From positions 1-64,000 of the IMG/VR virus record IMGVR_UViG_3300020198_000012: DNA of 64,000 nucleotides. One strand, 5' to 3'. The notes beneath the pieces were generated by a model. It was not told the origin of the DNA. It worked only from the letters and a program-made list of their open reading frames with translations, and searched no databases. This stretch comes from a virus. The number at the start of each line of letters is the position of its first letter. Position 1 is the first letter of the stretch. Positions 1-64,000 of this stretch are shown piece by piece. A program made the translations under genes and the position numbers.

Positions 1-189
1 CAAGATGTAGACACGTGTTGTCCTTTGCCCACAGAGTAGACATGGGGAAAGCCCCTCTCTGCCTCAGGGATGTTTTAAAGGCTGGAAAAAGACCGGAGAA
101 AGCCCGGAGAAAGTCCAATAAAGCCGGGAAAGTGCCCGAGGAATGCCCATGGGGTAGTTCCTTTGCCCGTCAAGTGCCCAAGAAAGTCC
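1..189. repeat. Left, degenerate part of the tandem repeat array
   Basis: Short direct repeats related to the main array are visible (GTAGACA near 7 and 35; GAGAAAG, GAAAGTGCCC and GAAAGTCC words) but the period is irregular and the stretch is more GC-rich than the rest of the window. It is cut by the window edge, so the array probably extends further left. No convincing gene is seen; the 104-residue open frame here is low-complexity, Arg/Cys-rich and reads straight through repeat units. Confidence 0.6.
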
Positions 190-1690
190 TATGTAGCTTG
201 GAAGATGCCCTAAGATGTAGAGAAGATGCCCCACTGTGTAGAGGATGTGACATAAGATGTAGAGAGAATGTCAAAAGAGGTAGAAAGAATGTCCTGAGAT
301 GTAGACAATATGCCCTACGTCGTAGATAATATGTACTAATATGTAGAGAATATGACTTGAGTCGTAGATAATATGCACTATGAAGTAGAAATATGACCTA
401 ATGTGTAGAGACTATGTCCGAAGAGGTAGAGATTGTGCCCTGAGACGTAGAGATTATGTCATAAGATGTAGAGACTATGTCCTGAGTCGTAGACAAAATG
501 CCTCACTATGTAGAAATGTGTCCTAGGACGTAGACATATGTCCTAAGACGTAGAAATGGGTCCTAAGAAGTAGAAACGTGGCTTAAGATGTAGAAAGGTG
601 TCATAAGACGTAGAGATGTGTCTTAAGTTGTAGAAGTATGTCTTTAGAAGTAGAAATATGTCATAAGAAGTAGAAATGTGTTTTAAATTGTAGAAATGTG
701 TACTGAGATGTAGAAATATGTCTCGAGACGTAGAAGTGTGTCTTGAGTAGTAGAAATATGTATTAAGTTGTAGAAATATGTTTTGAGATGTAGAAAGTAT
801 TCCTAGATGGAGAAAGTTGCCCCTTGAGGTAGAAACCGTGCCCAAAGTCGTAGATAAAATGACCTGAGAGGTAGAAAAGTTGCCCATAGTGGTAGAGGAT
901 ATGACCCATGAAGTAGAAATGTGCACCATGAGGTAGAAATATGTACCGAGTAGTAGAAATAGGCACTATGTAGTAGAAAGAGGTACCAATTAGTAGAAAT
1001 AGGTACTAATTAGTAGAGATATGCACCGAGAAGTAGAAATATGGAACAAGAAGTAGAAAGTAGCACCAATAAGTAGAAGTATGCACTAAGAAGTAGAGAT
1101 ATGCATCATGAAGTAGACATATGCATTACGAAGTAGAAATATGTATCAAAGAGTAGAAATATGCATTAATAGGTAGAAATATGACCCGAGTCGTAGAGAA
1201 AGTGATTAATAGGTAGAAATATGCACTGAGAGGTAGACAATCAGCCCTAAAGTGTAGAGGATATGTCCAATGATGTAGAGGATATGTTCTTTGAGTAGAC
1301 ATATGTTTTTTGAGTAGATGTGTGTCTTTTGAGTAGACATATGTCCTTTGAGGTAGATAAATGCCCATGTTGTAGATAAATGCCCGGATGCCCGGAGATG
1401 TAGAAATTTGTCCGGGAGATGGAGAAATTAGTCCCAAGATGTAGAAATATGTATTAATGAGTAGAAATATGCCATTAGATGGAGAAATATGGTTTGAGAG
1501 GTAGAAAATATGCCATCAAATGTAGAGAATAGGCCTTAGATGTAGACGTATGTTTTGAGATGTAGACAATATGCTATTAGTGTAGAAATAGGTCTAGAGA
1601 TGTAGAGATTATGTCCTAAAGTGTAGAGAAGATGACTAGAGATGTAGAGAATGTGACCATGTTGTAGAAATAGGCCCGGAGAATGCCCCT
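190..1690. repeat. Large degenerate 20-21 bp tandem repeat array
   Basis: About 70 head-to-tail units begin with GTAGA and follow the pattern GTAGAAATATG then TCCTAAGA-like bases. From about 230 to 500 units are almost all 21 bp (GTAGANAATATG type). From about 500 to 1300 they are almost all 20 bp. The GTAGA start and the central ATG are conserved while the second half varies. The unit is not a multiple of three, its length switches between 20 and 21, and no ribosome site or domain is seen, so it is not coding. A 20-21 bp period equals about two turns of B-DNA, so a bound protein would recur on one helical face. A protein-binding array (origin, partition, packaging or nucleoid site) is the best guess. 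Confidence 0.93.
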
Positions 1691-2183
1691 CTATCCCAAT
1701 TGGCTATGGAATGCCCAAATTCAGCCACCGTTGTAGAGGATATGCCCTTAGAATCCCTAGTTGCCAATAGTGAAGCTTTTTACTACAGTGATATATAAAG
1801 GAGAGGAGTCGACCATATAGCCTCTTATAAACCTTCGTAGTAGAGGCATAGTCCTGAGAATCCCTTAGAATCCTCGAGACTCTATGAGAATCAAGCCTTT
1901 TCCCTGCCTTGCCTTCTGGATTGCCCAATCTGCCTTTAGAATCTTTGAAGGAACCCTTGGTAGAGAAACCTCCTAGAGGACCTGTTTTTGGCCCTGAGAA
2001 TCCTTTCTTTGGATCTGAGGGAGATTATTGCATTTTATGGGAAAGATACTACCTTCTGTCCGTAGTCAAGCCTACCTTGCCTGTACACAGAGTTATAGAT
2101 GTTATTTTCCCTAACTTTTGTCAATAATCATCCCTTGGTTGATAATTTCTATATAATTACACCAAAACCTATTATTAGCAAGC
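1691..2183. other. Decayed repeat flank, no confident gene
   Basis: The repeat fades here: scattered GTAGAGGATATGCCC-like and GAGAATCCC words remain until about 2010, then ordinary AT-rich DNA follows. A 72-residue frame (1909-2127) and a 74-residue reverse frame (1704-1928) are open, but both lack a ribosome site and a recognisable domain. The region probably acts as the upstream sequence of the first rightward operon. Confidence 0.5.
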
Positions 2184-2201
2184 GAAAAAAATTTAAATAT
2201 T
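2184..2201 (+). promoter_or_regulatory. Archaeal TATA-box promoter of the first rightward operon
   Basis: A-rich run followed by TTTAAATAT (2192-2200). Its centre lies about 25 nt before the ATG at 2221, the distance expected between a TATA box and the transcription start, so the mRNA is probably leaderless. No Shine-Dalgarno is present before 2221, which fits. Confidence 0.7.
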
Positions 2202-2220
2202 ATAAAAAGAATATATATAT

Positions 2221-2910
2221 ATGGATCCAAAGTCAAGTGTTCCAAAAGGGCAATTGAGACCTATAATGGATTCGACGGATATTGGAGTTCCTGGCCGGCA
2301 CAAGACGGTAAACGAGGAACTTACTTATTATAGCAAAGCAGAGATAATCAAGATGTTTGAAGGCAAGGGTCAAATAGACATTCCTACTAGGGAAGAACTA
2401 AAAAAGCCAAAGCGTGAAAAGAAAGTGCCTAGACTAATATTACCAATGAAGGTCGCGATAAAACCATCTAGAACTTATCTGACAAATCTTAATCCAAGAA
2501 TAGCTAAAGCTGACAAGTTATGGAAGAACCTTTATGGTAATGAAAGAGGAGATCTTTTAAAGGCTATGGGTATCAAAGATCATGATGAAATTACAAAACT
2601 AGTACAATCAAGAAAAACTCCTGATGTAGTTATCGACTATTTCATCATCAATAAAAACCAACCCAAAGACTTTCATAGAGAGATAGGTATGGTATTAGTG
2701 TCAGAAAAGGTAAAACCACGTAATGAAATACCTGAATTTAAAGGCTATAAAGATCCTGCAGTGCCAATAGAAGACGAACTAGAAGGGACTATACAGGAAA
2801 GATCAATAGTTAACTATCTAAAAGAAGCTGTTAAAGCAAATGCTAGCAATGAAGGAAGTATTATTGCAGACAAAGTAACGTCAACACAAGAGGTGGCAAT
2901 TATTGGATAG
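2221..2910 (+). CDS. Uncharacterised 229-aa protein, first gene after the repeat array
   Basis: Not recognised. The protein is hydrophilic with a strongly basic patch near residues 61-73 (KKPKREKKVPR) and no membrane segment or cysteine motif. It begins at an ATG with no ribosome site, about 25 nt after a TATA box, so it is probably translated from a leaderless message. Its position directly beside the repeat array, its basic patch and its lead place in the operon make it a candidate for a protein acting on the array, but that is only positional inference. The stop overlaps the next small gene's TTG start region. Confidence 0.85.
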   Translation: MDPKSSVPKGQLRPIMDSTDIGVPGRHKTVNEELTYYSKAEIIKMFEGKGQIDIPTREELKKPKREKKVPRLILPMKVAIKPSRTYLTNLNPRIAKADKLWKNLYGNERGDLLKAMGIKDHDEITKLVQSRKTPDVVIDYFIINKNQPKDFHREIGMVLVSEKVKPRNEIPEFKGYKDPAVPIEDELEGTIQERSIVNYLKEAVKANASNEGSIIADKVTSTQEVAIIG

Positions 2911-3016
2911 TTCGATCGTGAAACAACAAAACGAAGAAAGTCTAAGGTTTGTAGTGGCTTTAGTTAAAATGATGATGCCTAATAGAACAACCAAGACAAA
3001 GAAGGTAAAGAAATGA
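2903..3016 (+). CDS. Small basic protein (37 aa)
   Basis: Short frame from TTG at 2903 with a good AGGTGG ribosome site at 2891-2896, overlapping the end of the previous gene; its TGA overlaps the ATG of the next gene (ATGA at 3013). The C-terminus is Lys/Arg-rich (TTKTKKVKK). No family recognised. Support comes from the site and the overlaps rather than homology. Confidence 0.5.
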   Translation: MDSSIVKQQNEESLRFVVALVKMMMPNRTTKTKKVKK

Positions 3017-3201
3017 TAATAAAGATTGACAAAGAAATCAATGCTTTAAAGTTCCATAAAGAGGTAGCGTTAGAACTACACGTTAGGGGATTCTTAGACA
3101 AACAAGATCTAGAAATGATACTAGATGGATTAGAAGCTGCTATAATGGTATGGGAAGATCTTTTCTATGAAACGAAAAGGAACGAATATATCCTATCCTA
3201 A
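3013..3201 (+). CDS. Small acidic helical protein (62 aa)
   Basis: Not recognised. Starts in an ATGA overlap with the preceding frame, with AAGGTAAAG upstream. The sequence is charged and predicted mostly alpha-helical, without cysteines or membrane segments, compatible with a small regulator or adaptor. Confidence 0.7.
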   Translation: MIIKIDKEINALKFHKEVALELHVRGFLDKQDLEMILDGLEAAIMVWEDLFYETKRNEYILS

Positions 3202-3222
3202 CTTTTTTTATAGGTGATAATA

Positions 3223-3327
3223 ATGGCATGTACATGTAATCAATGTGAAGATGAAGAAACCTTTGTCTTGTTCTTAAAAAAACATAACAACACAAGTTAT
3301 TTATTGGCTAAGAAATTAATGAGTTGA
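3223..3327 (+). CDS. Zinc-binding mini-protein (34 aa)
   Basis: Starts with ATG preceded by AGGTGATAATA, a strong archaeal ribosome site. It carries three cysteines, C-x-C-x2-C at residues 3-8, then a helical tail. Too short for a domain call; one of many Cys-rich mini-proteins in this virus. Confidence 0.55.
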   Translation: MACTCNQCEDEETFVLFLKKHNNTSYLLAKKLMS

Positions 3328-3332
3328 TAATA

Positions 3333-3464
3333 ATGAGTAATCATGTATTAGAAATAATAGTCACTAATGATCCAAAAGATGATATCAAGTTTGGGTGTAG
3401 AAGGTGCAAAATAGAATATGACAATGAAGAAGAATTTAATAACAGTCTTTGTTATGCAAGTTAG
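3333..3464 (+). CDS. Small Cys-containing protein (43 aa)
   Basis: ATG five bases after the previous stop. Contains C-x2-C (residues 22-25) and a third Cys near residue 40, so it could bind one zinc. Followed at once by the next small gene with an AGGTG site. Function unknown. Confidence 0.5.
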   Translation: MSNHVLEIIVTNDPKDDIKFGCRRCKIEYDNEEEFNNSLCYAS

Positions 3465-3472
3465 GTGTTAAT

Positions 3473-3589
3473 ATGATAGTTTGTAGAAAGTGTAACAAAG
3501 AAATCAAAATAGATGGAGAGAACTGTATCATTCATAGATGTTTAGATACAGTCAATCATGTAGGATATAGAGAGAGAGAGGGGAGGTGA
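3473..3589 (+). CDS. Zinc-finger mini-protein (38 aa)
   Basis: Starts at ATG with TAGGTG eight bases upstream, overlapping the previous stop region. Cysteines are arranged C-x2-C (4,7) and C-x4-C (18,23), a one-zinc knuckle. The C-terminus ends in an Arg/Glu run whose GGGAGGTGA codons also provide the ribosome site for the next gene. Confidence 0.55.
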   Translation: MIVCRKCNKEIKIDGENCIIHRCLDTVNHVGYREREGR

Positions 3590-3597
3590 ATCAATAA

Positions 3598-4017
3598 ATG
3601 ATTATAAATCACACACCAGTAACAGAACCACTTTGGAAAGAAATGGGATTTAACTTTTCTAGAACCATATGGTTTGATAACGACAAAGAAGGCTTTGACT
3701 TTGAAGAGAAGGCAGCCACAGTTGTTCGTTGTGATGCTGAACACCCCTATAGGTTTGGTGGTAATTTTTTGGGAATCACAGGCGATGAAAATAATTTGAA
3801 GGGCTTTATAGAATACCTAAGAACTAACATAACTATCAAACGATGGGGATTTCAATGCCATGTTCCCACTACAAACCTTCAAGACGGAGCTGTTATAGAT
3901 GTTCTATATATACTATTCGATAGAAGACCTTTCGCGGACGATTTTACTGAGTTATGGCTAGAAGCATACGAGCCTGTCAATCCAGAGAAAACTTTGTGGG
4001 CATTTTGGTGGGACTAA
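3598..4017 (+). CDS. Uncharacterised 139-aa protein
   Basis: Not recognised. Preceded by GGGAGGTGA at 3581-3589, a strong ribosome site. Mixed alpha/beta composition with many aromatics (Trp-rich C-terminus), no signal peptide. The next gene starts immediately after the stop (TAAATG), so the pair is probably translationally coupled. Confidence 0.8.
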   Translation: MIINHTPVTEPLWKEMGFNFSRTIWFDNDKEGFDFEEKAATVVRCDAEHPYRFGGNFLGITGDENNLKGFIEYLRTNITIKRWGFQCHVPTTNLQDGAVIDVLYILFDRRPFADDFTELWLEAYEPVNPEKTLWAFWWD

Positions 4018-4266
4018 ATGACTAACTGGGAAAAAGAAGTGAATAAGCTAGAAGGATATGCTAACCTTGAAAAGCCTTTTAGGATATCCTTTACAATCTC
4101 TATCGAGAATGCCTCTATAGAAACCCCTAGTCAATTAGAAGGTTCAGTTACACAACTAGCATGTTTTAATGAGGTTTTAACTATTCTTCATAGGTATTTA
4201 GCTACTACACATGCTGATGCATATGCGTCAGATCTAGTAGTAGAAAAGGTGAACAACAGGAGTTGA
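4018..4266 (+). CDS. Uncharacterised 82-aa protein
   Basis: Not recognised. Begins directly after the previous stop. Soluble, acidic and helix-rich in the second half; no conserved motif is visible. Lies in a run of small co-directional genes. Confidence 0.7.
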   Translation: MTNWEKEVNKLEGYANLEKPFRISFTISIENASIETPSQLEGSVTQLACFNEVLTILHRYLATTHADAYASDLVVEKVNNRS

Positions 4267-4269
4267 AAA

Positions 4270-4407
4270 ATGACTGATAATCTCGAGTGTCCAATATGTG
4301 GAAGGTTCATTCTAATATCAAGTCCAATTAGACATGGTCCAGGAGAAACTGATCCAATGTTTGATCATTTAGATTCAGAACACCCAGAAATGGAGATGGT
4401 TAGATGA
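4270..4407 (+). CDS. Zinc-ribbon-like mini-protein (45 aa)
   Basis: Contains C-x2-C at residues 7-10 and His residues at 22, 33 and 38, giving a possible C2H2-type zinc site. It starts 3 nt after the previous stop and its stop overlaps the next ATG (ATGA at 4404), as is typical of this operon. Confidence 0.55.
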   Translation: MTDNLECPICGRFILISSPIRHGPGETDPMFDHLDSEHPEMEMVR

Positions 4408-4868
4408 GTGAAACAAGAATAGCAGATGATACACCTACACAGATAAACATACAAACCCTAGTAGAGGCAGTTTATGAAAAAGCTTTTCAAGCCACAGCAG
4501 CAAGAAGAGAACACCCTATAATTAATGGCAATATAATAAGAGATAGAGGAACAGGAGGATGGCCTGCAGGAACTAGATTAGAAACCTTCTGCGGGACAAT
4601 TACTCCACGTTTAATAGCTGAATTAGAAAACCATCTATTAATAGTAGAAGCATTTGGCAAATATACAGGTCCAGGAATGGAATACAGTGAAGATTTCTGT
4701 GAAGGTATAGACTATATCAGTCATGTATGGTGTAAATTAGCTGATGGGACTATTATTGATGGTAGTTATGGTCAATTCAAGCCTAGAATACAATACGAAC
4801 ATGTGTATGATAGGTGTTTAATAATTCCTCCTGGTGATCCTAGACAGGAATGGTATAAGGAGTATTAA
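4404..4868 (+). CDS. Putative papain-like/transglutaminase-like protein (154 aa)
   Basis: The segment around residues 107-124 (HVWCKLADGTIIDGSYGQF) resembles the His-Asp part of papain-fold proteins that carry an HVW...DGT-IID..QF signature. C63 (TFCGT) lies upstream at the distance expected for the catalytic Cys, so C63-H107-D119 is a possible triad. This is motif reading, not a database match. It could be a cysteine peptidase, amidase or transglutaminase relative acting on host proteins. Starts in an ATGA overlap; no signal peptide, so it should act in the cytoplasm. Confidence 0.75.
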   Translation: MSETRIADDTPTQINIQTLVEAVYEKAFQATAARREHPIINGNIIRDRGTGGWPAGTRLETFCGTITPRLIAELENHLLIVEAFGKYTGPGMEYSEDFCEGIDYISHVWCKLADGTIIDGSYGQFKPRIQYEHVYDRCLIIPPGDPRQEWYKEY

Positions 4869-4869
4869 T

Positions 4870-4980
4870 ATGAAAAAAGAGATATTTATATCAGAATTAG
4901 ACGAGAAAGGTAGAGTTCCTTTATGGAAGATACCTGAAGCAACACTGACAAAAGAAGTAGTCTTTGGGAGTAAATATTAA
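4870..4980 (+). CDS. Small protein (36 aa)
   Basis: Short frame starting 1 nt after the preceding stop, with AAGGAG at 4857-4862 as ribosome site. No motif; charged N-terminus. It ends directly before the ATG at 4981, filling the gap exactly. Confidence 0.55.
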   Translation: MKKEIFISELDEKGRVPLWKIPEATLTKEVVFGSKY

Positions 4981-5262
4981 ATGCCATCCACAGACCAAAT
5001 TGATATATTACATGAATGGGATATATCTGTTAATAATACTATGGAATCTATGATAAAGTTCTTGTCAAGTGAAACACCAAAGGTGTTTATTGATTCTATT
5101 ATGGATATAGAATGTAATAGTCAAATAATTCTTCACCTAATTAGGAAATTTGCAAGCAATGATTACATTATTTCAGAGGAACAACTAGATAGCCTAGACG
5201 CAGGTAATATATCTAGAGAAACAAGGAGTAAATTAAATTATATACTATTAAACAAGGGGTGA
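4981..5262 (+). CDS. Uncharacterised helical protein (93 aa)
   Basis: Not recognised. Acidic and predicted almost entirely alpha-helical, with no cysteine cluster and no membrane segment. Abuts the preceding gene (TAAATG). Confidence 0.7.
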   Translation: MPSTDQIDILHEWDISVNNTMESMIKFLSSETPKVFIDSIMDIECNSQIILHLIRKFASNDYIISEEQLDSLDAGNISRETRSKLNYILLNKG

Positions 5263-5270
5263 TATAGAAA

Positions 5271-5516
5271 ATGAATGTAAATAAAATAGCAAGAAAGTTG
5301 AGAGAAGTAATAGATACAAGAACAGAAGAATTTGGGAGAGATTCGACTAACATTACTGGTTTTAAAATAAAAGACGCTAGCATACAGGTTGATTTTAGTG
5401 ATAGTTATATAAATTCAACAGCAATATGTCTTATACAATCAGTCCTAGCACAATTCTGTGGGGTAACATATTGGATAACTTCTAGAGATGATAAACTAGT
5501 GGTGATGATATGTTAG
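5271..5516 (+). CDS. Uncharacterised protein (81 aa)
   Basis: Not recognised. Basic N-terminal helix (residues 1-20) then a beta-rich part. Preceded by AGGGGTGATA ribosome site at about 5256-5264. Its end overlaps the next gene start. Confidence 0.7.
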   Translation: MNVNKIARKLREVIDTRTEEFGRDSTNITGFKIKDASIQVDFSDSYINSTAICLIQSVLAQFCGVTYWITSRDDKLVVMIC

Positions 5517-5719
5517 CATATCCTAGCTTCTTTACAGAGATGGTCGATGACATAGTTCAAAAGGCACAAGATGACCCAGAACTTGCAGATGCAATAAAGT
5601 GGCTTGATGAACAGGCACGACAAAAAGGAGTATCATTTTATGACATAATTTTTGAGGTTCTTCATGAACATGAGATTAAGGAGAAAGCAAGAAAATGGAT
5701 GAGGGATAGAAATGAGTGA
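5510..5719 (+). CDS. Uncharacterised helical protein (69 aa)
   Basis: Not recognised. Starts at ATG within the last codons of the previous gene with GGTGATGAT just upstream. Charged, helix-rich; ends in an Arg/Lys tail. Stop overlaps the next gene's start. Confidence 0.7.
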   Translation: MLAYPSFFTEMVDDIVQKAQDDPELADAIKWLDEQARQKGVSFYDIIFEVLHEHEIKEKARKWMRDRNE

Positions 5720-5996
5720 TAAAGATTGTCCAGAAAGATGGGCTATAGCGGAAGAAGAACTAAACTACACACCTGCAATGAAAGAGGAATATGATGATCT
5801 TCCAGGTTTTTTTGTAGAGAGAATGACTCAGAAGGAATGGGAATATTATTTAGTGAATAAGGAAGAATATGATAGATGGCACAAAGAACACCGTATCAAG
5901 TTAGGGAATCATTTGAAGAAATGTAAAACGAGTGGTTGTCAAATAACTAAACAAGCTTGGTTGGAAGATTATATACTAAAGGAGTTTGTACAATGA
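5712..5996 (+). CDS. Uncharacterised acidic protein (94 aa)
   Basis: Not recognised. Rich in Glu, Trp and Tyr, with two cysteines (KCKTSGC) in the C-terminal half. Starts eight bases inside the previous gene; its stop overlaps the following ATG (ATGA at 5993). Confidence 0.7.
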   Translation: MSDKDCPERWAIAEEELNYTPAMKEEYDDLPGFFVERMTQKEWEYYLVNKEEYDRWHKEHRIKLGNHLKKCKTSGCQITKQAWLEDYILKEFVQ

Positions 5997-6115
5997 ATAT
6001 AGATGTCCGATGTGGAGAATGTAATCCTAAAGAATCTGTTATGGTGAAAATAACAGAGGGAGTTTTTGTATGTTCTAATTGTAACATTAAAGTTAAGGTG
6101 AGGGTTGAATTATGA
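5993..6115 (+). CDS. Zinc-ribbon mini-protein (40 aa)
   Basis: Two C-x2-C knuckles (residues 7-10 and 27-30) about 16 residues apart give a textbook small zinc ribbon. Starts and ends in ATGA overlaps with its neighbours, a strong argument that this short frame is real. Role unknown; small zinc ribbons often bind nucleic acid or partner proteins. Confidence 0.65.
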   Translation: MNIDVRCGECNPKESVMVKITEGVFVCSNCNIKVKVRVEL

Positions 6116-6429
6116 ATCAATTGAATAGAAAACAAATGATGGTAGCACTAGAACAACTCGTTCCAGAAATGAAAGATCATATGAGACCAGCAGAAGAATT
6201 CTATGGTAGAGATGAGGAAGAGAATGGAGGAATATGGACTTCTGGAGAACATGGCTTTACAATGACTGTTCAAAACTATCCTCATAGAATATTTAGTTAT
6301 TGGTCTGAAGATTATGAAGAAAAGCTCTACATTGGAGGAGTATTGAAGGTATTTGATACTTGGTTACGAGAAAGAGGATGGTTCTCAGAGTTCTATGATG
6401 CAGGAACTGTAATGTTGTATCCTATATAG
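6112..6429 (+). CDS. Uncharacterised protein (105 aa)
   Basis: Not recognised. Mixed alpha/beta, many aromatics, no cysteines and no membrane segment. Ribosome site AAGGTGAGGG at 6095-6104 inside the previous gene, and an ATGA overlap at its start. Confidence 0.75.
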   Translation: MNQLNRKQMMVALEQLVPEMKDHMRPAEEFYGRDEEENGGIWTSGEHGFTMTVQNYPHRIFSYWSEDYEEKLYIGGVLKVFDTWLRERGWFSEFYDAGTVMLYPI

Positions 6430-6437
6430 GTGATAAA

Positions 6438-6608
6438 ATGGATTTAACCCCTAAACTAATCGAAGCAGGATTTAAACAATTCTCTTGCAACGGCTGTAAT
6501 GAAGTTGTAACAACTAACGAAAAGGCTAATATAGCAGTATCTAAATGTCATTCTTGTAGAGAAAAAGAAGCAGGAAGAAGATTACTAGCCGAGGAGGTGG
6601 CAATATAA
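6438..6608 (+). CDS. Zinc-binding mini-protein (56 aa)
   Basis: ATG preceded by TAGGTGATAAA, a strong site. Two C-x2-C pairs (residues 17-20 and 37-40) form a likely four-Cys zinc site followed by an Arg-rich helix, a layout similar to small DksA/TraR-like or zinc-ribbon proteins, though no family can be named from sequence alone. Confidence 0.65.
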   Translation: MDLTPKLIEAGFKQFSCNGCNEVVTTNEKANIAVSKCHSCREKEAGRRLLAEEVAI

Positions 6609-6845
6609 ATGGAAGAAAATGATATAATGGAACCAACGCAATTAGTATATGCATATCTGGACGATGAATATTGGTTATACTCAGATGAACTTATACTGGG
6701 AATTTTTACTTCAAGAAAAGCTCTAGGAGAATATCTGATTCAAATGTTAGAAGAAAAAGATGCATCAAAGCGTTACAAATCAGGCAGTCTATATCTTAGA
6801 AAAACAATAATCAACCCACAACGTCGTAAGGAAGAAAAGGCATGA
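6609..6845 (+). CDS. Uncharacterised acidic protein (78 aa)
   Basis: Not recognised. Starts directly after the previous stop, using GAGGAGGTGG at 6591-6600 as ribosome site. Acidic, Tyr-rich N-terminus and basic C-terminal end. Confidence 0.7.
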   Translation: MEENDIMEPTQLVYAYLDDEYWLYSDELILGIFTSRKALGEYLIQMLEEKDASKRYKSGSLYLRKTIINPQRRKEEKA

Positions 6846-6976
6846 ATGAAGAATATTTGTCCTGTCCTTATGGTTGTGAGAATTGTGACGAAACTGATTG
6901 GGAGAGTATGTGTAATGAATGTAAACAGGATAGAGCTGAGAGGCATTTTGAGGCTATGAGTGATACTTATGATTGA
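6842..6976 (+). CDS. Zinc-binding mini-protein (44 aa)
   Basis: Five cysteines arranged C-x3-C-x2-C-x8-C-x2-C in the first 27 residues suggest one structural zinc. The start is an ATGA overlap with the previous gene and the end overlaps the next gene by eight bases. Confidence 0.6.
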   Translation: MNEEYLSCPYGCENCDETDWESMCNECKQDRAERHFEAMSDTYD

Positions 6977-7115
6977 AATAGGCAATGGAGAAAAATGTCC
7001 TTGGTGCAATGTCGTTAATGATCCTGAGAAAATTGACATTATAGAGCACTTTCTAAAAGAACACCCCAAAGAATTTGAAAAGTCAGTGTTCGGAGGAGAT
7101 GACGTAGGGATATGA
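6969..7115 (+). CDS. C2H2 zinc-finger mini-protein (48 aa)
   Basis: C-x2-C (residues 10-13) and H-x4-H (27-32) form a single C2H2-like zinc finger. Single C2H2 fingers are common in archaeal virus proteins and often bind DNA. Both ends overlap neighbouring genes. Confidence 0.62.
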   Translation: MIEIGNGEKCPWCNVVNDPEKIDIIEHFLKEHPKEFEKSVFGGDDVGI

Positions 7116-7417
7116 ACAAGCCAATAACTTCACATAATACGATAAGTGAACTAGAAACAATTCCAGAATCTTGGAAAGAACTTGACACTGTGATGTCAAA
7201 CTTTGACTTTGAAATAGACAGAAAAATCGAAGAAAAGCTAAAGACTGGAAACTATTGGTCGCAATATGCAGGATATGATTTTTGTGGATATGTTTGGTGG
7301 AACAGAGATAAATGGTCATGTGAAATATGGCAATACAAATCACATATAGACACAATTCATGGAAAAACACTAGAAGCCATAATGGAAACTGTTTCAGAGA
7401 AATATGGATTTAGGTAA
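7112..7417 (+). CDS. Uncharacterised protein (101 aa)
   Basis: Not recognised. Helical N-terminal half and a Trp/Tyr/Cys-containing centre (residues 50-75). ATGA overlap at the start. Last sizable gene before an intergenic promoter region. Confidence 0.75.
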   Translation: MNKPITSHNTISELETIPESWKELDTVMSNFDFEIDRKIEEKLKTGNYWSQYAGYDFCGYVWWNRDKWSCEIWQYKSHIDTIHGKTLEAIMETVSEKYGFR

Positions 7418-7426
7418 TATAGAACC

Positions 7427-7564
7427 ATGAAACCAATAACAGAAATGTCATTAAAAGAACTAGAAATAGAGAAATCTCTAGTAAAATCTAGACTGAAAGT
7501 TAATCCCAGTGCAAAGTTTTATCTAGACGCTATTATAGAAGAAATAGAAAACAGGTTATCATAA
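7427..7564 (+). CDS. Small coiled-coil-like protein (45 aa)
   Basis: Charged, leucine/isoleucine-spaced helix throughout, no cysteines. Starts nine bases after the previous stop with TTTAGGTAATA upstream. No family recognised. Confidence 0.5.
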   Translation: MKPITEMSLKELEIEKSLVKSRLKVNPSAKFYLDAIIEEIENRLS

Positions 7565-7590
7565 TGATTTGCTCAAATATTAATCAATTA

Positions 7591-7616
7591 AGGAAAAATA
7601 GATTCCTCCTTTTCCT
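7591..7616 (+). terminator. Possible hairpin after the first operon
   Basis: AGGAAAA (7591-7597) and TTTTCCT (7610-7616) can pair around a 12-nt loop. There is no long T-run after it, so terminator function is only suggested by its place between two operons. Confidence 0.3.
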
Positions 7617-7633
7617 AATAGATTTTGGTGTAA

Positions 7634-7647
7634 AAAATTTAAATACT
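7634..7647 (+). promoter_or_regulatory. TATA-box promoter of the AAA+/VWA operon
   Basis: TTTAAATAC at 7638-7646 preceded by an A-run. An ATG lies 26 nt downstream of the box centre at 7668, just after ATTAATA, matching the leaderless layout seen at 2221, 22718, 23069 and 29937. Confidence 0.65.
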
Positions 7648-7667
7648 ATGGTTAATAAATATTAATA

Positions 7668-7727
7668 ATGAATATGAATATTATAGGTCATAAAAAACTA
7701 TTAAAGGCTTTGCAGAGAGAGTGTTGA
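7668..7727 (+). CDS. Possible 19-aa leader peptide
   Basis: Tiny basic frame beginning exactly where a leaderless transcript from the 7638 TATA box should start. It could be a leader peptide, or the ATG may be fortuitous and only mark the transcription start. No homology can be judged at this length. Confidence 0.35.
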   Translation: MNMNIIGHKKLLKALQREC

Positions 7728-7734
7728 TATAAAA

Positions 7735-7848
7735 GTGAGTATAGATATTGTTGAATCAGATGAAGACAAAGAACTTTACTTTGGTAAAAAGAAAACTAAA
7801 GAAGCCAGAGATATGTTAAATATAGAAGGAGAAGAAGATGACAGTTAG
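7735..7848 (+). CDS. Small acidic protein (37 aa), GTG start
   Basis: Charged frame from GTG, overlapping the next gene by 11 bases. The ribosome site is weak. It fills the gap between the leader ORF and 7838 in the same style as other small genes here. Confidence 0.4.
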   Translation: MSIDIVESDEDKELYFGKKKTKEARDMLNIEGEEDDS

Positions 7849-8275
7849 ACAAGCATTAGATAAAGTAACAGAAATTCTATCCACACCACAGCATCCCCAA
7901 ATAAAGGGAAAATTAATTGAATATGGCTATGCTGGTAATGGTGAAGTAATTATTTTGGGTAAATGTGCTTTAGGAGAGCTATCTTGTAGAGTAGGATTAC
8001 CTTTAAAACCACATCAACCCCCACCATATCATTCTACAATATTAACGCTTACAGGGTTTCCTGCTTGGATGTCTGAAGGTAACTTACCTACAATGAGAGC
8101 TAGTGTAGTAAATAAGGTTAATTTACTATGGTTTATAGATAGCTGTTTTGAAGGAAAAACCATAGAAGGAGAATCACATTTATCCAGTTATATCACTCTT
8201 ATGAATGACTATGGATTTACCTATCAACAAATTATTGAATTCCTTGAAACAACCTTCGGAGATATTGAAGATTAA
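7838..8275 (+). CDS. Uncharacterised protein (145 aa)
   Basis: Not recognised. Strong ribosome site AGAAGGAGAAGAAG just upstream. Mixed alpha/beta soluble protein with a Pro/His-rich loop (KPHQPPPYH, about residues 63-71). First sizable gene of the operon that leads into the AAA+/VWA pair; stop and next ATG overlap (TAATG). Confidence 0.78.
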   Translation: MTVRQALDKVTEILSTPQHPQIKGKLIEYGYAGNGEVIILGKCALGELSCRVGLPLKPHQPPPYHSTILTLTGFPAWMSEGNLPTMRASVVNKVNLLWFIDSCFEGKTIEGESHLSSYITLMNDYGFTYQQIIEFLETTFGDIED

Positions 8276-8673
8276 TGATGAAATGTCTTAACTGTGAATA
8301 TTGTAACCACTCAAAAACTACAGAGTGTCTTTTTTGTGGAGCATCACTGGTAAAAAATGTTGATGGAAAGATTATTCTTAACGGATCACCATTAGATATA
8401 TTACGTACTGTTTACACATGCTATGGATTTAATATAACTGACCTATTAGAACATGAATCAGATATTTATGTGGAAGTTGTAGAACCTATTGATTTACAAA
8501 ATAATAAATTTGTAGACATTCATTCCTTTTTACACACGAAAGGGATACATTTTTTAGGAGCTGTCAGTGATCATGGTTTATGGTATGCAACAGATAAATT
8601 ATTTAAAAATGGTTTTGACTGGAGATTAAAATCCGGTCGTTTTAGTTGTATAACTGATATGGGTGTATTATAA
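8275..8673 (+). CDS. Zinc-ribbon protein (132 aa)
   Basis: The N-terminus carries C-x2-C-x2-C and C-x2-C (residues 4-22), a zinc-ribbon head, followed by an uncharacterised alpha/beta domain of about 100 residues. The stop overlaps the start of the AAA+ ATPase gene, so it is probably co-translated with it. Confidence 0.75.
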   Translation: MMKCLNCEYCNHSKTTECLFCGASLVKNVDGKIILNGSPLDILRTVYTCYGFNITDLLEHESDIYVEVVEPIDLQNNKFVDIHSFLHTKGIHFLGAVSDHGLWYATDKLFKNGFDWRLKSGRFSCITDMGVL

Positions 8674-9623
8674 TGGAAGGAAATATAAAAGACAAACTTG
8701 CTTATTTAACTGAGCAAGGAATAAAGGGTAATTTGGTTGCTGGAAAAGTTCCAGTCATACCAATTAACTATGATATATATCTCCCAGAAAGATTTGGGAA
8801 ATATGTAGATATAGGCGGTCATCTTAAGACCATGAAGACCGTTATAGAGGAAAAAGATAACATACCATTCCTTATTGAAGGTGATAAGGGAATAGGTAAA
8901 ACTATGGTTGTGCATGAAGCATGTGCTGATTTGGATTGTCCCTTGATTACACATTCATGTTCTTCGGGAACAACAATGGGTGATATATTAGGAAGGTTGC
9001 AGTTACAAGGAGATGTATCTGTATTTCAGCTAGGTGTCCTACCTATTGCGATAGAGGTGGCAAATCATTATGGAAGAGCTGTCTTATATCTTGACGAGCT
9101 AAGCTCCCTAGAGCCAGAAATTCAAAAAATGTTGAATCCTGTACTTGATGACAGGCACAAAATAATTGTAAATGACAACCTTTACAAACTAAAAGGAGAC
9201 GCAACACTAACAGTTGTGGCGACAACAAATCCAGCAGATTATCAGGGATCAAACCCACTAAATGAAGACTTAAGAAGTAGGTTTATAGGAGAGATATGGT
9301 CTTATCCAAAATCCATAGAAGTGGCAAAGGTAATAGATTGGACAGATATACCAGTAGATGAGGTTAAGAAACCACTTCTAACATTAGCTACTGATACATT
9401 AAGTCTAAGGCAGGAAGGTGAAGTGGATTATGTATTATCTATAAGGGATATACATTTATTCACAAAAGCATATAGAATGTGGAAGAACAGTGGAATAACT
9501 GGATTAGAGAATATTTTGGAAAAGACAATACAGACAACCATATTGATAAAATATGAGGATTCAAAGCAAAGAGAGTTGATACAAAAACGTGCAATAGAAA
9601 CCTTTGGAGTTGGTAAGATATGA
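8673..9623 (+). CDS. MoxR/CobS-like AAA+ ATPase
   Basis: 316 aa AAA+ ATPase. Walker A GDKGIGKT at 70-77, Walker B VLYLDEL at 137-143, sensor-1 Asn in TTNP at 186, and arginines near 201-203. The motif spacing and GxxLQG-type insert match the MoxR/CobS branch. These ATPases remodel partner proteins through a VWA-domain adaptor, and the adjoining gene is exactly such a partner, overlapping by four bases. CobS-like genes occur in phages and in marine thaumarchaeal viruses, where their role is unsettled; true cobalt chelation is unlikely without a CobN. Cytoplasmic. Confidence 0.92.
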   Translation: MEGNIKDKLAYLTEQGIKGNLVAGKVPVIPINYDIYLPERFGKYVDIGGHLKTMKTVIEEKDNIPFLIEGDKGIGKTMVVHEACADLDCPLITHSCSSGTTMGDILGRLQLQGDVSVFQLGVLPIAIEVANHYGRAVLYLDELSSLEPEIQKMLNPVLDDRHKIIVNDNLYKLKGDATLTVVATTNPADYQGSNPLNEDLRSRFIGEIWSYPKSIEVAKVIDWTDIPVDEVKKPLLTLATDTLSLRQEGEVDYVLSIRDIHLFTKAYRMWKNSGITGLENILEKTIQTTILIKYEDSKQRELIQKRAIETFGVGKI

Positions 9624-11302
9624 AGAAAGGTCTATCTATAACAGAAAAAGAATTATTTTCCAAGACAGCATCTATTTTTGAAAATCTAAAGCACAAGAAA
9701 ATAGAGATACAATATGGACGCGGTGGGAATTATATATACCCTGAAAATGGAAAATTTGTCATTAATGTAGCCACGCCAGCAGAAAAGAATATTGAAAAAT
9801 ATACAGCGTTGAACCATGAATTGGGACATTACGTTTTTGACAGTTTTGGAAAGGATGTGAAACCCATTTTGTTTAAAGAGTGTAGAAGCTTTCCTGCAGT
9901 CTTAGAAGCGATTGCAAGAGACATGTATCTTGCCACATTTAATATTATAGAAGACCAGAGAATAGAATCTTTAATGGGACAAATATATTTGGGAACAAAT
10001 AAAAGATTCAAAAAGACCAGGGAAAAATTGGGAAAAGTTTGTACTCCAGCAAATGATCCTGTAAATGCGTTGCTATTTACTAGATTCATGAGAGATGATT
10101 TAGTTTTGCCAGATTTTGAATTGGCTAAACAGATAATAAAGGATGTAGAACTACAAAGTCCTGAAGGGGGAGTGGTTTTAACGATAGAATATATAAGAAA
10201 AGTGATCAATCCTTATCTACAAAAAAATGTAAATGATATACCAAAACTTCCTAATGGTGATCTAGTTACAGATGTTGGTGAGGTTAACGGAGATCTTAGT
10301 GAAGCAGCTCACTCATCAAAAAAGATGAATTCCAAATGTGATCATCAAGGTCTTTCAAAAGAAATGACACCAGAAGAACAACAGAATATAGAAAAAGGAA
10401 TGCCAATTCTTGAAGAATTAAAAGCTAAGGGAGAACTTTTAGTGGAAGGAGTGAAAGAGGAGTTACAGAAGAATTTACTTGGTGGAAAGAAATTATTACC
10501 TGCAAGTCAAGTTGATATTGATATAATAAACAGGACTAGGGGAAACCCCTATATTCCTGATACTATGGTTGCAAGACAACTTAATAAGATATTCCGACAG
10601 CTGCAAGAAAAATCAAAACATGGTTTTACTGATTCAGGTGACGAGATTTCAATACAACAGGTGATAAAAAGAAAAGCTACGGGACATGGAGATGCATTTA
10701 TGGATTTAAGAAGGAAATCAAAATTACATATAATGTTGGCAATAGATGGTAGCGGATCTATGCAGATGAATAGAATAGGCACCGCAAGGGATTTGGTAGC
10801 AACATTATATGATAGTCTTAAAAACATACGCCATGTCAATCTTCAGGCAGTTGTGTGGTCGTCTAATAGTAAAGGAAATCTTGGTTTAACACCGATTGAA
10901 AGTAAAAGAGATGTTGATAAAATAGATTGTTCCGATTCTTATGAATTGACACCAACTCATATAGCAGTAGATTACAGTAGAAAAGTTTTACAGAGTATGG
11001 GCGGTGGTAATAAAGTAATGATAATTTTAACAGATGGTGAGCCAAATTATTCGAAAAATCATCGTCAAATAGCCTCGGCGACAATAGCGGAGGAGACAGA
11101 ACGCAGTGTTAGAAAGGCAAGAAGTAACGGGATTAAGGTTATAGGTATATTAATTGGCCATGGGAATGTCTATGATATGGAAATCATGTTTGGTAAAAAG
11201 AATTTCATACATTGTAGATCCATGAACGATGCATCAGATAAACTGGTAAGGCAGTTTAGTAGAATTGTGGTGAAACAGATCAGGAGGAAAGGTAAGGTAT
11301 GA
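9620..11302 (+). CDS. VWA-domain protein with metallopeptidase-like N-terminus (CobT-like)
   Basis: 560 aa. A zincin-like HELGH at 66-70 is followed by a conserved-looking EDQRIE at 111-116, a possible third zinc ligand. The C-terminal von Willebrand A domain has the MIDAS motif DGSGS at 376-380, Thr near 444-446 and TDGEP at 471-475. The AAA+ gene just upstream overlaps it (ATGA), the standard MoxR-VWA or CobS-CobT pairing. The predicted job is an ATP-driven remodelling or maturation machine; whether the zinc site cleaves protein is unknown. No signal peptide, so it acts inside the cell. Confidence 0.9.
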   Translation: MKKGLSITEKELFSKTASIFENLKHKKIEIQYGRGGNYIYPENGKFVINVATPAEKNIEKYTALNHELGHYVFDSFGKDVKPILFKECRSFPAVLEAIARDMYLATFNIIEDQRIESLMGQIYLGTNKRFKKTREKLGKVCTPANDPVNALLFTRFMRDDLVLPDFELAKQIIKDVELQSPEGGVVLTIEYIRKVINPYLQKNVNDIPKLPNGDLVTDVGEVNGDLSEAAHSSKKMNSKCDHQGLSKEMTPEEQQNIEKGMPILEELKAKGELLVEGVKEELQKNLLGGKKLLPASQVDIDIINRTRGNPYIPDTMVARQLNKIFRQLQEKSKHGFTDSGDEISIQQVIKRKATGHGDAFMDLRRKSKLHIMLAIDGSGSMQMNRIGTARDLVATLYDSLKNIRHVNLQAVVWSSNSKGNLGLTPIESKRDVDKIDCSDSYELTPTHIAVDYSRKVLQSMGGGNKVMIILTDGEPNYSKNHRQIASATIAEETERSVRKARSNGIKVIGILIGHGNVYDMEIMFGKKNFIHCRSMNDASDKLVRQFSRIVVKQIRRKGKV

Positions 11303-11736
11303 TATGGACTAAAATAGGTAATTGTGATGTTGACAGTGGTCAAATAATTATCATCGATCCTTGTTATATTCTTCCTGATCATAGAAATGCTAAGATAGAA
11401 CATACCTATGATGAGCTATTAGCTAACATAGGTATAGAACCCACTACAGATAAAGATCTCCCAGTTTCATCAAATGAAACAGAACATCCAATAGAAATAT
11501 TTGGAGGAGTTAATAGCCCTACAAAAGATGGTGATGGATGTTTTCCAGTTTATGCATTACATGAACATCCTATGGATAATCGACCTCTTGCATTAATGAT
11601 AGATTTTTCAGGAAGCGAATGTGAAGGATGCGGCGAGGCAGTTTCTGATATAGAATATATAAATAAATGTAAAACACACGGACAATGTTGCAGAGAATGT
11701 GGAGATCCTTCTTGTGAAGGAGATTGTGGTGACTAG
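11299..11736 (+). CDS. DPCY-motif viral protein with Cys-rich tail (145 aa)
   Basis: The N-terminal part shows the pattern VDSG...IIDPCYIL (residues 11-26) and GDGCFPVY (about 77-84), which recurs in small beta-rich phage proteins of unknown function. The last 40 residues add nine cysteines (CEGCGEA, CCRECGDPSCEGDC), probably binding two zincs. Overlaps the VWA gene by four bases, so it may work with the AAA+/VWA pair. Confidence 0.75.
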   Translation: MIWTKIGNCDVDSGQIIIIDPCYILPDHRNAKIEHTYDELLANIGIEPTTDKDLPVSSNETEHPIEIFGGVNSPTKDGDGCFPVYALHEHPMDNRPLALMIDFSGSECEGCGEAVSDIEYINKCKTHGQCCRECGDPSCEGDCGD

Positions 11737-11739
11737 TAC

Positions 11740-11949
11740 ATGATCACTGAAAAAACTTTCCTAACAGCGATATTATTTCGCTTCTACGAATATGAGTGGG
11801 ATCCTATAGTAGCAATGATAATTTGTGAAAAATTAGGGTTTAGAGAAGAATTATTATCCGAAATAGGAAAAGAGATGATGGATAAAGTAGACTCAGGAGA
11901 GATATCTGAAGACGCTGTACCAAATGCCTTGGATCTGTTAAATCAATAA
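11740..11949 (+). CDS. Small acidic helical protein (69 aa)
   Basis: Not recognised. Helix-rich, with a hydrophobic first half and an acidic second half. Starts three bases after the previous stop. Last gene of this operon; a promoter follows. Confidence 0.65.
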   Translation: MITEKTFLTAILFRFYEYEWDPIVAMIICEKLGFREELLSEIGKEMMDKVDSGEISEDAVPNALDLLNQ

Positions 11950-12002
11950 TTACAAAGAACGTAACAATTCCTCATTTTCCTCGTGGGTTTTGTAGTAAAT
12001 AA

Positions 12003-12013
12003 TTTATATAAAG
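12003..12013 (+). promoter_or_regulatory. TATA-box promoter
   Basis: TTTATATAAAG lies 35 nt before the ATG at 12043, which predicts a start near 12033 and a very short leader containing the site TTAGGAGAA. Confidence 0.6.
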
Positions 12014-12042
12014 CTAAAGAGACTTTTTTATTAGGAGAAAAC

Positions 12043-12387
12043 ATGAACAAAAACCAATTAGAACAATTCGCTGACATAGGTATTAAAGACCCTCCTAGAG
12101 AAACACCAACATGTAAAGATGCAATAGTGGAGATCTTGAAGAGAGATTCTTCAGGAAAGATGCTACCAACCAGAGCAATCAAAGAATCTTTGATGCTTCT
12201 AGGATTTGCGCACAGCAACCCAATAGTTCACTCATCTTTAAAGAAACTAGTTTCTGAAGGTATAGTAGAATCTACTTCTCCAAAAGACGGAAAGAAGAAA
12301 TACTATAGACTAAAGGGGTCTTTGGTTACTATCAGTGGGGAAGAAAATACCTCAGAAGAGAAAGACCTAAATCCAGACGAGGATTAA
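12043..12387 (+). CDS. Winged-helix transcription regulator (114 aa)
   Basis: Predicted winged helix-turn-helix: helices over about residues 22-60, then a wing-like segment with VESTSPKDGKKKYYRL at 69-84. ATG at 12043 is preferred over the upstream in-frame ATG at 11983 because TTAGGAGAA precedes it and the TATA box lies between the two. The acidic tail (residues 95-114) is followed by a hairpin terminator. Monocistronic, as expected for a regulator. Target unknown. Confidence 0.8.
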   Translation: MNKNQLEQFADIGIKDPPRETPTCKDAIVEILKRDSSGKMLPTRAIKESLMLLGFAHSNPIVHSSLKKLVSEGIVESTSPKDGKKKYYRLKGSLVTISGEENTSEEKDLNPDED

Positions 12388-12411
12388 GAAGGAACTTTCC
12401 TTCTCTTTTTT
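12387..12411 (+). terminator. Hairpin plus T-run terminator
   Basis: AGAAGGAA (12387-12394) pairs with TTCCTTCT (12397-12404), followed by CTTTTTT. A perfect 8-bp stem with a U-tract right after the regulator gene. Confidence 0.65.
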
Positions 12412-12420
12412 CTGCTAACA

Positions 12421-12431
12421 TATTTAAATAA
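12421..12431 (+). promoter_or_regulatory. TATA-box promoter of the HerA operon
   Basis: TATTTAAATA sits 33 nt before the ATG at 12459. The start codon is preceded by ATTATTAATAATAAT, the same AT-rich initiator seen before other leaderless-type genes. Confidence 0.6.
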
Positions 12432-12458
12432 TACATCATCCCTATTATTAATAATAAT

Positions 12459-12746
12459 ATGATCCAAAAAATATTAGCAACTGGTTCTTTAATTAGTCTG
12501 TTAATAGCTAGTCCAATTGCTATTGTCATAGGAACATCTCACCCATTATGGATGGGATTGGTGTTTGTGGTAATTATTGATCTGGTTTTTCTAATAACTT
12601 TAAGTTTAATCAAATTTAATAATAAATTAATAGGCATTATTGATGATACAATACATAATAAAGAGGATCTAACATTTGATTTGGATGGTAAAGGAGATTT
12701 TACATTAACTAAAGGATGGACTAAGGAAGGGAAAAAGATTGATTAA
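12459..12746 (+). CDS. Small membrane protein (95 aa, two TM segments)
   Basis: Two hydrophobic segments (about residues 7-28 and 31-53) followed by a charged cytoplasmic tail of about 40 residues. First gene of the operon that ends in the HerA-like ATPase, which itself has a C-terminal membrane anchor, so both may sit at the membrane. No family recognised. Confidence 0.75.
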   Translation: MIQKILATGSLISLLIASPIAIVIGTSHPLWMGLVFVVIIDLVFLITLSLIKFNNKLIGIIDDTIHNKEDLTFDLDGKGDFTLTKGWTKEGKKID

Positions 12747-12834
12747 AAGGGAACTTCATGATTTAGGAGATCTAAAACCTAGCCAAGGGTTTAAAAGAAT
12801 AGCAGAGGTGTTAGAGGTTTTAATATATGAATAA
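12739..12834 (+). CDS. Small protein (31 aa), TTG start
   Basis: Short frame overlapping both neighbours by eight bases, with GGAAGGG upstream of the TTG. No motif. Its main value may be translational coupling of the flanking genes. Confidence 0.42.
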   Translation: MIKRELHDLGDLKPSQGFKRIAEVLEVLIYE

Positions 12835-13093
12835 CATGGAAAAGATTAAACAACTAGGGGAAATAGGAACAACCAAGCTACCAGATAATGGGCGAGAGAT
12901 GATATTAACGGCATTTAACACCTATCCTACTAGATGGTTTACTGCTAACATGCTTGCAGTCCCATTAGAATTGTCTTTAAATTATACATATAAAATATGT
13001 GAATCCTTGTCTATGAATAGAATTGTAGAAAAACGAGGTGTTGGTAAGAAAACTTATTACCGCTATCGCAAAGAGGAACTTGTTGGCAGGTAA
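12827..13093 (+). CDS. Winged-helix DNA-binding protein (88 aa)
   Basis: Residues 24-84 match a winged helix fold: helical pair, recognition helix (LSLNYTYKICESLSMN) and a wing ending KKTYYRYRK. Its C-terminal pattern (VEKRGVGKKTYYRYR) resembles the wings of the regulators at 12043 and 22718, suggesting one expanded family. Overlaps the HerA-like gene by 11 bases. Confidence 0.78.
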   Translation: MNNMEKIKQLGEIGTTKLPDNGREMILTAFNTYPTRWFTANMLAVPLELSLNYTYKICESLSMNRIVEKRGVGKKTYYRYRKEELVGR

Positions 13094-14081
13094 GACACTT
13101 GAAATCGGAACATCAATCCCTAAGGAAATTGTTACCAAAGTGCAGGCTATACTCGCTAAACGTGATTCTGGAAAAACATATACTGCAGGAGTTGAAGAAG
13201 AAGAATTGATGAAACTAGAACAACCGATTGTAGTGATAGATGGTATGCATGCACATTATGGGTTAAGGAGTAAATATCCTATACCAATATTAGGACCAAT
13301 TGATCCTAAAGAAAAGGTCTTTTCACCTGATATAGAACTTCGTGAAACAGATGCTGAACTAGTAGCGGAAATGATAGTTTCATTAAATCAAAGTTGTATA
13401 TTGGATATTTCGAACTGGGATGAAGAAACTCAGCGAAGCTTTGTAGCAGGATTTCTTGAAAAATTATTTCAATTAAATGATTCTCCTAGACATATCTTTG
13501 TAGAAGAAGCTGATTCTTTTGCTCCTCAAAAAGGAATTACAGAGAATGGTAGATTGTCAAAATATGCTTTAAATAAGATAGTTAGAAGAGGAAGAGGTAG
13601 AGGGTTAGGTGTTACAATGATTACACAAAGACCAGCTGTAATAGATAAAGATATTTTAACCCAGGCCGATGTTTATATTATTAAGAACTTTATAGCAGAA
13701 CAAGATATAAAAGCTATTAAAGGACTAATTACCAATTTTAATCTAAGTAAACAACTAGTAACGAAAACTTTAGAAAAAATTTCTAAATTTAAACCAATGG
13801 AAGCATTATTATACTCTCCATCATGGTTAGATAGGTTAGATGTTTTTAATGTTAGAACAAGAGAAACTTATCATGCAGGTAGAACACCTGAATATAACGA
13901 GAACATTAACTTCCATGCTATTCCAATCAATGTTGAAAAGATAATACAATTTCTTAATAATCAATTATTCCATCAAGAAGAAGAAATTGTTGTAACTGAG
14001 AATGGTCTTACTTTAAAGGAGAAAATAGCAATGTTTGGAGGAGCTTCTATAGCAATAATAATAATGGTGTGTTTAATATGA
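13083..14081 (+). CDS. HerA/VirB4-like P-loop ATPase with C-terminal membrane anchor
   Basis: About 332 aa. Walker A AKRDSGKT at 25-32, Walker B HIFVEEAD at 137-144, then a GRGRGLGVTMITQRP block of the kind found in HerA-FtsK ATPases (DUF87). The TTG at 13083 is preferred to the ATG at 13038 because GAGGA lies just upstream and the Walker A then falls at the usual N-terminal distance. The C-terminus ends in a hydrophobic segment (ASIAIIIMVCLI), unusual for HerA. In archaea HerA translocates DNA; in viruses relatives drive genome packaging or replication. Here a membrane-linked DNA motor is inferred. Confidence 0.87.
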   Translation: MAGKTLEIGTSIPKEIVTKVQAILAKRDSGKTYTAGVEEEELMKLEQPIVVIDGMHAHYGLRSKYPIPILGPIDPKEKVFSPDIELRETDAELVAEMIVSLNQSCILDISNWDEETQRSFVAGFLEKLFQLNDSPRHIFVEEADSFAPQKGITENGRLSKYALNKIVRRGRGRGLGVTMITQRPAVIDKDILTQADVYIIKNFIAEQDIKAIKGLITNFNLSKQLVTKTLEKISKFKPMEALLYSPSWLDRLDVFNVRTRETYHAGRTPEYNENINFHAIPINVEKIIQFLNNQLFHQEEEIVVTENGLTLKEKIAMFGGASIAIIIMVCLI

Positions 14082-14404
14082 AACCAATAGCTAAAATAAC
14101 TTTAGAGGAAACAGAAAAACTGCGCTTCTTATATGAACAAGCTAATAAGACTGATGACCAAGTAGATAGACAAAAGCTAAAAGATTTCCTAGATCAACTA
14201 GGAGAAAAATATCAATATGAGCCTCAGAGAGTTGGAATAGATACTAAAGGAAATGTTAATCTTCTTTCAGAAGAAATAGTTTTTGTAGTTATTGATATAC
14301 AACAAAATAATATTGTTAAGGTATTCCAATCAAAGAAAAAAGCTATGACCTTTGCAGCTAAATCTCCTATAAAATATAATGTAATAGAGGTAGAACTAGT
14401 TTGA
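14078..14404 (+). CDS. Uncharacterised protein (108 aa)
   Basis: Not recognised. The ATG at 14078 overlaps the HerA-like stop (ATGA) and is preferred to 14069. Charged helical N-terminus and a beta-rich C-terminus. Next gene starts in an overlap. Confidence 0.72.
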   Translation: MKPIAKITLEETEKLRFLYEQANKTDDQVDRQKLKDFLDQLGEKYQYEPQRVGIDTKGNVNLLSEEIVFVVIDIQQNNIVKVFQSKKKAMTFAAKSPIKYNVIEVELV

Positions 14405-14610
14405 CTAATCATACAGTCTTTATAATGGTTCAAGAAGATGGCGAACCTAAAAGTAGAAAGGTTTTGAAATTGCCTCAAATAGTTGGTATTATTAAAATAT
14501 TTGATATCCCAAATAAGATAACTACTCCCCAAGAATTGTTTGAAGAAGTTAAATATGCTATAGGACATTATGAAATAGTATGGGTAAATATAGGAAATGA
14601 AGATGACTAA
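14401..14610 (+). CDS. Uncharacterised protein (69 aa), TTG start
   Basis: Not recognised. TTG overlaps the previous TGA (TTGA); AGAGGTAGAA upstream can serve as ribosome site. Small alpha/beta composition, no cysteines. Confidence 0.65.
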   Translation: MTNHTVFIMVQEDGEPKSRKVLKLPQIVGIIKIFDIPNKITTPQELFEEVKYAIGHYEIVWVNIGNEDD

Positions 14611-14842
14611 TCAATACTTGGAAGAGAAATTTCATCAAAAAGTTAAAGAAGTTATCCAGCATCAATTAGCTGATGGTACCATGGTATCATTCTGGTATGG
14701 AGAAGCTGTTAAAAAAGAAGCTATATTAGATGGTATTAGAAAGATTCTCAGCCAACACATACCTCTTGAAGAGAAAATAGACGATATTGATAGCTTGATT
14801 AAATGTATTCCAAAAGGAATTACTGTAGGAAAATTAATATGA
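14603..14842 (+). CDS. Uncharacterised protein (79 aa)
   Basis: Not recognised. ATG 14603 is chosen over 14597 because TAGGAA lies seven bases upstream of it. Helix-rich, with a DxDID-like acidic stretch near the end. ATGA overlap with the following zinc protein. Confidence 0.68.
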   Translation: MTNQYLEEKFHQKVKEVIQHQLADGTMVSFWYGEAVKKEAILDGIRKILSQHIPLEEKIDDIDSLIKCIPKGITVGKLI

Positions 14843-14994
14843 CTGAAGATAAAATTTCTTGGTGTAGAACCTGTAAAATATATGAAGGTAAACCGTTTCT
14901 ATGTGGGAATTGTCAATGGACAATGTATCAAAGGTATTTACTAGAAATAGAAATCGATAGAAAATGTAAAGAAGCTGAAGAAAAATGTCTATGA
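14839..14994 (+). CDS. Zinc-binding mini-protein (51 aa)
   Basis: The ATG at 14839 overlaps the previous stop (ATGA) and is better than the upstream in-frame 14803. C-x2-C (9-12) and C-x2-C (22-25) form a zinc knuckle, followed by a charged helix ending in two more cysteines. Confidence 0.62.
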   Translation: MTEDKISWCRTCKIYEGKPFLCGNCQWTMYQRYLLEIEIDRKCKEAEEKCL

Positions 14995-15176
14995 TCCCAC
15001 CAAAAAGCAGTTCTGCAGGAGATGGAATGCCTATAAAATGCTATTATTGTAGAGAAGAAACCACCACGGATAAAGTTATATCCTCTCCAGATGGAAAACC
15101 AACTTGTCCTAAATGTATTACAACAGAGTTTAAAAGTTTTATTTCCTATGGGAAAGATATAGATTCACTACGATAA
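14985..15176 (+). CDS. Zinc-ribbon protein (63 aa)
   Basis: C-x2-C (residues 19-22) and C-x2-C (41-44) separated by a beta-hairpin-like stretch, a typical zinc ribbon. Overlaps the previous gene by ten bases. Confidence 0.65.
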   Translation: MSMIPPKSSSAGDGMPIKCYYCREETTTDKVISSPDGKPTCPKCITTEFKSFISYGKDIDSLR

Positions 15177-15278
15177 ATGGCTTTTAAAGATATGGTTAGT
15201 AAATGGTGTGGTCGATGTGAAGATTGGACTGGACATTTAGATAATATTTGTAGCAGGTGTGAAGAAGACAATGGATGA
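15177..15278 (+). CDS. Zinc-ribbon mini-protein (33 aa)
   Basis: C-x2-C at 11-14 and C-x2-C at 25-28; fits directly after the preceding stop (TAAATG). Too short for a family name. Confidence 0.55.
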   Translation: MAFKDMVSKWCGRCEDWTGHLDNICSRCEEDNG

Positions 15279-15287
15279 TGTGTTATA

Positions 15288-15545
15288 ATGCCATATATAT
15301 CTAAACAGTTAAGAGAAAATATTGACGCAACCTTGGCAATGCCCTTAATACATAAACTAGGGGAATTAAATTATACTATAACTAAACTAATCCAAAGTTA
15401 TTTAGACGATAATGGAGGAAGTTCCTATGACAATTTCAATGGGATCATTGGAGTTTTAGAATGTTGTAAACAAGAACTCTATAGAAGATTAGTTGCTCCT
15501 TATGAAGACAAAAAGAAAGAATTAAACGGTGATGTGTTTGAGTGA
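15288..15545 (+). CDS. Uncharacterised helical protein (85 aa)
   Basis: Not recognised. All-helical, charged, no cysteine motif. Starts shortly after the zinc protein; its end contains the ribosome site of the next frame. Confidence 0.7.
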   Translation: MPYISKQLRENIDATLAMPLIHKLGELNYTITKLIQSYLDDNGGSSYDNFNGIIGVLECCKQELYRRLVAPYEDKKKELNGDVFE

Positions 15546-15669
15546 AAAATTTTGTAAAGAATGTCTAGAAAAATTAGATGAAACTAATATTATTCCTGGT
15601 TATGAGGATGTTATAGAGTGTTCTTATTGTGGATACCCTAATGCTCCTGGAGATTGGTTTGAGATTTAA
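15538..15669 (+). CDS. Zinc-ribbon mini-protein (43 aa), TTG start
   Basis: GGTGATG at 15528-15534 precedes the TTG. C-x2-C (6-9) and C-x2-C (28-31) form a four-Cys zinc site. Overlaps the following gene by 11 bases. Confidence 0.58.
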   Translation: MSEKFCKECLEKLDETNIIPGYEDVIECSYCGYPNAPGDWFEI

Positions 15670-15844
15670 ACATTACGAAAAACTGAAAAATCCATCTGTG
15701 ATTGAATGCTTGAAAGCATCTGCTGAGCTTTTGGAAAGAGCAGAATTTGAAACAGATAATTTAGGAGCGGCTATTTCCTTTTCAAATCTCAAGGACCAGA
15801 TAAATCAACTAATTAATGATATAGAACCCGGTGATGAAAAATGA
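15659..15844 (+). CDS. Small helical protein (61 aa)
   Basis: Not recognised. The TTG at 15659, with GGAG upstream, is preferred to the in-frame GTG at 15629, which would overlap a conserved zinc knuckle. Helical and acidic; stop overlaps the next ATG. Confidence 0.6.
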   Translation: MRFKHYEKLKNPSVIECLKASAELLERAEFETDNLGAAISFSNLKDQINQLINDIEPGDEK

Positions 15845-16032
15845 AAAGATTTGAAAAGACTTTACAAATTAGAAATGAAGTTAAAGACAAAATACACGAT
15901 TTGGATAATAAAACGATTGGAACCAGGATAATAATTGAGGAGGCATTGAGACGAGCTTCATTATATAAATATCAAAAAGTGCTCCTAACGATAGAAATTG
16001 GCAGCAAACTAAATAACGGAGAACTTGATTAA
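15841..16032 (+). CDS. Small helical protein (63 aa)
   Basis: Not recognised. Charged and helical, with no cysteines. ATGA overlap at the start and one base before the next ATG. Confidence 0.65.
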   Translation: MKRFEKTLQIRNEVKDKIHDLDNKTIGTRIIIEEALRRASLYKYQKVLLTIEIGSKLNNGELD

Positions 16033-16033
16033 A

Positions 16034-16186
16034 ATGGGAAAACCGCTTTGTCACTGTGATAGTCCTGATTGGGATTCAGAATATTTAGGTTTAGACGACA
16101 CAGATATTGAAATATGGCATTGCTGGTGTTCTAATTGCGGTGCAAAACGGAGGGAAGAACAATCTATTAAAAGTAGTGACAACTAA
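16034..16186 (+). CDS. Zinc-binding mini-protein (50 aa)
   Basis: Cysteines and His at C6, C8, H29, C30, C32, C35 (HCWCSNCGAK) form a probable zinc site, with an acidic linker between. Last gene before a short promoter-bearing gap. Confidence 0.58.
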   Translation: MGKPLCHCDSPDWDSEYLGLDDTDIEIWHCWCSNCGAKRREEQSIKSSDN

Positions 16187-16210
16187 CCCTTTCCATTATC
16201 TTTTTTAACA

Positions 16211-16222
16211 ATTATTATATAA
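16211..16222 (+). promoter_or_regulatory. Possible TATA-box region
   Basis: ATTATTATATAAA lies just before the ATG at 16230. It is closer than the usual 25 nt, so either transcription starts inside the frame or the box is the TTTTTTAACA at about 16201. Weak call. Confidence 0.35.
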
Positions 16223-16229
16223 AAATAAT

Positions 16230-16439
16230 ATGAGAGGAGAAGAATTACCTTTATCAGAAGCACTAGTGCGACTAATGGCTTTGAGGAAACAAGGTAAAAA
16301 TCCCTATTTAGAATTTAAATGTGAAAGCTGTAAAAGGTTAAATAGGATTCCTCAGAAAGCAGAAGCTAAAACAACTATTGTTTGTGGCAAATGCGGTGAA
16401 ACCAATTATTTAAAAATATTCAAGGTGATATCTAATTAA
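16230..16439 (+). CDS. Zinc-ribbon protein (69 aa)
   Basis: Helical N-terminal 25 residues, then a zinc ribbon with C-x2-C (30-33) and C-x2-C (51-54, CGKCGE). This resembles the small ribbons found in archaeal transcription and translation proteins. A downstream in-frame ATG at 16275 is an alternative start. Confidence 0.68.
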   Translation: MRGEELPLSEALVRLMALRKQGKNPYLEFKCESCKRLNRIPQKAEAKTTIVCGKCGETNYLKIFKVISN

Positions 16440-16625
16440 ATGTCAGATCCTATATCTTTTGAAGATATAATGGCAATGCAAGCTTCCAAGGAGCAACAAG
16501 ACCCTTTAAAAGAGAAACTGCCTTGTCCATTATGTGCTATACAAGACGCTAATAACTCTCCCTTCTACCATGACAACCCAGATCCTTTAAAATACAATTG
16601 TAATTACCATGCCCATAGACCTTAA
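16440..16625 (+). CDS. Zinc-binding protein (61 aa)
   Basis: Contains C-x2-C (30-33) and a CNYHAHRP end, so one Cys/His zinc site is likely. Abuts the previous gene (TAAATG) and overlaps the next by 17 bases. Confidence 0.62.
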   Translation: MSDPISFEDIMAMQASKEQQDPLKEKLPCPLCAIQDANNSPFYHDNPDPLKYNCNYHAHRP

Positions 16626-16962
16626 AACAGCAAAGGCCTTAGAAGAGACTGAGAGAGAGAAAAAGAAACACCCTAGAGATTATAAAAGAAAAGAACAACA
16701 AAACCTAGTACATTGGGTAGTTGTCGATGCTAGAGGACACATGCATGGGAGATTGTTTAATTCAAAAACAGAATGTGAAAGTTTATTAGCTTTTGATCCT
16801 ACTATTCTTACATATGCTCCTATTAGATTTCAAAAACTGATCTGTTATCCTTCTATAACTTGTCATTGTAGTGAATTTTCCAATTTCGTTAAATATGTTA
16901 ACCACCAAATAGTATATAGATGTAAAAATAACCATGAAACGAAAATATCCGAATACGACTGA
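16609..16962 (+). CDS. Cys-containing protein (117 aa)
   Basis: Not recognised. Basic, charged N-terminal 40 residues; the second half has CYPSITCHCSEF and a CKNNH motif that could bind zinc. Overlaps both neighbours. Confidence 0.68.
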   Translation: MPIDLKTAKALEETEREKKKHPRDYKRKEQQNLVHWVVVDARGHMHGRLFNSKTECESLLAFDPTILTYAPIRFQKLICYPSITCHCSEFSNFVKYVNHQIVYRCKNNHETKISEYD

Positions 16963-17221
16963 ATTATCCTTAGCAGCAATACAAATCAATAATATTGCTG
17001 ACCAACTAAAGCAATCTAACAAGAAATTAGAATTCCTAGATGGCAGAGAGAGGACAAAAGAACTTTATCATAATGGTAATTTACATTTAGAGTTAAGAAA
17101 GTTTACAACTATAGCTAATCAACAATATGGTGTTTTTTATTGTTCTATTTGTGGGGAATTATTTAAAGACACAATACCAAGGACTATACACGTTAAAGAG
17201 GAACACATTGAAAAAATTTAG
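16934..17221 (+). CDS. C2H2 zinc-finger protein (95 aa)
   Basis: Helical N-terminus followed by one clear C2H2 finger at the C-terminus: C-x2-C in YCSICGELF and H-x4-H in IHVKEEH. Such fingers usually bind DNA or RNA. Overlaps both neighbours. Confidence 0.72.
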   Translation: MKRKYPNTTELSLAAIQINNIADQLKQSNKKLEFLDGRERTKELYHNGNLHLELRKFTTIANQQYGVFYCSICGELFKDTIPRTIHVKEEHIEKI

Positions 17222-17429
17222 TGATAAATGGGATAAAAAGGAAAAAAGGTATACTCGTTATAATTTCTTGAGGGATTTTATAAATTTTGATTGGCTCTTT
17301 CATCATCCAAAAAGGATTGTTAGAGCAACGGGACCAATATTAATCTTATTAGGTTTTTGGCATGTAGGATATGTCCTCTTTCTATACACTTCTTACGCAA
17401 TAGAATTAATGTTTTGGACAGGATATTAA
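17208..17429 (+). CDS. Single-span membrane protein (73 aa)
   Basis: TTG at 17208 with AGAGG upstream is favoured over the in-frame ATG at 17127, which lies inside the C2H2 gene. Basic N-terminal 40 residues are followed by one long hydrophobic segment (about 43-70), so a small membrane protein with its N-terminus in the cytoplasm is likely. Confidence 0.65.
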   Translation: MKKFSDKWDKKEKRYTRYNFLRDFINFDWLFHHPKRIVRATGPILILLGFWHVGYVLFLYTSYAIELMFWTGY

Positions 17430-17645
17430 ATGCTTAATAATGCAAATTACCAATGGATAATGATCAAGTTAGGAACAATCCATAAATCAATTATATTAAC
17501 CTGCAGAAACCCTGGAATATCACAACAAACAAAGGATAAATTAAATACAGCATTTAAAGCTTTATTAGATGATGTTATACAACTAACATCTCCTTTGACA
17601 ATCGAAAGAGAAATATATAAATTGGATCCTAAAAATGAGATATAG
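17430..17645 (+). CDS. Helical protein (71 aa)
   Basis: Not recognised. All-helical and soluble. Directly follows the membrane protein gene and overlaps the methyltransferase gene by 11 bases. Confidence 0.65.
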   Translation: MLNNANYQWIMIKLGTIHKSIILTCRNPGISQQTKDKLNTAFKALLDDVIQLTSPLTIEREIYKLDPKNEI

Positions 17646-18261
17646 AAGACAAAGTGTTACGGAAAAACCTAAAGAAACTTGTTATTTAGGTATTGCTGAT
17701 GATATTAGATCAAAAGATTCTCTTTCAAAATTTATGGCTGATGAAAATAGTTACATACATGAACACCTTGCAACCCTTTTCTTTTTAACCAGGATATCCA
17801 AACCTAATAAGATAGTTGAAATTGGAACAGGAGAAGGTCATAGCACTCTAGCCTTTGCACAAGGATGTGCTGTTAATGGAAAAGGCCATGTTATTAGCAT
17901 TGATATTGAAGAAAAAGGAAAGGCTATAGATTTACTACAAGATGAAAATCTTTATACTTACGTTACCTTTATGAAAGACCCTAACGTTTCTTTGATAGGA
18001 GGAATTGATATCCTTTTCATTGATGGTGATCATAGTTATGAATCTGTTAAGAAAGATATTGAAAAATATTATTCTGAAATAACAGAAGGAGGATTTATAG
18101 TTTTCCATGATGCGTATAACCCTGCACATCCCGGAGTAATGAAAGCCATACAAGAATCTATCAACAATGTTGATCGTGTTCTTGAATGGGATTATTATGA
18201 ATGGTTTAATTGTAATGGGTTGGTAATAATACAGAGGAAATTACAAGATTGGCCAAATTAA
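17635..18261 (+). CDS. Class I SAM-dependent methyltransferase (Methyltransf_24-like)
   Basis: 208 aa. Motif I VEIGTGEGHS at 61-70 binds SAM, an acidic SIDIEE follows at 88-93, and LFIDGDHSYE at 127-136 with VFHDA at 156-160 are typical of the methyltransferase-24/cephalosporin-hydroxylase-like group often found in surface-sugar clusters. Its neighbours are an acyltransferase, a NeuB-like synthase and a cytidylyltransferase, so O-methylation of a sugar is the likely role. Overlaps the genes on both sides. Small-molecule or lipid substrates are not excluded. Confidence 0.88.
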   Translation: MRYRRQSVTEKPKETCYLGIADDIRSKDSLSKFMADENSYIHEHLATLFFLTRISKPNKIVEIGTGEGHSTLAFAQGCAVNGKGHVISIDIEEKGKAIDLLQDENLYTYVTFMKDPNVSLIGGIDILFIDGDHSYESVKKDIEKYYSEITEGGFIVFHDAYNPAHPGVMKAIQESINNVDRVLEWDYYEWFNCNGLVIIQRKLQDWPN

Positions 18262-18410
18262 AAATAATAGAAGATAGCAATATTACCCTGTTTCAACAAC
18301 ATGTTAATAATTTTATTAAGGATATGAAAGGAGTAAATGTGCAATATGTCAGAAGTTCAACTAACTATACTGGTTCTTACCACATAGCAATTATAACCTA
18401 TGATAACTAA
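18249..18410 (+). CDS. Small Cse60-like protein (53 aa)
   Basis: TTG start with GAGGA upstream, filling the gap between methyltransferase and acyltransferase. The layout KLKIIEDS...VNNFIKD...HIAIITY resembles the small alpha/beta Cse60 family, whose role is unknown. The family match is by eye only. Confidence 0.55.
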   Translation: MAKLKIIEDSNITLFQQHVNNFIKDMKGVNVQYVRSSTNYTGSYHIAIITYDN

Positions 18411-18999
18411 AGATATTAGATTCCTTCTTCCGTCTGAAGTTGAGACATTTAATTGGAAAAGAATTGGAAAGAATGTTCAAATAGCTAGAACAGCTGTTAT
18501 AGACGATCCTTCAAAAGTGTCTATTGGTGATAATGTTATTATTAGTGATAATAGTATAATAACAGGTGAAGTTTCTATAGGAAATTATACTCATATAGCA
18601 CATTATGTCCATTTATCAGGTCAAAAAGGATTATCAATTGGAAAACACTGTGGTATAGGCTCAAGAACTACCATATATACTTCTTCAGATGATTTTAGAG
18701 GAACACATTTAATTGGACCAACTTATCCTATAGGATATAGAAAATTGTTTTCTAATCCAGTAGAAATTGGAGATTTTGTAATAATAGGAATAGGCAGTGT
18801 AGTGTTTCCACAATGGAATGGACAACCTACACACATACCAGAAGGAGCAGCTTTCTGGAGAGGAAGCCTAATAGCAGGGGATTATTCCCCTTGGACCATT
18901 AATCATAGCCTATATCCTGATAGCAAGGCTGGGTATTTGTCTAGTAGAATTAAAGATATGAAAATTTTTGCACAAAAATTAGAGGAAGATTATGTCTAA
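18400..18999 (+). CDS. Hexapeptide-repeat acyltransferase (left-handed beta-helix)
   Basis: 199 aa. Repeated I-G-x4 hexapeptides (SIGDNV, SIGNYT, SIGKHC, EIGDFV, GIGSVV) between residues 45 and 130 build a left-handed beta-helix, the fold of WbbJ/NeuD-type O- and N-acetyltransferases. An insertion with SSDDFRG and the H-rich turn is typical of those enzymes. Sits directly before the NeuB-like gene and probably acetylates the nonulosonate-like sugar or its precursor. Confidence 0.88.
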   Translation: MITKDIRFLLPSEVETFNWKRIGKNVQIARTAVIDDPSKVSIGDNVIISDNSIITGEVSIGNYTHIAHYVHLSGQKGLSIGKHCGIGSRTTIYTSSDDFRGTHLIGPTYPIGYRKLFSNPVEIGDFVIIGIGSVVFPQWNGQPTHIPEGAAFWRGSLIAGDYSPWTINHSLYPDSKAGYLSSRIKDMKIFAQKLEEDYV

Positions 19000-19645
19000 T
19001 GTTACTATAACAGCTGAACTAGGAACAGCTTGGAGAGGAGATTTTACTCTACTAAAAAAATTAATGAAGCAATGTAAAGAAGCCGATGTTAATGCTGTTA
19101 AATTACAAGCTTTTAGATCTGAACACCTATCAAAAAGATTTGATAGATTAATTTCTTCAGTCACTGAGGCTAATGTAGAAACAATTGACAGCATTGCTAA
19201 AGAAGTGAGAATTCCATGGTATTGTACACCTTGTTATCCACAAGCAGTTGAATTCCTAGATCCTTTTGTGAATTGTTATAAAATAAGGTATAAAGACAGA
19301 CATAATTTTGGTTTAATAGATAGAGTAGATGAAACCTCTAAGAAGTTTTTTATGTCCACAGATGATGAAATTTGTTGGTATGATCATGTTGTTCCATTAT
19401 ATTGTGTTTCAAAATATCCTCCTTTGCCAGAAGATGTAAACTTTAAAGAAATGGAAAAATTTAGTGGATTTAGTTGTCATCTTCCTGATAAGAATATCAT
19501 CCTGACAGCAATTAAAGTTGCTAAAATAAAATATTTAGAACTTCATGTGAAACCCCTTGGTAACACAGGAGACCTAATGGATGATCCTGTTAGTTTTGAT
19601 ACTATAGAGTTGAAATATTTAATAAAGGAGATAAGAGAACTATGA
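18992..19645 (+). CDS. NeuB-like sialic-acid/nonulosonate synthase, short form
   Basis: 217 aa. Follows the NeuB TIM barrel: AELG (8-11), VKLQA (36-40), CTPCYPQAVEFLD (78-90), YKIRYKD, then LYCVSKYPP (136-144), a G-x-S-x-H turn (GFSCHL) and LELHVKP. NeuB enzymes condense PEP with a hexosamine to make sialic, legionaminic or pseudaminic acids. Normal NeuB has about 340 residues with a C-terminal SAF domain; here the SAF part is absent, which also happens in some cluster-specific homologues. Activity is plausible but unproven. Flanked by acyl- and cytidylyltransferase genes. Confidence 0.85.
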   Translation: MSNVTITAELGTAWRGDFTLLKKLMKQCKEADVNAVKLQAFRSEHLSKRFDRLISSVTEANVETIDSIAKEVRIPWYCTPCYPQAVEFLDPFVNCYKIRYKDRHNFGLIDRVDETSKKFFMSTDDEICWYDHVVPLYCVSKYPPLPEDVNFKEMEKFSGFSCHLPDKNIILTAIKVAKIKYLELHVKPLGNTGDLMDDPVSFDTIELKYLIKEIREL

Positions 19646-20223
19646 CCACAGGAATTATTTTACAAGCAAGATTAACATCAGAAAGATTCCCAAACAAGAC
19701 AATGTGTTATCTATTAGGAAAACCTTTAATTGATCATATGTTGGAAAAGCTAATGCCTCTAGGATATCCTTTGGTAGTAGCTATTCCTGATACTAGATCT
19801 AATGAACCTTTACGAGCTTATTTGGAAGATAAATATCCTACAGTACAAGTTTATAGATCCTTTGAAGAAGACCTTGTTAGAAGGTATCGGGATGTTAATA
19901 GTTTTTGTAACTTTGATCCTATAATAAGGATATGTGCTGATAGTCCTTTCTTTGATGCTGAAGATATTAAAATTGCATTGGAAATTTATAATAAAAGACA
20001 AAGATTTACTATGTTAAATCATATACAAGTATTTGGAAAAGATGAATTAGAATATGCTTTCTTTTATGATTATCCAGCAGATTCAAGACAACACGTTGTT
20101 AGAGGAATCCTTTATACAGTTGATTATCCTCAAGATATTGAAAGGATAGAAAAAGATGTTGAGACTGGTAGGTCTCCTACATTAAACAGGATGTTAGGAA
20201 TAAATGCCAAAAAAGAAAAGTAA
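19642..20223 (+). CDS. SpsF/NeuA-like cytidylyltransferase
   Basis: 193 aa. The N-terminal signature IILQARLTSERFPNKT (residues 5-20) is that of SpsF/CMP-NeuA-type nucleotidyltransferases, and RICADSPFFD (about 93-102) carries the metal-binding Asp. Such enzymes activate 8- or 9-carbon acidic sugars as CMP-sugars. Four-base overlap with the NeuB-like gene supports a shared pathway: synthesis, then CMP activation. Slightly shorter than typical SpsF (about 240 aa). Confidence 0.87.
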   Translation: MTTGIILQARLTSERFPNKTMCYLLGKPLIDHMLEKLMPLGYPLVVAIPDTRSNEPLRAYLEDKYPTVQVYRSFEEDLVRRYRDVNSFCNFDPIIRICADSPFFDAEDIKIALEIYNKRQRFTMLNHIQVFGKDELEYAFFYDYPADSRQHVVRGILYTVDYPQDIERIEKDVETGRSPTLNRMLGINAKKEK

Positions 20224-20560
20224 AAAACAATCCAATAAACTATATGGGTGTGATGAGTGTCTTAGAGGCACTATTATGGGAATTCCTATTTGTTCTAGAT
20301 GTGATATGCAAGCGGAAGTAAAATGTGGTTGTTGTTTTGATAATTTTTGTAATGAGTGTTTTGTAGATCACTGTTGGGAAGAACAATCCAATGGAGAACC
20401 TGAAGAACAAGAAATATGTGTAGGTTGTAATAGAGAACCTTCTCGATGTGACTGTCCAATGTTGTGTTATGATTGTGGAGAAGAAGAAGGTAATTGTCTA
20501 ACAGACTGTGAATGTAGGGATTGTGTTCCTGAATGCAATGAATGTGATGGCAATTGCTAA
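20204..20560 (+). CDS. Very Cys-rich multi-zinc protein (118 aa)
   Basis: About 26 cysteines in 118 residues, mostly as C-x2-C pairs (CDEC, CSRC, CNEC, CVGC, CYDC, CRDC, CNEC), with a basic N-terminus KKKSKKQ. The first half resembles a B-box/RING-like cross-brace, binding several zincs. The same frame stays open and Cys-rich after the TAA at 20558-20560 up to 20620, suggesting readthrough or a recent nonsense change. Function unknown; overlaps the cytidylyltransferase gene by 20 bases. Confidence 0.75.
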   Translation: MPKKKSKKQSNKLYGCDECLRGTIMGIPICSRCDMQAEVKCGCCFDNFCNECFVDHCWEEQSNGEPEEQEICVGCNREPSRCDCPMLCYDCGEEEGNCLTDCECRDCVPECNECDGNC

Positions 20561-20585
20561 GATCCTTGCGAATGCGTAGATTCAG

Positions 20586-20795
20586 ATGAAGGATGTGAAC
20601 AGTGTGAGTGCTCCCACTAGCAACTATGAGGAAGTTATTCCTCCTTTAATTAGTGCTTTAGAATGTTTAGAAGCATTAGTTGTAAGAGATGATATATCTA
20701 ATACAGAAAAAATGTTATGGATTAGAAAACTTATTATTGCATTAAAACCAAGGAAACCAACTTGTCCGAAAAAGAAAACCAAATCAAAAGGTTAG
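20586..20795 (+). CDS. Helical protein (69 aa or 64 aa)
   Basis: Not recognised. Either ATG 20586 or GTG 20601 could start it; GTG has AAGGATGTG upstream. Helical centre and a Lys-rich, Cys/Pro-containing tail (PTCPKKKTKSK). Confidence 0.6.
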   Translation: MKDVNSVSAPTSNYEEVIPPLISALECLEALVVRDDISNTEKMLWIRKLIIALKPRKPTCPKKKTKSKG

Positions 20796-20932
20796 AAAGT
20801 AAAATGAAGTTTTATTTAGAAAAAGCCAAGAAACTTCAAAATAGAATTGATAGATTAACTGGGAAATTACCTATAGATGAAGATACCGGTTACCAGGGAC
20901 CAAAGGTGGCATCGCATGGGCAGGAATCGTAA
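20762..20932 (+). CDS. Small coiled-coil protein (56 aa), TTG start
   Basis: Strong heptad-like Leu/Lys/Glu pattern in residues 1-36, then a polar tail. AAGGA lies before the TTG. Overlaps both neighbours. No family recognised. Confidence 0.5.
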   Translation: MSEKENQIKRLESKMKFYLEKAKKLQNRIDRLTGKLPIDEDTGYQGPKVASHGQES

Positions 20933-21014
20933 AAGATTTAACAACTTTTTTGAAGAATTGTGTAAAGGACTAATTGAAGAAATAAAAAAGAAAGATGAAG
21001 GAGAGAGGGTTTGA
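20916..21014 (+). CDS. Small basic helical protein (32 aa)
   Basis: AAAGGTGG at 20903-20910 is a good ribosome site. Arg/Lys-rich helix. Stop overlaps the next TTG start (TTTGA). Confidence 0.48.
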   Translation: MGRNRKRFNNFFEELCKGLIEEIKKKDEGERV

Positions 21015-21190
21015 CTACATTGCTAGATTATTGTCCTTTATGTTTAGAAGCTATGGATACAACTCCTTCAGACGATCAAGCTATTAGAGCCTGGAGAATT
21101 GAACATGATATGAAAGAACATCCTGGTTATTATGCTTATCAGACAGAGATATTAAAATGGAAAGATCCTGTAGATAGGAGAAAGAACTGA
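21011..21190 (+). CDS. C2H2-like mini-protein (59 aa), TTG start
   Basis: CPLC at 8-11 and H-x4-H (HDMKEH, 32-37) give a C2H2-like zinc site with a long linker. GAGAGAGGG just upstream is the ribosome site; it ends two bases before the DUF115 gene. Confidence 0.55.
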   Translation: MTTLLDYCPLCLEAMDTTPSDDQAIRAWRIEHDMKEHPGYYAYQTEILKWKDPVDRRKN

Positions 21191-21192
21191 AT

Positions 21193-21867
21193 ATGTTTAA
21201 TAAAATATTAATCTTTGGCGCAGGACCCTCTTTAGCACAGAATATAAAGGATTATATTCGACTAGGTCCTTTCCCCGGTGTCACTATCGCCTGTGACGCA
21301 GCTGTAGAGAAGTTATTACAACATGATATTATACCTGATTATTGTACTGTCTTAGAAGATGGCAATGATCTTGATAAATATTTTAGACCTAAAATAGTCC
21401 AACAAAAAGGACATTTAATAAAAAAATGTTATGTCAGTGATAGGATATCTTTTCCAGTCAAAGAATCTCTAGGAGAAGCAAAAATCTCTTGGGAGATAGC
21501 TCCTAATTGTGGGGATTATTTTAATACTTCTAATGTAGGATTGTTCACTTGGTTTGTATCGATACATTCTTTGGATATTAAAGAAATTTATCTTCTAGGA
21601 ATGGATCATTGTTATGCAAAAGATGCACCTCCTCCAGTTGACCAAAAATCAGAACTTTTTAAATATGGTTTCTATGTTGTATGGGATCCTCATAATGATG
21701 AGAAAATGATATTAAATCCTGCTCATCAATTATGGAAAGAAGAATTTGAGTATTTTTCAAAACAATATCCCGAAGTTAAGAATATTAACCTAACCGGTAG
21801 AGGCGCTCTCTGCAAAGATAAATATTTTGAATGGAAACCAATAAGCAATCTGAACAGTTGGCAATAG
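21193..21867 (+). CDS. DUF115 (MptE/Maf-like) protein
   Basis: 224 aa. ILIFGAGPSL (5-14), ACDAAVEKLL, IPDYCTVLEDG (about 47-57) and LLGMDHCY (about 133-140) are the DUF115 hallmarks. In archaea full-length DUF115 proteins of this size include the pterin pyrophosphokinase MptE; in bacteria the same domain is the core of Maf proteins that transfer nonulosonic acids. The neighbouring NeuB-like and SpsF-like genes favour a sugar-transfer role, while the FolE gene far downstream keeps the pterin option open. Confidence 0.82.
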   Translation: MFNKILIFGAGPSLAQNIKDYIRLGPFPGVTIACDAAVEKLLQHDIIPDYCTVLEDGNDLDKYFRPKIVQQKGHLIKKCYVSDRISFPVKESLGEAKISWEIAPNCGDYFNTSNVGLFTWFVSIHSLDIKEIYLLGMDHCYAKDAPPPVDQKSELFKYGFYVVWDPHNDEKMILNPAHQLWKEEFEYFSKQYPEVKNINLTGRGALCKDKYFEWKPISNLNSWQ

Positions 21868-21989
21868 AAGAAATAAAGAAATGCCAACAGTTTATGGCTA
21901 GTGAGATATTAAAATTTGTCAGAGAACAACGAGAAATCTATCTTAGAAGATGTTCCTCTATCCTTAAAGATAACAACCTTTTGGGATAA
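21831..21989 (+). CDS. Possible small overlapping helical protein (52 aa)
   Basis: Open frame from ATG inside the end of the DUF115 gene to 21989, overlapping the next gene by 74 bases. Charged helix. Overlap is larger than is usual here and there is no clear ribosome site, so it may be a shadow. Confidence 0.3.
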   Translation: METNKQSEQLAIEEIKKCQQFMASEILKFVREQREIYLRRCSSILKDNNLLG

Positions 21990-22164
21990 TAAATATCTTT
22001 ATAGCTATTTATCTGATGAAGAACTCGTCCAAGCTTTTAAACAGTTTTCTATAGAATTAGGAAAGAGACACAAACAAACCAAGAAAGAGATTCCTTTATG
22101 GAGCCTATATCGAGTCTACCTAATCAAGAAGTGGTTGCTATTGTATCACCATCAAAAATTGTAA
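21916..22164 (+). CDS. Uncharacterised protein (82 aa), TTG start
   Basis: Not recognised. Tyr/Trp/Lys-rich, helical. The TTG has only a weak site upstream. Its C-terminal quarter overlaps the following gene by 67 bases, so one of the two starts may be misplaced. Confidence 0.5.
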   Translation: MSENNEKSILEDVPLSLKITTFWDNKYLYSYLSDEELVQAFKQFSIELGKRHKQTKKEIPLWSLYRVYLIKKWLLLYHHQKL

Positions 22165-22505
22165 AAGAACATACCGATGACCAACTTATCGATATGCTTA
22201 AAAGAGAAGATTATTATTTAATAGTAAAGATAAATAAACATCCTGAAGATCGTCTACAAATTCGATGGCAAGCCCTTCGAACCAAGTTTTCTATTTTATT
22301 GCAAAACGGGAAATTAAATTCAATGTCTATTAATGAATTTGTAACAACAGAGTTAATTTCTCTTTTTGATCAATATGTTAGACAAATTGTTAACAGGGAT
22401 AAAGTTAGGGGAATAGAATTTGTTAGACTGATGCGAAAATTTTATTTAGAAGAAAAGTTTAGATTATTATTAAAGTTTAAATTAGTGAAACCCAATGATA
22501 TTTGA
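22098..22505 (+). CDS. Helical protein (135 aa)
   Basis: Not recognised. Almost entirely helical and basic, without cysteines. AAAGAGA upstream. The stop overlaps the next gene start. Confidence 0.68.
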   Translation: MEPISSLPNQEVVAIVSPSKIVKEHTDDQLIDMLKREDYYLIVKINKHPEDRLQIRWQALRTKFSILLQNGKLNSMSINEFVTTELISLFDQYVRQIVNRDKVRGIEFVRLMRKFYLEEKFRLLLKFKLVKPNDI

Positions 22506-22650
22506 TAATTGTAAAAAATGCAATGGAAAAACTAGAGTGGAAACCTTGCCATCTAGTGATAATCATAACTTCCATGAACATCTAATATGTGAGGAAAAGG
22601 GTTCCCAGCATGGTTTTTACTGTATAACCACCAAAACTTTTATAAAATAA
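22495..22650 (+). CDS. Zinc-binding mini-protein (51 aa)
   Basis: C-x2-C (6-9), H24, H27, H29, C32, H39 and C43 make one or two zinc sites likely. Last gene before a transcription boundary at about 22680. Confidence 0.55.
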   Translation: MIFDNCKKCNGKTRVETLPSSDNHNFHEHLICEEKGSQHGFYCITTKTFIK

Positions 22651-22685
22651 CTCTCTCCCACTAGCTGTCCCAGCCTTTTACTCAA

Positions 22686-22697
22686 GATTTAAATACC
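22686..22697 (+). promoter_or_regulatory. TATA-box promoter, leaderless type
   Basis: TTTAAATAC (22688-22696), centred 26 nt before the ATG at 22718, with TATTATTATT directly before the ATG. Confidence 0.7.
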
Positions 22698-22717
22698 TTT
22701 TCTTATATATTATTATT

Positions 22718-23008
22718 ATGAATCAAGCATTAGATATTATAAAAACAGAATTCATTGCTGATGGTAGCGGAGGATCAAAACAACTAGATCTTCCACAAGA
22801 CGCCAAACAAAGAATTATGGGCTTTCTTCAGGAGATAAAAGAAGATTCTCCAAAGAATTGGGCAAGCATCAATACTATTTCTCAGGCATCTAATGTATCA
22901 TCCATGTATACAAGACATGTGTTAAAGAAACTTTGTGATGACGGGATAGTAGAAACTGGATGGCTTTCCAGCAACCCAAAAAAGTTCTTCTTTAGATTGA
23001 GACCTTAG
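22718..23008 (+). CDS. Winged-helix regulator (96 aa)
   Basis: Predicted winged helix over residues 26-94: helix pair, recognition helix (SNVSSMYTRHVLKKLC) and a wing ending KKFFFRLRP. It has its own leaderless-type promoter and a hairpin terminator, so it is a monocistronic regulator. Related in layout to the proteins at 12043 and 12827. Confidence 0.8.
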   Translation: MNQALDIIKTEFIADGSGGSKQLDLPQDAKQRIMGFLQEIKEDSPKNWASINTISQASNVSSMYTRHVLKKLCDDGIVETGWLSSNPKKFFFRLRP

Positions 23009-23030
23009 TCTCTTTCTTCCTTTTATTTTT
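22999..23030 (+). terminator. Hairpin plus T-rich terminator
   Basis: GAGAC (22999-23003) pairs with GTCTC (23008-23012) around the stop codon, followed by TTTCTTCCTTTTATTTTT. Confidence 0.55.
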
Positions 23031-23037
23031 ACAAAAC

Positions 23038-23048
23038 CTTTATTAATC
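23038..23048 (+). promoter_or_regulatory. TATA-box promoter, leaderless type
   Basis: CTTTATTAATC centred 26 nt before the ATG at 23069, which is directly preceded by AATTATTATT, the same initiator as at 22718 and 29937. Confidence 0.62.
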
Positions 23049-23068
23049 TATTCTTAGTAATTATTATT

Positions 23069-23350
23069 ATGAAAGAAAATCAGTACTTTTACTGTATAGT
23101 GCACAAAAAATGTCTGTTTCCCTCTGACAAGAAAGAGCATGAAACAGAAAAGTGCGTTTTCCTTATTCAAGAAACCCGTTGGAGGAAACCAAAGGCAAAG
23201 AAGAAACTCTGGGTTGCAAGAACTATTGTTGAAAAAGAAGGGATGAAAATTGTTAAACTTCCTAAAATAAAGAAAGTTGAACAAGGAAACCTTCCTAAAG
23301 ATGCGGTTTTAATAGATATTCCTGCTTTTAATTCTAGGAGATTAGGATGA
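23069..23350 (+). CDS. Uncharacterised basic protein (93 aa)
   Basis: Not recognised. N-terminal C-x5-C and H residues (YCIVHKKCLF, HETEKC) suggest a possible zinc site, then a Lys-rich segment. First gene after a leaderless-type promoter; ATGA overlap with the next gene. Confidence 0.72.
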   Translation: MKENQYFYCIVHKKCLFPSDKKEHETEKCVFLIQETRWRKPKAKKKLWVARTIVEKEGMKIVKLPKIKKVEQGNLPKDAVLIDIPAFNSRRLG

Positions 23351-23631
23351 AACAATTTACTGCTAGAGATCCAAAGAATTGTAACAATTGTCACAAGACA
23401 ATCCAAAAAGGAGAAAAATACTGGGCTAATAGTTATTCTTCCTTTTGTGAATCTTGTGGAGATTTAAAAAATGATGGTGAATTAACTTATGATTATAGGA
23501 ATAAAAGGTATAAACTATCCTCAGAAAAATTACAATGTGATTATTGTGAGAAAGCTTCTATTGGAGTGTTTAAAGGAAAGGCATATTGTGAAGAACATGC
23601 CGGTAAAGCACATGGAGTGTTATTAGATTGA
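23347..23631 (+). CDS. Zinc-binding protein with two Cys modules (94 aa)
   Basis: First module CNNC plus CESC (residues 15-18 and 37-40), second module CDYC plus C-x2-H (CEEH), a LIM-like or treble-clef arrangement binding two zincs. Overlaps both neighbours by four bases. Role unknown. Confidence 0.72.
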   Translation: MKQFTARDPKNCNNCHKTIQKGEKYWANSYSSFCESCGDLKNDGELTYDYRNKRYKLSSEKLQCDYCEKASIGVFKGKAYCEEHAGKAHGVLLD

Positions 23632-23888
23632 AAAGAGAAATTAAAGAGAAAGACCATAAAGATTGGGTAGTAGAAAAATCTATCGAGTTTCCTACTTTAA
23701 TGGGAAAAATCTTAACGGTTAACAGAATCAAATATAACGGAAAATTTGCTAAAAAAGAAAATCCAAAAAGGTGTGTTAGTATTACAAAGAATAAAAAATC
23801 AGTGGCTTGGGATATAGAACTATCAGCAGCAGTTGCTGCAGCTGTTAGGCAACTATCAAAGGATTTCATTCCTGCAGGAGCACAATAA
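23628..23888 (+). CDS. Uncharacterised protein (86 aa), TTG start
   Basis: Not recognised. Basic N-terminus and a C-terminal Ala-rich helix (ELSAAVAAAVRQLSK). TTG overlaps the previous stop (TTGA); its own stop overlaps the next ATG (TAATG). Confidence 0.68.
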   Translation: MKREIKEKDHKDWVVEKSIEFPTLMGKILTVNRIKYNGKFAKKENPKRCVSITKNKKSVAWDIELSAAVAAAVRQLSKDFIPAGAQ

Positions 23889-24019
23889 TGGCACACGATT
23901 ATTTGCAATGTATTTATTGTGGCGAAGAAATGGAATTAGAAATTACTATTGAAAATAGAGAAGAAGCATATGTTACTGGGTGTTATAAACCTGAGAGGAA
24001 AAATTGCCAACCTGTGTAG
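23888..24019 (+). CDS. Zinc-binding mini-protein (43 aa)
   Basis: C-x2-C (8-11) plus C32 and C40 form a likely zinc site around an acidic linker. TAATG overlap at its start. Confidence 0.58.
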   Translation: MAHDYLQCIYCGEEMELEITIENREEAYVTGCYKPERKNCQPV

Positions 24020-24519
24020 AATGTAAATCCCCTGAAAGGAAGAAATATCTTCTAATTCCAGGAACAAGACAATTTATTTGTTATGATTGTTTTACAAAAG
24101 ACAACTCACCAAAAAGTCCTTCACAACCACAACATCTTCCAGTCTTTACAAGATGGGTTTGTAAGAAACATAAATGTGGAAGTTACAATTTCAATCAACT
24201 ACTACGACATGAAATGCCATGGTGTGATATTATAACCGAAGATACTGTTGGAGTTATAAAACCAAAGACCTTTGGTAATCCTGGCGGAAAAGGAGATTTA
24301 AATAGGGATAAATTTCCTGATTGGGTAGAATATTCTAGAAGGAATGATGTTGATTTGCATAAAATGGTTTCATGGAATCGCTATGTAAGGAAACATAGAA
24401 TTAATTCTCCTGAAAAGGACCAAAGGAAACAAAAGAAATTTAATCCTTTCAAGCAAAGAGATCCTCATGCCCCCTTTAAATCTAGATCAGTGGAACAAGT
24501 TACCACCAAAGCAATATAA
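24004..24519 (+). CDS. Zinc-binding protein (171 aa), TTG start
   Basis: N-terminal zinc ribbon CVEC (4-7) and CYDC (26-29), a second Cys/His site CKKHKCGSYNFNQLLRHE (54-71), and a highly basic C-terminal tail. GAGAGG precedes the TTG. The tail and fingers suggest nucleic-acid binding. Overlaps the next gene by 53 bases. Confidence 0.7.
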   Translation: MPTCVECKSPERKKYLLIPGTRQFICYDCFTKDNSPKSPSQPQHLPVFTRWVCKKHKCGSYNFNQLLRHEMPWCDIITEDTVGVIKPKTFGNPGGKGDLNRDKFPDWVEYSRRNDVDLHKMVSWNRYVRKHRINSPEKDQRKQKKFNPFKQRDPHAPFKSRSVEQVTTKAI

Positions 24520-24757
24520 GACTAATAGAGAACTTCTTTCCTTTATGAAAGAAAATCAAGGATATAGTACAGAAGAATTGAAAAATTTTTTAAAAGTTAG
24601 ACCACCAGCTGCTTTACAAAGATTGAAAAAATTAGAAGAAAAAGGATTTGTGATTAAGAAGAAATTAACTAAAGGAAAAGGATTATGGTATAAGATTAAA
24701 GAATGGCCAGAGAAAGAAGAGATGTTAATAGCTGGAGGAGATATGATTGTTAGGTGA
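24467..24757 (+). CDS. Winged-helix DNA-binding protein (96 aa)
   Basis: Residues 22-84 are a clear MarR/ArsR-like winged helix: helix, STEELKNFLKVRPPAALQRL recognition region, and a Lys-rich wing ending GLWYKIKEWPE. The LWYKI...PE ending recurs in the genes at 25056 and 26404. Followed immediately by a coiled-coil protein. The first 17 residues overlap the preceding gene. Confidence 0.78.
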   Translation: MPPLNLDQWNKLPPKQYKTNRELLSFMKENQGYSTEELKNFLKVRPPAALQRLKKLEEKGFVIKKKLTKGKGLWYKIKEWPEKEEMLIAGGDMIVR

Positions 24758-25059
24758 TGAAAATTAAAAACATTAGAGAAAATAATCTTGCTAAAGAAGT
24801 AAAAAGACTACATAAAGATGTTAGTAATTTACAAGAAAAGACAAAATTACTTCAAAAAAGATTAGATTTTACACAAGACGAGCTGGTTAAAGTGGCTATA
24901 GAGAAACAAGCTATTATACAATCGGTTAGTTATATTATGACTATAGGCATAGAGTTAGCCAAGAGAGAAGGGATTATAATAGAAGGAGCTGCTCAACAAG
25001 GTGCCCCTGTTACGCCCGAACTACCTGATAAAACAGCACAAGGAGGACATTATCAATGA
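24754..25059 (+). CDS. Coiled-coil protein (101 aa)
   Basis: Strong heptad pattern from residue 12 to 56 (VKRLHKDVSNLQEKTKLLQK), then a small hydrophobic helix and a polar tail. Located between two winged-helix genes with short overlaps, it may act as their dimerising partner, which is inference from position. Confidence 0.7.
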   Translation: MMKIKNIRENNLAKEVKRLHKDVSNLQEKTKLLQKRLDFTQDELVKVAIEKQAIIQSVSYIMTIGIELAKREGIIIEGAAQQGAPVTPELPDKTAQGGHYQ

Positions 25060-25331
25060 ACATTGTTATAGATACCTATCATTTCCTTCGAAGAATGGGA
25101 GTGTATAAAGCCTATTCTACCTTAGAAATAGTTGATATGGTAAAAGCTCAAAGATGTGCAGTGCTAAAGAGACTACACAGATTAGAAGAAGCCAAGATAA
25201 TAGAATCTAAATTAAATGAAGAAAACCAAACATTATATTGGAAGGTTATAAAGTTACCTGAAAAACCTGTTTCTCCGAAGATGTGGAAGGAAAGTTTATC
25301 ATTAAAGGAAATGCAAGAAATTGATACTTGA
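25056..25331 (+). CDS. Winged-helix DNA-binding protein (91 aa)
   Basis: Predicted winged helix: helices at 8-50 (STLEIVDMVKAQRCAVLKRL), wing with NEENQTLYWKVIKLPEKP. Same wing ending as the 24467 and 26404 proteins, so these are probably paralogues. Overlaps the coiled-coil gene by four bases. Confidence 0.75.
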   Translation: MNIVIDTYHFLRRMGVYKAYSTLEIVDMVKAQRCAVLKRLHRLEEAKIIESKLNEENQTLYWKVIKLPEKPVSPKMWKESLSLKEMQEIDT

Positions 25332-25429
25332 AATTTAATCATAATGTTTATGAAAAACTGATAGATTCTAGTAAGATAGAAGAGTTATTATGGACGACAA
25401 TCTTAAATAAAAAGTTATTAGATAAGTAA
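25328..25429 (+). CDS. Possible small helical protein (33 aa), TTG start
   Basis: Short charged frame overlapping the previous stop (TTGA) with only a weak ribosome site. Ends before the metallopeptidase operon. Confidence 0.35.
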   Translation: MKFNHNVYEKLIDSSKIEELLWTTILNKKLLDK

Positions 25430-25446
25430 AATAGAAGGAGAAGCCC

Positions 25447-25767
25447 GTGTTAGAACAGACAATAATCATGTGTGCCATAACAATATTATGGGCTGTAAAT
25501 TGCGATGAGCAGTGGACAATAAATGTTTATGATTCTTTGTTCATTCAGGATCCAAATGGATATTGGGTAACAGGATATGCTGATTATAAAAATAATGTGA
25601 TAGGAATAGGAACCGCACGAATAGATAGTTGTTGGGATGGTAAATGTTTGCCTTTACTATGGCATGAAATTAAACATCTGCGGTGTGATTGTGATTGGCA
25701 TCATAAGATGACTCCAAATCATGATATATGGAAGTCATCAAAAGGATGGAAGCACAAAAGCGAATAA
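25447..25767 (+). CDS. Putative secreted zinc metallopeptidase 1 (106 aa)
   Basis: N-terminal hydrophobic segment (residues 4-18) looks like a signal peptide or anchor. HEIKH at 73-77 is a canonical HExxH zinc motif, with HH at 85-86 as possible third ligand. GTG start with GGAGAAGCCC upstream. Very short for a peptidase, so it could be a minimal zincin or a domain that works with the second HExxH protein just downstream. Likely acts at or outside the membrane. Confidence 0.7.
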   Translation: MLEQTIIMCAITILWAVNCDEQWTINVYDSLFIQDPNGYWVTGYADYKNNVIGIGTARIDSCWDGKCLPLLWHEIKHLRCDCDWHHKMTPNHDIWKSSKGWKHKSE

Positions 25768-25785
25768 AACAGATGAATTGAAAGA

Positions 25786-26328
25786 ATGAAGTTATTGATT
25801 TGGATTCTAGTTCCACTTTTTTTGATGGGAACCTTGATGGGAACACAAACAAGTTTCGGAGAGATACATTTCAAGACAAAAAATATTGATAAAAATTTTT
25901 ATAGTGTGCTTATAATGAGTCAAATAATGGGACAGGGTTATTCCCCACAGATGATTAAAAAATGGGATATATACGTTCATGACGTTACAAAAGCAGATCC
26001 AGAATTTTATAATCATGTAAAATTACAGGAAGGTCAGAGGATTAACACTGACATGCCAAGTGGAGTGACATCGGAAAACAGAGTTGATTTGTATCTCATA
26101 GATTCAGATGGATTACTGCAAAGACGCGAGAACGCACACGTTATTCAGCACGAAATGGCTCACGCCATATTATTTGATGTATATGGAAGTTCAGGTGGAT
26201 TATGGGTAGACCTCGTACACGATAATCAAAAAACATTTAAACTGAATATACTATTTAATGGCAAGAAACAATTTGAAATGAATGTTGTTGATATAAGACC
26301 GTACCTTAAAAAAATACAATTAGCCTGA
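25786..26328 (+). CDS. Putative secreted zinc metallopeptidase 2 (180 aa)
   Basis: Signal-peptide-like hydrophobic N-terminus (residues 1-20), then a soluble domain with QHEMAHAI containing HExxH at 122-126. The preceding beta strand (VDLYLIDSDG) and the following helix match zincin geometry. Paired with another HExxH gene 18 bases upstream, it could cut host surface proteins at entry or exit, or process a viral protein. No family name can be given with certainty. Confidence 0.72.
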   Translation: MKLLIWILVPLFLMGTLMGTQTSFGEIHFKTKNIDKNFYSVLIMSQIMGQGYSPQMIKKWDIYVHDVTKADPEFYNHVKLQEGQRINTDMPSGVTSENRVDLYLIDSDGLLQRRENAHVIQHEMAHAILFDVYGSSGGLWVDLVHDNQKTFKLNILFNGKKQFEMNVVDIRPYLKKIQLA

Positions 26329-26366
26329 TATTATCTCATTACTAGGATTAATTAAGATAGTCCCTT

Positions 26367-26380
26367 AATTAAATAAATTA
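26367..26380 (+). promoter_or_regulatory. TATA-like promoter
   Basis: TTAATTAAATAAATTA lies about 29 nt before the ATG at 26404, inside a gap of 75 bases that also contains a second TTAATTAA copy at 26349. Confidence 0.45.
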
Positions 26381-26403
26381 AGTATTGGATATTATATAAG
26401 AAT

Positions 26404-26640
26404 ATGTCTACTGAAAATATAGAAAATTCCTTACCAAAGAAAACCCTAGAACAGGTGTTACGACCTGACAAAGCTTATTCTGTTAGAGAAATTGCATCTT
26501 TATTAGGAATACAAGTTAACTCTACTAGACAAAAATTAAAGAAAGCCTTGGATAAAGGAATTGTAACAAAACATGTTGTAGATAGACAAGTTCTTTGGGC
26601 ATTGAAAAATTTGCCAGAGCAACCAAATCTACAAACTTAA
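26404..26640 (+). CDS. Winged-helix DNA-binding protein (78 aa)
   Basis: Compact winged helix: YSVREIASLLGIQVNSTRQK (25-44) is the helix-turn-helix and DRQVLWALKNLPEQP the wing. No Shine-Dalgarno, so possibly leaderless. Paralogue-like to the genes at 24467 and 25056. Confidence 0.75.
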   Translation: MSTENIENSLPKKTLEQVLRPDKAYSVREIASLLGIQVNSTRQKLKKALDKGIVTKHVVDRQVLWALKNLPEQPNLQT

Positions 26641-26652
26641 ATATTTTTTTTT

Positions 26653-26856
26653 ATGAAAAACTCTTTAATAGAATCATTAGGCGATTTATTTGATAATGCA
26701 GCACAAAGACATTGTTCTGAAGGAGATAGTTGTTACGTCGGTACCTGTCCTGTTAACTGTCTTGTTCCTTTGGTTAGTGTTCATTTAAAATATAGATTAT
26801 TTTTTATGTTATATGGTGATTGTATGGTCTTGAAAAGATTAGCGAAGTGTTGTTAA
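26653..26856 (+). CDS. Cys-containing protein (67 aa)
   Basis: Not recognised. Seven or more cysteines (CSEGDSCYVGTCPVNC) in the N-terminal half and a hydrophobic stretch near 38-55. The stop overlaps the next ATG (TAATG). Confidence 0.52.
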   Translation: MKNSLIESLGDLFDNAAQRHCSEGDSCYVGTCPVNCLVPLVSVHLKYRLFFMLYGDCMVLKRLAKCC

Positions 26857-27122
26857 TGGCTGCTCCAGGATGGTATAGATCAACTAATTTTGTAACACAT
26901 GTATTACCAAATCATAATATTGTTGTACCCAAGAAGATCAGACTACGCCTAGCAGAAAAGCTGGGAGTACCTATAAACGATTTAGAAGGGTGTTTCCTAC
27001 ATTTTGAAATTAAGGCTATCCAAATTAAAGATAAAGAATGGATAGAATTATCGCTGACAAGCGAAAAAGAATTAAAAAAGGAGAAACAAGAAATAAATGA
27101 CAACAACAGACTTGCAGACTAG
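26856..27122 (+). CDS. Uncharacterised protein (88 aa)
   Basis: ATG 26856 in a TAATG overlap is preferred to the in-frame 26820. Residues 20-60 (VVPKKIRLRLAEKLGVP...) resemble a beta-strand plus helix of AbrB/SpoVT-like swapped-hairpin proteins, but that is only a hint. C-terminus is Lys/Glu-rich and overlaps the next gene. Confidence 0.6.
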   Translation: MAAPGWYRSTNFVTHVLPNHNIVVPKKIRLRLAEKLGVPINDLEGCFLHFEIKAIQIKDKEWIELSLTSEKELKKEKQEINDNNRLAD

Positions 27123-28152
27123 ATTGCAACATATTGCAACACAGTCAGGCAAAAGTTTAATAGAAGTTCAAGCTGCTTTTAACGAAGCATTGAAATCAAT
27201 TCCTCCTGGAACAACAGATTCTAAGAAAAATTCTTTGGCATTAAAGTTAACTCACAAGAATTTGACTGGTGGTTCTAAATCACAAGCAATATCTTTTGAA
27301 GCAGTAATCTTTGGTGCTGATAGAACAAGGGATATGATGGAGAGTATTAGAAAGAATGCTATTACTCAATATTCACAAAATCCTCAATTAGCTGTAGAAT
27401 CTGGACTAGTTCGAGTAGAAGGAGACAAGATTGTCGTTCTAAACAACCTTAAAGAGTTTAATGGTAAACCAAATCCAAACTACGGCAAACCGAGACCAGA
27501 ACATCTTCATACTAGGGATTTAATAATTGTAGCAAGAAAACCAGGAGAACAACAATGGATTCCAGGAAGGTTACAATTAAGAGGAGATCAATGTTCTTTA
27601 GCTGTCCCGATTGGTAAATTCGTTGAATTTAGAGCTTTAGGGGAAAAAGTTAATGGACAATATAAACTGAGATCTTCAGTCGTTACACAATTCACTCCAA
27701 AATCTGAAATTCCTACAGAAGAACAGATAAGAATTCTAGAAACTGCTTTTGCAACTAATGTGAAAGAATTAGGTGAAGGAATTACATATCATAAAAGTCT
27801 TTTAGGAAAACCAGGATTCTATGACCGATTGTTAATAGCAACTGGTGTAGTAAAATACATTAAATTTGCTAGTGACCCATCAAAGAATCATATGGTAGTT
27901 CTTTCAGACGATTCATTAGGAAAAGATGAAGGAGTAACAGTTTGGGTACCAAATAACTTGAGAAGCCTAATTAACTTTGGAAGAGATTCTATTGTTACAA
28001 TAGTAGGACAAACAAGCATCGGTGCTGGATGGGATTTCGAAAAGAAAGTTCCTTTGCCAAACGTAGAACGACTAATGATAAATGCTTATAGCATCTTTGG
28101 ACAACCTGGCTTGACAACTATAGTTGAAGAGCAAGGACCGGACCTCCTGTAA
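27097..28152 (+). CDS. Candidate OB-fold/ssDNA-binding protein (351 aa)
   Basis: Soluble, beta-rich in residues 130-350, with patterns such as GRLQLRGDQCSLAVPIGKFVEF and VTVWVPNNLRSLI that suggest repeated OB-type barrels. The downstream Sak4-like ATPase is commonly paired with a viral ssDNA-binding protein. No clear RPA signature is visible, so the function is inferred from fold impression and context. AAGGAG upstream; followed by a terminator-like hairpin. Confidence 0.6.
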   Translation: MTTTDLQTRLQHIATQSGKSLIEVQAAFNEALKSIPPGTTDSKKNSLALKLTHKNLTGGSKSQAISFEAVIFGADRTRDMMESIRKNAITQYSQNPQLAVESGLVRVEGDKIVVLNNLKEFNGKPNPNYGKPRPEHLHTRDLIIVARKPGEQQWIPGRLQLRGDQCSLAVPIGKFVEFRALGEKVNGQYKLRSSVVTQFTPKSEIPTEEQIRILETAFATNVKELGEGITYHKSLLGKPGFYDRLLIATGVVKYIKFASDPSKNHMVVLSDDSLGKDEGVTVWVPNNLRSLINFGRDSIVTIVGQTSIGAGWDFEKKVPLPNVERLMINAYSIFGQPGLTTIVEEQGPDLL

Positions 28153-28175
28153 AGGAGAATCCTTTTATTTTTTTA
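28151..28175 (+). terminator. Hairpin plus T-run terminator
   Basis: AAAGGA (28151-28156) pairs with TCCTTT (28160-28165) with a GAA loop, then TATTTTTTTT. Lies directly at the stop of the preceding gene. Confidence 0.6.
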
Positions 28176-28185
28176 AGTGATTATA

Positions 28186-28371
28186 ATGGAAATCAGTAAA
28201 GAAGAAATAGAATCATATTCTAAGGTTGCAGAACCGTCTTCCATTAACAGTACCTTGATTTTTTGGTGTGAGTTATGCACACAAAATATCACTATCACTA
28301 AAAAGGATGAGACTGGTAATTTTGCCCCGCAGAATATTTGTCCTCATATAATTCTCAAAAAGGCATATTAA
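28186..28371 (+). CDS. Small Cys/His protein (61 aa)
   Basis: Contains C-x2-C (WCELCTQ, 26-29 from this ATG) and a later C-x-H (CPHII), a possible zinc site. ATG 28186 preferred; GTG 28177 is in frame upstream. One base before the Sak4 gene. Confidence 0.58.
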   Translation: MEISKEEIESYSKVAEPSSINSTLIFWCELCTQNITITKKDETGNFAPQNICPHIILKKAY

Positions 28372-28372
28372 T

Positions 28373-29212
28373 ATGGCACCTGAAGAAGTTAAATTAAAAA
28401 CAGAAACAGCTCCAACATTGGATCTCTTTACTCCTATTGAAAAAGCTTTACAAAAAGCTGGAATAAGAGCTTTCTTTTGGGGAGAATTTGGAACAGGAAA
28501 AACCTACTCAGCGTTATCATTTCCTGAACCAGTTTATGTAATTTCTACAGAAGGAGGAGTAACTCCTCTTGCACAACACTTTAAAGGAAAGGATATTAGA
28601 ATATTAGAATGTTCAGTTCCTTATGGTGAGAAACCTGTAGTGAAATCAACTGGACAAGAAGTAGATGAACCTTTTGTTGTAGATCCTGTACTGTCTTTAG
28701 AAAAAGTTGAACAAGCTACAATAGCTTTACAAAATGTTAGTAAAGGTACTATAGTAATTGATTCAGTTTCTGATATTTGGGAGTGGCTAGGAAGTTGGTT
28801 GCATTACAATGCAGCAAGAAGTGTGTCAAAAAGTTCCGGTAAAGAATTTATGATGCAAACAGAATGGCAACATGCTAATGCCAAATATAAGGTTTTAATG
28901 TTTAGATTACTAACAAGACCTTGTAATGTAGTATTAACTGCTAGATCTTCGCCAGTTTACCAAGATGGAAACATGACAGGAACTTCTAAAGCAAAGACAC
29001 AACAAAATACACCATATTGGATGGATCTTGTAGCACAATTTCAGAACAGACCAATGCCTGAAGGAACCTCAGGAAAATTAGTTAATAAAAGAATAGTTAC
29101 TATTACCAAATGTAGATTTGGTGATGTACCTAATCCTGTTATTGAGGACTTGACCTATGATAAATTGAAAACATCTCTTAAAGGAGTTGTTCCTGATGGA
29201 GTGTTTCAATAA
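28373..29212 (+). CDS. Sak4-like RecA-family recombinase ATPase
   Basis: 279 aa. Walker A GEFGTGKT at 37-44, Walker B TIVID at 126-130, and a late VVLTARSSPVYQ strand characteristic of the phage AAA_24/Sak4 group. These single-domain RecA relatives anneal or pair ssDNA in viral replication and recombination and usually sit next to a ssDNA-binding protein, here the candidate at 27097. Cytoplasmic. Length is normal for the family. Confidence 0.88.
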   Translation: MAPEEVKLKTETAPTLDLFTPIEKALQKAGIRAFFWGEFGTGKTYSALSFPEPVYVISTEGGVTPLAQHFKGKDIRILECSVPYGEKPVVKSTGQEVDEPFVVDPVLSLEKVEQATIALQNVSKGTIVIDSVSDIWEWLGSWLHYNAARSVSKSSGKEFMMQTEWQHANAKYKVLMFRLLTRPCNVVLTARSSPVYQDGNMTGTSKAKTQQNTPYWMDLVAQFQNRPMPEGTSGKLVNKRIVTITKCRFGDVPNPVIEDLTYDKLKTSLKGVVPDGVFQ

Positions 29213-29240
29213 ACCTTTTTTTTATGATAAAAATGAATAA

Positions 29241-29561
29241 ATGCACAAATATCATCAATGGGTATTGCATAAGGATGGATATAGATTCTGTTCTATTTGC
29301 AAATACCGACAAACTAATCAAGGTGTTTTAATTGGAGAACACACAAGAAAATCTAAATACAGTACACAGTGGCATAGTGGCAATACGACACATGTGTCAA
29401 GACCAAGAAGCTTTAGTGAAGGCATTAGATATTCTGAGGAAAGAAAAAACTGGAACCGATCTAATTTTTCAACACCACAAAGCAAAATTAAGAGAACTTC
29501 AAGACGTAGAAGCTCTTTTGGAACAACTGCTCCCTCAGAGCAAAAATATTACAGAAAATAA
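29241..29561 (+). CDS. Possible zinc protein overlapping the next gene (106 aa)
   Basis: The first 35 residues look real: H-x3-H and CSIC (HQWVLHKDGYRFCSICKYRQ), a small zinc site. The remainder is Arg/Ser-rich and runs in another frame over most of the following gene, so the true product may be shorter or the gene may have lost its stop. ATG at 29241 follows a T-rich gap. Confidence 0.42.
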   Translation: MHKYHQWVLHKDGYRFCSICKYRQTNQGVLIGEHTRKSKYSTQWHSGNTTHVSRPRSFSEGIRYSEERKNWNRSNFSTPQSKIKRTSRRRSSFGTTAPSEQKYYRK

Positions 29562-29580
29562 TAAATTAACTGTGACATAA
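29332..29580 (+). CDS. Helical protein (82 aa), TTG start
   Basis: AAGGTG at 29320-29325 precedes the TTG. Charged helical sequence (VKALDILRKEKTGTDL; KLRELQDVEALLEQLL) suggests a coiled coil. Preferred over the overlapping frame because of its balanced composition. Confidence 0.62.
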   Translation: MENTQENLNTVHSGIVAIRHMCQDQEALVKALDILRKEKTGTDLIFQHHKAKLRELQDVEALLEQLLPQSKNITENNKLTVT

Positions 29581-29582
29581 CA

Positions 29583-29855
29583 ATGGCACGAGAAAAACAT
29601 TCTGAACTAGAAAAATATCAAAAAGCTTTAAGCGATGCTGTTAGAGCTATTAATGAATCTGATGTAGAACTAACTCCTAAAGAACAAGCTGCATTAATAA
29701 AGACCCTTGGAGGGATGACGGCCAGAGAGATGGAGAAATTGACAAAAATGTTCTTTGATTCTGATGGACCAGAACTAGCAGATTCTATTAGAAAGCTAAT
29801 ATCACCTTTTAGAGCCACTGATAGAACCACAAAAGATACAAAAGGCAGGAAATAA
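29583..29855 (+). CDS. Helical protein (90 aa)
   Basis: Not recognised. All-helical, with a central TPKEQAALIKTLGGMTAREM segment and a basic tail. Starts two bases after the previous stop; a strong terminator hairpin overlaps its end. Confidence 0.7.
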   Translation: MAREKHSELEKYQKALSDAVRAINESDVELTPKEQAALIKTLGGMTAREMEKLTKMFFDSDGPELADSIRKLISPFRATDRTTKDTKGRK

Positions 29856-29873
29856 TCCTTCCTTTATTTTTAT
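29841..29873 (+). terminator. Hairpin plus T-rich terminator
   Basis: AAAGGCAGGA (29841-29850) pairs with TCCTTCCTTT (29856-29865) with one mismatch and a 5-nt loop, followed by ATTTTTATTT. Confidence 0.68.
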
Positions 29874-29905
29874 TTATCTGATTAGTACCTTTTTTTATCC
29901 AATTA

Positions 29906-29918
29906 CTTTATTAAATTC
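29906..29918 (+). promoter_or_regulatory. TATA-box promoter, leaderless type
   Basis: CTTTATTAAATTC centred 26 nt before the ATG at 29937, which follows GAATTATTATT, matching the promoter at 23038. Confidence 0.65.
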
Positions 29919-29936
29919 TTCATAGGAATTATTATT

Positions 29937-30209
29937 ATGGAAAATAAGTTATGTGATATTATAGATTGTCCTAACGAGGCTATAAAAACATATATTTCTA
30001 GTTTAGTTATGGGAAATAAAAAATATTATTGTGAAGACCATAATACTTGGATACCAAAGTTTAAAGATTTTACAATAAAAGAATCAGGAACAACAGATTT
30101 AGGATTTTTTATTGAATACTATCAATCTCAAGGAGTTCCTGAGAAAGTAATAATGGATATTATCGAAGGCCTAGAACTTCTAAAAGAGAAAAGGCGGAGA
30201 GAGAAGTAA
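29937..30209 (+). CDS. Zinc-binding protein (90 aa)
   Basis: C5, C10 and a later CEDH (YYCEDHNTW) give a C-x4-C...C-x2-H zinc site of the kind seen in many small viral proteins, followed by a helical, basic C-terminus. First gene of the operon that runs into DNA modification and replication. Probably leaderless. Confidence 0.7.
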   Translation: MENKLCDIIDCPNEAIKTYISSLVMGNKKYYCEDHNTWIPKFKDFTIKESGTTDLGFFIEYYQSQGVPEKVIMDIIEGLELLKEKRRREK

Positions 30210-30212
30210 TTA

Positions 30213-30413
30213 ATGCAAGGAATAACTTTTATACAATGTACTTCTTGTCCTAATCAATTTAGGAAAGGAACAGGCCATTTAGTAGCCTGTTGTTGTGGAA
30301 CAAAACCTATATGCGATGACTGTTATAAGAGATTAAAAGTTGAAGGAAAGATAAAAGACGCCAAGTTTAAAGATAAAGACCTTTCACCCGGAGTGGCAAG
30401 GAGTATGAGATAA
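30213..30413 (+). CDS. Zinc-binding protein (66 aa)
   Basis: CTSC (8-11), CCC (25-27) and CDDC (33-36) make a two-knuckle zinc site; basic C-terminal helix. Starts three bases after the previous stop. Confidence 0.65.
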   Translation: MQGITFIQCTSCPNQFRKGTGHLVACCCGTKPICDDCYKRLKVEGKIKDAKFKDKDLSPGVARSMR

Positions 30414-30414
30414 G

Positions 30415-30765
30415 TTGAGTATAAATAAAATGTTTTATTTTGCAATAGCCTTTATTATTGCGTTAGCTATTATAATGTCAGCACATTATGCTTTTGCAGA
30501 TAATTCTACTTATATAATTAATAACAATTACTATATAGATGATGAATTAACTAAACAATTAATAGCACAAATTGAACATACTAATTTCCTATTAAATGAA
30601 CAAATAAAACAACAGCACCATCATTCCCTTCTATTAGAACGACAGAATAATATGACCTATGTTATAGGAACTCTAGTCAAAGGGATTTACAAAACACAAG
30701 AAAATATTTATGAAACTTTACAAGCATTAATACAATTGTTAGCAACTATGGCAAAAATGGCATGA
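30415..30765 (+). CDS. Signal-anchored extracellular coiled-coil protein (116 aa)
   Basis: Hydrophobic segment at residues 5-27 ending ADN, like a cleavable signal peptide, then an Asn/Tyr-rich stretch and a long Gln/His-rich helix. TTG start. Predicted to be exported or membrane-attached; role unknown. ATGA overlap with the kinase gene. Confidence 0.68.
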   Translation: MSINKMFYFAIAFIIALAIIMSAHYAFADNSTYIINNNYYIDDELTKQLIAQIEHTNFLLNEQIKQQHHHSLLLERQNNMTYVIGTLVKGIYKTQENIYETLQALIQLLATMAKMA

Positions 30766-31337
30766 CCTTGGTAGTTAACCTTTTTGGTGGACCAGGTAGC
30801 GGGAAATCAACTATAGCTGCTGGAATATTTTCTTTATTAAAATTACACGGAATTAATGCAGAACTTGTTACCGAGTTTCCTAAAGGAGCTGTCTGGGAAA
30901 AGAGATTTAAAGTTTTAGAAAATCAGCTTTATATCCTAGCAAAAGAGTATCATTCAATATGGAGGGTTTATCAGAATCCTGAAGTTGATGTGGTTATAAC
31001 AGATGGCCCTATAATACTATCTTTAGTTTATGGTCAAGGTAGTGAAACCTTTAACAAATTAGTTTTAGAAACTTATAGAAAATTTAAAAATAAGAATTAT
31101 CTTATATCAAGAACGAAAAAATATAACCCTTCAGGTAGAAACCAAACTGAAGAACAAGCTGATGATATAGCTAGGGTTACTAAAATTGTTTTAGATGGTT
31201 ATGGTATTCCATATGAAAGTTATAATGGAAACTGGTTAACTATAAATAAGATAACTAATGAAACTCTTAATGAGCTTGGTATACAACAACAAATTGGATT
31301 ACATGATGTTGAAGAAAGGGATTTGAATGATGGTTAA
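30762..31337 (+). CDS. P-loop kinase-like ATPase (NadR/AAA_28-like)
   Basis: 191 aa. Walker A FGGPGSGKST at 8-17 and VVITDGPIIL as Walker B (about 76-85), with a late Arg-rich lid region (RTKKYNPSGRNQTEE). This matches small nucleoside/nucleotide kinase-like ATPases of the AAA_28 group common in tailed viruses. Its place just before the DpdA-like and phosphoribosyltransferase genes suggests a step in nucleotide salvage or modification. Confidence 0.82.
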   Translation: MTLVVNLFGGPGSGKSTIAAGIFSLLKLHGINAELVTEFPKGAVWEKRFKVLENQLYILAKEYHSIWRVYQNPEVDVVITDGPIILSLVYGQGSETFNKLVLETYRKFKNKNYLISRTKKYNPSGRNQTEEQADDIARVTKIVLDGYGIPYESYNGNWLTINKITNETLNELGIQQQIGLHDVEERDLNDG

Positions 31338-31440
31338 ACATATAAAAAAGGTAATACCTCCACCTGCAGAGTTTGAATTTTGGTTATATTGTGCTTTCAT
31401 AGATTATTGCGGATCTAAGAGGTTGTTAAGAATTGATTAA
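31327..31440 (+). CDS. Small protein (37 aa)
   Basis: AAAGGGA precedes tandem ATGs at 31327/31330. Two cysteines and aromatic centre; no motif. Overlaps both the kinase gene and the DpdA-like gene by about ten bases. Confidence 0.5.
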   Translation: MMVKHIKKVIPPPAEFEFWLYCAFIDYCGSKRLLRID

Positions 31441-32167
31441 ATTAATTTTAGACTATCCAATCTCTTATGTTTATGTTGCACAAGGAGATGCTACGTTTTG
31501 TCTTCCTCAGTATTATAAAGAAAGTGAATTTTATAGAACTACTATAAAAGAACTACAAAAAAATGGAAGAGAAATCATGCTCGATAACGGAGCTTGGGAA
31601 TTTGGTAGGTCAATGCATCCTTTAGAATTCTTAGAAGTTGTAAAGGAATTAAAACCAACTTGGGCAGTTATTCCTGATGTGATGAAAGATGCCGCAGAAA
31701 CAGAGAAATATGCTACAACTTTTCTAACAGCTTTAGCTTTAAAACCTATACCTGAAACTAAATTTATGTTTGCTCCACAAGGAAAGAACATTAAAGAACT
31801 GGTAACTTGTTATAATAATATAGTTTCAAGATTCTACACATTAATTGATATGTTAGCTATACCTAAACATGTAGGAAAGATTATTAACAGGGTCAAGTTT
31901 ACAGATCATCTTTGGGAAAAGGCTATTATTAAATTCCAAAATGTACATTTTTTAGGATTTCATTCTATGAAAGAATTGGAATTTACAGCAGAACAAAGGA
32001 ATTGGAACTTGTTTTCTATTGATACAAAATTTCCAATAAAGAAATCTTTTGGATTTGGATTTAAAAACGAGGATGATTATTATAGAACAACTAGACCTCT
32101 AGGGGTGATGCAACTAGAACAATCAGTGGCAATTTTCCAACGAAGTTTAGGAGATACAGGATGGTAA
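31433..32167 (+). CDS. DpdA-like 7-deazaguanine DNA transglycosylase
   Basis: 244 aa. MLDNGAWEFG at 49-58 and WAVIPDVMKD at 77-86 match the two Asp-bearing strands of the tRNA-guanine transglycosylase fold as seen in phage DpdA proteins; F-GFHSMKEL and the late SIDTKFP fit the same barrel. DpdA swaps guanine in DNA for preQ0 or a derivative. The same transcription unit encodes FolE, QueD, QueE and QueC, the preQ0 makers, which strongly supports this assignment. The tRNA zinc-binding C-terminus is missing, as expected for a DNA-acting form. TTG start with AGAGG upstream. Confidence 0.8.
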   Translation: MIKLILDYPISYVYVAQGDATFCLPQYYKESEFYRTTIKELQKNGREIMLDNGAWEFGRSMHPLEFLEVVKELKPTWAVIPDVMKDAAETEKYATTFLTALALKPIPETKFMFAPQGKNIKELVTCYNNIVSRFYTLIDMLAIPKHVGKIINRVKFTDHLWEKAIIKFQNVHFLGFHSMKELEFTAEQRNWNLFSIDTKFPIKKSFGFGFKNEDDYYRTTRPLGVMQLEQSVAIFQRSLGDTGW

Positions 32168-32180
32168 ATATGATGCGATT

Positions 32181-32681
32181 ATGAAACCTAAAATTATTAG
32201 AGTTCCTTGGGAAGTGATAGAAGATTGTTGCAAAATTATTGCTGAGAATATTAAAGGACAAGATCGTAATACTCTTATTTTAGGAATTAAAAATGGAGGA
32301 GTTATCCCAGCTATGATTGTTCATAAACTGTTAGGAACTCCTTATACGTTTGATATTATAGAAGGTTATCCTAGAAATGCTGAATATGTTTATGCGAAAA
32401 TGAACGGTTATAAGAATGTGCTTTTTATAGATGATATTAATGATTCAGGAGATACTATAAATAATTTTGGCAAATTGATTAAAAAGGCTTGTGAAATGCA
32501 TCCTTCCTTTGATCCTAATTTTGCTTTCTTTACTTTATTTGCAAGAAAATCTTCTAACGCTGTTTCAAATAGTGCACTTGTTGTTGACCATGAAAACTGG
32601 TTTAGGTTTGCATGGGAACTTCAAGAGCAACCTAAAAGAAATAGGGATTTGCTTCAATGCAAGTTCCCGCGGCTTGGATAG
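32181..32681 (+). CDS. Phosphoribosyltransferase
   Basis: 166 aa type I PRTase. The PRPP loop VLFIDDINDSGDT at 80-92 is diagnostic, and LGIKNGGVIPA (34-44) is the pyrophosphate loop. Purine PRTases move a base onto PRPP. Placed between the DpdA-like and polymerase genes, it may salvage the guanine released by base exchange, or act on a deazaguanine. The partner base cannot be read from sequence. Confidence 0.87.
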   Translation: MKPKIIRVPWEVIEDCCKIIAENIKGQDRNTLILGIKNGGVIPAMIVHKLLGTPYTFDIIEGYPRNAEYVYAKMNGYKNVLFIDDINDSGDTINNFGKLIKKACEMHPSFDPNFAFFTLFARKSSNAVSNSALVVDHENWFRFAWELQEQPKRNRDLLQCKFPRLG

Positions 32682-32738
32682 GTAAACAAGCTAAAATAAT
32701 AGTAGAAGTTTAATTATTACTTTTACTAGGGCAATTTA

Positions 32739-35192
32739 ATGAAATATCGTAAAATAGATGTAGTGAGGCAAGATTTAACTTCATCACAAAATCTTGTTGT
32801 TATAGCTAGGAGAGAAGACGGACAAAAGTTTGAAATTAAAGTAGAAAATCTTCCAAGTTATTTTTTCCTTCCTATTAAACCTGAATATCCACCTAATCTA
32901 TTAGCCAAAGTAAAGAGCATAGAAGGAGGATATAAATCTATTTATGGAAAAGAGTTATGGAAAATTACTACTTGGAAATCTCAAGATACTAATCTTTTAA
33001 GAAAAGGATATGATCATCACGAAGCTGATATCCTTTGGACTGAAAGAGCTTGTATTGATCTTAAACTAACAGACGGTTTTAGATATGAGAATAATCAAAT
33101 AATTCCTGATAACGATGTTGATCATATAAAGTTAAGAACCTGGGTTTTGGATATAGAGGTTATTACTCCTCCTAGTGTTTTCGCTAGTTATGAAAATCCT
33201 AAATATCAAACAGCTTGTATAGTTTTTTATGATTCTTATGATAAAAGGATATTTACTTTATCAACTAAATATGTCGATGAAAAAACAATGTTTGAAGAAC
33301 TGTTCCAATTATTAGAAGAAAAGAAACCTGATATTATTACTGGATGGAATATTTCTTTTGATATTTCTTGGTTATTGAAAAGAGCAGAAGCTTTAAAGTT
33401 AGATCCTAGAAGATTTTCACCTATTAAACATTATATAGCTCCAAGGGAATACCAGAGAATGCATGGGTTTAAAATTGTCATAGCAGAAATTCCTGGAATA
33501 ATTGTATTTGATGGATTGGAAGCTTATAAAATAAAGAAAAATCCTTCAGGACAATTAAGCAGTTATAATTTACATAGTGTAGCAGAAAAAGAATTAGATA
33601 ATTTACAATGGGAAGATTTAGGATCCAGGATAGAAGAATCTTGGAAAAAGAACCCACAAGATGTAATTGACTATTGTAAACAAGATGTTGATGTAGAACG
33701 ACAAATTATATTTAAAGAAAATCTTATTGACCAATCCTTGACTCTTTGTAGATTGAGTGGTTGTACTTTGCCACAGACTACCAAAAAAGAACAGATTATT
33801 GATCACGCTATTTTGCTTAGAAGAGGAAATAGGATTTTACCTTCTAAGAAAAGGTCTATATTAAAAGATCAAGGAATAGATTATTTACCTGAAGAAGTTA
33901 AAGTTAAAGGAGCAGTGGTTTTAAAACCTTCTCCTGGAATTCATTATAACATAGGAGTATTTGATGCAGCTGCCCTATATCCTTCTATAATTGTTGGATT
34001 TAATATTTCACCTGAAGTAAAGGATGTTAATGGATCTATAAAGATTCATACAGAATGGGATGAAGAAAAGAAGAATAATTTAACAGGAAAGAAAGAGATT
34101 TTGCATGTTGTAAAGGATTTTGCGTTTAAAAACCCAAAAGAACAAATAGGAATTATCCCTGAAGCTATCAAGGAATTTAGAGAGTTGAGAGAACAGGTGA
34201 GAGAGAGGAAAAGACTGGCTGAGGAGCAGTATGGCCATGATTCACCCCAATTTAAAGCTTTAGAAGAAGAGGATACTGCTGATAAATTTATTATAACTTC
34301 CTTTTATGGAGTAAATGGGTTTGCAGGATTTAGGCTCTATGATCCTGATTGTGCTAATGCAATAACTGCAGTTGGAAGACAGTTTATTGAAGGACTGGTT
34401 CCTTACCTAGGGAAGAGAGGGTTTCCAGTAGAATATGGTGATACAGATTCTGTGTTTGTTAAATTAAATACCGTTAATGACGGCGATACTGTTAGTAAAT
34501 TAATTTCAGAATTCCTAACTGAAAAATTAAGATCTATGGGAGTTAACGAAGGAGCTATACAAGTTAAATTTGAAAAATTCTTTGAATGGTGTATTTTTAA
34601 ACAAAGAGAAATTAGAAAAGGAGTTTATGAACCAGTAAAGAAGAAATATGTGGCCCATATGACATGGACTGAAGGACTTGGTGGAAAAATGGAACCTACT
34701 GATTATATGTATATTAGAGGATTTGAAACTAGACGATCAGACAGTAGTCCTATATTAAAAGATACTATGAAACAATTTTTTAATTATATGCAAAAAAATC
34801 AATTTGATGAAGCTATTAAAGTTTTAAAAAAGGTAAAGAAAAATTGGAATAACTATTCTCCAATAGATATTGCTATCCCAAAGAAAATAACAACTTTAAA
34901 CCCTAAAACAGACAATCCTTGGATTAGAGGAATTACCTATGGAAAACAACTTGGATGGCGATATGATGATCAAAGTGCAGTGCAATTACTTTATCTTTCT
35001 TATTCTGGAGGAAAGAATATGGATGTGATATGTTTACAAAAACATCATTCATTACCTAGCGATTTTAAAATAGATTACAATATGATGTTTGAAAAAGTTA
35101 TACAAAATAAATTTGAGGATTTAATTGATGCTATGGGGAAAGATTGGAAGATTGATATTGAAGGACTGAAAACTTTAGAAGGATGGTTTTGA
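32739..35192 (+). CDS. polB: Family B DNA polymerase with 3'-5' exonuclease
   Basis: 817 aa. Exonuclease motifs: Exo I LDIE (D138, E140), Exo II GWNISFDIS (N204, D208), Exo III YCKQDVD (Y312, D316). Polymerase motifs: A FDAAALYPSII (408-418), with Ala where most have Ser, B KFIITSFYG (516-524), and C YGDTDS (566-571). All catalytic acids are present. This is the viral replicative polymerase. It is similar in length to archaeal PolB, and a TP-primed insertion is not obvious. ATG follows TAGGGCAATTTA; a possible TATA lies at about 32706. Confidence 0.96.
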   Translation: MKYRKIDVVRQDLTSSQNLVVIARREDGQKFEIKVENLPSYFFLPIKPEYPPNLLAKVKSIEGGYKSIYGKELWKITTWKSQDTNLLRKGYDHHEADILWTERACIDLKLTDGFRYENNQIIPDNDVDHIKLRTWVLDIEVITPPSVFASYENPKYQTACIVFYDSYDKRIFTLSTKYVDEKTMFEELFQLLEEKKPDIITGWNISFDISWLLKRAEALKLDPRRFSPIKHYIAPREYQRMHGFKIVIAEIPGIIVFDGLEAYKIKKNPSGQLSSYNLHSVAEKELDNLQWEDLGSRIEESWKKNPQDVIDYCKQDVDVERQIIFKENLIDQSLTLCRLSGCTLPQTTKKEQIIDHAILLRRGNRILPSKKRSILKDQGIDYLPEEVKVKGAVVLKPSPGIHYNIGVFDAAALYPSIIVGFNISPEVKDVNGSIKIHTEWDEEKKNNLTGKKEILHVVKDFAFKNPKEQIGIIPEAIKEFRELREQVRERKRLAEEQYGHDSPQFKALEEEDTADKFIITSFYGVNGFAGFRLYDPDCANAITAVGRQFIEGLVPYLGKRGFPVEYGDTDSVFVKLNTVNDGDTVSKLISEFLTEKLRSMGVNEGAIQVKFEKFFEWCIFKQREIRKGVYEPVKKKYVAHMTWTEGLGGKMEPTDYMYIRGFETRRSDSSPILKDTMKQFFNYMQKNQFDEAIKVLKKVKKNWNNYSPIDIAIPKKITTLNPKTDNPWIRGITYGKQLGWRYDDQSAVQLLYLSYSGGKNMDVICLQKHHSLPSDFKIDYNMMFEKVIQNKFEDLIDAMGKDWKIDIEGLKTLEGWF

Positions 35193-35217
35193 AAATATTA
35201 CTAATTGAGTGGACGCA

Positions 35218-35348
35218 TGTTTAATAAAGTAAAAGATCCTTATGAAAGATATAAGCTATGGTTAGATTTTATAAGAGATTTATCAATAATTGGAGGAGGA
35301 ATAACCGGTAATATTATTATCATTACTTTGGTTTTATCTAGTAAATGA
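35218..35348 (+). CDS. Single-span membrane mini-protein (43 aa)
   Basis: Charged N-terminal half, then a hydrophobic segment (about 23-42). TTG 35206 is an alternative in-frame start. Stop overlaps the next ATG (ATGA). Pairs with the next membrane protein. Confidence 0.55.
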
Positions 35349-35647
35349 CTTTTTATGATAGTTTTAAAAATACTATTTGCAAGGCATTCTCTAGTTTTTG
35401 GAAGTGGTATTCTTCCAAATTAGTTCATTCTGTAACGATTACTCTGATAGTTCATCTGTTACAAATTCCACATTTTATATGGGCAGGAGATGTTTATTTA
35501 AGAATAGGAATGATTTCTTATATCAATCCTGTAATTGATTTCCTTTTATACGGCATAGATTTAATAGAACTTCCTAGTTTATTTAATGTGTTATTGCTGT
35601 GGTTATACCATGTGAAAAACAAGAAAACCTTTACCAAACCAACATAA
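35345..35647 (+). CDS. Membrane protein (100 aa)
   Basis: Two or three hydrophobic stretches (about 28-48, 55-78 and 78-90) with basic ends. No family recognised. Lies between PolB and small zinc genes. Confidence 0.65.
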   Translation: MTFYDSFKNTICKAFSSFWKWYSSKLVHSVTITLIVHLLQIPHFIWAGDVYLRIGMISYINPVIDFLLYGIDLIELPSLFNVLLLWLYHVKNKKTFTKPT

Positions 35648-35751
35648 GGTTACCTTGTAGAATTTGCCGACATGAATCAGCTTGTGTTACACAGGGATAT
35701 TGTATAGCACATTATAAAGAATTGTTAACAAATGTGATATTAAATGGTTGA
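35599..35751 (+). CDS. Zinc-binding mini-protein (50 aa), GTG start
   Basis: C5, CRIC (20-23), C29 and C35 could hold one zinc. It overlaps the membrane protein by 49 bases and the next gene by eight. The weak start signal keeps confidence moderate. Confidence 0.45.
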   Translation: MVIPCEKQENLYQTNIRLPCRICRHESACVTQGYCIAHYKELLTNVILNG

Positions 35752-36010
35752 TTATCCTGAAGACGATGATGATATTATCGATAATGCGTTCGATTTGAGA
35801 TCAGATATGCCTCCTGGAATATTCCAAGACACCGAGCCTGTTGATCCTAATACTATAGTAAAAGGATGTAAAGCTTGTATTTTTTCTGTTTACGAATATC
35901 CTGAAAATAAAACCAAAGGATTTTGGAATTTCTGTCCTACATGTGGTTCAATGCTAGAAAAAGGAAGGATTATAGACTTTCATCCGGAAAATGTAGATGA
36001 CGGCACTTAA
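35744..36010 (+). CDS. Zinc-ribbon protein (88 aa)
   Basis: Acidic N-terminal 40 residues (DDDD-rich) then a ribbon with C-x2-C (KGCKACIF) and CPTCG. Zinc ribbons with acidic tails can act as nucleic-acid mimics or protein adaptors. Overlaps both neighbours. Confidence 0.7.
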   Translation: MVDYPEDDDDIIDNAFDLRSDMPPGIFQDTEPVDPNTIVKGCKACIFSVYEYPENKTKGFWNFCPTCGSMLEKGRIIDFHPENVDDGT

Positions 36011-36167
36011 AAAATATATAAAAGAAGTTATCAATCTAATGTTTGATGGGATTGATAATGTTCCCTGTTTAAATTGTGAAGAACCTACCTATATTAGATA
36101 TGATAGGAAATATAAGGGATTAGTAGGAAGTTGTACAAAGTGTGATATTAGTTGGCGGGAAAGTTAG
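35997..36167 (+). CDS. Zinc-ribbon mini-protein (56 aa)
   Basis: C24-x2-C27 and C46-x2-C49 with a beta-hairpin-like linker. Overlaps both neighbours (14-16 bases), a typical arrangement for real small genes in this operon. Confidence 0.62.
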   Translation: MTALKKYIKEVINLMFDGIDNVPCLNCEEPTYIRYDRKYKGLVGSCTKCDISWRES

Positions 36168-36976
36168 ATAAAAAATTAATTCCTATAAGAAAGACAGCTT
36201 TCTTAATGTATAAACATTGCCCTAAACAATTTGAATTTTTCTACAATTCAGGGGATTATTATAACTATGGAGAATCTAAAGGAGCTTCTCCTGCTTTAAT
36301 AAGAGGAACAGCGTTTCATAAAGGATGTGACAAGTTCTTTAATGGGTTTGATGTTAATTATTGTAAAGATTTAAATTCAAAACAAATTGGAGAATATATG
36401 AGCCACCATATTCAAGAAACTAATGACGATGAGATTAATACCTGGTTTAGCTTCTTTTTAGAGTATGAGCAAAGAAGGTTTGAACAATTAAGAGAGGAAA
36501 ATAAATTGCAATATTATTTACCAGCAGCAAAAGAACTAGAAATATCCATGCCTGATTTAATAGATAGGACAGGTCATGTTGATAGAATAGATCAAATTTC
36601 TGAGGATGAGTTAATGATTGTAGAATATAAAACAGGAAAAAGTTACGATATGGACAAACCTGATAGGGTCACTTCAATGAATGCTGAGATTGGATTTTAT
36701 GTAACCATTCTCCAGGGAATTAATAAATTTCCAAAACAAAAGATTATTAAATGGTGTGTAATAAATCCAACATTAGAAAAAGTGTGGATAAATTCGATAT
36801 CAAAGGTAACACTAACGTCTGTTGACAAGAATTATAAATCTTTAGTGGAAAAACTTGTCAACAAAGAACCCTTTGAGAAAAATATAAATGATCTTTGTAT
36901 GTACTGTCCTTATTTTAACCAGTGTCTTTATAACAAAGAAGAAGGATTAAATATTAAAGTGGAGGAATTAAAGTAA
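36152..36976 (+). CDS. Cas4/RecB-like PD-(D/E)XK nuclease with Fe-S cysteines
   Basis: 274 aa. C23 in HCPKQFEF, H56, D144 in GHVDRI and E158-x-K160 in VEYKTG form the RecB-family active site; a C-terminal CMYCPYFNQC (about 253-262) completes the four-Cys Fe-S cluster of Cas4/AddB-type nucleases. Such enzymes resect DNA ends in archaeal viruses. Situated among replication genes, with no CRISPR nearby, so recombination or genome processing is favoured. TTG start with overlap. Confidence 0.87.
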   Translation: MAGKLDKKLIPIRKTAFLMYKHCPKQFEFFYNSGDYYNYGESKGASPALIRGTAFHKGCDKFFNGFDVNYCKDLNSKQIGEYMSHHIQETNDDEINTWFSFFLEYEQRRFEQLREENKLQYYLPAAKELEISMPDLIDRTGHVDRIDQISEDELMIVEYKTGKSYDMDKPDRVTSMNAEIGFYVTILQGINKFPKQKIIKWCVINPTLEKVWINSISKVTLTSVDKNYKSLVEKLVNKEPFEKNINDLCMYCPYFNQCLYNKEEGLNIKVEELK

Positions 36977-37011
36977 TGTTTGAAATTTTAGGAAAAAGGA
37001 GTTTAAAATAA

Positions 37012-37404
37012 ATGCCTAGAATATATGTAGCAGGACCAATATTAAATGGTCATACTCTTCCGTTAGAAGAAGGTATAAAGAATGTTAATAAAGCTTTCTT
37101 GGTTGGATATGAGTTAATGAAAAAAGGATGGTCTCCTTTTATTCCACAAGGATCTCTTTACATGTCAATGTATTTAAAAAAAGAAACAGGGGTTTTCCCA
37201 TCTTGGGAAACCTGGATGGCTTTGGATAGTGCATATATTTCAGTTTGCCAAGCATTGTTTTATATTGGCTCTTCTAAAGGAGCAAACAGGGAATTAGACT
37301 GGGCAAAAGAACATGGATTAATTATTTATTATAAGCTAGAAGATGTACCTGAGGTAAAACCTGATACATCTTTGTTGAACTATAAAGAATCTAAAAAGGT
37401 ATAA
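37012..37404 (+). CDS. DUF4406 / nucleoside 2-deoxyribosyltransferase-like protein
   Basis: 130 aa. RIYVAGPI at 3-10, a G-W-x-PFIPQG loop and DSAYISVCQALFYIGSSKGANRELDWA-type second half match the deoxyribosyltransferase-like Rossmann fold. These proteins act on the N-glycosidic bond of (deoxy)nucleosides. In this neighbourhood, between a Cas4-like nuclease and QueD, a role in handling modified bases or nucleotides is likely. AAGGAG upstream. Confidence 0.8.
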   Translation: MPRIYVAGPILNGHTLPLEEGIKNVNKAFLVGYELMKKGWSPFIPQGSLYMSMYLKKETGVFPSWETWMALDSAYISVCQALFYIGSSKGANRELDWAKEHGLIIYYKLEDVPEVKPDTSLLNYKESKKV

Positions 37405-37407
37405 AAT

Positions 37408-37611
37408 ATGTTTGAAAAACCTAAAGAAGTTAATAACATTTTAAAGATGTTTGCAGAGAAGATTTATCTTACTAGCAAGCAATATGACCTTAACACTGAA
37501 GAAGGAAAAGCCATTTTTATGGCTGAGACAATGTTGAATTTGGCTAGTTTTGGTTATGCCTTTTTGATTGACGTGGCATCAAAATTAAACAGTAAACAAG
37601 AAAATGAATAA
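37408..37611 (+). CDS. Helical protein (67 aa)
   Basis: Not recognised. All-helical, no cysteines. Three bases after the previous stop and overlapping the next gene by eight. Confidence 0.65.
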   Translation: MFEKPKEVNNILKMFAEKIYLTSKQYDLNTEEGKAIFMAETMLNLASFGYAFLIDVASKLNSKQENE

Positions 37612-37957
37612 AGAAATAGAATTTAGAATAAAAAAGTTTACAGAAGAATGTGATAAACTTGTTTTCTCGATTAAAGATGTTGATTATAATCATGGAGGAA
37701 TAGATGTCCAACATTATTTTCCTTTTGGATGGCATAGTGTTATGCATGATATTACAAAGAAATATAATAGGTTAATGGCCTTGCTTTCTTCAGGAAAACC
37801 ACCTGCTAATGAATCTATAGATGATAATTTTAAAGATCTTTGCAATTATGTTAGAATTGGTTATGCGGTATTAAAATCCCAAGAAGCTTTTGATGAGGTG
37901 AAAAAAACTTTGCCAAAGAAAAAATCAATGAAAAGAAGAAAAAGAACAGGATATTAA
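37604..37957 (+). CDS. Helical protein with basic tail (117 aa)
   Basis: Not recognised. Helical with an HYFPFGWHSVMHD segment in the middle and a very basic C-terminus (KKKSMKRRKRTGY), suggesting nucleic-acid contact. Directly abuts queD. Confidence 0.68.
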   Translation: MNKEIEFRIKKFTEECDKLVFSIKDVDYNHGGIDVQHYFPFGWHSVMHDITKKYNRLMALLSSGKPPANESIDDNFKDLCNYVRIGYAVLKSQEAFDEVKKTLPKKKSMKRRKRTGY

Positions 37958-38443
37958 ATGATTCATAGGGTTTACAAACATCATTGTCGTTATCAACATA
38001 ATGTTGAGGACAATCCTGAACTAATAGATAAAGCTTGTTTAACACCTCATAAACATGGATTTTATCCAAATAATCCTTGCGCTATAGAGTTTATTTTAGC
38101 TACTGAAAAATGGATTGATTTTAAGACTATAAAACAAGTGGCTATTGATACACTAAAGATTATAGCTGAATCTGATGATGTGCGTACTGATGGTTCACTA
38201 GCAGATGAGCAATTTGGTCCTTTACCTTTTTATGATTTTGGAACTAAAGATACTGAAACCTTGATTGAAGAATTATATAGGACTTTTATGAAGAAATTAC
38301 CACTTAAATATAAACCAGCTATGCTACAAATTTGGATGGACGAGACTAATAAATATTCAGTTTGGTATGATGGCGGATCTTTAAAGTTAATTAGTGATTC
38401 AGGATATCAGTTTCCTGGAACAGCTTTTATTAACCAACCCTAA
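37958..38443 (+). CDS. queD: QueD-like 6-carboxy-tetrahydropterin synthase
   Basis: 161 aa. C27 and the HKHGFY motif (H31, H33) with an upstream His near residue 8 match the QueD zinc site; DFKTIKQ (54-60), a TETLIEELY helix and the late MDETNKYSVWYD (about 127-138) complete the fold. The enzyme turns dihydroneopterin triphosphate into 6-carboxy-tetrahydropterin, the second step of preQ0 synthesis. Sequence is divergent, but QueE, FolE and QueC in the same unit support it. Confidence 0.8.
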   Translation: MIHRVYKHHCRYQHNVEDNPELIDKACLTPHKHGFYPNNPCAIEFILATEKWIDFKTIKQVAIDTLKIIAESDDVRTDGSLADEQFGPLPFYDFGTKDTETLIEELYRTFMKKLPLKYKPAMLQIWMDETNKYSVWYDGGSLKLISDSGYQFPGTAFINQP

Positions 38444-38673
38444 TGCCTCAAACAGTCTCTGCTCCTTGTAGGTACTGTTATGGTTCTGGAGGAATAAGAA
38501 AAAGAGATATGATTGGTAGGATAACTATACATCAATGCAAAATGTGTGGAGGAACTGGCACTAGACTAGTGGTTTACGGATCAGGTGAATGGAGGATTGC
38601 TAAACAAATTGTTAAAGGATTATGGCCTGGAATTAGGAAACATAATAATGATAGGGGATGGAATAGACGATGA
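38443..38673 (+). CDS. DnaJ-type CR zinc protein (76 aa)
   Basis: Two C-x2-C-x-G-x-G repeats (CRYCYGSG and CKMCGGTG) form one zinc module of the DnaJ cysteine-rich domain, followed by a basic tail. No J domain is attached. May act as a small chaperone-like or nucleic-acid-binding factor. Overlaps queD by one base and the next gene by four. Confidence 0.75.
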   Translation: MPQTVSAPCRYCYGSGGIRKRDMIGRITIHQCKMCGGTGTRLVVYGSGEWRIAKQIVKGLWPGIRKHNNDRGWNRR

Positions 38674-38783
38674 TGGTATTAATAATTGCCTTTGGTATTG
38701 CCTTTGCTGGTTGGGGAATTGCAATACTAGAGTGTTGGGAAGACTATGAAATTGAAAAGATCCTTTCTAAAAGGTCGAAATGA
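38670..38783 (+). CDS. Single-span membrane mini-protein (37 aa)
   Basis: Hydrophobic residues 2-20 followed by a charged tail; ATGATG start overlaps the previous TGA. Too short for a family. A further 17-residue frame follows at 38780-38833 but is not called. Confidence 0.5.
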   Translation: MMVLIIAFGIAFAGWGIAILECWEDYEIEKILSKRSK

Positions 38784-38850
38784 CTGATATATCTAACTGG
38801 CCTTCTACAATACATCGAATGGATAAAAAATAGAATTTAAGGATACTCCC

Positions 38851-38866
38851 TAGTTTTAAAGTAAAG
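38851..38866 (+). promoter_or_regulatory. Possible TATA-box promoter
   Basis: TAGTTTTAAAGTAAAG lies about 31 nt before the ATG at 38891, with AATAATTATTATTTA between, resembling the initiators of other promoters here. Confidence 0.45.
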
Positions 38867-38890
38867 TAAAAATAATTATTATTTACAGTT

Positions 38891-39280
38891 ATGTATAATG
38901 AAATTATAAAAAATCTCTATGTAGGAGATATTGAAGATGTTCTTCGATTTGAAAAAGATCATCCTGAAGGTAGGATCTTTTGTGTTTTGGAAATTAGACC
39001 AGAAGAAGAACCTATAGATGCTCACCATATTCCTCTTTGCAAGGAAATTAGTGGACAACTAAGGGTTAATTATGTTAATAAACGAGTTTTGTTAAAACTA
39101 ATACATGAACACTTGATTAGAGGAAGAAAGGTGTTAGTACATTGTGGAGCTGGAATAGAAAGATCTCCTTTAGCGGTGGCTTGTTATTTAAAAGACTATC
39201 ATGATTTATCATTAGACGAGGCTTATAAAATTGTTAAAGACCATAAACCACAAGCACAGGATAGAAGAGATTGGTTATAA
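38891..39280 (+). CDS. Dual-specificity protein phosphatase
   Basis: 129 aa. HCGAGIERS at 84-92 is the cysteine phosphatase P-loop (C85 nucleophile, R91). The N-terminal NLYVGDIEDV is the typical DSP opening. Such enzymes remove phosphate from Tyr/Ser/Thr or from RNA 5' ends and phosphoinositides. A virus could use it on host signalling or on nucleotides; context among preQ0 genes gives no firm answer. Own promoter possible. Confidence 0.87.
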   Translation: MYNEIIKNLYVGDIEDVLRFEKDHPEGRIFCVLEIRPEEEPIDAHHIPLCKEISGQLRVNYVNKRVLLKLIHEHLIRGRKVLVHCGAGIERSPLAVACYLKDYHDLSLDEAYKIVKDHKPQAQDRRDWL

Positions 39281-39360
39281 CAACAGGAAGTTGTAGAGGA
39301 TGTGGATTATGGAAAACTACTATCAATCCAGACGATGGATATTGTGGAGATTGTAATTAA
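39271..39360 (+). CDS. Zinc-ribbon mini-protein (29 aa), TTG start
   Basis: C-x2-C at 8-11 and C-x2-C at 25-28 in a minimal ribbon. Overlaps the phosphatase by ten bases and the queE start by one (TAATG). Confidence 0.5.
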   Translation: MVITTGSCRGCGLWKTTINPDDGYCGDCN

Positions 39361-40178
39361 TGACTAGAAAAACCTATGAAGATAATATAGTTTATCTATT
39401 TGAAGTTCCTTATCAAACTATTAATGGAGAAGGAGAACATATAGGAAAACCTTGTATTTTCATTCGATTCCAAGGATGCACCGTTGGTTGTAAATGGTGT
39501 GATGCTATGGGAACATGGCCTGAGAAAAGAGGAGATTTAAAACTTGGCATTGCAATGACTAATAAAGAAGTTTGTGATTACATAGACCAACATTTTCCTG
39601 CAACTGTTAGGGTATGGATTACTGGAGGAGAACCAACAGAACACGGTTATGAAGCTTATTCTTTGGTAAAATATATAAAGAAAAATTCAATTACTAGGAG
39701 AATATTTCACTTGATTACTGCAGGAAAGAAATATGATGAAAAAATGCTTTATGAGTTTGATAAGATTACTATTGATATTAAACCTCCAAGCAGTGGAGCC
39801 ACTACACCAGAGGAATTCATTTCTTGGAGTATGGAAAATCCTGTTTTAAAAGGAAAAGTTGATTTTAAAATGGTAGTAGCCCCAACAGCTGAGGATATTA
39901 CTTTTGCTAGGAATAATATACATAGGTTACAACAATTTGGACGAGATATTACTGTGCAACCCTTGTATTGGTCGGAAGCAGAGGCCAGAACAAATAAAGA
40001 TTTATATAGTAAGGAAAATAAATTAAAGATGTTTGAAGAAAGATTTGCTACACCTAAAGGATGGGATTCTTATGCACAATTTGCTGAAGAGTTCTTAGGA
40101 ACTGTTAAATATCCTAATGTTAGAGTTCTTCCACAATTACATAAGATTTATTGGCCAGGAAAGTTGAGTGGAATTTGA
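39360..40178 (+). CDS. queE: 7-carboxy-7-deazaguanine synthase (QueE)
   Basis: 272 aa radical-SAM enzyme. QTINGEGEHIG (19-29) and C40-x3-C44-x2-C47 (CTVGCKWC) bind the 4Fe-4S cluster and SAM; WITGGEP holds the GGE motif; the ending VQPLYW...VLPQLHK is typical of QueE. It converts 6-carboxy-tetrahydropterin to 7-carboxy-7-deazaguanine, step three of preQ0 synthesis. Overlaps folE. Confidence 0.95.
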   Translation: MTRKTYEDNIVYLFEVPYQTINGEGEHIGKPCIFIRFQGCTVGCKWCDAMGTWPEKRGDLKLGIAMTNKEVCDYIDQHFPATVRVWITGGEPTEHGYEAYSLVKYIKKNSITRRIFHLITAGKKYDEKMLYEFDKITIDIKPPSSGATTPEEFISWSMENPVLKGKVDFKMVVAPTAEDITFARNNIHRLQQFGRDITVQPLYWSEAEARTNKDLYSKENKLKMFEERFATPKGWDSYAQFAEEFLGTVKYPNVRVLPQLHKIYWPGKLSGI

Positions 40179-40825
40179 AGAAAATATCTTCAAGTACTTA
40201 TAATTCATCAACTAGTGGATCATTTCCATTAACCCTTACATTTAGTGATAGTAATTCTGATTCTTTAACTTCTATTATTGAAAAATTAATAGAAAAAATG
40301 CATTGGCAAGATGATGATAATTTTGATGATACTCCTCAAAGGTTTACAACTTGGTTGAAAGAAAACCAAGGACTTTCTAAAGCGGATTGTAAAAGGAAAT
40401 CTATTGAAGATTTAAAGAAAAGGTTTGCTACAAAGAACCAACAGATGGTAGTTGTTGGACCTACAAAGACATTTTCATTATGTCCTCATCATCTTTTACC
40501 TATAGAATATGATTCTTGGGTAGGATATATTCCTAATAAATGGGCTGTAGGAATATCAAAGTTATCTAGAGTTCCTTTAAACTTTTCTCGATATCCCTTC
40601 ATTCAAGAAGATTATACAGAAGAAATAGCTGATGCTATTATGGAAAATCTACAACCAAAAGGTGTTATGGTGGTTGTTAAAGGAACACATAATTGTATGA
40701 GGATTAGAGGAGTAAAACAACCAGATGCAGTTACTATGTCTAGTGCTTTAAAAGGAGTATTCTTGAAACCTCCTAAAGGAAAAGATCCTAGATCAGAATT
40801 GTTAAAACTAATAGAGATTCAATAA
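40175..40825 (+). CDS. folE: GTP cyclohydrolase I (FolE)
   Basis: About 216 aa. Zinc site in SLCPHHLLP (C and two His) and HNCMRIRG (His, Cys), plus GISKLSR and the QE(D)YTEEIA segment, all standard for FolE type I. It opens GTP to dihydroneopterin triphosphate, the first step of preQ0 synthesis. TTG 40175 with GAGTGG upstream is preferred; TTG 40151 is also open. The N-terminal 35 residues are Ser/Thr-rich and unlike bacterial FolE. Confidence 0.93.
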   Translation: MKKISSSTYNSSTSGSFPLTLTFSDSNSDSLTSIIEKLIEKMHWQDDDNFDDTPQRFTTWLKENQGLSKADCKRKSIEDLKKRFATKNQQMVVVGPTKTFSLCPHHLLPIEYDSWVGYIPNKWAVGISKLSRVPLNFSRYPFIQEDYTEEIADAIMENLQPKGVMVVVKGTHNCMRIRGVKQPDAVTMSSALKGVFLKPPKGKDPRSELLKLIEIQ

Positions 40826-40965
40826 TGACTATTCTTATTTGTACTAATGTTGGTTGCGATGGTTTTGTCAAGGTTGATAAACCTTCAGATTTTGGAACTG
40901 CCAAATGTAATAAATGTGGTAGCGCTGTGTATGATTGGTTAAAGGCGGATAAACCTGATGAATGA
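40825..40965 (+). CDS. Zinc-ribbon mini-protein (46 aa)
   Basis: C6, C11, C28 and C31 (CNKCGSAV) form a zinc ribbon. TAATG overlap with folE and an eight-base overlap with the next gene. Confidence 0.6.
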   Translation: MTILICTNVGCDGFVKVDKPSDFGTAKCNKCGSAVYDWLKADKPDE

Positions 40966-41188
40966 TTATTGTGAACATATAAAGGCTTGCAGTGAATGCA
41001 AAAAGAAGCTTTGTATTTATTGTATAGAGTTTTGTAGCGGATGTCCTATTGAAGGATGTGAAAAATGTTATACAAAACATTTATTTAAATGCCCTGATTG
41101 TAGCCAATTATTGTGTCCTAATGAAACTAAAAAAGATGATAAAGGAATTGAAAGATGTCCTTCTTGTCATTTTCAAAAAGGGAATTAA
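40958..41188 (+). CDS. RING/B-box-like zinc protein (76 aa)
   Basis: Fourteen cysteines and several His spaced in C-x2-C pairs (CSEC, CIYC, CSGC, CEKC, CPDC, CPSC) suggest a cross-brace fold with two or three zincs. Just upstream of queC. In archaea such folds are usually protein-interaction modules rather than ubiquitin ligases. Confidence 0.72.
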   Translation: MNDYCEHIKACSECKKKLCIYCIEFCSGCPIEGCEKCYTKHLFKCPDCSQLLCPNETKKDDKGIERCPSCHFQKGN

Positions 41189-41191
41189 TTT

Positions 41192-41923
41192 ATGACAGAT
41201 TGGGGAAGAGATTCTTATGAAGTTTTAAACACTATAGAAGTTTTAAAGGCTAATGAACTTAATAAAAAAACCCTAGTAATACTATCAGGAGGAATGGATA
41301 GTGCTACTTGTCTCTACATTGCCAAAGTACTAGGAAGTGATGTATCAGCTATTAGTTTTAGTTATGGACAAAAACATTACATTGAAGTAAATTTTGCTAA
41401 AATATTAACAAGTAATCTTCGTATTAATCATGAAGTTGTTAAGATAGATATAGCTTCACATTTTAAAACAGCTTTAGGAAAAGACTCTCATGAAATAATT
41501 CCTTCAACCCCAACAGAAGGACAAGTTCCTGCAACTTATGTTCCATTTAGGAACACTATAATGCTATCTATAGCAGCAGGATATGCTGAATCTTGGGGAT
41601 TTGATAGAATTTTTTATGGAGCGAATATTATTGATTATAGTGGTTATCCTGATTGCAGACCAGAGTATATTAAAGATTTAAATACACTGATTAAGACTGC
41701 TTCTCCTAATAAGACTATTACTATAGAAGCACCAATCCTTTATTTAACAAAAGCTGATGTAGTCAAGCTAGGATCTGTTTTAGGTGTTCCTTGGGAATAT
41801 ACTTGGTCTTGTTATAGAGGAAGTACTACAGGAGTTCCTTGCAAAGCTTGTCCTTCTTGCTTTTATAGAGCAAAAGGATTTGAAGAAGCACAAATAAAGG
41901 ATCCACTATTGAAATATGAATAA
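41192..41923 (+). CDS. queC: 7-cyano-7-deazaguanine (preQ0) synthase QueC
   Basis: 243 aa. PP-loop ATPase motif SGGMDSAT at 32-39, the FSYGQKHYIEV substrate strand, VPFRNTIML and a C-terminal zinc cluster (WSCYRG, then PCKACPSC) are complete. It turns 7-carboxy-7-deazaguanine into preQ0 using ATP and ammonia, the final step before DNA insertion by the DpdA-like enzyme. Overlaps the nuclease gene downstream by eight bases. Confidence 0.96.
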   Translation: MTDWGRDSYEVLNTIEVLKANELNKKTLVILSGGMDSATCLYIAKVLGSDVSAISFSYGQKHYIEVNFAKILTSNLRINHEVVKIDIASHFKTALGKDSHEIIPSTPTEGQVPATYVPFRNTIMLSIAAGYAESWGFDRIFYGANIIDYSGYPDCRPEYIKDLNTLIKTASPNKTITIEAPILYLTKADVVKLGSVLGVPWEYTWSCYRGSTTGVPCKACPSCFYRAKGFEEAQIKDPLLKYE

Positions 41924-42605
41924 TTATGATTTAATTGTAGATTCTAGGGAAAAAATAAACACTTTTGAAGCTTTAAAAGCATATAATATACAATACACTA
42001 TAGAAGCCTTACCTGTGGGAGATCTTAAAGTTACTACTCCTGATGGTAGTGTTGTAATTGAAAGAAAACAAATGACCGATTTTATTGGATCATTGTTATC
42101 TGGAAGATTAGAAGAGCAAGCTAGAAAACTAGCTAATGAAAAATGTCCTGGGTTGATATTAACAGGATCTTTTCAAGAGTATAGACAACATGCAAAAACC
42201 ACTAAATTAACAACTGACCATGTAATAGGGGCAATAGCTTCTTTGGTAGTTAAATATGGGTTAAGGTTTGTTATTTGGATACAAAGTGCTGAAAATAAAC
42301 CTCATGCTACTGGAATAGCTGTAGCTGCAAAGATTGCTAAAAAGATAGCTGAAGGAAAGCTAGATCAAATACCTGATAGAAGATTAAAGAAGAAAACAGA
42401 TAATCCGCAAAGAGAGATTGTTTCTCTTATTTGTGGAGTTCCTTGTGTAGTAGCTGAGAATCTTTTAAAGAAATTTGGATGTATTAGGGCTATTATGGAT
42501 GCAAAGGACGAAGAATTGTTAGAAGTAGATGGAATGGGAAAGATAAGGATTGCTAAGATGAGAAGATTGTTAGGAGATGACAAAAATGACAAAAACATTG
42601 AATGA
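41916..42605 (+). CDS. XPF/ERCC4-family structure-specific nuclease
   Basis: 229 aa. D9-SRE at the N-terminus, GDL at 35-37 and VIERKQMTDF at 47-56 give the GDx(n)ERKxxxD nuclease signature; residues 170-220 are a helix-hairpin-helix pair (VPCVVAENLLKKFGC and LEVDGMGKIRIAK). Such enzymes cut branched DNA in archaeal repair and replication-fork processing. Likely resolves viral recombination or replication intermediates with PolB and Sak4. Confidence 0.93.
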   Translation: MNNYDLIVDSREKINTFEALKAYNIQYTIEALPVGDLKVTTPDGSVVIERKQMTDFIGSLLSGRLEEQARKLANEKCPGLILTGSFQEYRQHAKTTKLTTDHVIGAIASLVVKYGLRFVIWIQSAENKPHATGIAVAAKIAKKIAEGKLDQIPDRRLKKKTDNPQREIVSLICGVPCVVAENLLKKFGCIRAIMDAKDEELLEVDGMGKIRIAKMRRLLGDDKNDKNIE

Positions 42606-42930
42606 ATTTGTTATATATGAAGCTGTAGGAGAGAAACTTCCTTTAATAATAGAATCTACCAAAGTTCCCACAAAGAAAGCTATCTTAGTTGAACATAAAG
42701 TTTGGTCAGAGAACACTACATTAACTCCATTATCAAAAGATATGGCAAGTGAACTAGCAAAAAGACATGCTAATATTAGAATCCTTGTAGATACTAAATG
42801 GGATCCTGTAAGGATGTTTATAGCTTCTTTTGAAGGTAAAGTAGAATCATATAATAGAAAAAAGGATTGCTTTTGTTTATCTTCTACCAGTGGACCTAGG
42901 ACAAATATTATTGATTGGTATGAAATTTAA
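42586..42930 (+). CDS. Uncharacterised protein (114 aa)
   Basis: Not recognised. ATG 42586 is preferred to 42577 since TTAGGAG lies nine bases upstream of it. Beta-rich second half (KVESYNRKKDCFCLSS) may be a small OB-like barrel. Overlaps the nuclease gene. Confidence 0.65.
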   Translation: MTKTLNEFVIYEAVGEKLPLIIESTKVPTKKAILVEHKVWSENTTLTPLSKDMASELAKRHANIRILVDTKWDPVRMFIASFEGKVESYNRKKDCFCLSSTSGPRTNIIDWYEI

Positions 42931-43121
42931 TGGTTAATCATTTAATGAGGTACAAAGGCCAAAGAGGATTGGAATATAAATCCTCTCTCTCAAAAGGTAT
43001 CTACCCAAAGTGTGGACAGATTGGTTATATACAATTATGGTATAGTTGTTTAGGTAGCTATTGTTTTTCAGCAGCACATGTAGGTAAAAGACGAAGGTCA
43101 AAATATCGCAAATCGCGATGA
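42930..43121 (+). CDS. Basic small protein (63 aa)
   Basis: Very basic, with three cysteines (C28, C40, C45) and an Arg/Lys C-terminus; starts on the last base of the previous stop (TAATG). Could bind nucleic acid. No family recognised. Confidence 0.58.
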   Translation: MVNHLMRYKGQRGLEYKSSLSKGIYPKCGQIGYIQLWYSCLGSYCFSAAHVGKRRRSKYRKSR

Positions 43122-43148
43122 ACAACAATAAAGAGGTGTTGGTTTTAA

Positions 43149-43418
43149 ATGGAAGATAAAGAACAATTTCAAAAAGATTTAGTGAAAGAAATAAAAAAGG
43201 AATTAGAAAAAGATAAAGTACCTGATTTGTCTTTCTTGTTCGATGATAACTATATAGCAAATCTCAACGCTGCTGTATACTTGAGAGAGAGAGAAACAAG
43301 TAAAATACTAGGATTACATCTTGTATGGGCTGATGGTACTGAATTAATAATTACCAATCCTAAAGGAGTTGGTATACAAGTGATTAATAAAAATGGATCT
43401 ATACAACGCTATCCTTAA
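43149..43418 (+). CDS. Uncharacterised protein (89 aa)
   Basis: Not recognised. Charged helical N-terminus (residues 1-26) then a beta-rich half. AGAGGTG upstream. Overlaps the MCM-like gene by 26 bases. Confidence 0.68.
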   Translation: MEDKEQFQKDLVKEIKKELEKDKVPDLSFLFDDNYIANLNAAVYLRERETSKILGLHLVWADGTELIITNPKGVGIQVINKNGSIQRYP

Positions 43419-44577
43419 CGAATTAGAAAAAAGAAAAATTACCCATGTTAAAGAATTTGCACCGTTTTATATTTCATCAATAGGAACACATATTTTTAAT
43501 ATTGTAAATCAAAAAAAGAACATATGGACTTCTTCAGCAGGAACTGTTAATACTAGACAGCATATTTTAATGGTTACTGTGCCTGGATTTGGTAAATCCT
43601 TTATGTTGAAACAATTTTTAGACAAAGAGATATATTCTATAGTTAAAGGAACTGCAGTACCTGCCAGTTTTGAACAGAATTTTACAGAAGCAGGATTAAT
43701 AGGTTCTATTTCTAGAGGACCTGGTGGAGAAATACAAACACATTATGGACTGGCATATAAAAAAGGAAATAATATAATAGGAGTTGAGGAATTTAGTACA
43801 GTTACCAATGCAATGAAACAAGATTATAATATGAATCTTGACACTTCAATGTTAACTTTACTAGATAGTGGAGATGTAATAAAATCAATGTCTGCTGGAT
43901 CAATAGAATACAAAACTAATTTAACCATGTGGGCAGGAGTACAACCTGGAAGATATAACCTTTCTTCAGGATTAGGTAGAAGATTTGTGTTCCTAGTATT
44001 TGTGCCAACGTGGGAAGATATATTAGCCTTTAGAAAGGCTAGCAGAGAAGCTGATGGAATAGTAGTAGATCAATTAAGGTTGACACAGTTAAAGAAAGCA
44101 ATAGATATTAGAGTGGCAGAGATTAATAATCAATTAACAGAAATAGAGTTTAATATGGATTTTTATAAAGAAATGGATAGATTAAATGTAATGCATTATG
44201 AAGAAATGATTTATAAAAGATTAGCTTTAGGATATTGGTTAATGAAAGTGTCATATCCTAATGGAAAATTAATAATTGGAGTTGATACTGAGTTGAAGAG
44301 AATTATAAATTTAGAACATGGGTTTAGAAAAAGAATAAAGAAAGGTACTGATTTAGACCAAGTTAGAGCTGTTGTTAAAGGAAGAAAAGAAGTAGCCTTT
44401 GAAGATTTAATTTCATTGTTACTAGACTTTTCAATGGATGAACAAATGGCTAGAAACTTGATAGCTACTTTGATAGCTTTTAAAGAAATAAAAATAGAAG
44501 AAAGAACTGATGGAAAATGGGTTATTCCTGTAGGCAGGAATAGCTTTAAAGAATATAAAACTGGTATAACTCCTTAA
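43393..44577 (+). CDS. MCM-like AAA+ helicase core with C-terminal winged helix
   Basis: 394 aa. Walker A VPGFGKSF at 63-70, Walker B NIIGVEEF at 127-134, sensor region AGVQPGRYNL and arginine finger GLGRRF at 193-198. TEAGLIGSI and the following G-LAYKKGN stretch parallel the TxAGL-S and LA(D)GG parts of MCM. The MCM N-terminal DNA-binding/zinc region is absent; the last 70 residues resemble a winged helix. It is probably the viral replicative helicase loaded at an origin, working with PolB. Last rightward gene before the convergent boundary. Confidence 0.83.
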   Translation: MDLYNAILNELEKRKITHVKEFAPFYISSIGTHIFNIVNQKKNIWTSSAGTVNTRQHILMVTVPGFGKSFMLKQFLDKEIYSIVKGTAVPASFEQNFTEAGLIGSISRGPGGEIQTHYGLAYKKGNNIIGVEEFSTVTNAMKQDYNMNLDTSMLTLLDSGDVIKSMSAGSIEYKTNLTMWAGVQPGRYNLSSGLGRRFVFLVFVPTWEDILAFRKASREADGIVVDQLRLTQLKKAIDIRVAEINNQLTEIEFNMDFYKEMDRLNVMHYEEMIYKRLALGYWLMKVSYPNGKLIIGVDTELKRIINLEHGFRKRIKKGTDLDQVRAVVKGRKEVAFEDLISLLLDFSMDEQMARNLIATLIAFKEIKIEERTDGKWVIPVGRNSFKEYKTGITP

Positions 44578-44603
44578 AAAATAGTTATATTTTTTTTAAT
44601 AAA

Positions 44604-44646
44604 AAACAGGGTAAAGAAGGATAATCAAAATTATCCCTCTCTGTTT
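44604..44646. terminator. Hairpin at the convergent gene junction
   Basis: AAACAG (44604-44609) and CTGTTT (44641-44646) flank an inner stem GGATAAT/ATTATCC (44619-44625 with 44630-44636, loop CAAA). A T-run at 44590-44597 precedes it on the + strand. The position between tail-to-tail operons suggests it ends transcription from both sides. A second stem AGAGGAA/TTCCTCT overlaps the next gene end. Confidence 0.6.
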
Positions 44647-44660
44647 GTTATAGAGGAAAC

Positions 44661-44957
44661 TTATTCCTCTTCGGTTCTTGAAAATATACCCTTTAACTTT
44701 GCAAGGATTGTGTTTGCTTTATTACCAATAAAGCTGGCACCAATAACTTGTAATACTATTGGAATAGCATTATCTTCGGAAATTGGTTCTCCAAATCCAT
44801 TTACAATTACTAATCCTGCTATTGAAGCCAATCCTACAGAATATAGAAATTTCTTCCACTGCCATACTGGCTCGTCTTGAGCCACTGCAGCTAATCCAGA
44901 AACTACTACACCTGTTCCACTGGCCAGTATAATTGGGTATACAATTGTTTCTAACAT
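44661..44957 (-). CDS. Holin-like membrane protein (98 aa)
   Basis: Two hydrophobic segments (about 5-25 and 38-54), a third weaker one (65-80), and a charged C-terminal tail (RTEEE). Small size, glycine/alanine-rich spans and the last place in the virion operon fit a holin or another envelope-permeabilising protein. No lysis enzyme is adjacent, so this remains inference. Confidence 0.62.
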   Translation of the reverse strand: MLETIVYPIILASGTGVVVSGLAAVAQDEPVWQWKKFLYSVGLASIAGLVIVNGFGEPISEDNAIPIVLQVIGASFIGNKANTILAKLKGIFSRTEEE

Positions 44958-44961
44958 TGTT

Positions 44962-46431
44962 TTATCGCCTCTTATCGATCGATTGTTCTTCGAGTCGTTT
45001 TAATATTCCTTCGATAATATCAGTCATCGACAGGGATCTTGTTCTCATTTTTCCTGTCTCTGTGCTTTCTAGAGAGATTGATACATTTTGCTGTGTAGCA
45101 GATATGTCCATCACCCTAAAGCTACCATTTAATTGTTTGCTTGGCTGTGATATCTTTATGATATCACCCGATTCTAAACTGAATCGGACAAATTGATTAT
45201 AGGGAATTTCTCCTTTGATTTTAGGAGATGGGTTTTGGAATTCATCTAGAAGAGCATTAGCTACACCATCGACTTGTCCTTGAGTGCTCAAGGAATTATC
45301 AACGATAGTCTTCTCGTAATTATATCTTAAAACTGTTGATGTCGTGGATTGACTTTCTATTTGCTGTTCCGAGGATAATTTTTTACCAAGGAGGTTAATT
45401 GTATTTGCAAACTCATCTGTGGATACATTAGGGACGGAGGTAACAACTATATCTAAATCATCGTCTATTGTTTTTCCTTTTGTCCCCATATAAACTTTAA
45501 ATTCTTTATTATCAAACCAAACATCCTTTCCTAAAATCTCTCCTAGGATATGTAAAGCATCAAAATGGTTCTTCCAGGTAATTGTTCCAGTAATATTATT
45601 AGTAGGAAAACCGTCTGCTAGTTTCCAGGTCATTCCTGAAGGCATATCCTCGTTAGCAGAATCTAAGATTTGTTGAGCTGCTTCTTCTACAGTAATTTGG
45701 TATTGCTCTTGGCTGTGTATTTCTAAGTCAATGTTTGGATCTACATCGGTGATATCAATACTACCGTCAACAGCATCAGGATTACCATAATAAATATAAA
45801 AGTCAGTATCTGCATCAGGAGATACTCTTGCAGCTTCAAAATAGAGGTCTAATGCCCCTGTTCCTGAAGTATATGATTTTCTTTCGTGATTAACCAGGGT
45901 AATACCATCTTTTTTAGTTATTCTAAAATCAAACCCGTTGCTTTTGGCATGGTTCTTAAATCCTGTGTTACTAGCAACATTAAGCCTTAATGTAATATCA
46001 GTTTGCTCTGCATTAATATCTTTAGGTTTGGTGTGTATTAATCTTCTATATTTCCATGCACTGTTGTACCAATTTTCAGTAGTGTAAGTAATTTCTTCTT
46101 CTCCATCTACTCTAAAAACTTTCCTGGTTAAATGGAAGGATAATTCACAAACCACTAAAGTAATATCATGATCATCTAACGATTTTTCACAAACTATTCC
46201 ATGGAAAGGTTTTAAGAAAGGAACAAAAACCTCTCGTTCTATTAAAGCATTAGCTCTGCCAAATTCATCATTAGGTATAGAAAAAACAAACTCTGTTAGT
46301 TTATTCAACTTATCAATATATTTCCAATTAAAAAGGCTATTAAATTTAGCTTTTTCTTTATATGGTTGTTGACCTACTATTCCTACAGCATCTGCTAATG
46401 AATACTTTAAAGTATATGTTAAAGTTGACAA
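44962..46431 (-). CDS. Tail-tip/baseplate protein with inserted DUF2341 domain (489 aa)
   Basis: Residues 1-120 and 225-489 look like a tail-hub/baseplate protein of siphoviruses (IPNDEFGRANALI; late DIIKISQPSKQLNGSFRVMDI, typical of Gp37/Gp44-like hubs). Residues 121-222 are a DUF2341 module (WYNSAWKYRRLI ... DFYIYYGNP), a beta-sandwich often in surface proteins, which may bind host glycans. The first ten residues recur in the 37-aa gene upstream. Coiled C-terminus. Confidence 0.78.
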   Translation of the reverse strand: MSTLTYTLKYSLADAVGIVGQQPYKEKAKFNSLFNWKYIDKLNKLTEFVFSIPNDEFGRANALIEREVFVPFLKPFHGIVCEKSLDDHDITLVVCELSFHLTRKVFRVDGEEEITYTTENWYNSAWKYRRLIHTKPKDINAEQTDITLRLNVASNTGFKNHAKSNGFDFRITKKDGITLVNHERKSYTSGTGALDLYFEAARVSPDADTDFYIYYGNPDAVDGSIDITDVDPNIDLEIHSQEQYQITVEEAAQQILDSANEDMPSGMTWKLADGFPTNNITGTITWKNHFDALHILGEILGKDVWFDNKEFKVYMGTKGKTIDDDLDIVVTSVPNVSTDEFANTINLLGKKLSSEQQIESQSTTSTVLRYNYEKTIVDNSLSTQGQVDGVANALLDEFQNPSPKIKGEIPYNQFVRFSLESGDIIKISQPSKQLNGSFRVMDISATQQNVSISLESTETGKMRTRSLSMTDIIEGILKRLEEQSIDKRR

Positions 46432-46450
46432 GTAGGTACTCTTTTATTTA

Positions 46451-46639
46451 TTAAGCTGGTCTTGCATGATTGCAGTGAGGACAAGTAACTGAATTATCAA
46501 TTACTGGAGCTTCTACGAATTCTTTTTTACAAGCTTCGCATTTTGCTGTTTGAACAACATTATATTTCCTACTAGTCCTTGTAGACCTGGGAGACTCTGT
46601 TGTGAAACTTACCTCTCTCTCTGTATTATCTTTTACCAT
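46451..46639 (-). CDS. Zinc-ribbon protein in the tail operon (62 aa)
   Basis: Ser/Thr/Arg-rich N-terminus followed by CEACKKEF and CPHCNHA, a C-x2-C pair ribbon (residues 34-37 and 53-56). AAGGTGATT ribosome site upstream. Possibly a small virion or assembly protein. Confidence 0.65.
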   Translation of the reverse strand: MVKDNTEREVSFTTESPRSTRTSRKYNVVQTAKCEACKKEFVEAPVIDNSVTCPHCNHARPA

Positions 46640-46648
46640 ATAATCACC

Positions 46649-46762
46649 TTATTTTAGAATAACATACACCGTTTGTGGAAATTCATAGTTGAAACTAGGT
46701 CTTTCCCTTGCTGTGATGCTTTCATCTAATTGGTACTTTAGTGTGTAAGTTAAAGACGCCAT
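46649..46762 (-). CDS. Small protein duplicating the tail-hub N-terminus (37 aa)
   Basis: The start LTYTLKYQLDE is nearly the same as the first residues of the 489-aa hub (LTYTLKYSLAD). It begins two bases after the upstream stop and fills the gap exactly, so it is probably real. It could be a remnant of a duplicated hub gene or a separate peptide with the same assembly tag. Confidence 0.6.
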   Translation of the reverse strand: MASLTYTLKYQLDESITARERPSFNYEFPQTVYVILK

Positions 46763-46764
46763 TT

Positions 46765-47343
46765 TTACCTAAATACATATGCATAAGTAATTGTAGCTGT
46801 TTGTGCACTGGTAACTGTAGCTGGGCTTGCTAATTTTCCTATAGCAAACAAGTCTCCTGTTTCATCAGGTCCCCAAAACACTGCCAATTTTCTTATAGTA
46901 AATGGTCTGGTATATTCTGTGGACGGAATAAATGTTTCTAAAATTATTTCAAAAGGAGAACTAGTATTTCTAGAGGCTGCGGTTATTGCTAGCCTATTAG
47001 CAGTAGAAGGAGGAGTTTCTGTGTCAGTGTCACCTAGAGCGGGTTCAGTATTTCCTGTATCTGGTTCCATGTATGAAAGTTCAATATTGGTTGCTTCATC
47101 ACCAATTAAAATATCTCCAATGTGTTTTATTGCAACATTAGGAATAATGTTATAACCACGATAGGTTTTATCACCTTTTTTTGAGTCATGAACAACAATT
47201 TTAATAGTTCCATATCTTCTAATAATCCCTAGTTTAACTCCTAGTGTAAAGGCTATTAAAGCTATTTTACCTGGTAATTTATCTAGAAATTTATGACTAG
47301 AAGGAAATGATAATCTTTCTTTATGATGAATATTTATAGGCAT
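46765..47343 (-). CDS. Tail-fibre-like structural protein (192 aa)
   Basis: Beta-rich, with a repeated Thr/Ala/Ser composition and the pattern DATNIELSYMEPDTGN...LGDTDTETPPS, a layout common in short tail-fibre or virion-surface proteins. Contains a hydrophobic stretch near residues 25-40. No catalytic motif. Part of the tail-tip gene block. Confidence 0.68.
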   Translation of the reverse strand: MPINIHHKERLSFPSSHKFLDKLPGKIALIAFTLGVKLGIIRRYGTIKIVVHDSKKGDKTYRGYNIIPNVAIKHIGDILIGDEATNIELSYMEPDTGNTEPALGDTDTETPPSTANRLAITAASRNTSSPFEIILETFIPSTEYTRPFTIRKLAVFWGPDETGDLFAIGKLASPATVTSAQTATITYAYVFR

Positions 47344-47344
47344 T

Positions 47345-47710
47345 TTATAACTCCTTTCTTGTTAGTTCTACTAATATACAATCTTTCTCACAAGTTTTAA
47401 ATACTTTGGGTAATGGTGTTCTCAAAGTCCATGTAGTTTTACAAATTGAGCATTGTCCTTTAGCTAGATGTATATAATTCCAACAATTTACACAATAACA
47501 ATAGCGATTATATTTTATTTTCCATTTCTGTAATATAGGCCAATTAATGAAAAGATAAGGTTCTTCTTTGATTTTAAATCTAGACAAATACCCAATCAAT
47601 CCTACCTTATTCCAATGTAATTCTACTTGTTGGCATCTATCACACCAATATGTTTGTAATGCGATTTGTCCTATGATGAATTGTAAGAGTTCTCGTAGCA
47701 TTTTAGTCAT
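47345..47710 (-). CDS. Multi-zinc protein in the tail block (121 aa)
   Basis: Cysteine pairs CDRC, CVNC, CSIC and late C-x3-C (CEKDC) suggest two zinc ribbons. Overlaps the adhesin-like gene upstream by eight bases. A virion-associated or assembly role is inferred from position only. Confidence 0.68.
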   Translation of the reverse strand: MTKMLRELLQFIIGQIALQTYWCDRCQQVELHWNKVGLIGYLSRFKIKEEPYLFINWPILQKWKIKYNRYCYCVNCWNYIHLAKGQCSICKTTWTLRTPLPKVFKTCEKDCILVELTRKEL

Positions 47711-48194
47711 CCGTGAGAATTACTGTTGCCAAATCATCTACTTTATAATCAGCACCAACTCCCTTACTACTGTCTATCCTTGTTATCTGCCCAGTTGCTG
47801 TGTCTGTATATTTGTGAACTCTTTCTATTCTATGAGGTGCTGTACCTGCTCCATCAGCATCAGATTCCACAATATGACCGATGAATAATTTTTCCTCTGC
47901 ACCAATATTTATAAATGACCAAATATGTAATTTATTTGAATCACCAGTATATTGTGTGTCCATGTAAGGCTGACTCGTTCCAGTTGAATCAACTCCACCA
48001 TCAAGAGAATGTCTTGAACTATAATCACTATTTGAGTCATTATTCATTGTTAAAATGTGTCTTTTATCATCACCTGTTTTTAATGAATGATAAATCAATT
48101 CACCAAATTTTCTTGCTGGTAATGCTTCCGATGCACCTAAATCTAAATCTGCTGATGTTCCACTTAATTTATTGAATTTACTTGCCCAAGCCAT
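47703..48194 (-). CDS. Adhesin-like virion protein, single repeat copy (163 aa)
   Basis: ATG 48194 lies just after the preceding stop with GTGATTAAG upstream, preferred over 48218. The body matches each repeat of the 410-aa protein upstream: SSRHSLDGGVDSTGTS, EEKLFIGHIVESDADGAGTAP and HKYTDTATGQITRID align with its internal units. Beta-rich, Asp/Gly/Ser-rich. Likely a surface or receptor-binding domain at the tail tip. Confidence 0.75.
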   Translation of the reverse strand: MAWASKFNKLSGTSADLDLGASEALPARKFGELIYHSLKTGDDKRHILTMNNDSNSDYSSRHSLDGGVDSTGTSQPYMDTQYTGDSNKLHIWSFINIGAEEKLFIGHIVESDADGAGTAPHRIERVHKYTDTATGQITRIDSSKGVGADYKVDDLATVILTDD

Positions 48195-48195
48195 C

Positions 48196-49428
48196 TTAAT
48201 CACTACCCCATCCTGCAATTATAGATCCTGCTGCAAAGGATCCAGATCCAGTATTATTAATTTCATATTCTGTTATCTGTGTAGATGTGTTAGCCCACTT
48301 ACCAACAAACTCTCTACGTCTTGGTGCAGTTCCAGCTCCAGCAGTATTTTGGCTAACAGAATGCCCGATGAATAATTTTTCTTTGGAACTAACATTAATG
48401 AAAAATATATCTATAAAATTATTGAATGAAATATTTAACATTGCCTGTAATGCTGATTGTGAGATTCCTGTAGAATCTGCTCCTCCATTGTCACTATATC
48501 TACTTGCATAATTGCCTGATGTATCATTGTTCACCTGTGTATTCATATCAAGTGTTCCTGACTGTTTTATGAATGCCATTATTCTACAATATTTTTTTGC
48601 TGTGAATGTCCCACTTGATAAATTGTCGCCTGCACCACTTAGTTCGTTAGGAGCAAACAACTGTCCCCAGAAATTATCTGTGTGAGTATCTGCTGAATCT
48701 AATCCTAGAACTATTGCCTCACTTCCAGATTCATAAGTCCCTGCATTTGGTCTTACATCAACTCTGTTTATTGCAGCAGATGTATTAGCCCATTTAGCAA
48801 CTCCTTCTGCTCTATTTGGTGCGTTGCCTGCACCTGCTGTGTTTTGATTACAAGCCTCACCACCACAAACTAATTTTTCTTTTGATGAATAATTTGCAAC
48901 ATAAAAATTATAGAATGTTGGCGAAGTATTCCAGTCAGCATCCGTATAATTAAATTTAGTTACTGACGTTGATGTAGCATCTGCCCCACCATTTCGACTA
49001 AATCGACCACAAAAATTAGTTCCACTATCATCATTAAAACCAAAATTTGACCGAGCCTTTACGCTAGGAACATGATATACTAATACGTTTAATAATCTTT
49101 TATCTGATAATCCTGTCACATCAATATTTGATGGACTGCTTACTGCACTTGTTCTTCCTAATTCTTTCCATCCACCTATATCTCCTGCTCCACGATGCAT
49201 AGAAGTAAACATCATCATAGGATCTGCAAAGCTATTAAATCTAGAATAATCAGGAGATATAAATTTAGCGAAATTTTGTTTAGCTTCTCTAGTGAAATTT
49301 CTTAACCCGTTTTTAATATAATTAGTACAATATTTTCCAAAAGAGTATTCACTAATGGCAGTATTTCTTATAGGATCATTACTTTTAGCAATCTGTTTTG
49401 CAGATTGTTGAAGAAGAGAAGTATTCAA
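48196..49428 (-). CDS. Adhesin-like virion protein with two internal repeats (410 aa)
   Basis: Basic helical N-terminus (1-60), then two copies of a domain of about 155 residues (near 85-245 and 255-410). Shared blocks are R(F/Y)S-NGGAD-T-S, SSKEKL-(V/F)-GG/GH, QNTAGAG-AP-R and KWANTS. The next gene holds a third copy. This is a typical pattern for receptor-binding or decoration proteins that expand by duplication. TTG start, no clear Shine-Dalgarno, just after a perfect palindrome. Confidence 0.8.
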   Translation of the reverse strand: MNTSLLQQSAKQIAKSNDPIRNTAISEYSFGKYCTNYIKNGLRNFTREAKQNFAKFISPDYSRFNSFADPMMMFTSMHRGAGDIGGWKELGRTSAVSSPSNIDVTGLSDKRLLNVLVYHVPSVKARSNFGFNDDSGTNFCGRFSRNGGADATSTSVTKFNYTDADWNTSPTFYNFYVANYSSKEKLVCGGEACNQNTAGAGNAPNRAEGVAKWANTSAAINRVDVRPNAGTYESGSEAIVLGLDSADTHTDNFWGQLFAPNELSGAGDNLSSGTFTAKKYCRIMAFIKQSGTLDMNTQVNNDTSGNYASRYSDNGGADSTGISQSALQAMLNISFNNFIDIFFINVSSKEKLFIGHSVSQNTAGAGTAPRRREFVGKWANTSTQITEYEINNTGSGSFAAGSIIAGWGSD

Positions 49429-49429
49429 T

Positions 49430-49447
49430 TAGTAATAATTATTACTA
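49430..49447. promoter_or_regulatory. Perfect 18-bp palindrome TAGTAATAATTATTACTA
   Basis: Lies in the only gap between two tail genes, directly before the TTG start of the 410-aa protein. It could be an operator for a dimeric winged-helix protein or an RNA hairpin that exposes the start. It also resembles the ATTATTATT initiator of the early promoters. Confidence 0.6.
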
Positions 49448-50167
49448 TTAGACTGCTACAGCCTTTAGTAATGTAAATTCGACTGAAATACCTAAAACCC
49501 ATAAATCTTGGCCTAAGGTATCAGAAGTATCTGAAGGAACTCTGCGAACTCTAATAAAATAGATATCGCCTGATTGAGGAGATCCTCCTGGTGTTATAGC
49601 AGAAGTCTGAGCTGTTTCCATTAGATCGTTTACTGATGTAACAGTGTCTGTAACCGATTGAGCTGTTCCTAAAGCAGCATCTAAAGCATCGTCGTTGCCG
49701 ATAGCTACTGCAGCAATGAAGAATTTTGCATCAGCTGATCCAGCTGCACAAGTCCAGTAAACTGAAACTTTAATAGTAGAAGAATAATCAATATTTCTCA
49801 TAGGTTTCCATTGTGCCCACATATTAGAGGTGGTTGCATCAGGCATTTTATGACCATGCCAATTTAATTGATTTGTTGAAGTTTCTTTTTCTTCAAACGT
49901 TGTTGAATCTGTAGACGATTTCATAAATGCTCCTGCAGATATCCATAAATCTTGTAATCCTCTAACTTCTAAGAAAGTATATTCTCTAGGATTAACTACT
50001 TTAATAAATTTATATTTTCCTAAAGTAGTGTCATATAATAGATCTCCTACAGTCATATTAGCATCTGCTTCGGAATCTATTTCAGAAGTAGTACCTCTAC
50101 GAATTCCTCTTTTATTGATTAAAAGGGCTGTAATTGTATCTCCAGTACTCCATTTATCTAGGGCCAT
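49448..50167 (-). CDS. Virion structural protein (239 aa)
   Basis: Beta-rich, no catalytic motif. Composition and length fit a tail-tip or fibre subunit: TTPGKYKF-like N-terminal loop and a VRRVPSDTSDTLGQDLW strand near the end. Overlaps the zinc protein upstream by 14 bases. Confidence 0.65.
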   Translation of the reverse strand: MALDKWSTGDTITALLINKRGIRRGTTSEIDSEADANMTVGDLLYDTTLGKYKFIKVVNPREYTFLEVRGLQDLWISAGAFMKSSTDSTTFEEKETSTNQLNWHGHKMPDATTSNMWAQWKPMRNIDYSSTIKVSVYWTCAAGSADAKFFIAAVAIGNDDALDAALGTAQSVTDTVTSVNDLMETAQTSAITPGGSPQSGDIYFIRVRRVPSDTSDTLGQDLWVLGISVEFTLLKAVAV

Positions 50168-50540
50168 CTTCTCTCACTGTTAAATCAATTAGTTCTATGA
50201 AACACCATGATTCATAATCTTTTTTACAAGGTCCACAACTTCTTGTTAGGTAATTACCTTTACAAGATAGACAGAGGGACTTGTAATACTCATTTCTTAT
50301 CTTTAAGGTTTCATTTATCTCCTGATGGACAATTTGTTCCAAAAGGGATATCCTTTTATAATGGAAATCTATCAGATAATCCATAGGATATGTTTCATCA
50401 CTATTTTCAGGTTTTAATCCTATAACTTTAATATCGGAAGGTAATTCTGAGTGTAATTGTTTTAGATGTTCTTGTAATCCTTGTATTTGTAATGCAATAT
50501 CTCCTATTTTTTGATAGCAGATTAAATTATCTAATTTCAT
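50154..50540 (-). CDS. Zinc-binding protein with coiled-coil (128 aa)
   Basis: Helical residues 10-85 with a heptad feel, then CLSCKGNY...CGPC (C-x2-C pairs, about 93-108) forming a zinc site. Overlaps both neighbours. An assembly or virion role is inferred from its place. Confidence 0.66.
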   Translation of the reverse strand: MKLDNLICYQKIGDIALQIQGLQEHLKQLHSELPSDIKVIGLKPENSDETYPMDYLIDFHYKRISLLEQIVHQEINETLKIRNEYYKSLCLSCKGNYLTRSCGPCKKDYESWCFIELIDLTVREDGPR

Positions 50541-51175
50541 CCAATATCTCCAAAACCTACCCTGGCGGTACCCACTTCAAAAGTTCCAGTGGCTTGTACA
50601 ACTGGAGCACTAATAATTTCACCAATAGCACCTCCATCTATGACATCTTCTGATGGTAAGGTGTCTGTGTAATAAGTAATTTTAAATGAAATTGATAATA
50701 CTTGTTGAGCTCCTTGTTCAGTTACTCTTTTCAACCAAAATGGAACACCTTCTCCTGCTTTTAACAAGCCTATTGGAAGGACTACTGTATCATAAGGACC
50801 GTCTGGAGAATCAGCATCTTCTGAAAAGAATTTTAATCCTGAAGGAGTAGTATCTTCTGTGGCGATAGATTGTGCTACACCAGAAGTTGATCCATCTCCT
50901 TTCCCTACAGTATCTAAAGCACCGGATATTTCAGTTAAAACAGGATTGGTAGTAATTTCTATTGTTACTCCGTTGATAGGGCTACCTGAAGGATTGTAAA
51001 CGTAAAAACAACGATATTCTGTTTTACCTGTTAAAGCTTCGGATCTAGTAATATTGTCAAAAGCATTTTCAAGGGTATTATCTGTTACAGCTGTAGAAGA
51101 CATTATTCCTCCTAAAGATCCCTTAGGATCATTATTGGAAGATCCACCAGATAATCTTAATTCAGGAACAGCCAT
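50537..51175 (-). CDS. Virion structural protein (212 aa)
   Basis: Beta-rich, Gly/Thr/Ser-rich, with an Ig-like look (FYVYNPSGSPINGVTIEI). No motif. Likely part of the tail tip between the 533-aa protein and downstream adhesins. Four-base overlap with the next gene. Confidence 0.65.
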   Translation of the reverse strand: MAVPELRLSGGSSNNDPKGSLGGIMSSTAVTDNTLENAFDNITRSEALTGKTEYRCFYVYNPSGSPINGVTIEITTNPVLTEISGALDTVGKGDGSTSGVAQSIATEDTTPSGLKFFSEDADSPDGPYDTVVLPIGLLKAGEGVPFWLKRVTEQGAQQVLSISFKITYYTDTLPSEDVIDGGAIGEIISAPVVQATGTFEVGTARVGFGDIG

Positions 51176-51178
51176 AGT

Positions 51179-52780
51179 TTATCTTTTCTTTTTAAGGAAC
51201 ATTTTTTGATCACAGGAGAAAATAGACTCATTTGCTCTCCATTTAACATAAGTATCTACATCTCCAATATTAAAGGGCTTTGGAATGCCATTGATGACAG
51301 TTGTCGGTTTAGAGGCCAATGTTCCTACAGAAACTATTGCATCATCTTCAAAAGTCCATATCATATCTTGTAAAGTGGTGGCATCTACAGCTGTTACGAC
51401 TAGTCCTGTTGGATTTTCTACTATTCCTAACCATCCTATAGTGTCATTTGCTACTACATCATACCATCCAAACCAATTATCGTTTATAAGATCTAGACCA
51501 GTAGTAGCATTACTATCATCAGTAAAAGTGAAAGGATTAACTACTGGGGAAAGATTAGCAGGGTTGCCTCTATTGGCATCATCGGTGTTTTTCTGGTTAA
51601 AATCGGGAATATCAGTTGTAGTGTTTTTTGTACTAAGGGCAAACCTTTGTTTAGAAGTAGCTATTTTAAATTTCTTTGTGTTACAAACCACTCTAACGTA
51701 AGGATTTCCTCTTCTCATATCAATTGTATGATCTACAATACCATATTTTACTATAAATTTACATTGTGAATCATTAAAGCGTTCGAAAACAACATCATGT
51801 AAAGTAACTCCTAGGTCACTATTTGAAGCAATTGGTTTAATAGTTCCTGTGGATTCCCATGCGATTCCATCCCATCCAAAGATTTCTACTCCGGGAGAGG
51901 TATTTATTTCTGCTCTAATTAATCCATTTTCTATTACTCTCTCTCCAACGAATTCATGATCAGAAGAATACACTCTTGTCCAATCTGCTTCATCTGCTTC
52001 ATTTTCTGTGTCCCATACTTTGATGTTACCATTTAAACGATTATCTAGATCGACATCATATGAAATGAAAATGTTAGGATAGAATATCCATACAAAATCA
52101 CTTTTCAAAGTTTTTAAAGAAGTTTTATCTGAAATTCCTTTAATAAATAATTTAACTTCAGCTACATTAGCAGTAATAGTTCCATTGAAAATCCTTGTTT
52201 TATCATCCATTCCTGTCATTTCTCTGTAATATAATTTTGTTACACCATCTTTAAGATAATCTAATTGAAATATTACTTCTGTCTTTGTAGCAGATATATT
52301 CTGAGTTGCTAAAGTTGTTTCAACGTCATCTACTTCTTCAATTAATTTTAAAATGTTATTGCTTGCGCCGGCTGAAAGTTCTATGATAATCTTATCACTA
52401 GTTGCTAAATCTTCGAAAACATATCGTAGTTTTTCTGTTCCAGAAGATAAAGATGCATCTTGTAATTCCATATGACCGTATACAGTTATTCCTGGATAGA
52501 GATAACTAAAAGTAGCATATGTACCGATTTTTGTAACTTCAGTACCATCAACAGATTCTAATTTAACTTCCAGTTTACCAGAAGCAACATCAACAGAATC
52601 ATTTGTAATGTTTCCTGAAGAAGTAATGTTTAACTCTCCTCCCATTGTAACATTATATTGACTACCTAAAAGATAGTTAATAATTGGAATACTTCCATCT
52701 TGAGAGGTTCTATCATAGACCTTTGCTAAAGGACTGAATTTTTCAGCTGCTACTGGAGGAGATATTGAAAATCTAGCCAT
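51179..52780 (-). CDS. Large tail-tip protein with beta-sandwich modules (533 aa)
   Basis: Long beta-rich protein. Residues 60-220 resemble a concanavalin/LamG-like sandwich (YGHMELQDAS ... IIELSAG), which may bind sugars; the second half has Trp/Asp-rich beta stretches. Sits after the distal tail protein, in the position usual for a receptor-binding or tail-tip component. No family can be named. Confidence 0.68.
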   Translation of the reverse strand: MARFSISPPVAAEKFSPLAKVYDRTSQDGSIPIINYLLGSQYNVTMGGELNITSSGNITNDSVDVASGKLEVKLESVDGTEVTKIGTYATFSYLYPGITVYGHMELQDASLSSGTEKLRYVFEDLATSDKIIIELSAGASNNILKLIEEVDDVETTLATQNISATKTEVIFQLDYLKDGVTKLYYREMTGMDDKTRIFNGTITANVAEVKLFIKGISDKTSLKTLKSDFVWIFYPNIFISYDVDLDNRLNGNIKVWDTENEADEADWTRVYSSDHEFVGERVIENGLIRAEINTSPGVEIFGWDGIAWESTGTIKPIASNSDLGVTLHDVVFERFNDSQCKFIVKYGIVDHTIDMRRGNPYVRVVCNTKKFKIATSKQRFALSTKNTTTDIPDFNQKNTDDANRGNPANLSPVVNPFTFTDDSNATTGLDLINDNWFGWYDVVANDTIGWLGIVENPTGLVVTAVDATTLQDMIWTFEDDAIVSVGTLASKPTTVINGIPKPFNIGDVDTYVKWRANESIFSCDQKMFLKKKR

Positions 52781-52781
52781 G

Positions 52782-53315
52782 TTAAGTTAATAAAAAGTCA
52801 AAGAAGAAATCCAATAAAGGATCTCCAAAGGATACATTACCTGCGATGCCATTAAGACTACCAAATCCAACACCATCTTCATCTAATTCCAAATCTCCCG
52901 AATCACCATCTTGTAAATCTCCTTTATTTGCAAATTGTATTAGTTCTATGTTATAATCAAATGCTACCGTATCTGATCCATTATGGTTAACATATTGAGG
53001 TCCATCTACACCAGATTCTGCACTATCTAAGGCATATGTTCCACTATAAATAATATCAAAATCTGGATCAGTTGTTGCAAATATTACTGTTGGTTGGTCA
53101 GGGTTCTTACAAAGTTGTTTCAAGGCATAAGCTGCAGATAATGGCCAAATCTTTCCAGTTATTTGTAGTACAAAGGTTTCAGGACCTGTATCTATAACAA
53201 AAGGGAAGTTCTTTAATACTTTATCTACTTGCTGTTTCCTGGCAACTTTCCATTTAATAGATTCTGGAGGGATTGGAAAAGTTATACCATGTAATTGCCA
53301 TGTATAATTAGGCAT
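52782..53315 (-). CDS. Distal tail/baseplate-type protein (177 aa)
   Basis: Directly follows the tape measure gene, the usual place of the distal tail or hub component. N-terminus YTWQLHGITFPIPPESI and central beta-barrel-like sequence fit small baseplate wedge proteins. Acidic C-terminal part. One-base spacing to both neighbours. Confidence 0.7.
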   Translation of the reverse strand: MPNYTWQLHGITFPIPPESIKWKVARKQQVDKVLKNFPFVIDTGPETFVLQITGKIWPLSAAYALKQLCKNPDQPTVIFATTDPDFDIIYSGTYALDSAESGVDGPQYVNHNGSDTVAFDYNIELIQFANKGDLQDGDSGDLELDEDGVGFGSLNGIAGNVSFGDPLLDFFFDFLLT

Positions 53316-53316
53316 T

Positions 53317-56259
53317 TTATCTTGCTAACCTCTTCATTGATTTACCTCGGATGCTGTCTCCTAATAAAGAAGACAGTCGGTCTATTAAATCATCCACGGT
53401 TCCTTCAGATGCATTACCTTCTATAGTGATATTAATATCATTAACTACAGTAGAAGTGTTTCCTCCTTTAAGGTTGTTCATTATTCCTGATAGTCTATCT
53501 AGAGGAATAATTGCTTCAGGACCAGCTTCTCCCACTAATCCTAGTGTAGGAGCTGTTATAACACCACCGCTGGCGAATCCACTTATTCCACGACTTTTGG
53601 AAAAGGTAGTAGATCTTGCTCTAGCCGCTAATGATCTCATTGCATTAGCTAATTCGTCTGCAGCACTTTGAACTTTTATTAATCTTTCATTAACTCCTAT
53701 GATTTGGACTTGCATGATATATAGGAGGGTGCTTGTGTGATTTAACTTTGCTATTAATCTTGTTAACGAAGATATAAAGGTCGTAGAAGTTGCATTGACT
53801 ACCGTTAACCTTCCATTAAAGGTTGTAGATGTTAAAGATAACGTATTAATTAGGTAAGTTAACGTATCTGTGCTAGTCAATAAAGTTAAGAAACTGTTAT
53901 TTAGAAGGTCGATCATTTCAGATAAAAGTGTTATCCTTGCTTGTAATTCCTCGGATTGTATCATTCCTGTAAGGTCACCAGCTTCTGCATAAGCAGGTTG
54001 CATTGAAGGGATAAGACTAGCTAATCCACCCAATAAGGCTGCTATGGTAAAGTGTTCTTTAAACCATTTTTCAATACCCTCCGCTAATCCCTTTCCCCAT
54101 TCTTCTCCTTTCGCAACAAAATCAGAAAATCCAATAGCCTCGTCTATTATTTCTATGATATCCCATAAATCATCTGCCATAGCTTTAATTCCTGTCCAAA
54201 TTGCAGATCCTATTATTTTCCCGCCATTAACAATAGTGTTCCAGGCGTCTGTAATAGCTTTAGGAAGATCCTCAGTGAAAAATTTAGGAACATCTTTCTT
54301 GAAAAATTTATTAAGCCATATACCAGCATGAACTACGGCATCATTAACGTCTAATTTAAATTTTTCCCAAGATTCTGCTGATTTGATTTTAAATTCAGCA
54401 TAACCAATAATTAAATCATTAATCCAACTTCTCCAATTCATATCGGCTTCTTCTAACCACGTAGGAAAATCCTCTTCCCAAAATTTAGTCCAACCATCAA
54501 TCATGTTTTTAAGACCTTCCTCATGCGATTTAGCAACCTCTTCATTCCATTTAGTAAAAGGTCCTTCGATTAATGACCACCAAGCAATTTCCAAATGAGT
54601 TACCGCATCTCTTAATGCGACATTTTCTTCCCATACCTCATGTGTCCATTTTGCTAGTTCCCAACCTATTATAAATCCTGAAACAACGGCTATGGCAGCA
54701 AGGCCACCAACAAGTAATATAGTTGCGGTTCCGGCAAGCATAGCAGTAAGTCCAAAGAATTGCAAAGCTGCACCCATTACCAACATTGGAACGATGAATT
54801 GTCCTATAATTGCTAATCCTGCTAATGCTCCTACTATTAATAAAATAGCTGAAACAACAAATTTTAATAAAGGTTTGTTTTTTGTCAAAACCTTCATTAT
54901 TGCTTTAAGAAATTTTCCTCCTTCTTTAAGTATTGGAAGTAAATCCTCTTTTAAAATTTCTCCTAAAGTGAAAAAGAATTCTTGTACTTCCTTATCTTCA
55001 GCTAGGGATTGTAATATTGCTTGTAATTCTTGTATTACTGGAGCTAATCCCATAGTAAATGCTAGTTTCAGAGATTGGATACTACCGGCCATTCTCTTTA
55101 TTAGAGCAACTAAAGATTTTTCAGTTATCACCTCTGCTTGTTTTTTAGCAGTTCCTTTTTGAGAAGCTCCTTCTATTAATTCATCTAAAATCTCAATGTT
55201 ATTAATTAAAGCTAAGAAGGCTCTTTCAGCATTAGCATCCATTTTTAGTGATTTTACAAAGGCTGATACACCCAATTCACCATGTTGTTTTTTAATTTTT
55301 ACTATAGCTGTTTTAAATTCTTTTAAAACTTGTCCAAAATTCCTAACTTTTCCTGTAGAATCAAAAATCTCAACACCCATAGCTTTCATTGATGTACTTA
55401 AAGCTACTACTGGGTCTCTAAGATCTCTAAATGCTTGACCTAGAGCTAAACCAGCCCTACCACCTTGTTGACCAATAATATCACTAACAAGACCTACCAT
55501 TGCTCCTGTTTCTTCTAAGGTTAATCCCATTAGTATGGCTTGTTGTCCTGCTGCACCAAAGGAAATGATCAAATTTTGTATTTCAGCTGTTGATTGTCTG
55601 TTTACATTAACTAGAACATCAGCAACATCTTCATAAGAACGATTAAACATTTTTGAAACTTTGACAATGTTCTGAGCTGCATCTGCTGCGTTAATTTCTT
55701 CAATTGCCATCAAGTTAAGAACTTGTGTAACAGCACCCATTGTTTGTTGAGCTATTTCTAATTCAGTGCCTACAAATTTAACTGCTTTGCCTACTTCTTT
55801 GGTAACTGTAGCAACTTCAGCAATATTGAACATAGTTCTACCCGATCCTAGTGTTAACATAGCATCGTTCATATACTGTATAGCTACAGCAGTTTTCTCG
55901 CTAGTGGATGTTAAATCTAATCCTGAAGCAATAACTGCTCTAACCATAGCATCTTGTGCTCCAGCAGCCTCTGATACAGTGCTTTGAACTATCCTACTAA
56001 CTGATCTTAGAGCATCTCTAGCCCTGTTAGCAATAAAACCCCATTGGAAGGCCATAAAGCCTAGGGATTTTATATGTTTTTTAGCTACTTCATCAGTATC
56101 TCTTAAAGTAACATTGACTTTTTTAAGGTTATTATTAGTACCTTTAAAGGCACCTTTAATATCATTAATATCAGCCTTTACTTTTTTAGTAACTGCGTCT
56201 ATATTTTCAAAGCCTGTTGAAGACAGGTGAATATTAAAAGTTACATCAGTTCTTGGCAT
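53317..56259 (-). CDS. Tail tape measure protein (980 aa)
   Basis: Longest gene of the window, following the chaperone pair. Long helical sequence, a central set of hydrophobic segments (about 465-560) and C-terminal coiled stretches, all typical of tape measure proteins, which set tail length and may enter the host membrane. The ending SKSRGISGFASGG-type Gly/Ala stretch and VGEAGPEAIIPL are standard in TMP C-termini. At roughly 1.5 angstrom per residue a tail of about 150 nm is predicted. Confidence 0.95.
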   Translation of the reverse strand: MPRTDVTFNIHLSSTGFENIDAVTKKVKADINDIKGAFKGTNNNLKKVNVTLRDTDEVAKKHIKSLGFMAFQWGFIANRARDALRSVSRIVQSTVSEAAGAQDAMVRAVIASGLDLTSTSEKTAVAIQYMNDAMLTLGSGRTMFNIAEVATVTKEVGKAVKFVGTELEIAQQTMGAVTQVLNLMAIEEINAADAAQNIVKVSKMFNRSYEDVADVLVNVNRQSTAEIQNLIISFGAAGQQAILMGLTLEETGAMVGLVSDIIGQQGGRAGLALGQAFRDLRDPVVALSTSMKAMGVEIFDSTGKVRNFGQVLKEFKTAIVKIKKQHGELGVSAFVKSLKMDANAERAFLALINNIEILDELIEGASQKGTAKKQAEVITEKSLVALIKRMAGSIQSLKLAFTMGLAPVIQELQAILQSLAEDKEVQEFFFTLGEILKEDLLPILKEGGKFLKAIMKVLTKNKPLLKFVVSAILLIVGALAGLAIIGQFIVPMLVMGAALQFFGLTAMLAGTATILLVGGLAAIAVVSGFIIGWELAKWTHEVWEENVALRDAVTHLEIAWWSLIEGPFTKWNEEVAKSHEEGLKNMIDGWTKFWEEDFPTWLEEADMNWRSWINDLIIGYAEFKIKSAESWEKFKLDVNDAVVHAGIWLNKFFKKDVPKFFTEDLPKAITDAWNTIVNGGKIIGSAIWTGIKAMADDLWDIIEIIDEAIGFSDFVAKGEEWGKGLAEGIEKWFKEHFTIAALLGGLASLIPSMQPAYAEAGDLTGMIQSEELQARITLLSEMIDLLNNSFLTLLTSTDTLTYLINTLSLTSTTFNGRLTVVNATSTTFISSLTRLIAKLNHTSTLLYIMQVQIIGVNERLIKVQSAADELANAMRSLAARARSTTFSKSRGISGFASGGVITAPTLGLVGEAGPEAIIPLDRLSGIMNNLKGGNTSTVVNDINITIEGNASEGTVDDLIDRLSSLLGDSIRGKSMKRLAR

Positions 56260-56303
56260 ATTTTTTGTTTATATTTTAAAATAAGGAAAGAAAAAAGAAG
56301 TTG

Positions 56304-56959
56304 TTAGTGAGAGTGTTGTCTATATTGAGGATTGGTTGCATACATTTTAGAATATCTTTGTGCCTGTTTCCCTTTGTTAGATCTTGCCAAAGATTCGACT
56401 TCGCGATTTGATTCAGAAAGCATTGCTATAGAAAGAAGAATGCCTTCAGCAGAATCTCTTTCGAACCCTAAAATTTCATGAGGAAATGCACAGGGCACTG
56501 CCTGACAGAGCTGTGCTAAGGATTTGCCGAATTTTGACTCTGCAATTTTTTTCGAGCTTCTTCTGCTTCTCTAGTCATTCCTGTAATTTCTGTTATTTTG
56601 TTAAAAATCGCTAGAACAGTATTGTAACTTAGATCTCTAATGTGAATTGCTTCACCAGTTAGTAATCTAGGATCATTATTGTCTATGGTTACAGGAGGAT
56701 CTATTGTGCAAGCAGGTAGGAGGATGTCAATTAAAGGGAGTATTTGTTCTTTAAGATACTTTGCATCCTCGTCTGAAAGGTCATCAGATTTTATGTCATG
56801 TACATTCTTTGGCATTGAAGAAAATTTATCTAAATTAGATAAAAGATCATAGGTAGGTATTGGTCTTATAAGCCAAGTTACCTTTCCTACACCGTCTTCC
56901 TCAAGGTCAAAGCTTGTTTGTGATTTTTTTCGAAGCTGTGATACTTTTGGATTTGTCAT
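56304..56959 (-). CDS. Predicted G-GT frameshift fusion, tail assembly chaperone (218 aa)
   Basis: Product expected if ribosomes slip -1 at the heptamer A AAA AAA (56552-56546). The first 138 residues are those of the 147-aa protein, then 80 residues follow in the -1 frame: IAESKFGKSLAQLC and on to NPQYRQHSH. The -1 frame has no stop from the slip site to 56306. In lambda-like viruses this longer GT chaperone loads the tape measure protein. An internal GTG in the tail is unlikely to be a separate start. Confidence 0.78.
56516..56959 (-). CDS. Tail assembly chaperone (G-type, 147 aa)
   Basis: Soluble helical protein located between the tail tube and tape measure genes, the defined place for lambda gpG analogues. 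It ends soon after a Glu/Ala/Arg-rich helix and the slippery A-run. This is the abundant non-shifted product. Confidence 0.82.
   Translation of the reverse strand: MTNPKVSQLRKKSQTSFDLEEDGVGKVTWLIRPIPTYDLLSNLDKFSSMPKNVHDIKSDDLSDEDAKYLKEQILPLIDILLPACTIDPPVTIDNNDPRLLTGEAIHIRDLSYNTVLAIFNKITEITGMTREAEEARKKLQSQNSANP
56546..56552 (-). promoter_or_regulatory. Slippery heptamer for -1 programmed frameshifting
   Basis: Read on the minus strand the codons are CGA AAA AAA TTG, so A AAA AAA sits exactly in the X XXY YYZ phase. After a -1 slip the reading continues ATT GCA GAG, opening the downstream chaperone frame. No other explanation is needed for the orphan frame. Confidence 0.8.
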
Positions 56960-56968
56960 TAAACCTCT

Positions 56969-57928
56969 TTATCCAGTAAATTGTGCATTAGTTTTTTCAT
57001 TAACTATTGTCACAAGTATTGGATCACCGTTTGAATCCCTTTGGGCTGTAAAGTCAATTGTTTGTACTAATCGTTCGTAGTTGTCTACTGGTAAGTTATT
57101 TGTATCATATGCAATATCTGGAAGATCTACTTTAATTTTTCTATAAGCTTCACCAGAACCATATGAACCTTCTAGTACAACTTGTTTATCTGTACCATCT
57201 AACCAATCTTGATATCTAGTTTCTACATCATATCGTAGATCCATTGAACCAGTAACATCAAGCATGGCTATAATACCAGCTGGAAGATATTTGCTACCTA
57301 AAGCAAAAGAATCTTCTTCAACATTATTCTCACACGTAATTGACATGGATTCTACAAAAGTAGCTGACGAACCACCAAAGGTTGCAGAAACTTCTGTTCC
57401 TCCTAAAGGTCTTTCCACAGAATTGAACTCTGGGAATGTAACTGAAGATAAGGTACCCATAGATAATTCTTTTCTAAATACAACATCAAAGGAAGCCATT
57501 AAAAGTTCAGCTGGATTGTAATCTAATGTCATAGTATTTACAATTCCACCAACATATCTATGAGCTTTGACATCTCTTCCAAATTCAGCCCTGAAGAATG
57601 GAATTGTCTTGGCTTTTGTAATAACATGTTGATTTACATCAGTGTTTGGGGTTCCTAAAGTTGTAGTAACAGTACCTAATGCATAATAAACTAAACTCGC
57701 AGCTCCAACAGGAAACAATGGAACACTTATTGATCCAGTGAATTTCTGTGGTCCTTGAATTTTACTTCTTTTAACCCTATCAGAGGTTGTTAATGGATAA
57801 ATGTATTGATGATCACCACTAATATCATCTCCACCAACATCTAGTGCATGAGAATTTGCTCCGAACGAACCAAATGACTCGTCTGTAAAGGTTGTTTTCT
57901 TTTCAAACAGCATATATCGGTCGGTCAT
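56969..57928 (-). CDS. Major tail tube protein (319 aa)
   Basis: Beta-rich protein upstream of the chaperones, at the tail-tube position. The ordering SGSISVPLFP ... DVVFRKELS ... DLRYDVETRYQDWL matches the double-domain tail tube proteins of siphoviruses and archaeal head-tail viruses. It forms the hollow tail through which DNA passes. Confidence 0.85.
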   Translation of the reverse strand: MTDRYMLFEKKTTFTDESFGSFGANSHALDVGGDDISGDHQYIYPLTTSDRVKRSKIQGPQKFTGSISVPLFPVGAASLVYYALGTVTTTLGTPNTDVNQHVITKAKTIPFFRAEFGRDVKAHRYVGGIVNTMTLDYNPAELLMASFDVVFRKELSMGTLSSVTFPEFNSVERPLGGTEVSATFGGSSATFVESMSITCENNVEEDSFALGSKYLPAGIIAMLDVTGSMDLRYDVETRYQDWLDGTDKQVVLEGSYGSGEAYRKIKVDLPDIAYDTNNLPVDNYERLVQTIDFTAQRDSNGDPILVTIVNEKTNAQFTG

Positions 57929-57946
57929 ATTTTTTTATTCACCTAA

Positions 57947-58405
57947 TTATGATTGTGTTATTGAGACTTGCGCATTAATCTCGACCCTTACGGGAATAGC
58001 GTCTATATTTCTTTCTGATAGCAGGCCCTCGCCAGTAATAATTCGACATCGAGCTATTCTGACAGTGCCACTAATAGTTTTAAGATGGAATTTATCATAA
58101 ACCTTCTCGGCCACAGCAAGGGCATTTTGTATGCCGGATTTAAAAGTATCTGTGGAATTTGAATAATAGAGAAGGTCTATTGCTATGAGAAAATTATTAA
58201 AGGTTGTTTTTGAAGTTACTCCTTCATCTGAAGTCATTGAACCAGGAACAATTGTAGCTTCATATTCTCCTTCAATAAAAGCAGGTTTAGCTCTCCACAT
58301 ATGAACCTTGGATCTAGAACCATCATCTGAAAGTTCTGTGATGGTCTTTGTATCAGTTTCTATTTGATCGAGAATTGCTGTCCATTTACCAGCTAATCCA
58401 GGCAT
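57947..58405 (-). CDS. Tail terminator/completion-like protein (152 aa)
   Basis: Small alpha/beta protein lying between the HK97 gp10-like gene and the tail tube, where the tail terminator is normally found. GIQNALAVAEKVYDKFH helix and the C-terminal RVEINAQVSI strand fit that fold. Family assignment is from order and size. Confidence 0.72.
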   Translation of the reverse strand: MPGLAGKWTAILDQIETDTKTITELSDDGSRSKVHMWRAKPAFIEGEYEATIVPGSMTSDEGVTSKTTFNNFLIAIDLLYYSNSTDTFKSGIQNALAVAEKVYDKFHLKTISGTVRIARCRIITGEGLLSERNIDAIPVRVEINAQVSITQS

Positions 58406-58408
58406 AAA

Positions 58409-58909
58409 TTATAATGGTCCTCTTGGAGGTAGTTTAGTTGTCCAGACATTAGTCCAATCAATTAACATTAATTCAACTTTAATACCAAGTTCCTGTTCTA
58501 CAGCTTTCCTTGTATTACGAAGGATGTTTCTTGCTCTAATACCAGGGTGAAAACCAAATGCTGGGTTTTTTGGATTAACTAGTCTTTTGCTTATTTTAGG
58601 AACAAATCTACCACGAGAACGCTCAGTTCCTTGATCAAGATAATGGAATACTGGATATCTAGATCCTACAGTAATCATAGATCTTAAATCAGTTTTTCCA
58701 TCTTTAGTTTCTTTTCTAAAGATTTGGATAGAATTTCTAGTTGTCCCTGTTTTAACAGGAGTATTTAATTGGATAATTTGTTTAGTATATTCAGCTGTGC
58801 CATCTATTAATTTTCTAGTAGCAACGCTATAGTATCTCCTTATTTCACCAATTTTATCTGCAAAATCTTTAGGATTTACTCGTAAATCAAAAATATATGG
58901 ATCGGCCAT
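58409..58909 (-). CDS. HK97 gp10-like neck/tail protein (166 aa)
   Basis: TPVKTGTTRNSI (about 50-61) is the classic gp10 motif (PVDTGxLRxSI), followed by YPVFHYLDQGT, the H-x2-xEyGT-type signature. The protein joins head and tail. Overlaps the connector gene by one base. Confidence 0.88.
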   Translation of the reverse strand: MADPYIFDLRVNPKDFADKIGEIRRYYSVATRKLIDGTAEYTKQIIQLNTPVKTGTTRNSIQIFRKETKDGKTDLRSMITVGSRYPVFHYLDQGTERSRGRFVPKISKRLVNPKNPAFGFHPGIRARNILRNTRKAVEQELGIKVELMLIDWTNVWTTKLPPRGPL

Positions 58910-59316
58910 TAAGATTCTTGAATATAGCCTTCAGAAGTAGTTAAGGCAGATATATCAGGAGGCAATCCTATTAAAGTTTGTTCAGAGATATCTTCAACGT
59001 TAAGGTCTACAGCTTCACGAGAAATTCGGTTGATAAAGAATTCAGCAACTTTGCGAAAATGATCCATCTTCTCTTTAAGTGCAACAGGAATATTTCCAAG
59101 GTCTTGAGAAATACCTTCACTATAAGAACCATAGGTTAACCAAACAGCAAAAGCTCTAGTAGCATCATCTACTTCAGCTGTTACAGCTAGAGGATCTTTA
59201 ACATTATCTATTACTCTTTTAGCTCTATCTATATTAGCTTGAACAACTGTATCTGTAACGTGTTTACTAGGAACAACATCTAATAAATCTCTAACTGATT
59301 GTACCGTTACAGTCAT
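58909..59316 (-). CDS. Head-tail connector (gp6-like, 135 aa)
   Basis: All-helical protein with an N-terminal TVQSVRDLLDVV and helical pairs, just downstream of the capsid gene, as in HK97 gp6/DNA-packaging adaptors. It forms the ring below the portal. Confidence 0.82.
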   Translation of the reverse strand: MTVTVQSVRDLLDVVPSKHVTDTVVQANIDRAKRVIDNVKDPLAVTAEVDDATRAFAVWLTYGSYSEGISQDLGNIPVALKEKMDHFRKVAEFFINRISREAVDLNVEDISEQTLIGLPPDISALTTSEGYIQES

Positions 59317-59321
59317 AAGAA

Positions 59322-59417
59322 TTACTCCTTAGTTAGTTGAATTTCTGGATCTTGCCCAAAAGGAGTACAATAATATTCTAGTTTTTTTAACCAGCCGCAG
59401 GATTTCTTTTTAATCAT
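59322..59417 (-). CDS. Small protein (31 aa)
   Basis: Frame from ATG 59417, overlapping the end of the 89-aa membrane protein, with GGTGAAAG upstream, and ending just before the connector gene with its own GGAG. Two cysteines, no motif. Confidence 0.5.
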   Translation of the reverse strand: MIKKKSCGWLKKLEYYCTPFGQDPEIQLTKE

Positions 59418-59679
59418 ATTTTTTTCTTTCACCTTTTTCTTTGAAATCTCTTGAGATTAGCATACCAATTGTGAAACAACTGGAAATTGCAGATATAATA
59501 ACAGTGTCATAAAGGGTTAATGAATATTCTAAAAGCGAATTAGCAACGTTAGTTGAAGTTAATGGAGCAAAAAATGATACTCCAAAATTTCCTACATATC
59601 GATATATTTGTTTTTTGATAAAAGGAGACATTTCTTCTGGGATAAAAAAATTTGAAGTGTAGATATCGTAAAATATCAA
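59410..59679 (-). CDS. Small membrane protein (89 aa)
   Basis: Hydrophobic centre (about 30-78) with a charged basic tail; TTG start at 59679, with an alternative ATG at 59631. Small membrane proteins after the capsid gene are uncommon in phages and may act at entry or assembly. No family recognised. Confidence 0.58.
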   Translation of the reverse strand: MIFYDIYTSNFFIPEEMSPFIKKQIYRYVGNFGVSFFAPLTSTNVANSLLEYSLTLYDTVIISAISSCFTIGMLISRDFKEKGERKKYD

Positions 59680-59689
59680 GGTATAGCTT

Positions 59690-60688
59690 TTAAGAAGCTA
59701 CGCCTGTAATTGTAGCGATTCTACGGTTTTGAGTTTCCGTACCATCGAATGGTTGCGGAATATCGATGTATCTGAACCACTGTCGAATAAAGATGTCTTC
59801 ACCACGAGGAATCTTCCATTTCTCTTGAGCTGGAATAATTCCACCACCGTTAAAGGTTGCCAAGAATCCTATTGTAGGATCCTGATATGGAACCACCAAT
59901 GCTTCTGTGTCAACAGGCCATGAAGTATGATTATAAGGCTGTCTAGTCAATACAATCTTTACTTTATATTCTGTTTGCAAAAAGTCTTGAATTGGTTGGG
60001 TGATGTTCCTAATTAGTTTTAGTTTCGTGACACCTACAAATGCTTGAGCAGGAATAATTAAGGCAAATGCTGTTGGCTTGTTCAATTGGGAAGCTGGAAT
60101 ATTGGAATTTTTCACAATATTTGCAATTGCTTTTGCTACATCATCTTCTGGAGTTGCTGAGGCTGAAGACCAAGTTGCAGTTGCAGCAACATCGTTGTTA
60201 TCATCTGCTTGATCCACAAGTCCTTCAAGGACATGTTTATCTCTTTCAGCTGCCAGATTTTCTGCAGCGCGTCTTGCGCTATCTGCTTCTAACCAGTCTG
60301 ATGCTCCTCTTAGCTTTGCATCGTTAGAAATAAAGTAACGAGTTTCAGCTAGTTGAAGATCAACTTTCTTGATATTGTAAGTAACAGGTTTTGCTCTTTC
60401 TACCTGAGCTACATTTTCAGCAGGAACTGGATACTGTGTGTTGACAGCATCGTCGCCTGGAGCAAAGATTTGTGCTTCAATGGAATCCATTGCGCGAGTG
60501 ACTATTACATCACCGGTTGCAGCTATTAAAGCCGATTCCTGGTAAATCTTTTCTCTAGTGATTGTCAATAAGACAATCTCATCAAAAGTAGCTTCTCCAA
60601 GTTTTGATATTTGCTCTGGGGAATATGTAGCTAGTTCATCTAGGGTTGCATACGGAACGCCTCCGTTAAGGCCATCATAGAATTTCAT
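59690..60688 (-). CDS. Major capsid protein (HK97 fold, 332 aa)
   Basis: ETRYFISNDAKLRG, an N-terminal helical region, the ERDKHVLEGLVDQAD segment (about 148-162), and the late GEDIFIRQWFRYIDI beta strands fit HK97-type capsid proteins. Placed after the scaffold and decoration genes. The N-terminal arm is short, consistent with a separate scaffold protein. Confidence 0.92.
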   Translation of the reverse strand: MKFYDGLNGGVPYATLDELATYSPEQISKLGEATFDEIVLLTITREKIYQESALIAATGDVIVTRAMDSIEAQIFAPGDDAVNTQYPVPAENVAQVERAKPVTYNIKKVDLQLAETRYFISNDAKLRGASDWLEADSARRAAENLAAERDKHVLEGLVDQADDNNDVAATATWSSASATPEDDVAKAIANIVKNSNIPASQLNKPTAFALIIPAQAFVGVTKLKLIRNITQPIQDFLQTEYKVKIVLTRQPYNHTSWPVDTEALVVPYQDPTIGFLATFNGGGIIPAQEKWKIPRGEDIFIRQWFRYIDIPQPFDGTETQNRRIATITGVAS

Positions 60689-60701
60689 GATTATTTTACA
60701 C

Positions 60702-61247
60702 CTAAAGGTATTGTACTCTTCCTATCGTCAATCTGGTGAGCACTTTTGTCGCACCAGCGGCGGAAGTTGTACCTACAGCCACGTCTTCCTCTGCAATTCC
60801 TACTATTCTTGCCAGTTCTTTAAATCTAGCTTCTAGTTCGTTACTAGCATCTGTAACTGTAGTGTTTGGAATTGTAGTTTTAGAGTATTTGTTAACTTTA
60901 CCACCCGCGGCATCTACATAGAGAGGATCTCCTCTAGTAATTGCACTGTTGTTGACCTTGACTAATAGTCTAGCCCAACCATCTGCAAACACAGGGATTC
61001 CTTTAGTACCTATTTGGGTACCTGTAAGATCCGTAGTTGATGGGAAATTCAAATCGTGAGGATCACGAGTTGATCTATAGTTAACACACTTTGGTAGATC
61101 GGTTGATCCGCATTTATCAACTTTGACAACTGAAGATTCTGATACGTAAGTTAGCACATAACCACCATCGTCAAGGGAAGTTGCATTTTTAAGTCGCATA
61201 TTCCACATTTCGCCTGGTTCACGTGCTCTACCTCCGCCGTCAGTCAT
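60702..61247 (-). CDS. Capsid decoration/DUF2190-like protein (181 aa)
   Basis: Gly/Thr/Val-rich beta protein: LLVKVNNSAITRGDPLYVD and GIAEEDVAVGTTSAAGATKVLTRLTIGRVQYL-type ending match the small decoration proteins found upstream of capsid genes. Likely covers the capsid surface. Assignment is from order and composition. Confidence 0.8.
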   Translation of the reverse strand: MTDGGGRAREPGEMWNMRLKNATSLDDGGYVLTYVSESSVVKVDKCGSTDLPKCVNYRSTRDPHDLNFPSTTDLTGTQIGTKGIPVFADGWARLLVKVNNSAITRGDPLYVDAAGGKVNKYSKTTIPNTTVTDASNELEARFKELARIVGIAEEDVAVGTTSAAGATKVLTRLTIGRVQYL

Positions 61248-61249
61248 AT

Positions 61250-61909
61250 TTAGTTACCACTTGTTATAGTTGCAGGAAGTTTTAAATCTGATAACTCACT
61301 GTGTTTTGAAATAGCGTCAAGGATTTTATCCTTTCCAGTCTTACCAGTCTCTTTAGGAGCTGGAGCATATTTCTTTGCGTCTTCAAGACCTTTTGTTGCA
61401 TTATCAAGTTCTTCTCTAAGTTTAGAGATAGATTTTTGAGTTTTAGTAGCAACATCTACCATTGCATTCATTACTTGAACCTTTTTATCCCAAGGGATAT
61501 CTAGGGTCTTTATTGAGTCAATTGGAAAGTCTTTGTCGATGCTTGTAACGTTTTTCACTTGATCACCAAATTTGGCTTCTGCTTGTCTTTCAAGCTTTTC
61601 ATCAATTGTTTTAGTATATTCAGCGAATTTAGCATCTACAGGATCGATTTTAGTCTCATCTGTTTTGATACCATTTTCCTCTAATACTTTTCTGGAAAAA
61701 GCATACATGTCTTTGAATTTACTAATAGATGATTCATCCAATTTTTTTGATGTTTCAGTTGTAGTTTCAGTCTTTACGCCTAGTTCTTTTGCTAGGTCTA
61801 TTCCTGATTTTTCTGCGGCTTCACGAAACAAAGTAAACTTCTCTTTTAATTCGTCAGGTTTGAGACCATCAAAGTTCTCTTTCTGATCGGGAGTTGTTTG
61901 TTTTGTCAT
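61250..61909 (-). CDS. Scaffold-type protein (219 aa)
   Basis: Lys/Glu-rich, helical, with long coiled-coil spans (about 95-125 and 155-200), lying between the protease and the capsid genes. It would guide capsid assembly and be removed by the protease. ATG 61909 in an ATGA overlap is preferred to TTG 61933. Confidence 0.83.
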   Translation of the reverse strand: MTKQTTPDQKENFDGLKPDELKEKFTLFREAAEKSGIDLAKELGVKTETTTETSKKLDESSISKFKDMYAFSRKVLEENGIKTDETKIDPVDAKFAEYTKTIDEKLERQAEAKFGDQVKNVTSIDKDFPIDSIKTLDIPWDKKVQVMNAMVDVATKTQKSISKLREELDNATKGLEDAKKYAPAPKETGKTGKDKILDAISKHSELSDLKLPATITSGN

Positions 61910-62934
61910 TGTTTTAATTTGTTTATCCAACAAATTTTACATGCAGGACGTCTTACGACGGATAATTTGCTAATTTTAGCATTAAATGGTACCCATGCCT
62001 GGAATTCTTTTGACCAAACTGATCGTAGTTTGACTTCATAAGATAATCCAATCTCACCCTCTGAGAGAGTGATAGGGCCATTATATATACCATTTACATA
62101 AAGATGTTTTATTGGCTCGTGGCGCAGAGTGACACCAGTGACCTTTCCATCAATTGTTGCACCGAAGAGATCATGTTCTGTGTTTAAAAGAGTTTCATCT
62201 CCTGATTCCAGGAGAGATTTTTGTTCATTGTAAAGATGGGTTATAAACTCTGGAGTATAGACATATTTGGTACCATACATATCAATAACAGTGCCTACTG
62301 CAGCAGCAGTACCTTCAAAAGTCTGGCTTGTTTCATCTATAATAGCTTCTCCGTTGAAAGAGGAAGTTAATTCTGTTCCTTCTTGGGTAGATAATTCAGC
62401 AAAACTGGATGATAGATCTGTAACAGCACATGCACATTTAATATTATTATAAGGGACAGTTCCATCCAAGCAACTATTAAAAGATTTTTGTCTAGAAGGT
62501 TTCCATAGTAAGGTTATTTCTTTGCTTTCTCCTAGATAAGAGTTATCGAATATATTAGGTAATCTTCTTAATATCCAACGGTCATGTAGGAGATTACCAT
62601 TAAAGAATAATTCACTAAACTTGCTGGTTTGTTGACCTACTATTAATTTTCCTTGGTCAATTATTTCATATTTTTCATCGTTTTTAGTATCTCCTTCAAA
62701 GGAAAACCATTTAAGATCTCTAGTGTCTTCGGATTTGAGACCAAATAACCTAGTTACGGTAGGAGCATCTAATATTTCTATTTGTGAAGAATTTTCTGGT
62801 ATTTTAAACTCCCAAAACTCTGCTTCATCATCACTGGAGAGAATTGATAGTTGATAATAACTAGTAGATTCTTTATCTGTGAATTTATGGATTATATAAG
62901 GTAATTCTTTTTTAGTTTGGTCTTTAATTATCAT
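61906..62934 (-). CDS. Prohead protease with LigD-like N-terminal domain (342 aa)
   Basis: Residues 205-332 follow the S78-type prohead protease pattern: H254 in LNTEHD, S298 in GLSYEV and a late KLSVVRRPAC. It would cleave scaffold and capsid. Residues 11-147 resemble the 3'-phosphoesterase domain of LigD (YIIHKF..SYYQL, FSFEGD, IIDQGKL, FNGNLLHDRWILRR), though the catalytic His and Asp are not obvious. The fusion is unusual. Overlaps the scaffold gene by four bases. Confidence 0.75.
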   Translation of the reverse strand: MIIKDQTKKELPYIIHKFTDKESTSYYQLSILSSDDEAEFWEFKIPENSSQIEILDAPTVTRLFGLKSEDTRDLKWFSFEGDTKNDEKYEIIDQGKLIVGQQTSKFSELFFNGNLLHDRWILRRLPNIFDNSYLGESKEITLLWKPSRQKSFNSCLDGTVPYNNIKCACAVTDLSSSFAELSTQEGTELTSSFNGEAIIDETSQTFEGTAAAVGTVIDMYGTKYVYTPEFITHLYNEQKSLLESGDETLLNTEHDLFGATIDGKVTGVTLRHEPIKHLYVNGIYNGPITLSEGEIGLSYEVKLRSVWSKEFQAWVPFNAKISKLSVVRRPACKICWINKLKQ

Positions 62935-63454
62935 TGGTTTCTTCCTCGTCTTCTACATCTTTACCATTAAGGGACATTTTGATATCTTCTGGAAGCGAAT
63001 CATCCATTTCTATAGGAGAAGTGATAAATCCTGAAAGCTCATAAGAAGAACGCCAAAAACGACAGTGTCCTTCTGGAAGTATTCTTTGAGGATTAGCCTC
63101 AACTATTTGACAAGTGTTATCTGAAAAGTTATCACCTTGAATGTAGTGCATACAATTACCACAATTCCTTTCGAAAGGTGATATGGATGTATAACTGCAA
63201 TATTGTTGATCGAATAATCTTTGCTGTGGAGTAGGACGATAGTTTCCTGCAATAATCATTGGGATTCCTATTAAAGAGTTCTTTGACATTTTTGATTTAC
63301 ATTCATTAATAGCAATTGCTATAGCTTGCTTGTCAATTTTATGACCTTTCTTTCTTTTTTCATGTAACACTTTTCTAACACAGTCTTGGTCAACATCTGC
63401 TTGTAATGATAAAGCTACTTCTATTTCATGTGAAAATTTTAATTCTTCTTCCAT
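62924..63454 (-). CDS. Cys-cluster protein next to portal (176 aa)
   Basis: Helical N-terminal half (residues 1-60), then C-x2-C (CGNCMHYI), C (TCQIVE) and a final EGHCRFW, a four-Cys arrangement like that of high-potential iron-sulfur proteins or small zinc proteins. Adjacent portal and protease suggest a head-assembly role. The metal cannot be told from sequence. Overlaps both neighbours. Confidence 0.7.
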   Translation of the reverse strand: MEEELKFSHEIEVALSLQADVDQDCVRKVLHEKRKKGHKIDKQAIAIAINECKSKMSKNSLIGIPMIIAGNYRPTPQQRLFDQQYCSYTSISPFERNCGNCMHYIQGDNFSDNTCQIVEANPQRILPEGHCRFWRSSYELSGFITSPIEMDDSLPEDIKMSLNGKDVEDEEETNDN

Positions 63455-64000
63455 TATAATAGTTGTCCTTTTATTCTATCTCCTCTAGAATTTATCTCCC
63501 TTTCTCTTTTACCTTGAGTTTGCATTCCTCCAGTAGGACTAGCTTGGTCCCTTCCTAAGAGATCATCAGATACAGATCGTGGAGAATTTCCAAATCCTTT
63601 GGATTGTGTGTTATCTAACCAATCAATTAATTCTTCAAATTGGTGTTCAGTTAAAGGATCTAATCCCCAAATAGCTCTGATTTCTGAAGGAGTAAACACC
63701 TTAGCTCCTACAAGGACTGATATTATTTTTGCTAATTCTGTTCTATCTCTATCAAGGATTAATCTGTTTTTAATAAATAATCTATTTACAACGGCATCAT
63801 CTATTCCTGGACGAACTATTCTAATATGCCTTTTCATTAATTCTTCTAATTTCTTTTGAATAACAGAGGCATATATTTCAGCTCTTAAGGCTAGGAAACT
63901 AGAAGCATGTACTAGGGAAGTAAATCCTTTAGATTCTCCACCCATTAATGCTGAAGGAGTTCCTGATGGACCACCTAAAAGGCTATTAATTTGGTCGATT
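63454..64000 (-). CDS. Portal protein, C-terminal part (open at window edge)
   Basis: The frame stays open to 64000, so the ATG at 63945 is not the true start; the upstream residues IDQINSLLGGPSGTP continue the protein. Helical clip/stem region followed by an IWGLDPLTE-type wing and an Arg/Gly-rich tail are typical of phage portal C-termini. The portal forms the DNA-entry ring. N-terminus and terminase must lie to the right. Confidence 0.82.
   Translation of the reverse strand, partial: IDQINSLLGGPSGTPSALMGGESKGFTSLVHASSFLALRAEIYASVIQKKLEELMKRHIRIVRPGIDDAVVNRLFIKNRLILDRDRTELAKIISVLVGAKVFTPSEIRAIWGLDPLTEHQFEELIDWLDNTQSKGFGNSPRSVSDDLLGRDQASPTGGMQTQGKREREINSRGDRIKGQLL

Follow-up and report, generated by a model that had tools for sequence, protein, structure and literature searches.

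A predicted cassette for the synthesis, activation and transfer of a nonulosonic acid was identified in a probable archaeal tailed virus, together with a compact clade of viral NeuB proteins without the SAF domain; these are what is new here. We favour, with some reserve, the view that a tailed dsDNA virus infecting an archaeon carries the cassette as an accessory module for modifying glycans. The window (the whole stretch of DNA that was analysed) comprises 64 000 nucleotides of record IMGVR_UViG_3300020198_000012 (G000), a 71-kb tailed virus. All five genes claimed in the original prediction (17635–21867) are present; they lie on the + strand, and each matches its family significantly (Table 1). 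They had been described as mostly overlapping, which holds for the hexapeptide, NeuB and cytidylyltransferase genes (by a few bases each, the NeuB/cytidylyltransferase junction being an ATGA overlap) but not for the DUF115 gene, which lies about 1 kb beyond the cytidylyltransferase gene, with small ORFs between them. The cassette is located in a + strand block of replication and small genes, far from the structural genes on the − strand.

Table 1. Features of the cassette, with window coordinates.
Feature	Position	Strand	Match or remark
SAM-dependent O-methyltransferase, 208 aa	17635..18261	+	Methyltransf_24 PF13578 1.9e-19, PF04989 4.8e-9
53-aa ORF between methyltransferase and acyltransferase	18249..18410	+	ORF overlap
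Hexapeptide (left-handed beta helix) sugar acyltransferase, 199 aa	18400..18999	+	Hexapep 3.5e-11
Compact NeuB-family nonulosonate synthase (predicted), 217 aa	18992..19645	+	PF03102 1.1e-15
Compact KdsB/SpsF-like cytidylyltransferase (predicted CMP-sugar synthetase), 193 aa	19642..20223	+	CTP_transf_3 PF02348 4e-13
118-aa Cys-rich (CxxC) protein overlapping cytidylyltransferase	20204..20560	+	Without family match
69-aa small ORF	20586..20795	+	Without reliable match
DUF115/MptE-like protein, 224 aa	21193..21867	+	PF01973 3.3e-13

Tailed-phage terminase, portal (a weak match, 2.8e-5) and tape measure genes were found in G000. The host is probably an archaeon. The PolB is nearest to those of haloarchaeal tailed viruses and to archaeal PolB, with no host link by sequence; an XPF-type ERCC4-HHH nuclease and a HerA-like gene are also encoded, and TATA boxes are found 30–36 nt 5′ of gene starts. 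The pattern TTTAAATA is not enriched across the whole window; its position upstream of starts is enriched (2/37, p about 0.005), which is weak evidence. A spirochaete MAG, suggested by a lone QueC match (38%) in a search of genome contigs, was rejected as host evidence.

In Pfam, the NeuB protein matches no family strongly except NeuB itself, and its model (pLDDT 93.5) contains a TIM barrel that matches PseI/NeuB (TMq 0.81–0.86). The original prediction was staked on the key residues being kept on structural comparison, and all of the catalytic residues are: E9, K37, Q39, K97, S122, Y142, S161, H163, E183, H185 and D197 are retained, as they are by nearly all of 103 aligned NeuBs. We take E9, K37, Q39, K97, H163, H185 and D197 to correspond to Glu25, Lys53, Gln55, Lys129, His215, His236 and Asp247 of the Neisseria enzyme. 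By family and fold, the protein is predicted to be a nonulosonate synthase catalysing a PEP-dependent condensation. It stops after the barrel, is short of about one barrel helix and lacks the C-terminal SAF (antifreeze-like) domain, an absence shared with many viral NeuBs besides this one and with some from bacteria; an Arg of the SAF domain (R314 in Neisseria, entries 4ipi/4ipj) presumably reaches the NeuB active site. The compact SAF-less proteins form a clade with 99–100% bootstrap support and would mark the family's smallest catalytic unit. The clade takes in the NeuB of an unrelated phage, G010 (IMGVR 3300027887_000012), which carries an almost full legionaminate-type pathway; its NeuB is grouped with DegT, 4,6-dehydratase-type, Epimerase_2 and NeuD-like genes, which ties the compact clade to nonulosonate synthesis.

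The cytidylyltransferase (6oew match 2.6e-10) scores best with KdsB models and is about 50 aa short, its C-terminal half being shortened, so the sugar could be a KDO-like eight-carbon or atypical ulosonate instead of a nine-carbon nonulosonate. The NeuB protein likewise has Tyr (KIRYxDRxN motif) at the position of the active-site Ser132 of Neisseria, which we take to be PEP-binding. KDO8P synthase is among the fold matches to its model, and KDO8P synthases occur in giant viruses. The KDO8P synthase match is, however, weaker than those to NeuB/PseI, no other family than NeuB is strong in Pfam and the compact-clade NeuB of G010 lies among nonulosonate-pathway genes, so that a product of this other kind is judged unlikely.

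The model of the DUF115 protein is of medium confidence (pLDDT 75). It is closest to the Maf flagellin nonulosonate transferase 5mu5 (E 6.5e-7, TMq 0.68), followed by MptE (8sd5) and, more weakly than Maf, by ST8SiaIII, a sialyltransferase that uses CMP-sialic acid. Its closest sequence match and its Pfam family are MptE, and it might accordingly be a pterin diphosphokinase of the MptE type, with no connection to the sugar genes, leaving only NeuB and the cytidylyltransferase as the module. GTP cyclohydrolase I is also encoded by the virus, which would suit such an enzyme, but preQ0 genes account for it. The fold is nearer to Maf than to MptE, the gene keeps its place beside NeuB in the relative G009 (see below), and DUF115 was found in 6/13 NeuB-bearing viral records and in none of nine NeuB-less ones; a pterin enzyme is thus decidedly improbable. 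The protein is probably best read as a putative Maf/sialyltransferase-like CMP-nonulosonate transferase. At 224 aa it is a single domain, against about 600 aa for Maf, and a Maf of this size would show the minimal nonulosonate transferase. As in bacterial flagellar glycosylation islands, DUF115 is found near NeuB, cytidylyltransferase and methyltransferase genes; no flagellin gene was recognised near it.

The acyltransferase matches the NeuD/PglB/VioB family (6e-14), and its nearest solved relative is 3vbk/3vbi (3vbk 1.1e-25), deposited as galactoside O-acetyltransferase and presumably AntD. The methyltransferase is near the CmcI/TylF sugar O-methyltransferases; a PADLOC match to mad2 (2e-7) was taken as general methyltransferase similarity.

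In G009, a collinear relative with core proteins 30–68% identical to those of G000, the order methyltransferase–NeuB–cytidylyltransferase–DUF115 is found at the same locus. The four proteins are 35–45% identical (methyltransferase 41%, at 60734–61315; NeuB 35%; DUF115 45%), and the cytidylyltransferase motifs ARLTSxRFPNK, CxDSP and TVDYPxD are kept. Linkage in relatives, on which the original prediction also depended, is therefore retained; chance linkage is excluded because the four-gene order recurs at this locus at such divergence, over which the reading frames have remained intact. The hexapeptide gene was not found in G009, and the gap matching the 118-aa ORF holds a different Cys-containing ORF. 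Of the proposed surface-sugar cassette, nonulosonate-type synthesis, CMP-activation, transfer and methylation thus stand as predicted functions, while the acyltransferase falls outside the conserved core. A third relative, G022, is without the cassette, which therefore appears to be accessory cargo held by selection. Its absence there, and the shortening of NeuB and the cytidylyltransferase, might be expected if the genes were a recent capture from a host, or passengers in decay, with no function for the virus. Frames, catalytic residues and gene order are nevertheless kept in two viruses at 35–45% identity, and the shortening is common to a supported clade; decayed cargo is rejected on account of the conserved frames and catalytic residues, and we regard functionless passengers as highly improbable. 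The retention of the cassette core in G009 suggests that the virus uses it to remodel the host surface or its own particle.

The set had been called complete. This did not hold: a search for aminotransferase (DegT, PF01041) and hydrolysing 2-epimerase (Epimerase_2, PF02350) genes found neither in G000 or G009, so the six-carbon precursor would have to be host-derived. From the genes present, their families, the retained catalytic residues, the conserved linkage and the missing precursor enzymes, we infer the reactions, their order, target and benefit as follows. NeuB would form a nonulosonic acid by condensing a ManNAc-type hexosamine of host origin with phosphoenolpyruvate, and the KdsB/SpsF-like enzyme would convert this acid into a CMP-sugar. 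The Maf-like DUF115 protein would transfer the activated sugar to a protein or glycan; the product would be O-methylated by the methyltransferase and, in G000 only, acylated by the hexapeptide enzyme. Because the genes lie on the + strand among non-structural genes, we consider the host (its S-layer, its archaellum or a surface glycan) a likelier first target than the virion; the altered host surface may block re-adsorption or sensing. In a more specific form, which we propose only tentatively, a compact, transplantable cassette based on the SAF-less viral NeuB clade and a single-domain Maf would, in the course of infection, re-label the host S-layer or archaellum with a methylated sugar not otherwise displayed and so block competing viruses.

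Archaeal surface proteins are known to bear nonulosonates, as is the spike of one archaeal virus; in these cases the host makes the sugar. If a virus supplies the synthase, the CMP-activation and the probable transferase itself, viral remodelling of archaeal surface glycans could be tested directly. The same enzymes could also place the sugar on a capsid, tail or fibre protein, aiding adsorption or shielding the particle. The pathway of G010 occupies a late-gene position, between terminase and portal genes, and the nonulosonate of the archaeal virus HRPV-1 (5-N-formyl-legionaminate, on its VP4 spike) matters for adsorption, which is lowered by free sialic acid (PMC6137143). HRPV-1 is, however, pleomorphic and uses the host pathway, whereas G000 is tailed and is predicted to encode the steps itself. 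With the cassette distant from the − strand structural genes, virion decoration is possible but the less probable use.

Modification of the host surface has bacterial parallels: the Acinetobacter prophage genes epaA/epaB and atr29/atr30 alter host-surface nonulosonate (PMC12053666, PMC6586298). They act on host-made sugar, whereas in G000 synthesis, activation and probably transfer are predicted to be virus-encoded. PseI/PseF, Mafs and methyltransferases are clustered in Clostridium, where they are predicted to yield a methylated pseudaminate (PMC13317340). Like the CMP-nonulosonate (Neu/Leg/Pse) pathways (NeuB/PseI/LegI with NeuA/PseF/LegF), G000 has a predicted synthase and a predicted CMP-sugar synthetase in tandem, with the synthase catalytic residues kept; it differs in the missing aminotransferase and 2-epimerase, the SAF-less synthase and the shortened, KdsB/SpsF-like synthetase. 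G010 shares the compact NeuB clade and has NeuA-type and NeuD-type genes, but unlike G000, to which it is no relative, has the upstream enzymes as well.

Single-sequence scans of IMG/VR with NeuB, cytidylyltransferase, acyltransferase and DUF115 gave no matches, and no named phage was matched by NeuB or DUF115 in tblastn searches. Virus-borne neuB is already known: an alignment-based NeuB scan placed it on at least 80 IMG/VR loci, and a cytidylyltransferase accompanies it in 57 of 80, some of these loci being near-duplicates.

Each of the five proteins claimed in the original prediction, which placed a virus-encoded, nonulosonate-like surface-sugar island at 17635-21867, gave a clear family match. 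Overlaps of 4-8 bases join the acyltransferase, NeuB and cytidylyltransferase genes, and the gap before the DUF115 gene is filled by several small ORFs. One of these encodes a Cys-rich CxxC protein and overlaps the cytidylyltransferase gene; the same gap in the relative G009 holds an unrelated Cys-containing ORF.

Coordinates of the features discussed (window positions)
Feature	Position	Strand	Basis or remark
Repeats	201-1652		GTAGAAATATGnnn-like
AAA_5 (MoxR/CobS-like) ATPase, VWA-domain protein	8673-11302		MoxR-VWA chaperone-like pair
Methyltransf_24	17635-18261	+	family match
Hexapeptide acyltransferase	18400-18999	+	family match
NeuB	18992-19645	+	family match
CTP_transf_3 (cytidylyltransferase)	19642-20223	+	family match
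Cys-rich CxxC protein	20204-20560		
MptE-like/DUF115	21193-21867	+	family match
DUF6610 protein	31433-32167		
Radical SAM, QueE-like	39360-40178		preQ0-type
GTP cyclohydrolase I	40151-40825		preQ0-type
QueC	41192-41923		preQ0-type, 2.4e-70
XPF-like ERCC4 nuclease domain, helix-hairpin-helix	41916-42605		

The window NeuB retains 17 of 17 invariant positions in comparison with seven plasmid-borne NeuBs, and its Glu, two Lys, Gln, two His and Asp are conserved in nearly all of 103 aligned NeuBs. Compared with Neisseria NeuB, the retained residues correspond to the lysines for PEP, the histidines for manganese, and the Glu and Asp that bind the sugar. AlphaFold gave a confident model (pLDDT 93.5), closest in structure to PseI (E 6.5e-14) and to sialic acid synthases (TMq 0.81-0.86). 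The protein has no SAF domain, a lack shared by many NeuBs from viruses and some from bacteria. K[IV]R[YF]xD[RH]xN stands where the KIxS motif is usual, so that the Ser in contact with PEP is replaced by Tyr or Phe; among the aligned sequences this variant is common only to the NeuBs of the window virus, G009 and an unrelated phage, G010. These three and the G011 NeuB formed one clade in a maximum-likelihood tree (99-100% ultrafast bootstrap, although the long branches call for caution). The G011 virus contig (L027, IMGVR 3300026543_000029) carries three DUF115 genes and a DegT aminotransferase in addition to its compact NeuB.

For the DUF115 protein, MptE was favoured by sequence. The closest fold to its model (pLDDT 75) was a Magnetospirillum Maf glycosyltransferase (E 6.5e-7, TMq 0.68), followed by Methanocaldococcus MptE (5e-5, 0.51) and human sialyltransferase ST8SiaIII (1.6e-3, 0.44). 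Clostridium Mafs are described as attaching nonulosonates to flagellin, and methyltransferases in their islands led to a prediction of methylated pseudaminate (PMC13317340); in function, these flagellar islands come closest to the four-gene core.

Neither a DegT aminotransferase nor an Epimerase_2 protein was found in the window virus or G009; the cassette thus begins at condensation and would require a host-made six-carbon sugar. G010 (IMGVR 3300027887_000012), in contrast, encodes both between terminase and portal, together with a Polysacc_synt_2 dehydratase-type protein, a NeuD-like acyltransferase, a NeuA-type cytidylyltransferase and a NeuB of the compact clade. A fuller set therefore exists in another virus, and its context links the compact subclass of NeuB with the synthesis of nonulosonates. 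This almost full legionaminate-type pathway runs from L110:12496 to L111:8997.

In the window virus, NeuB would condense PEP with a host hexosamine, the cytidylyltransferase would activate the sugar with CMP and the Maf-like DUF115 protein would transfer it; O-methylation and, in this virus only, acylation may be added by the remaining two enzymes. The cassette lies in a non-structural block, which weakly favours the host surface over the virion as target.

G009 (3300009149_000001, 74,198 bases) was retrieved by an alignment-based NeuB scan of IMG/VR and is collinear with the window virus over most genes (protein identity 30-68%). Its four-gene core (methyltransferase 41%, NeuB 35%, cytidylyltransferase 42%, DUF115 45% identity) is unchanged in order and locus, flanked by HerA-like and winged-helix genes; the acyltransferase is absent. 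A third relative, G022 (54,982 bases), was retrieved via the capsid protein. Its record spans the locus, where it has small ORFs only, and a NeuB, DUF115 or cytidylyltransferase was not found elsewhere in it either. The core, intact despite large divergence in two of three comparable relatives and missing from the other, is accordingly accessory cargo.

Viral neuB genes have been counted in viromes (PMC3877843), BFVD contains a named phage NeuB, and Acinetobacter prophages altering host nonulosonates are described (PMC12053666, PMC6586298). The archaeal virus HRPV-1 displays host-made legionaminate and encodes no pathway part (PMC6137143), whereas the window virus carries synthesis-type genes. 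Neither 'glycosyl' nor 'sialic' occurs in the main text of an archaeal tailed virus survey (PMC8651126), and the open-access literature searched yielded no description of an archaeal virus with a cassette of this kind, which is not proof of absence.

The host is likely an archaeon, judging from gene content, no direct host link having been found. Among named phages, haloarchaeal tailed viruses have the nearest DNA polymerase B (24%); in the PDB the nearest are archaeal polymerases. An ERCC4-HHH nuclease (kept in G009, G022 and G024) and a HerA-like ATPase are encoded. TTTAAATA boxes lie 30-36 bases upstream of two starts (p about 0.005 versus random sites). PreQ0 genes, reported for archaeal tailed viruses (PMC8651126), are also present; they are conserved in G009 and G022 and suggest 7-deazaguanine-modified viral DNA. 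The DUF6610 protein could be the missing base-exchange enzyme.

A tape measure, tail proteins and a terminase, with a weak match to a portal, identify a tailed virus. Structural genes occupy the - strand; + strand genes (2221-44577) include replication, nucleotide, preQ0 and small regulator functions. The full IMG/VR record comprises 70,958 bases, the window covering 1-64000, and pieces recur in four near-identical records from other samples. One of these four, L016 (3300020221_000204), connects base 70,958 to base 1 via about 200 additional bases, giving a closed genome of about 71.2 kb that is circular or circularly permuted. Adjoining this point are about 1.4 kb of imperfect tandem units (20-21 bases each), a possible origin, packaging or repeat-binding region. 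Elsewhere, the AAA_5 ATPase gene is directly followed by that of the VWA-domain protein.
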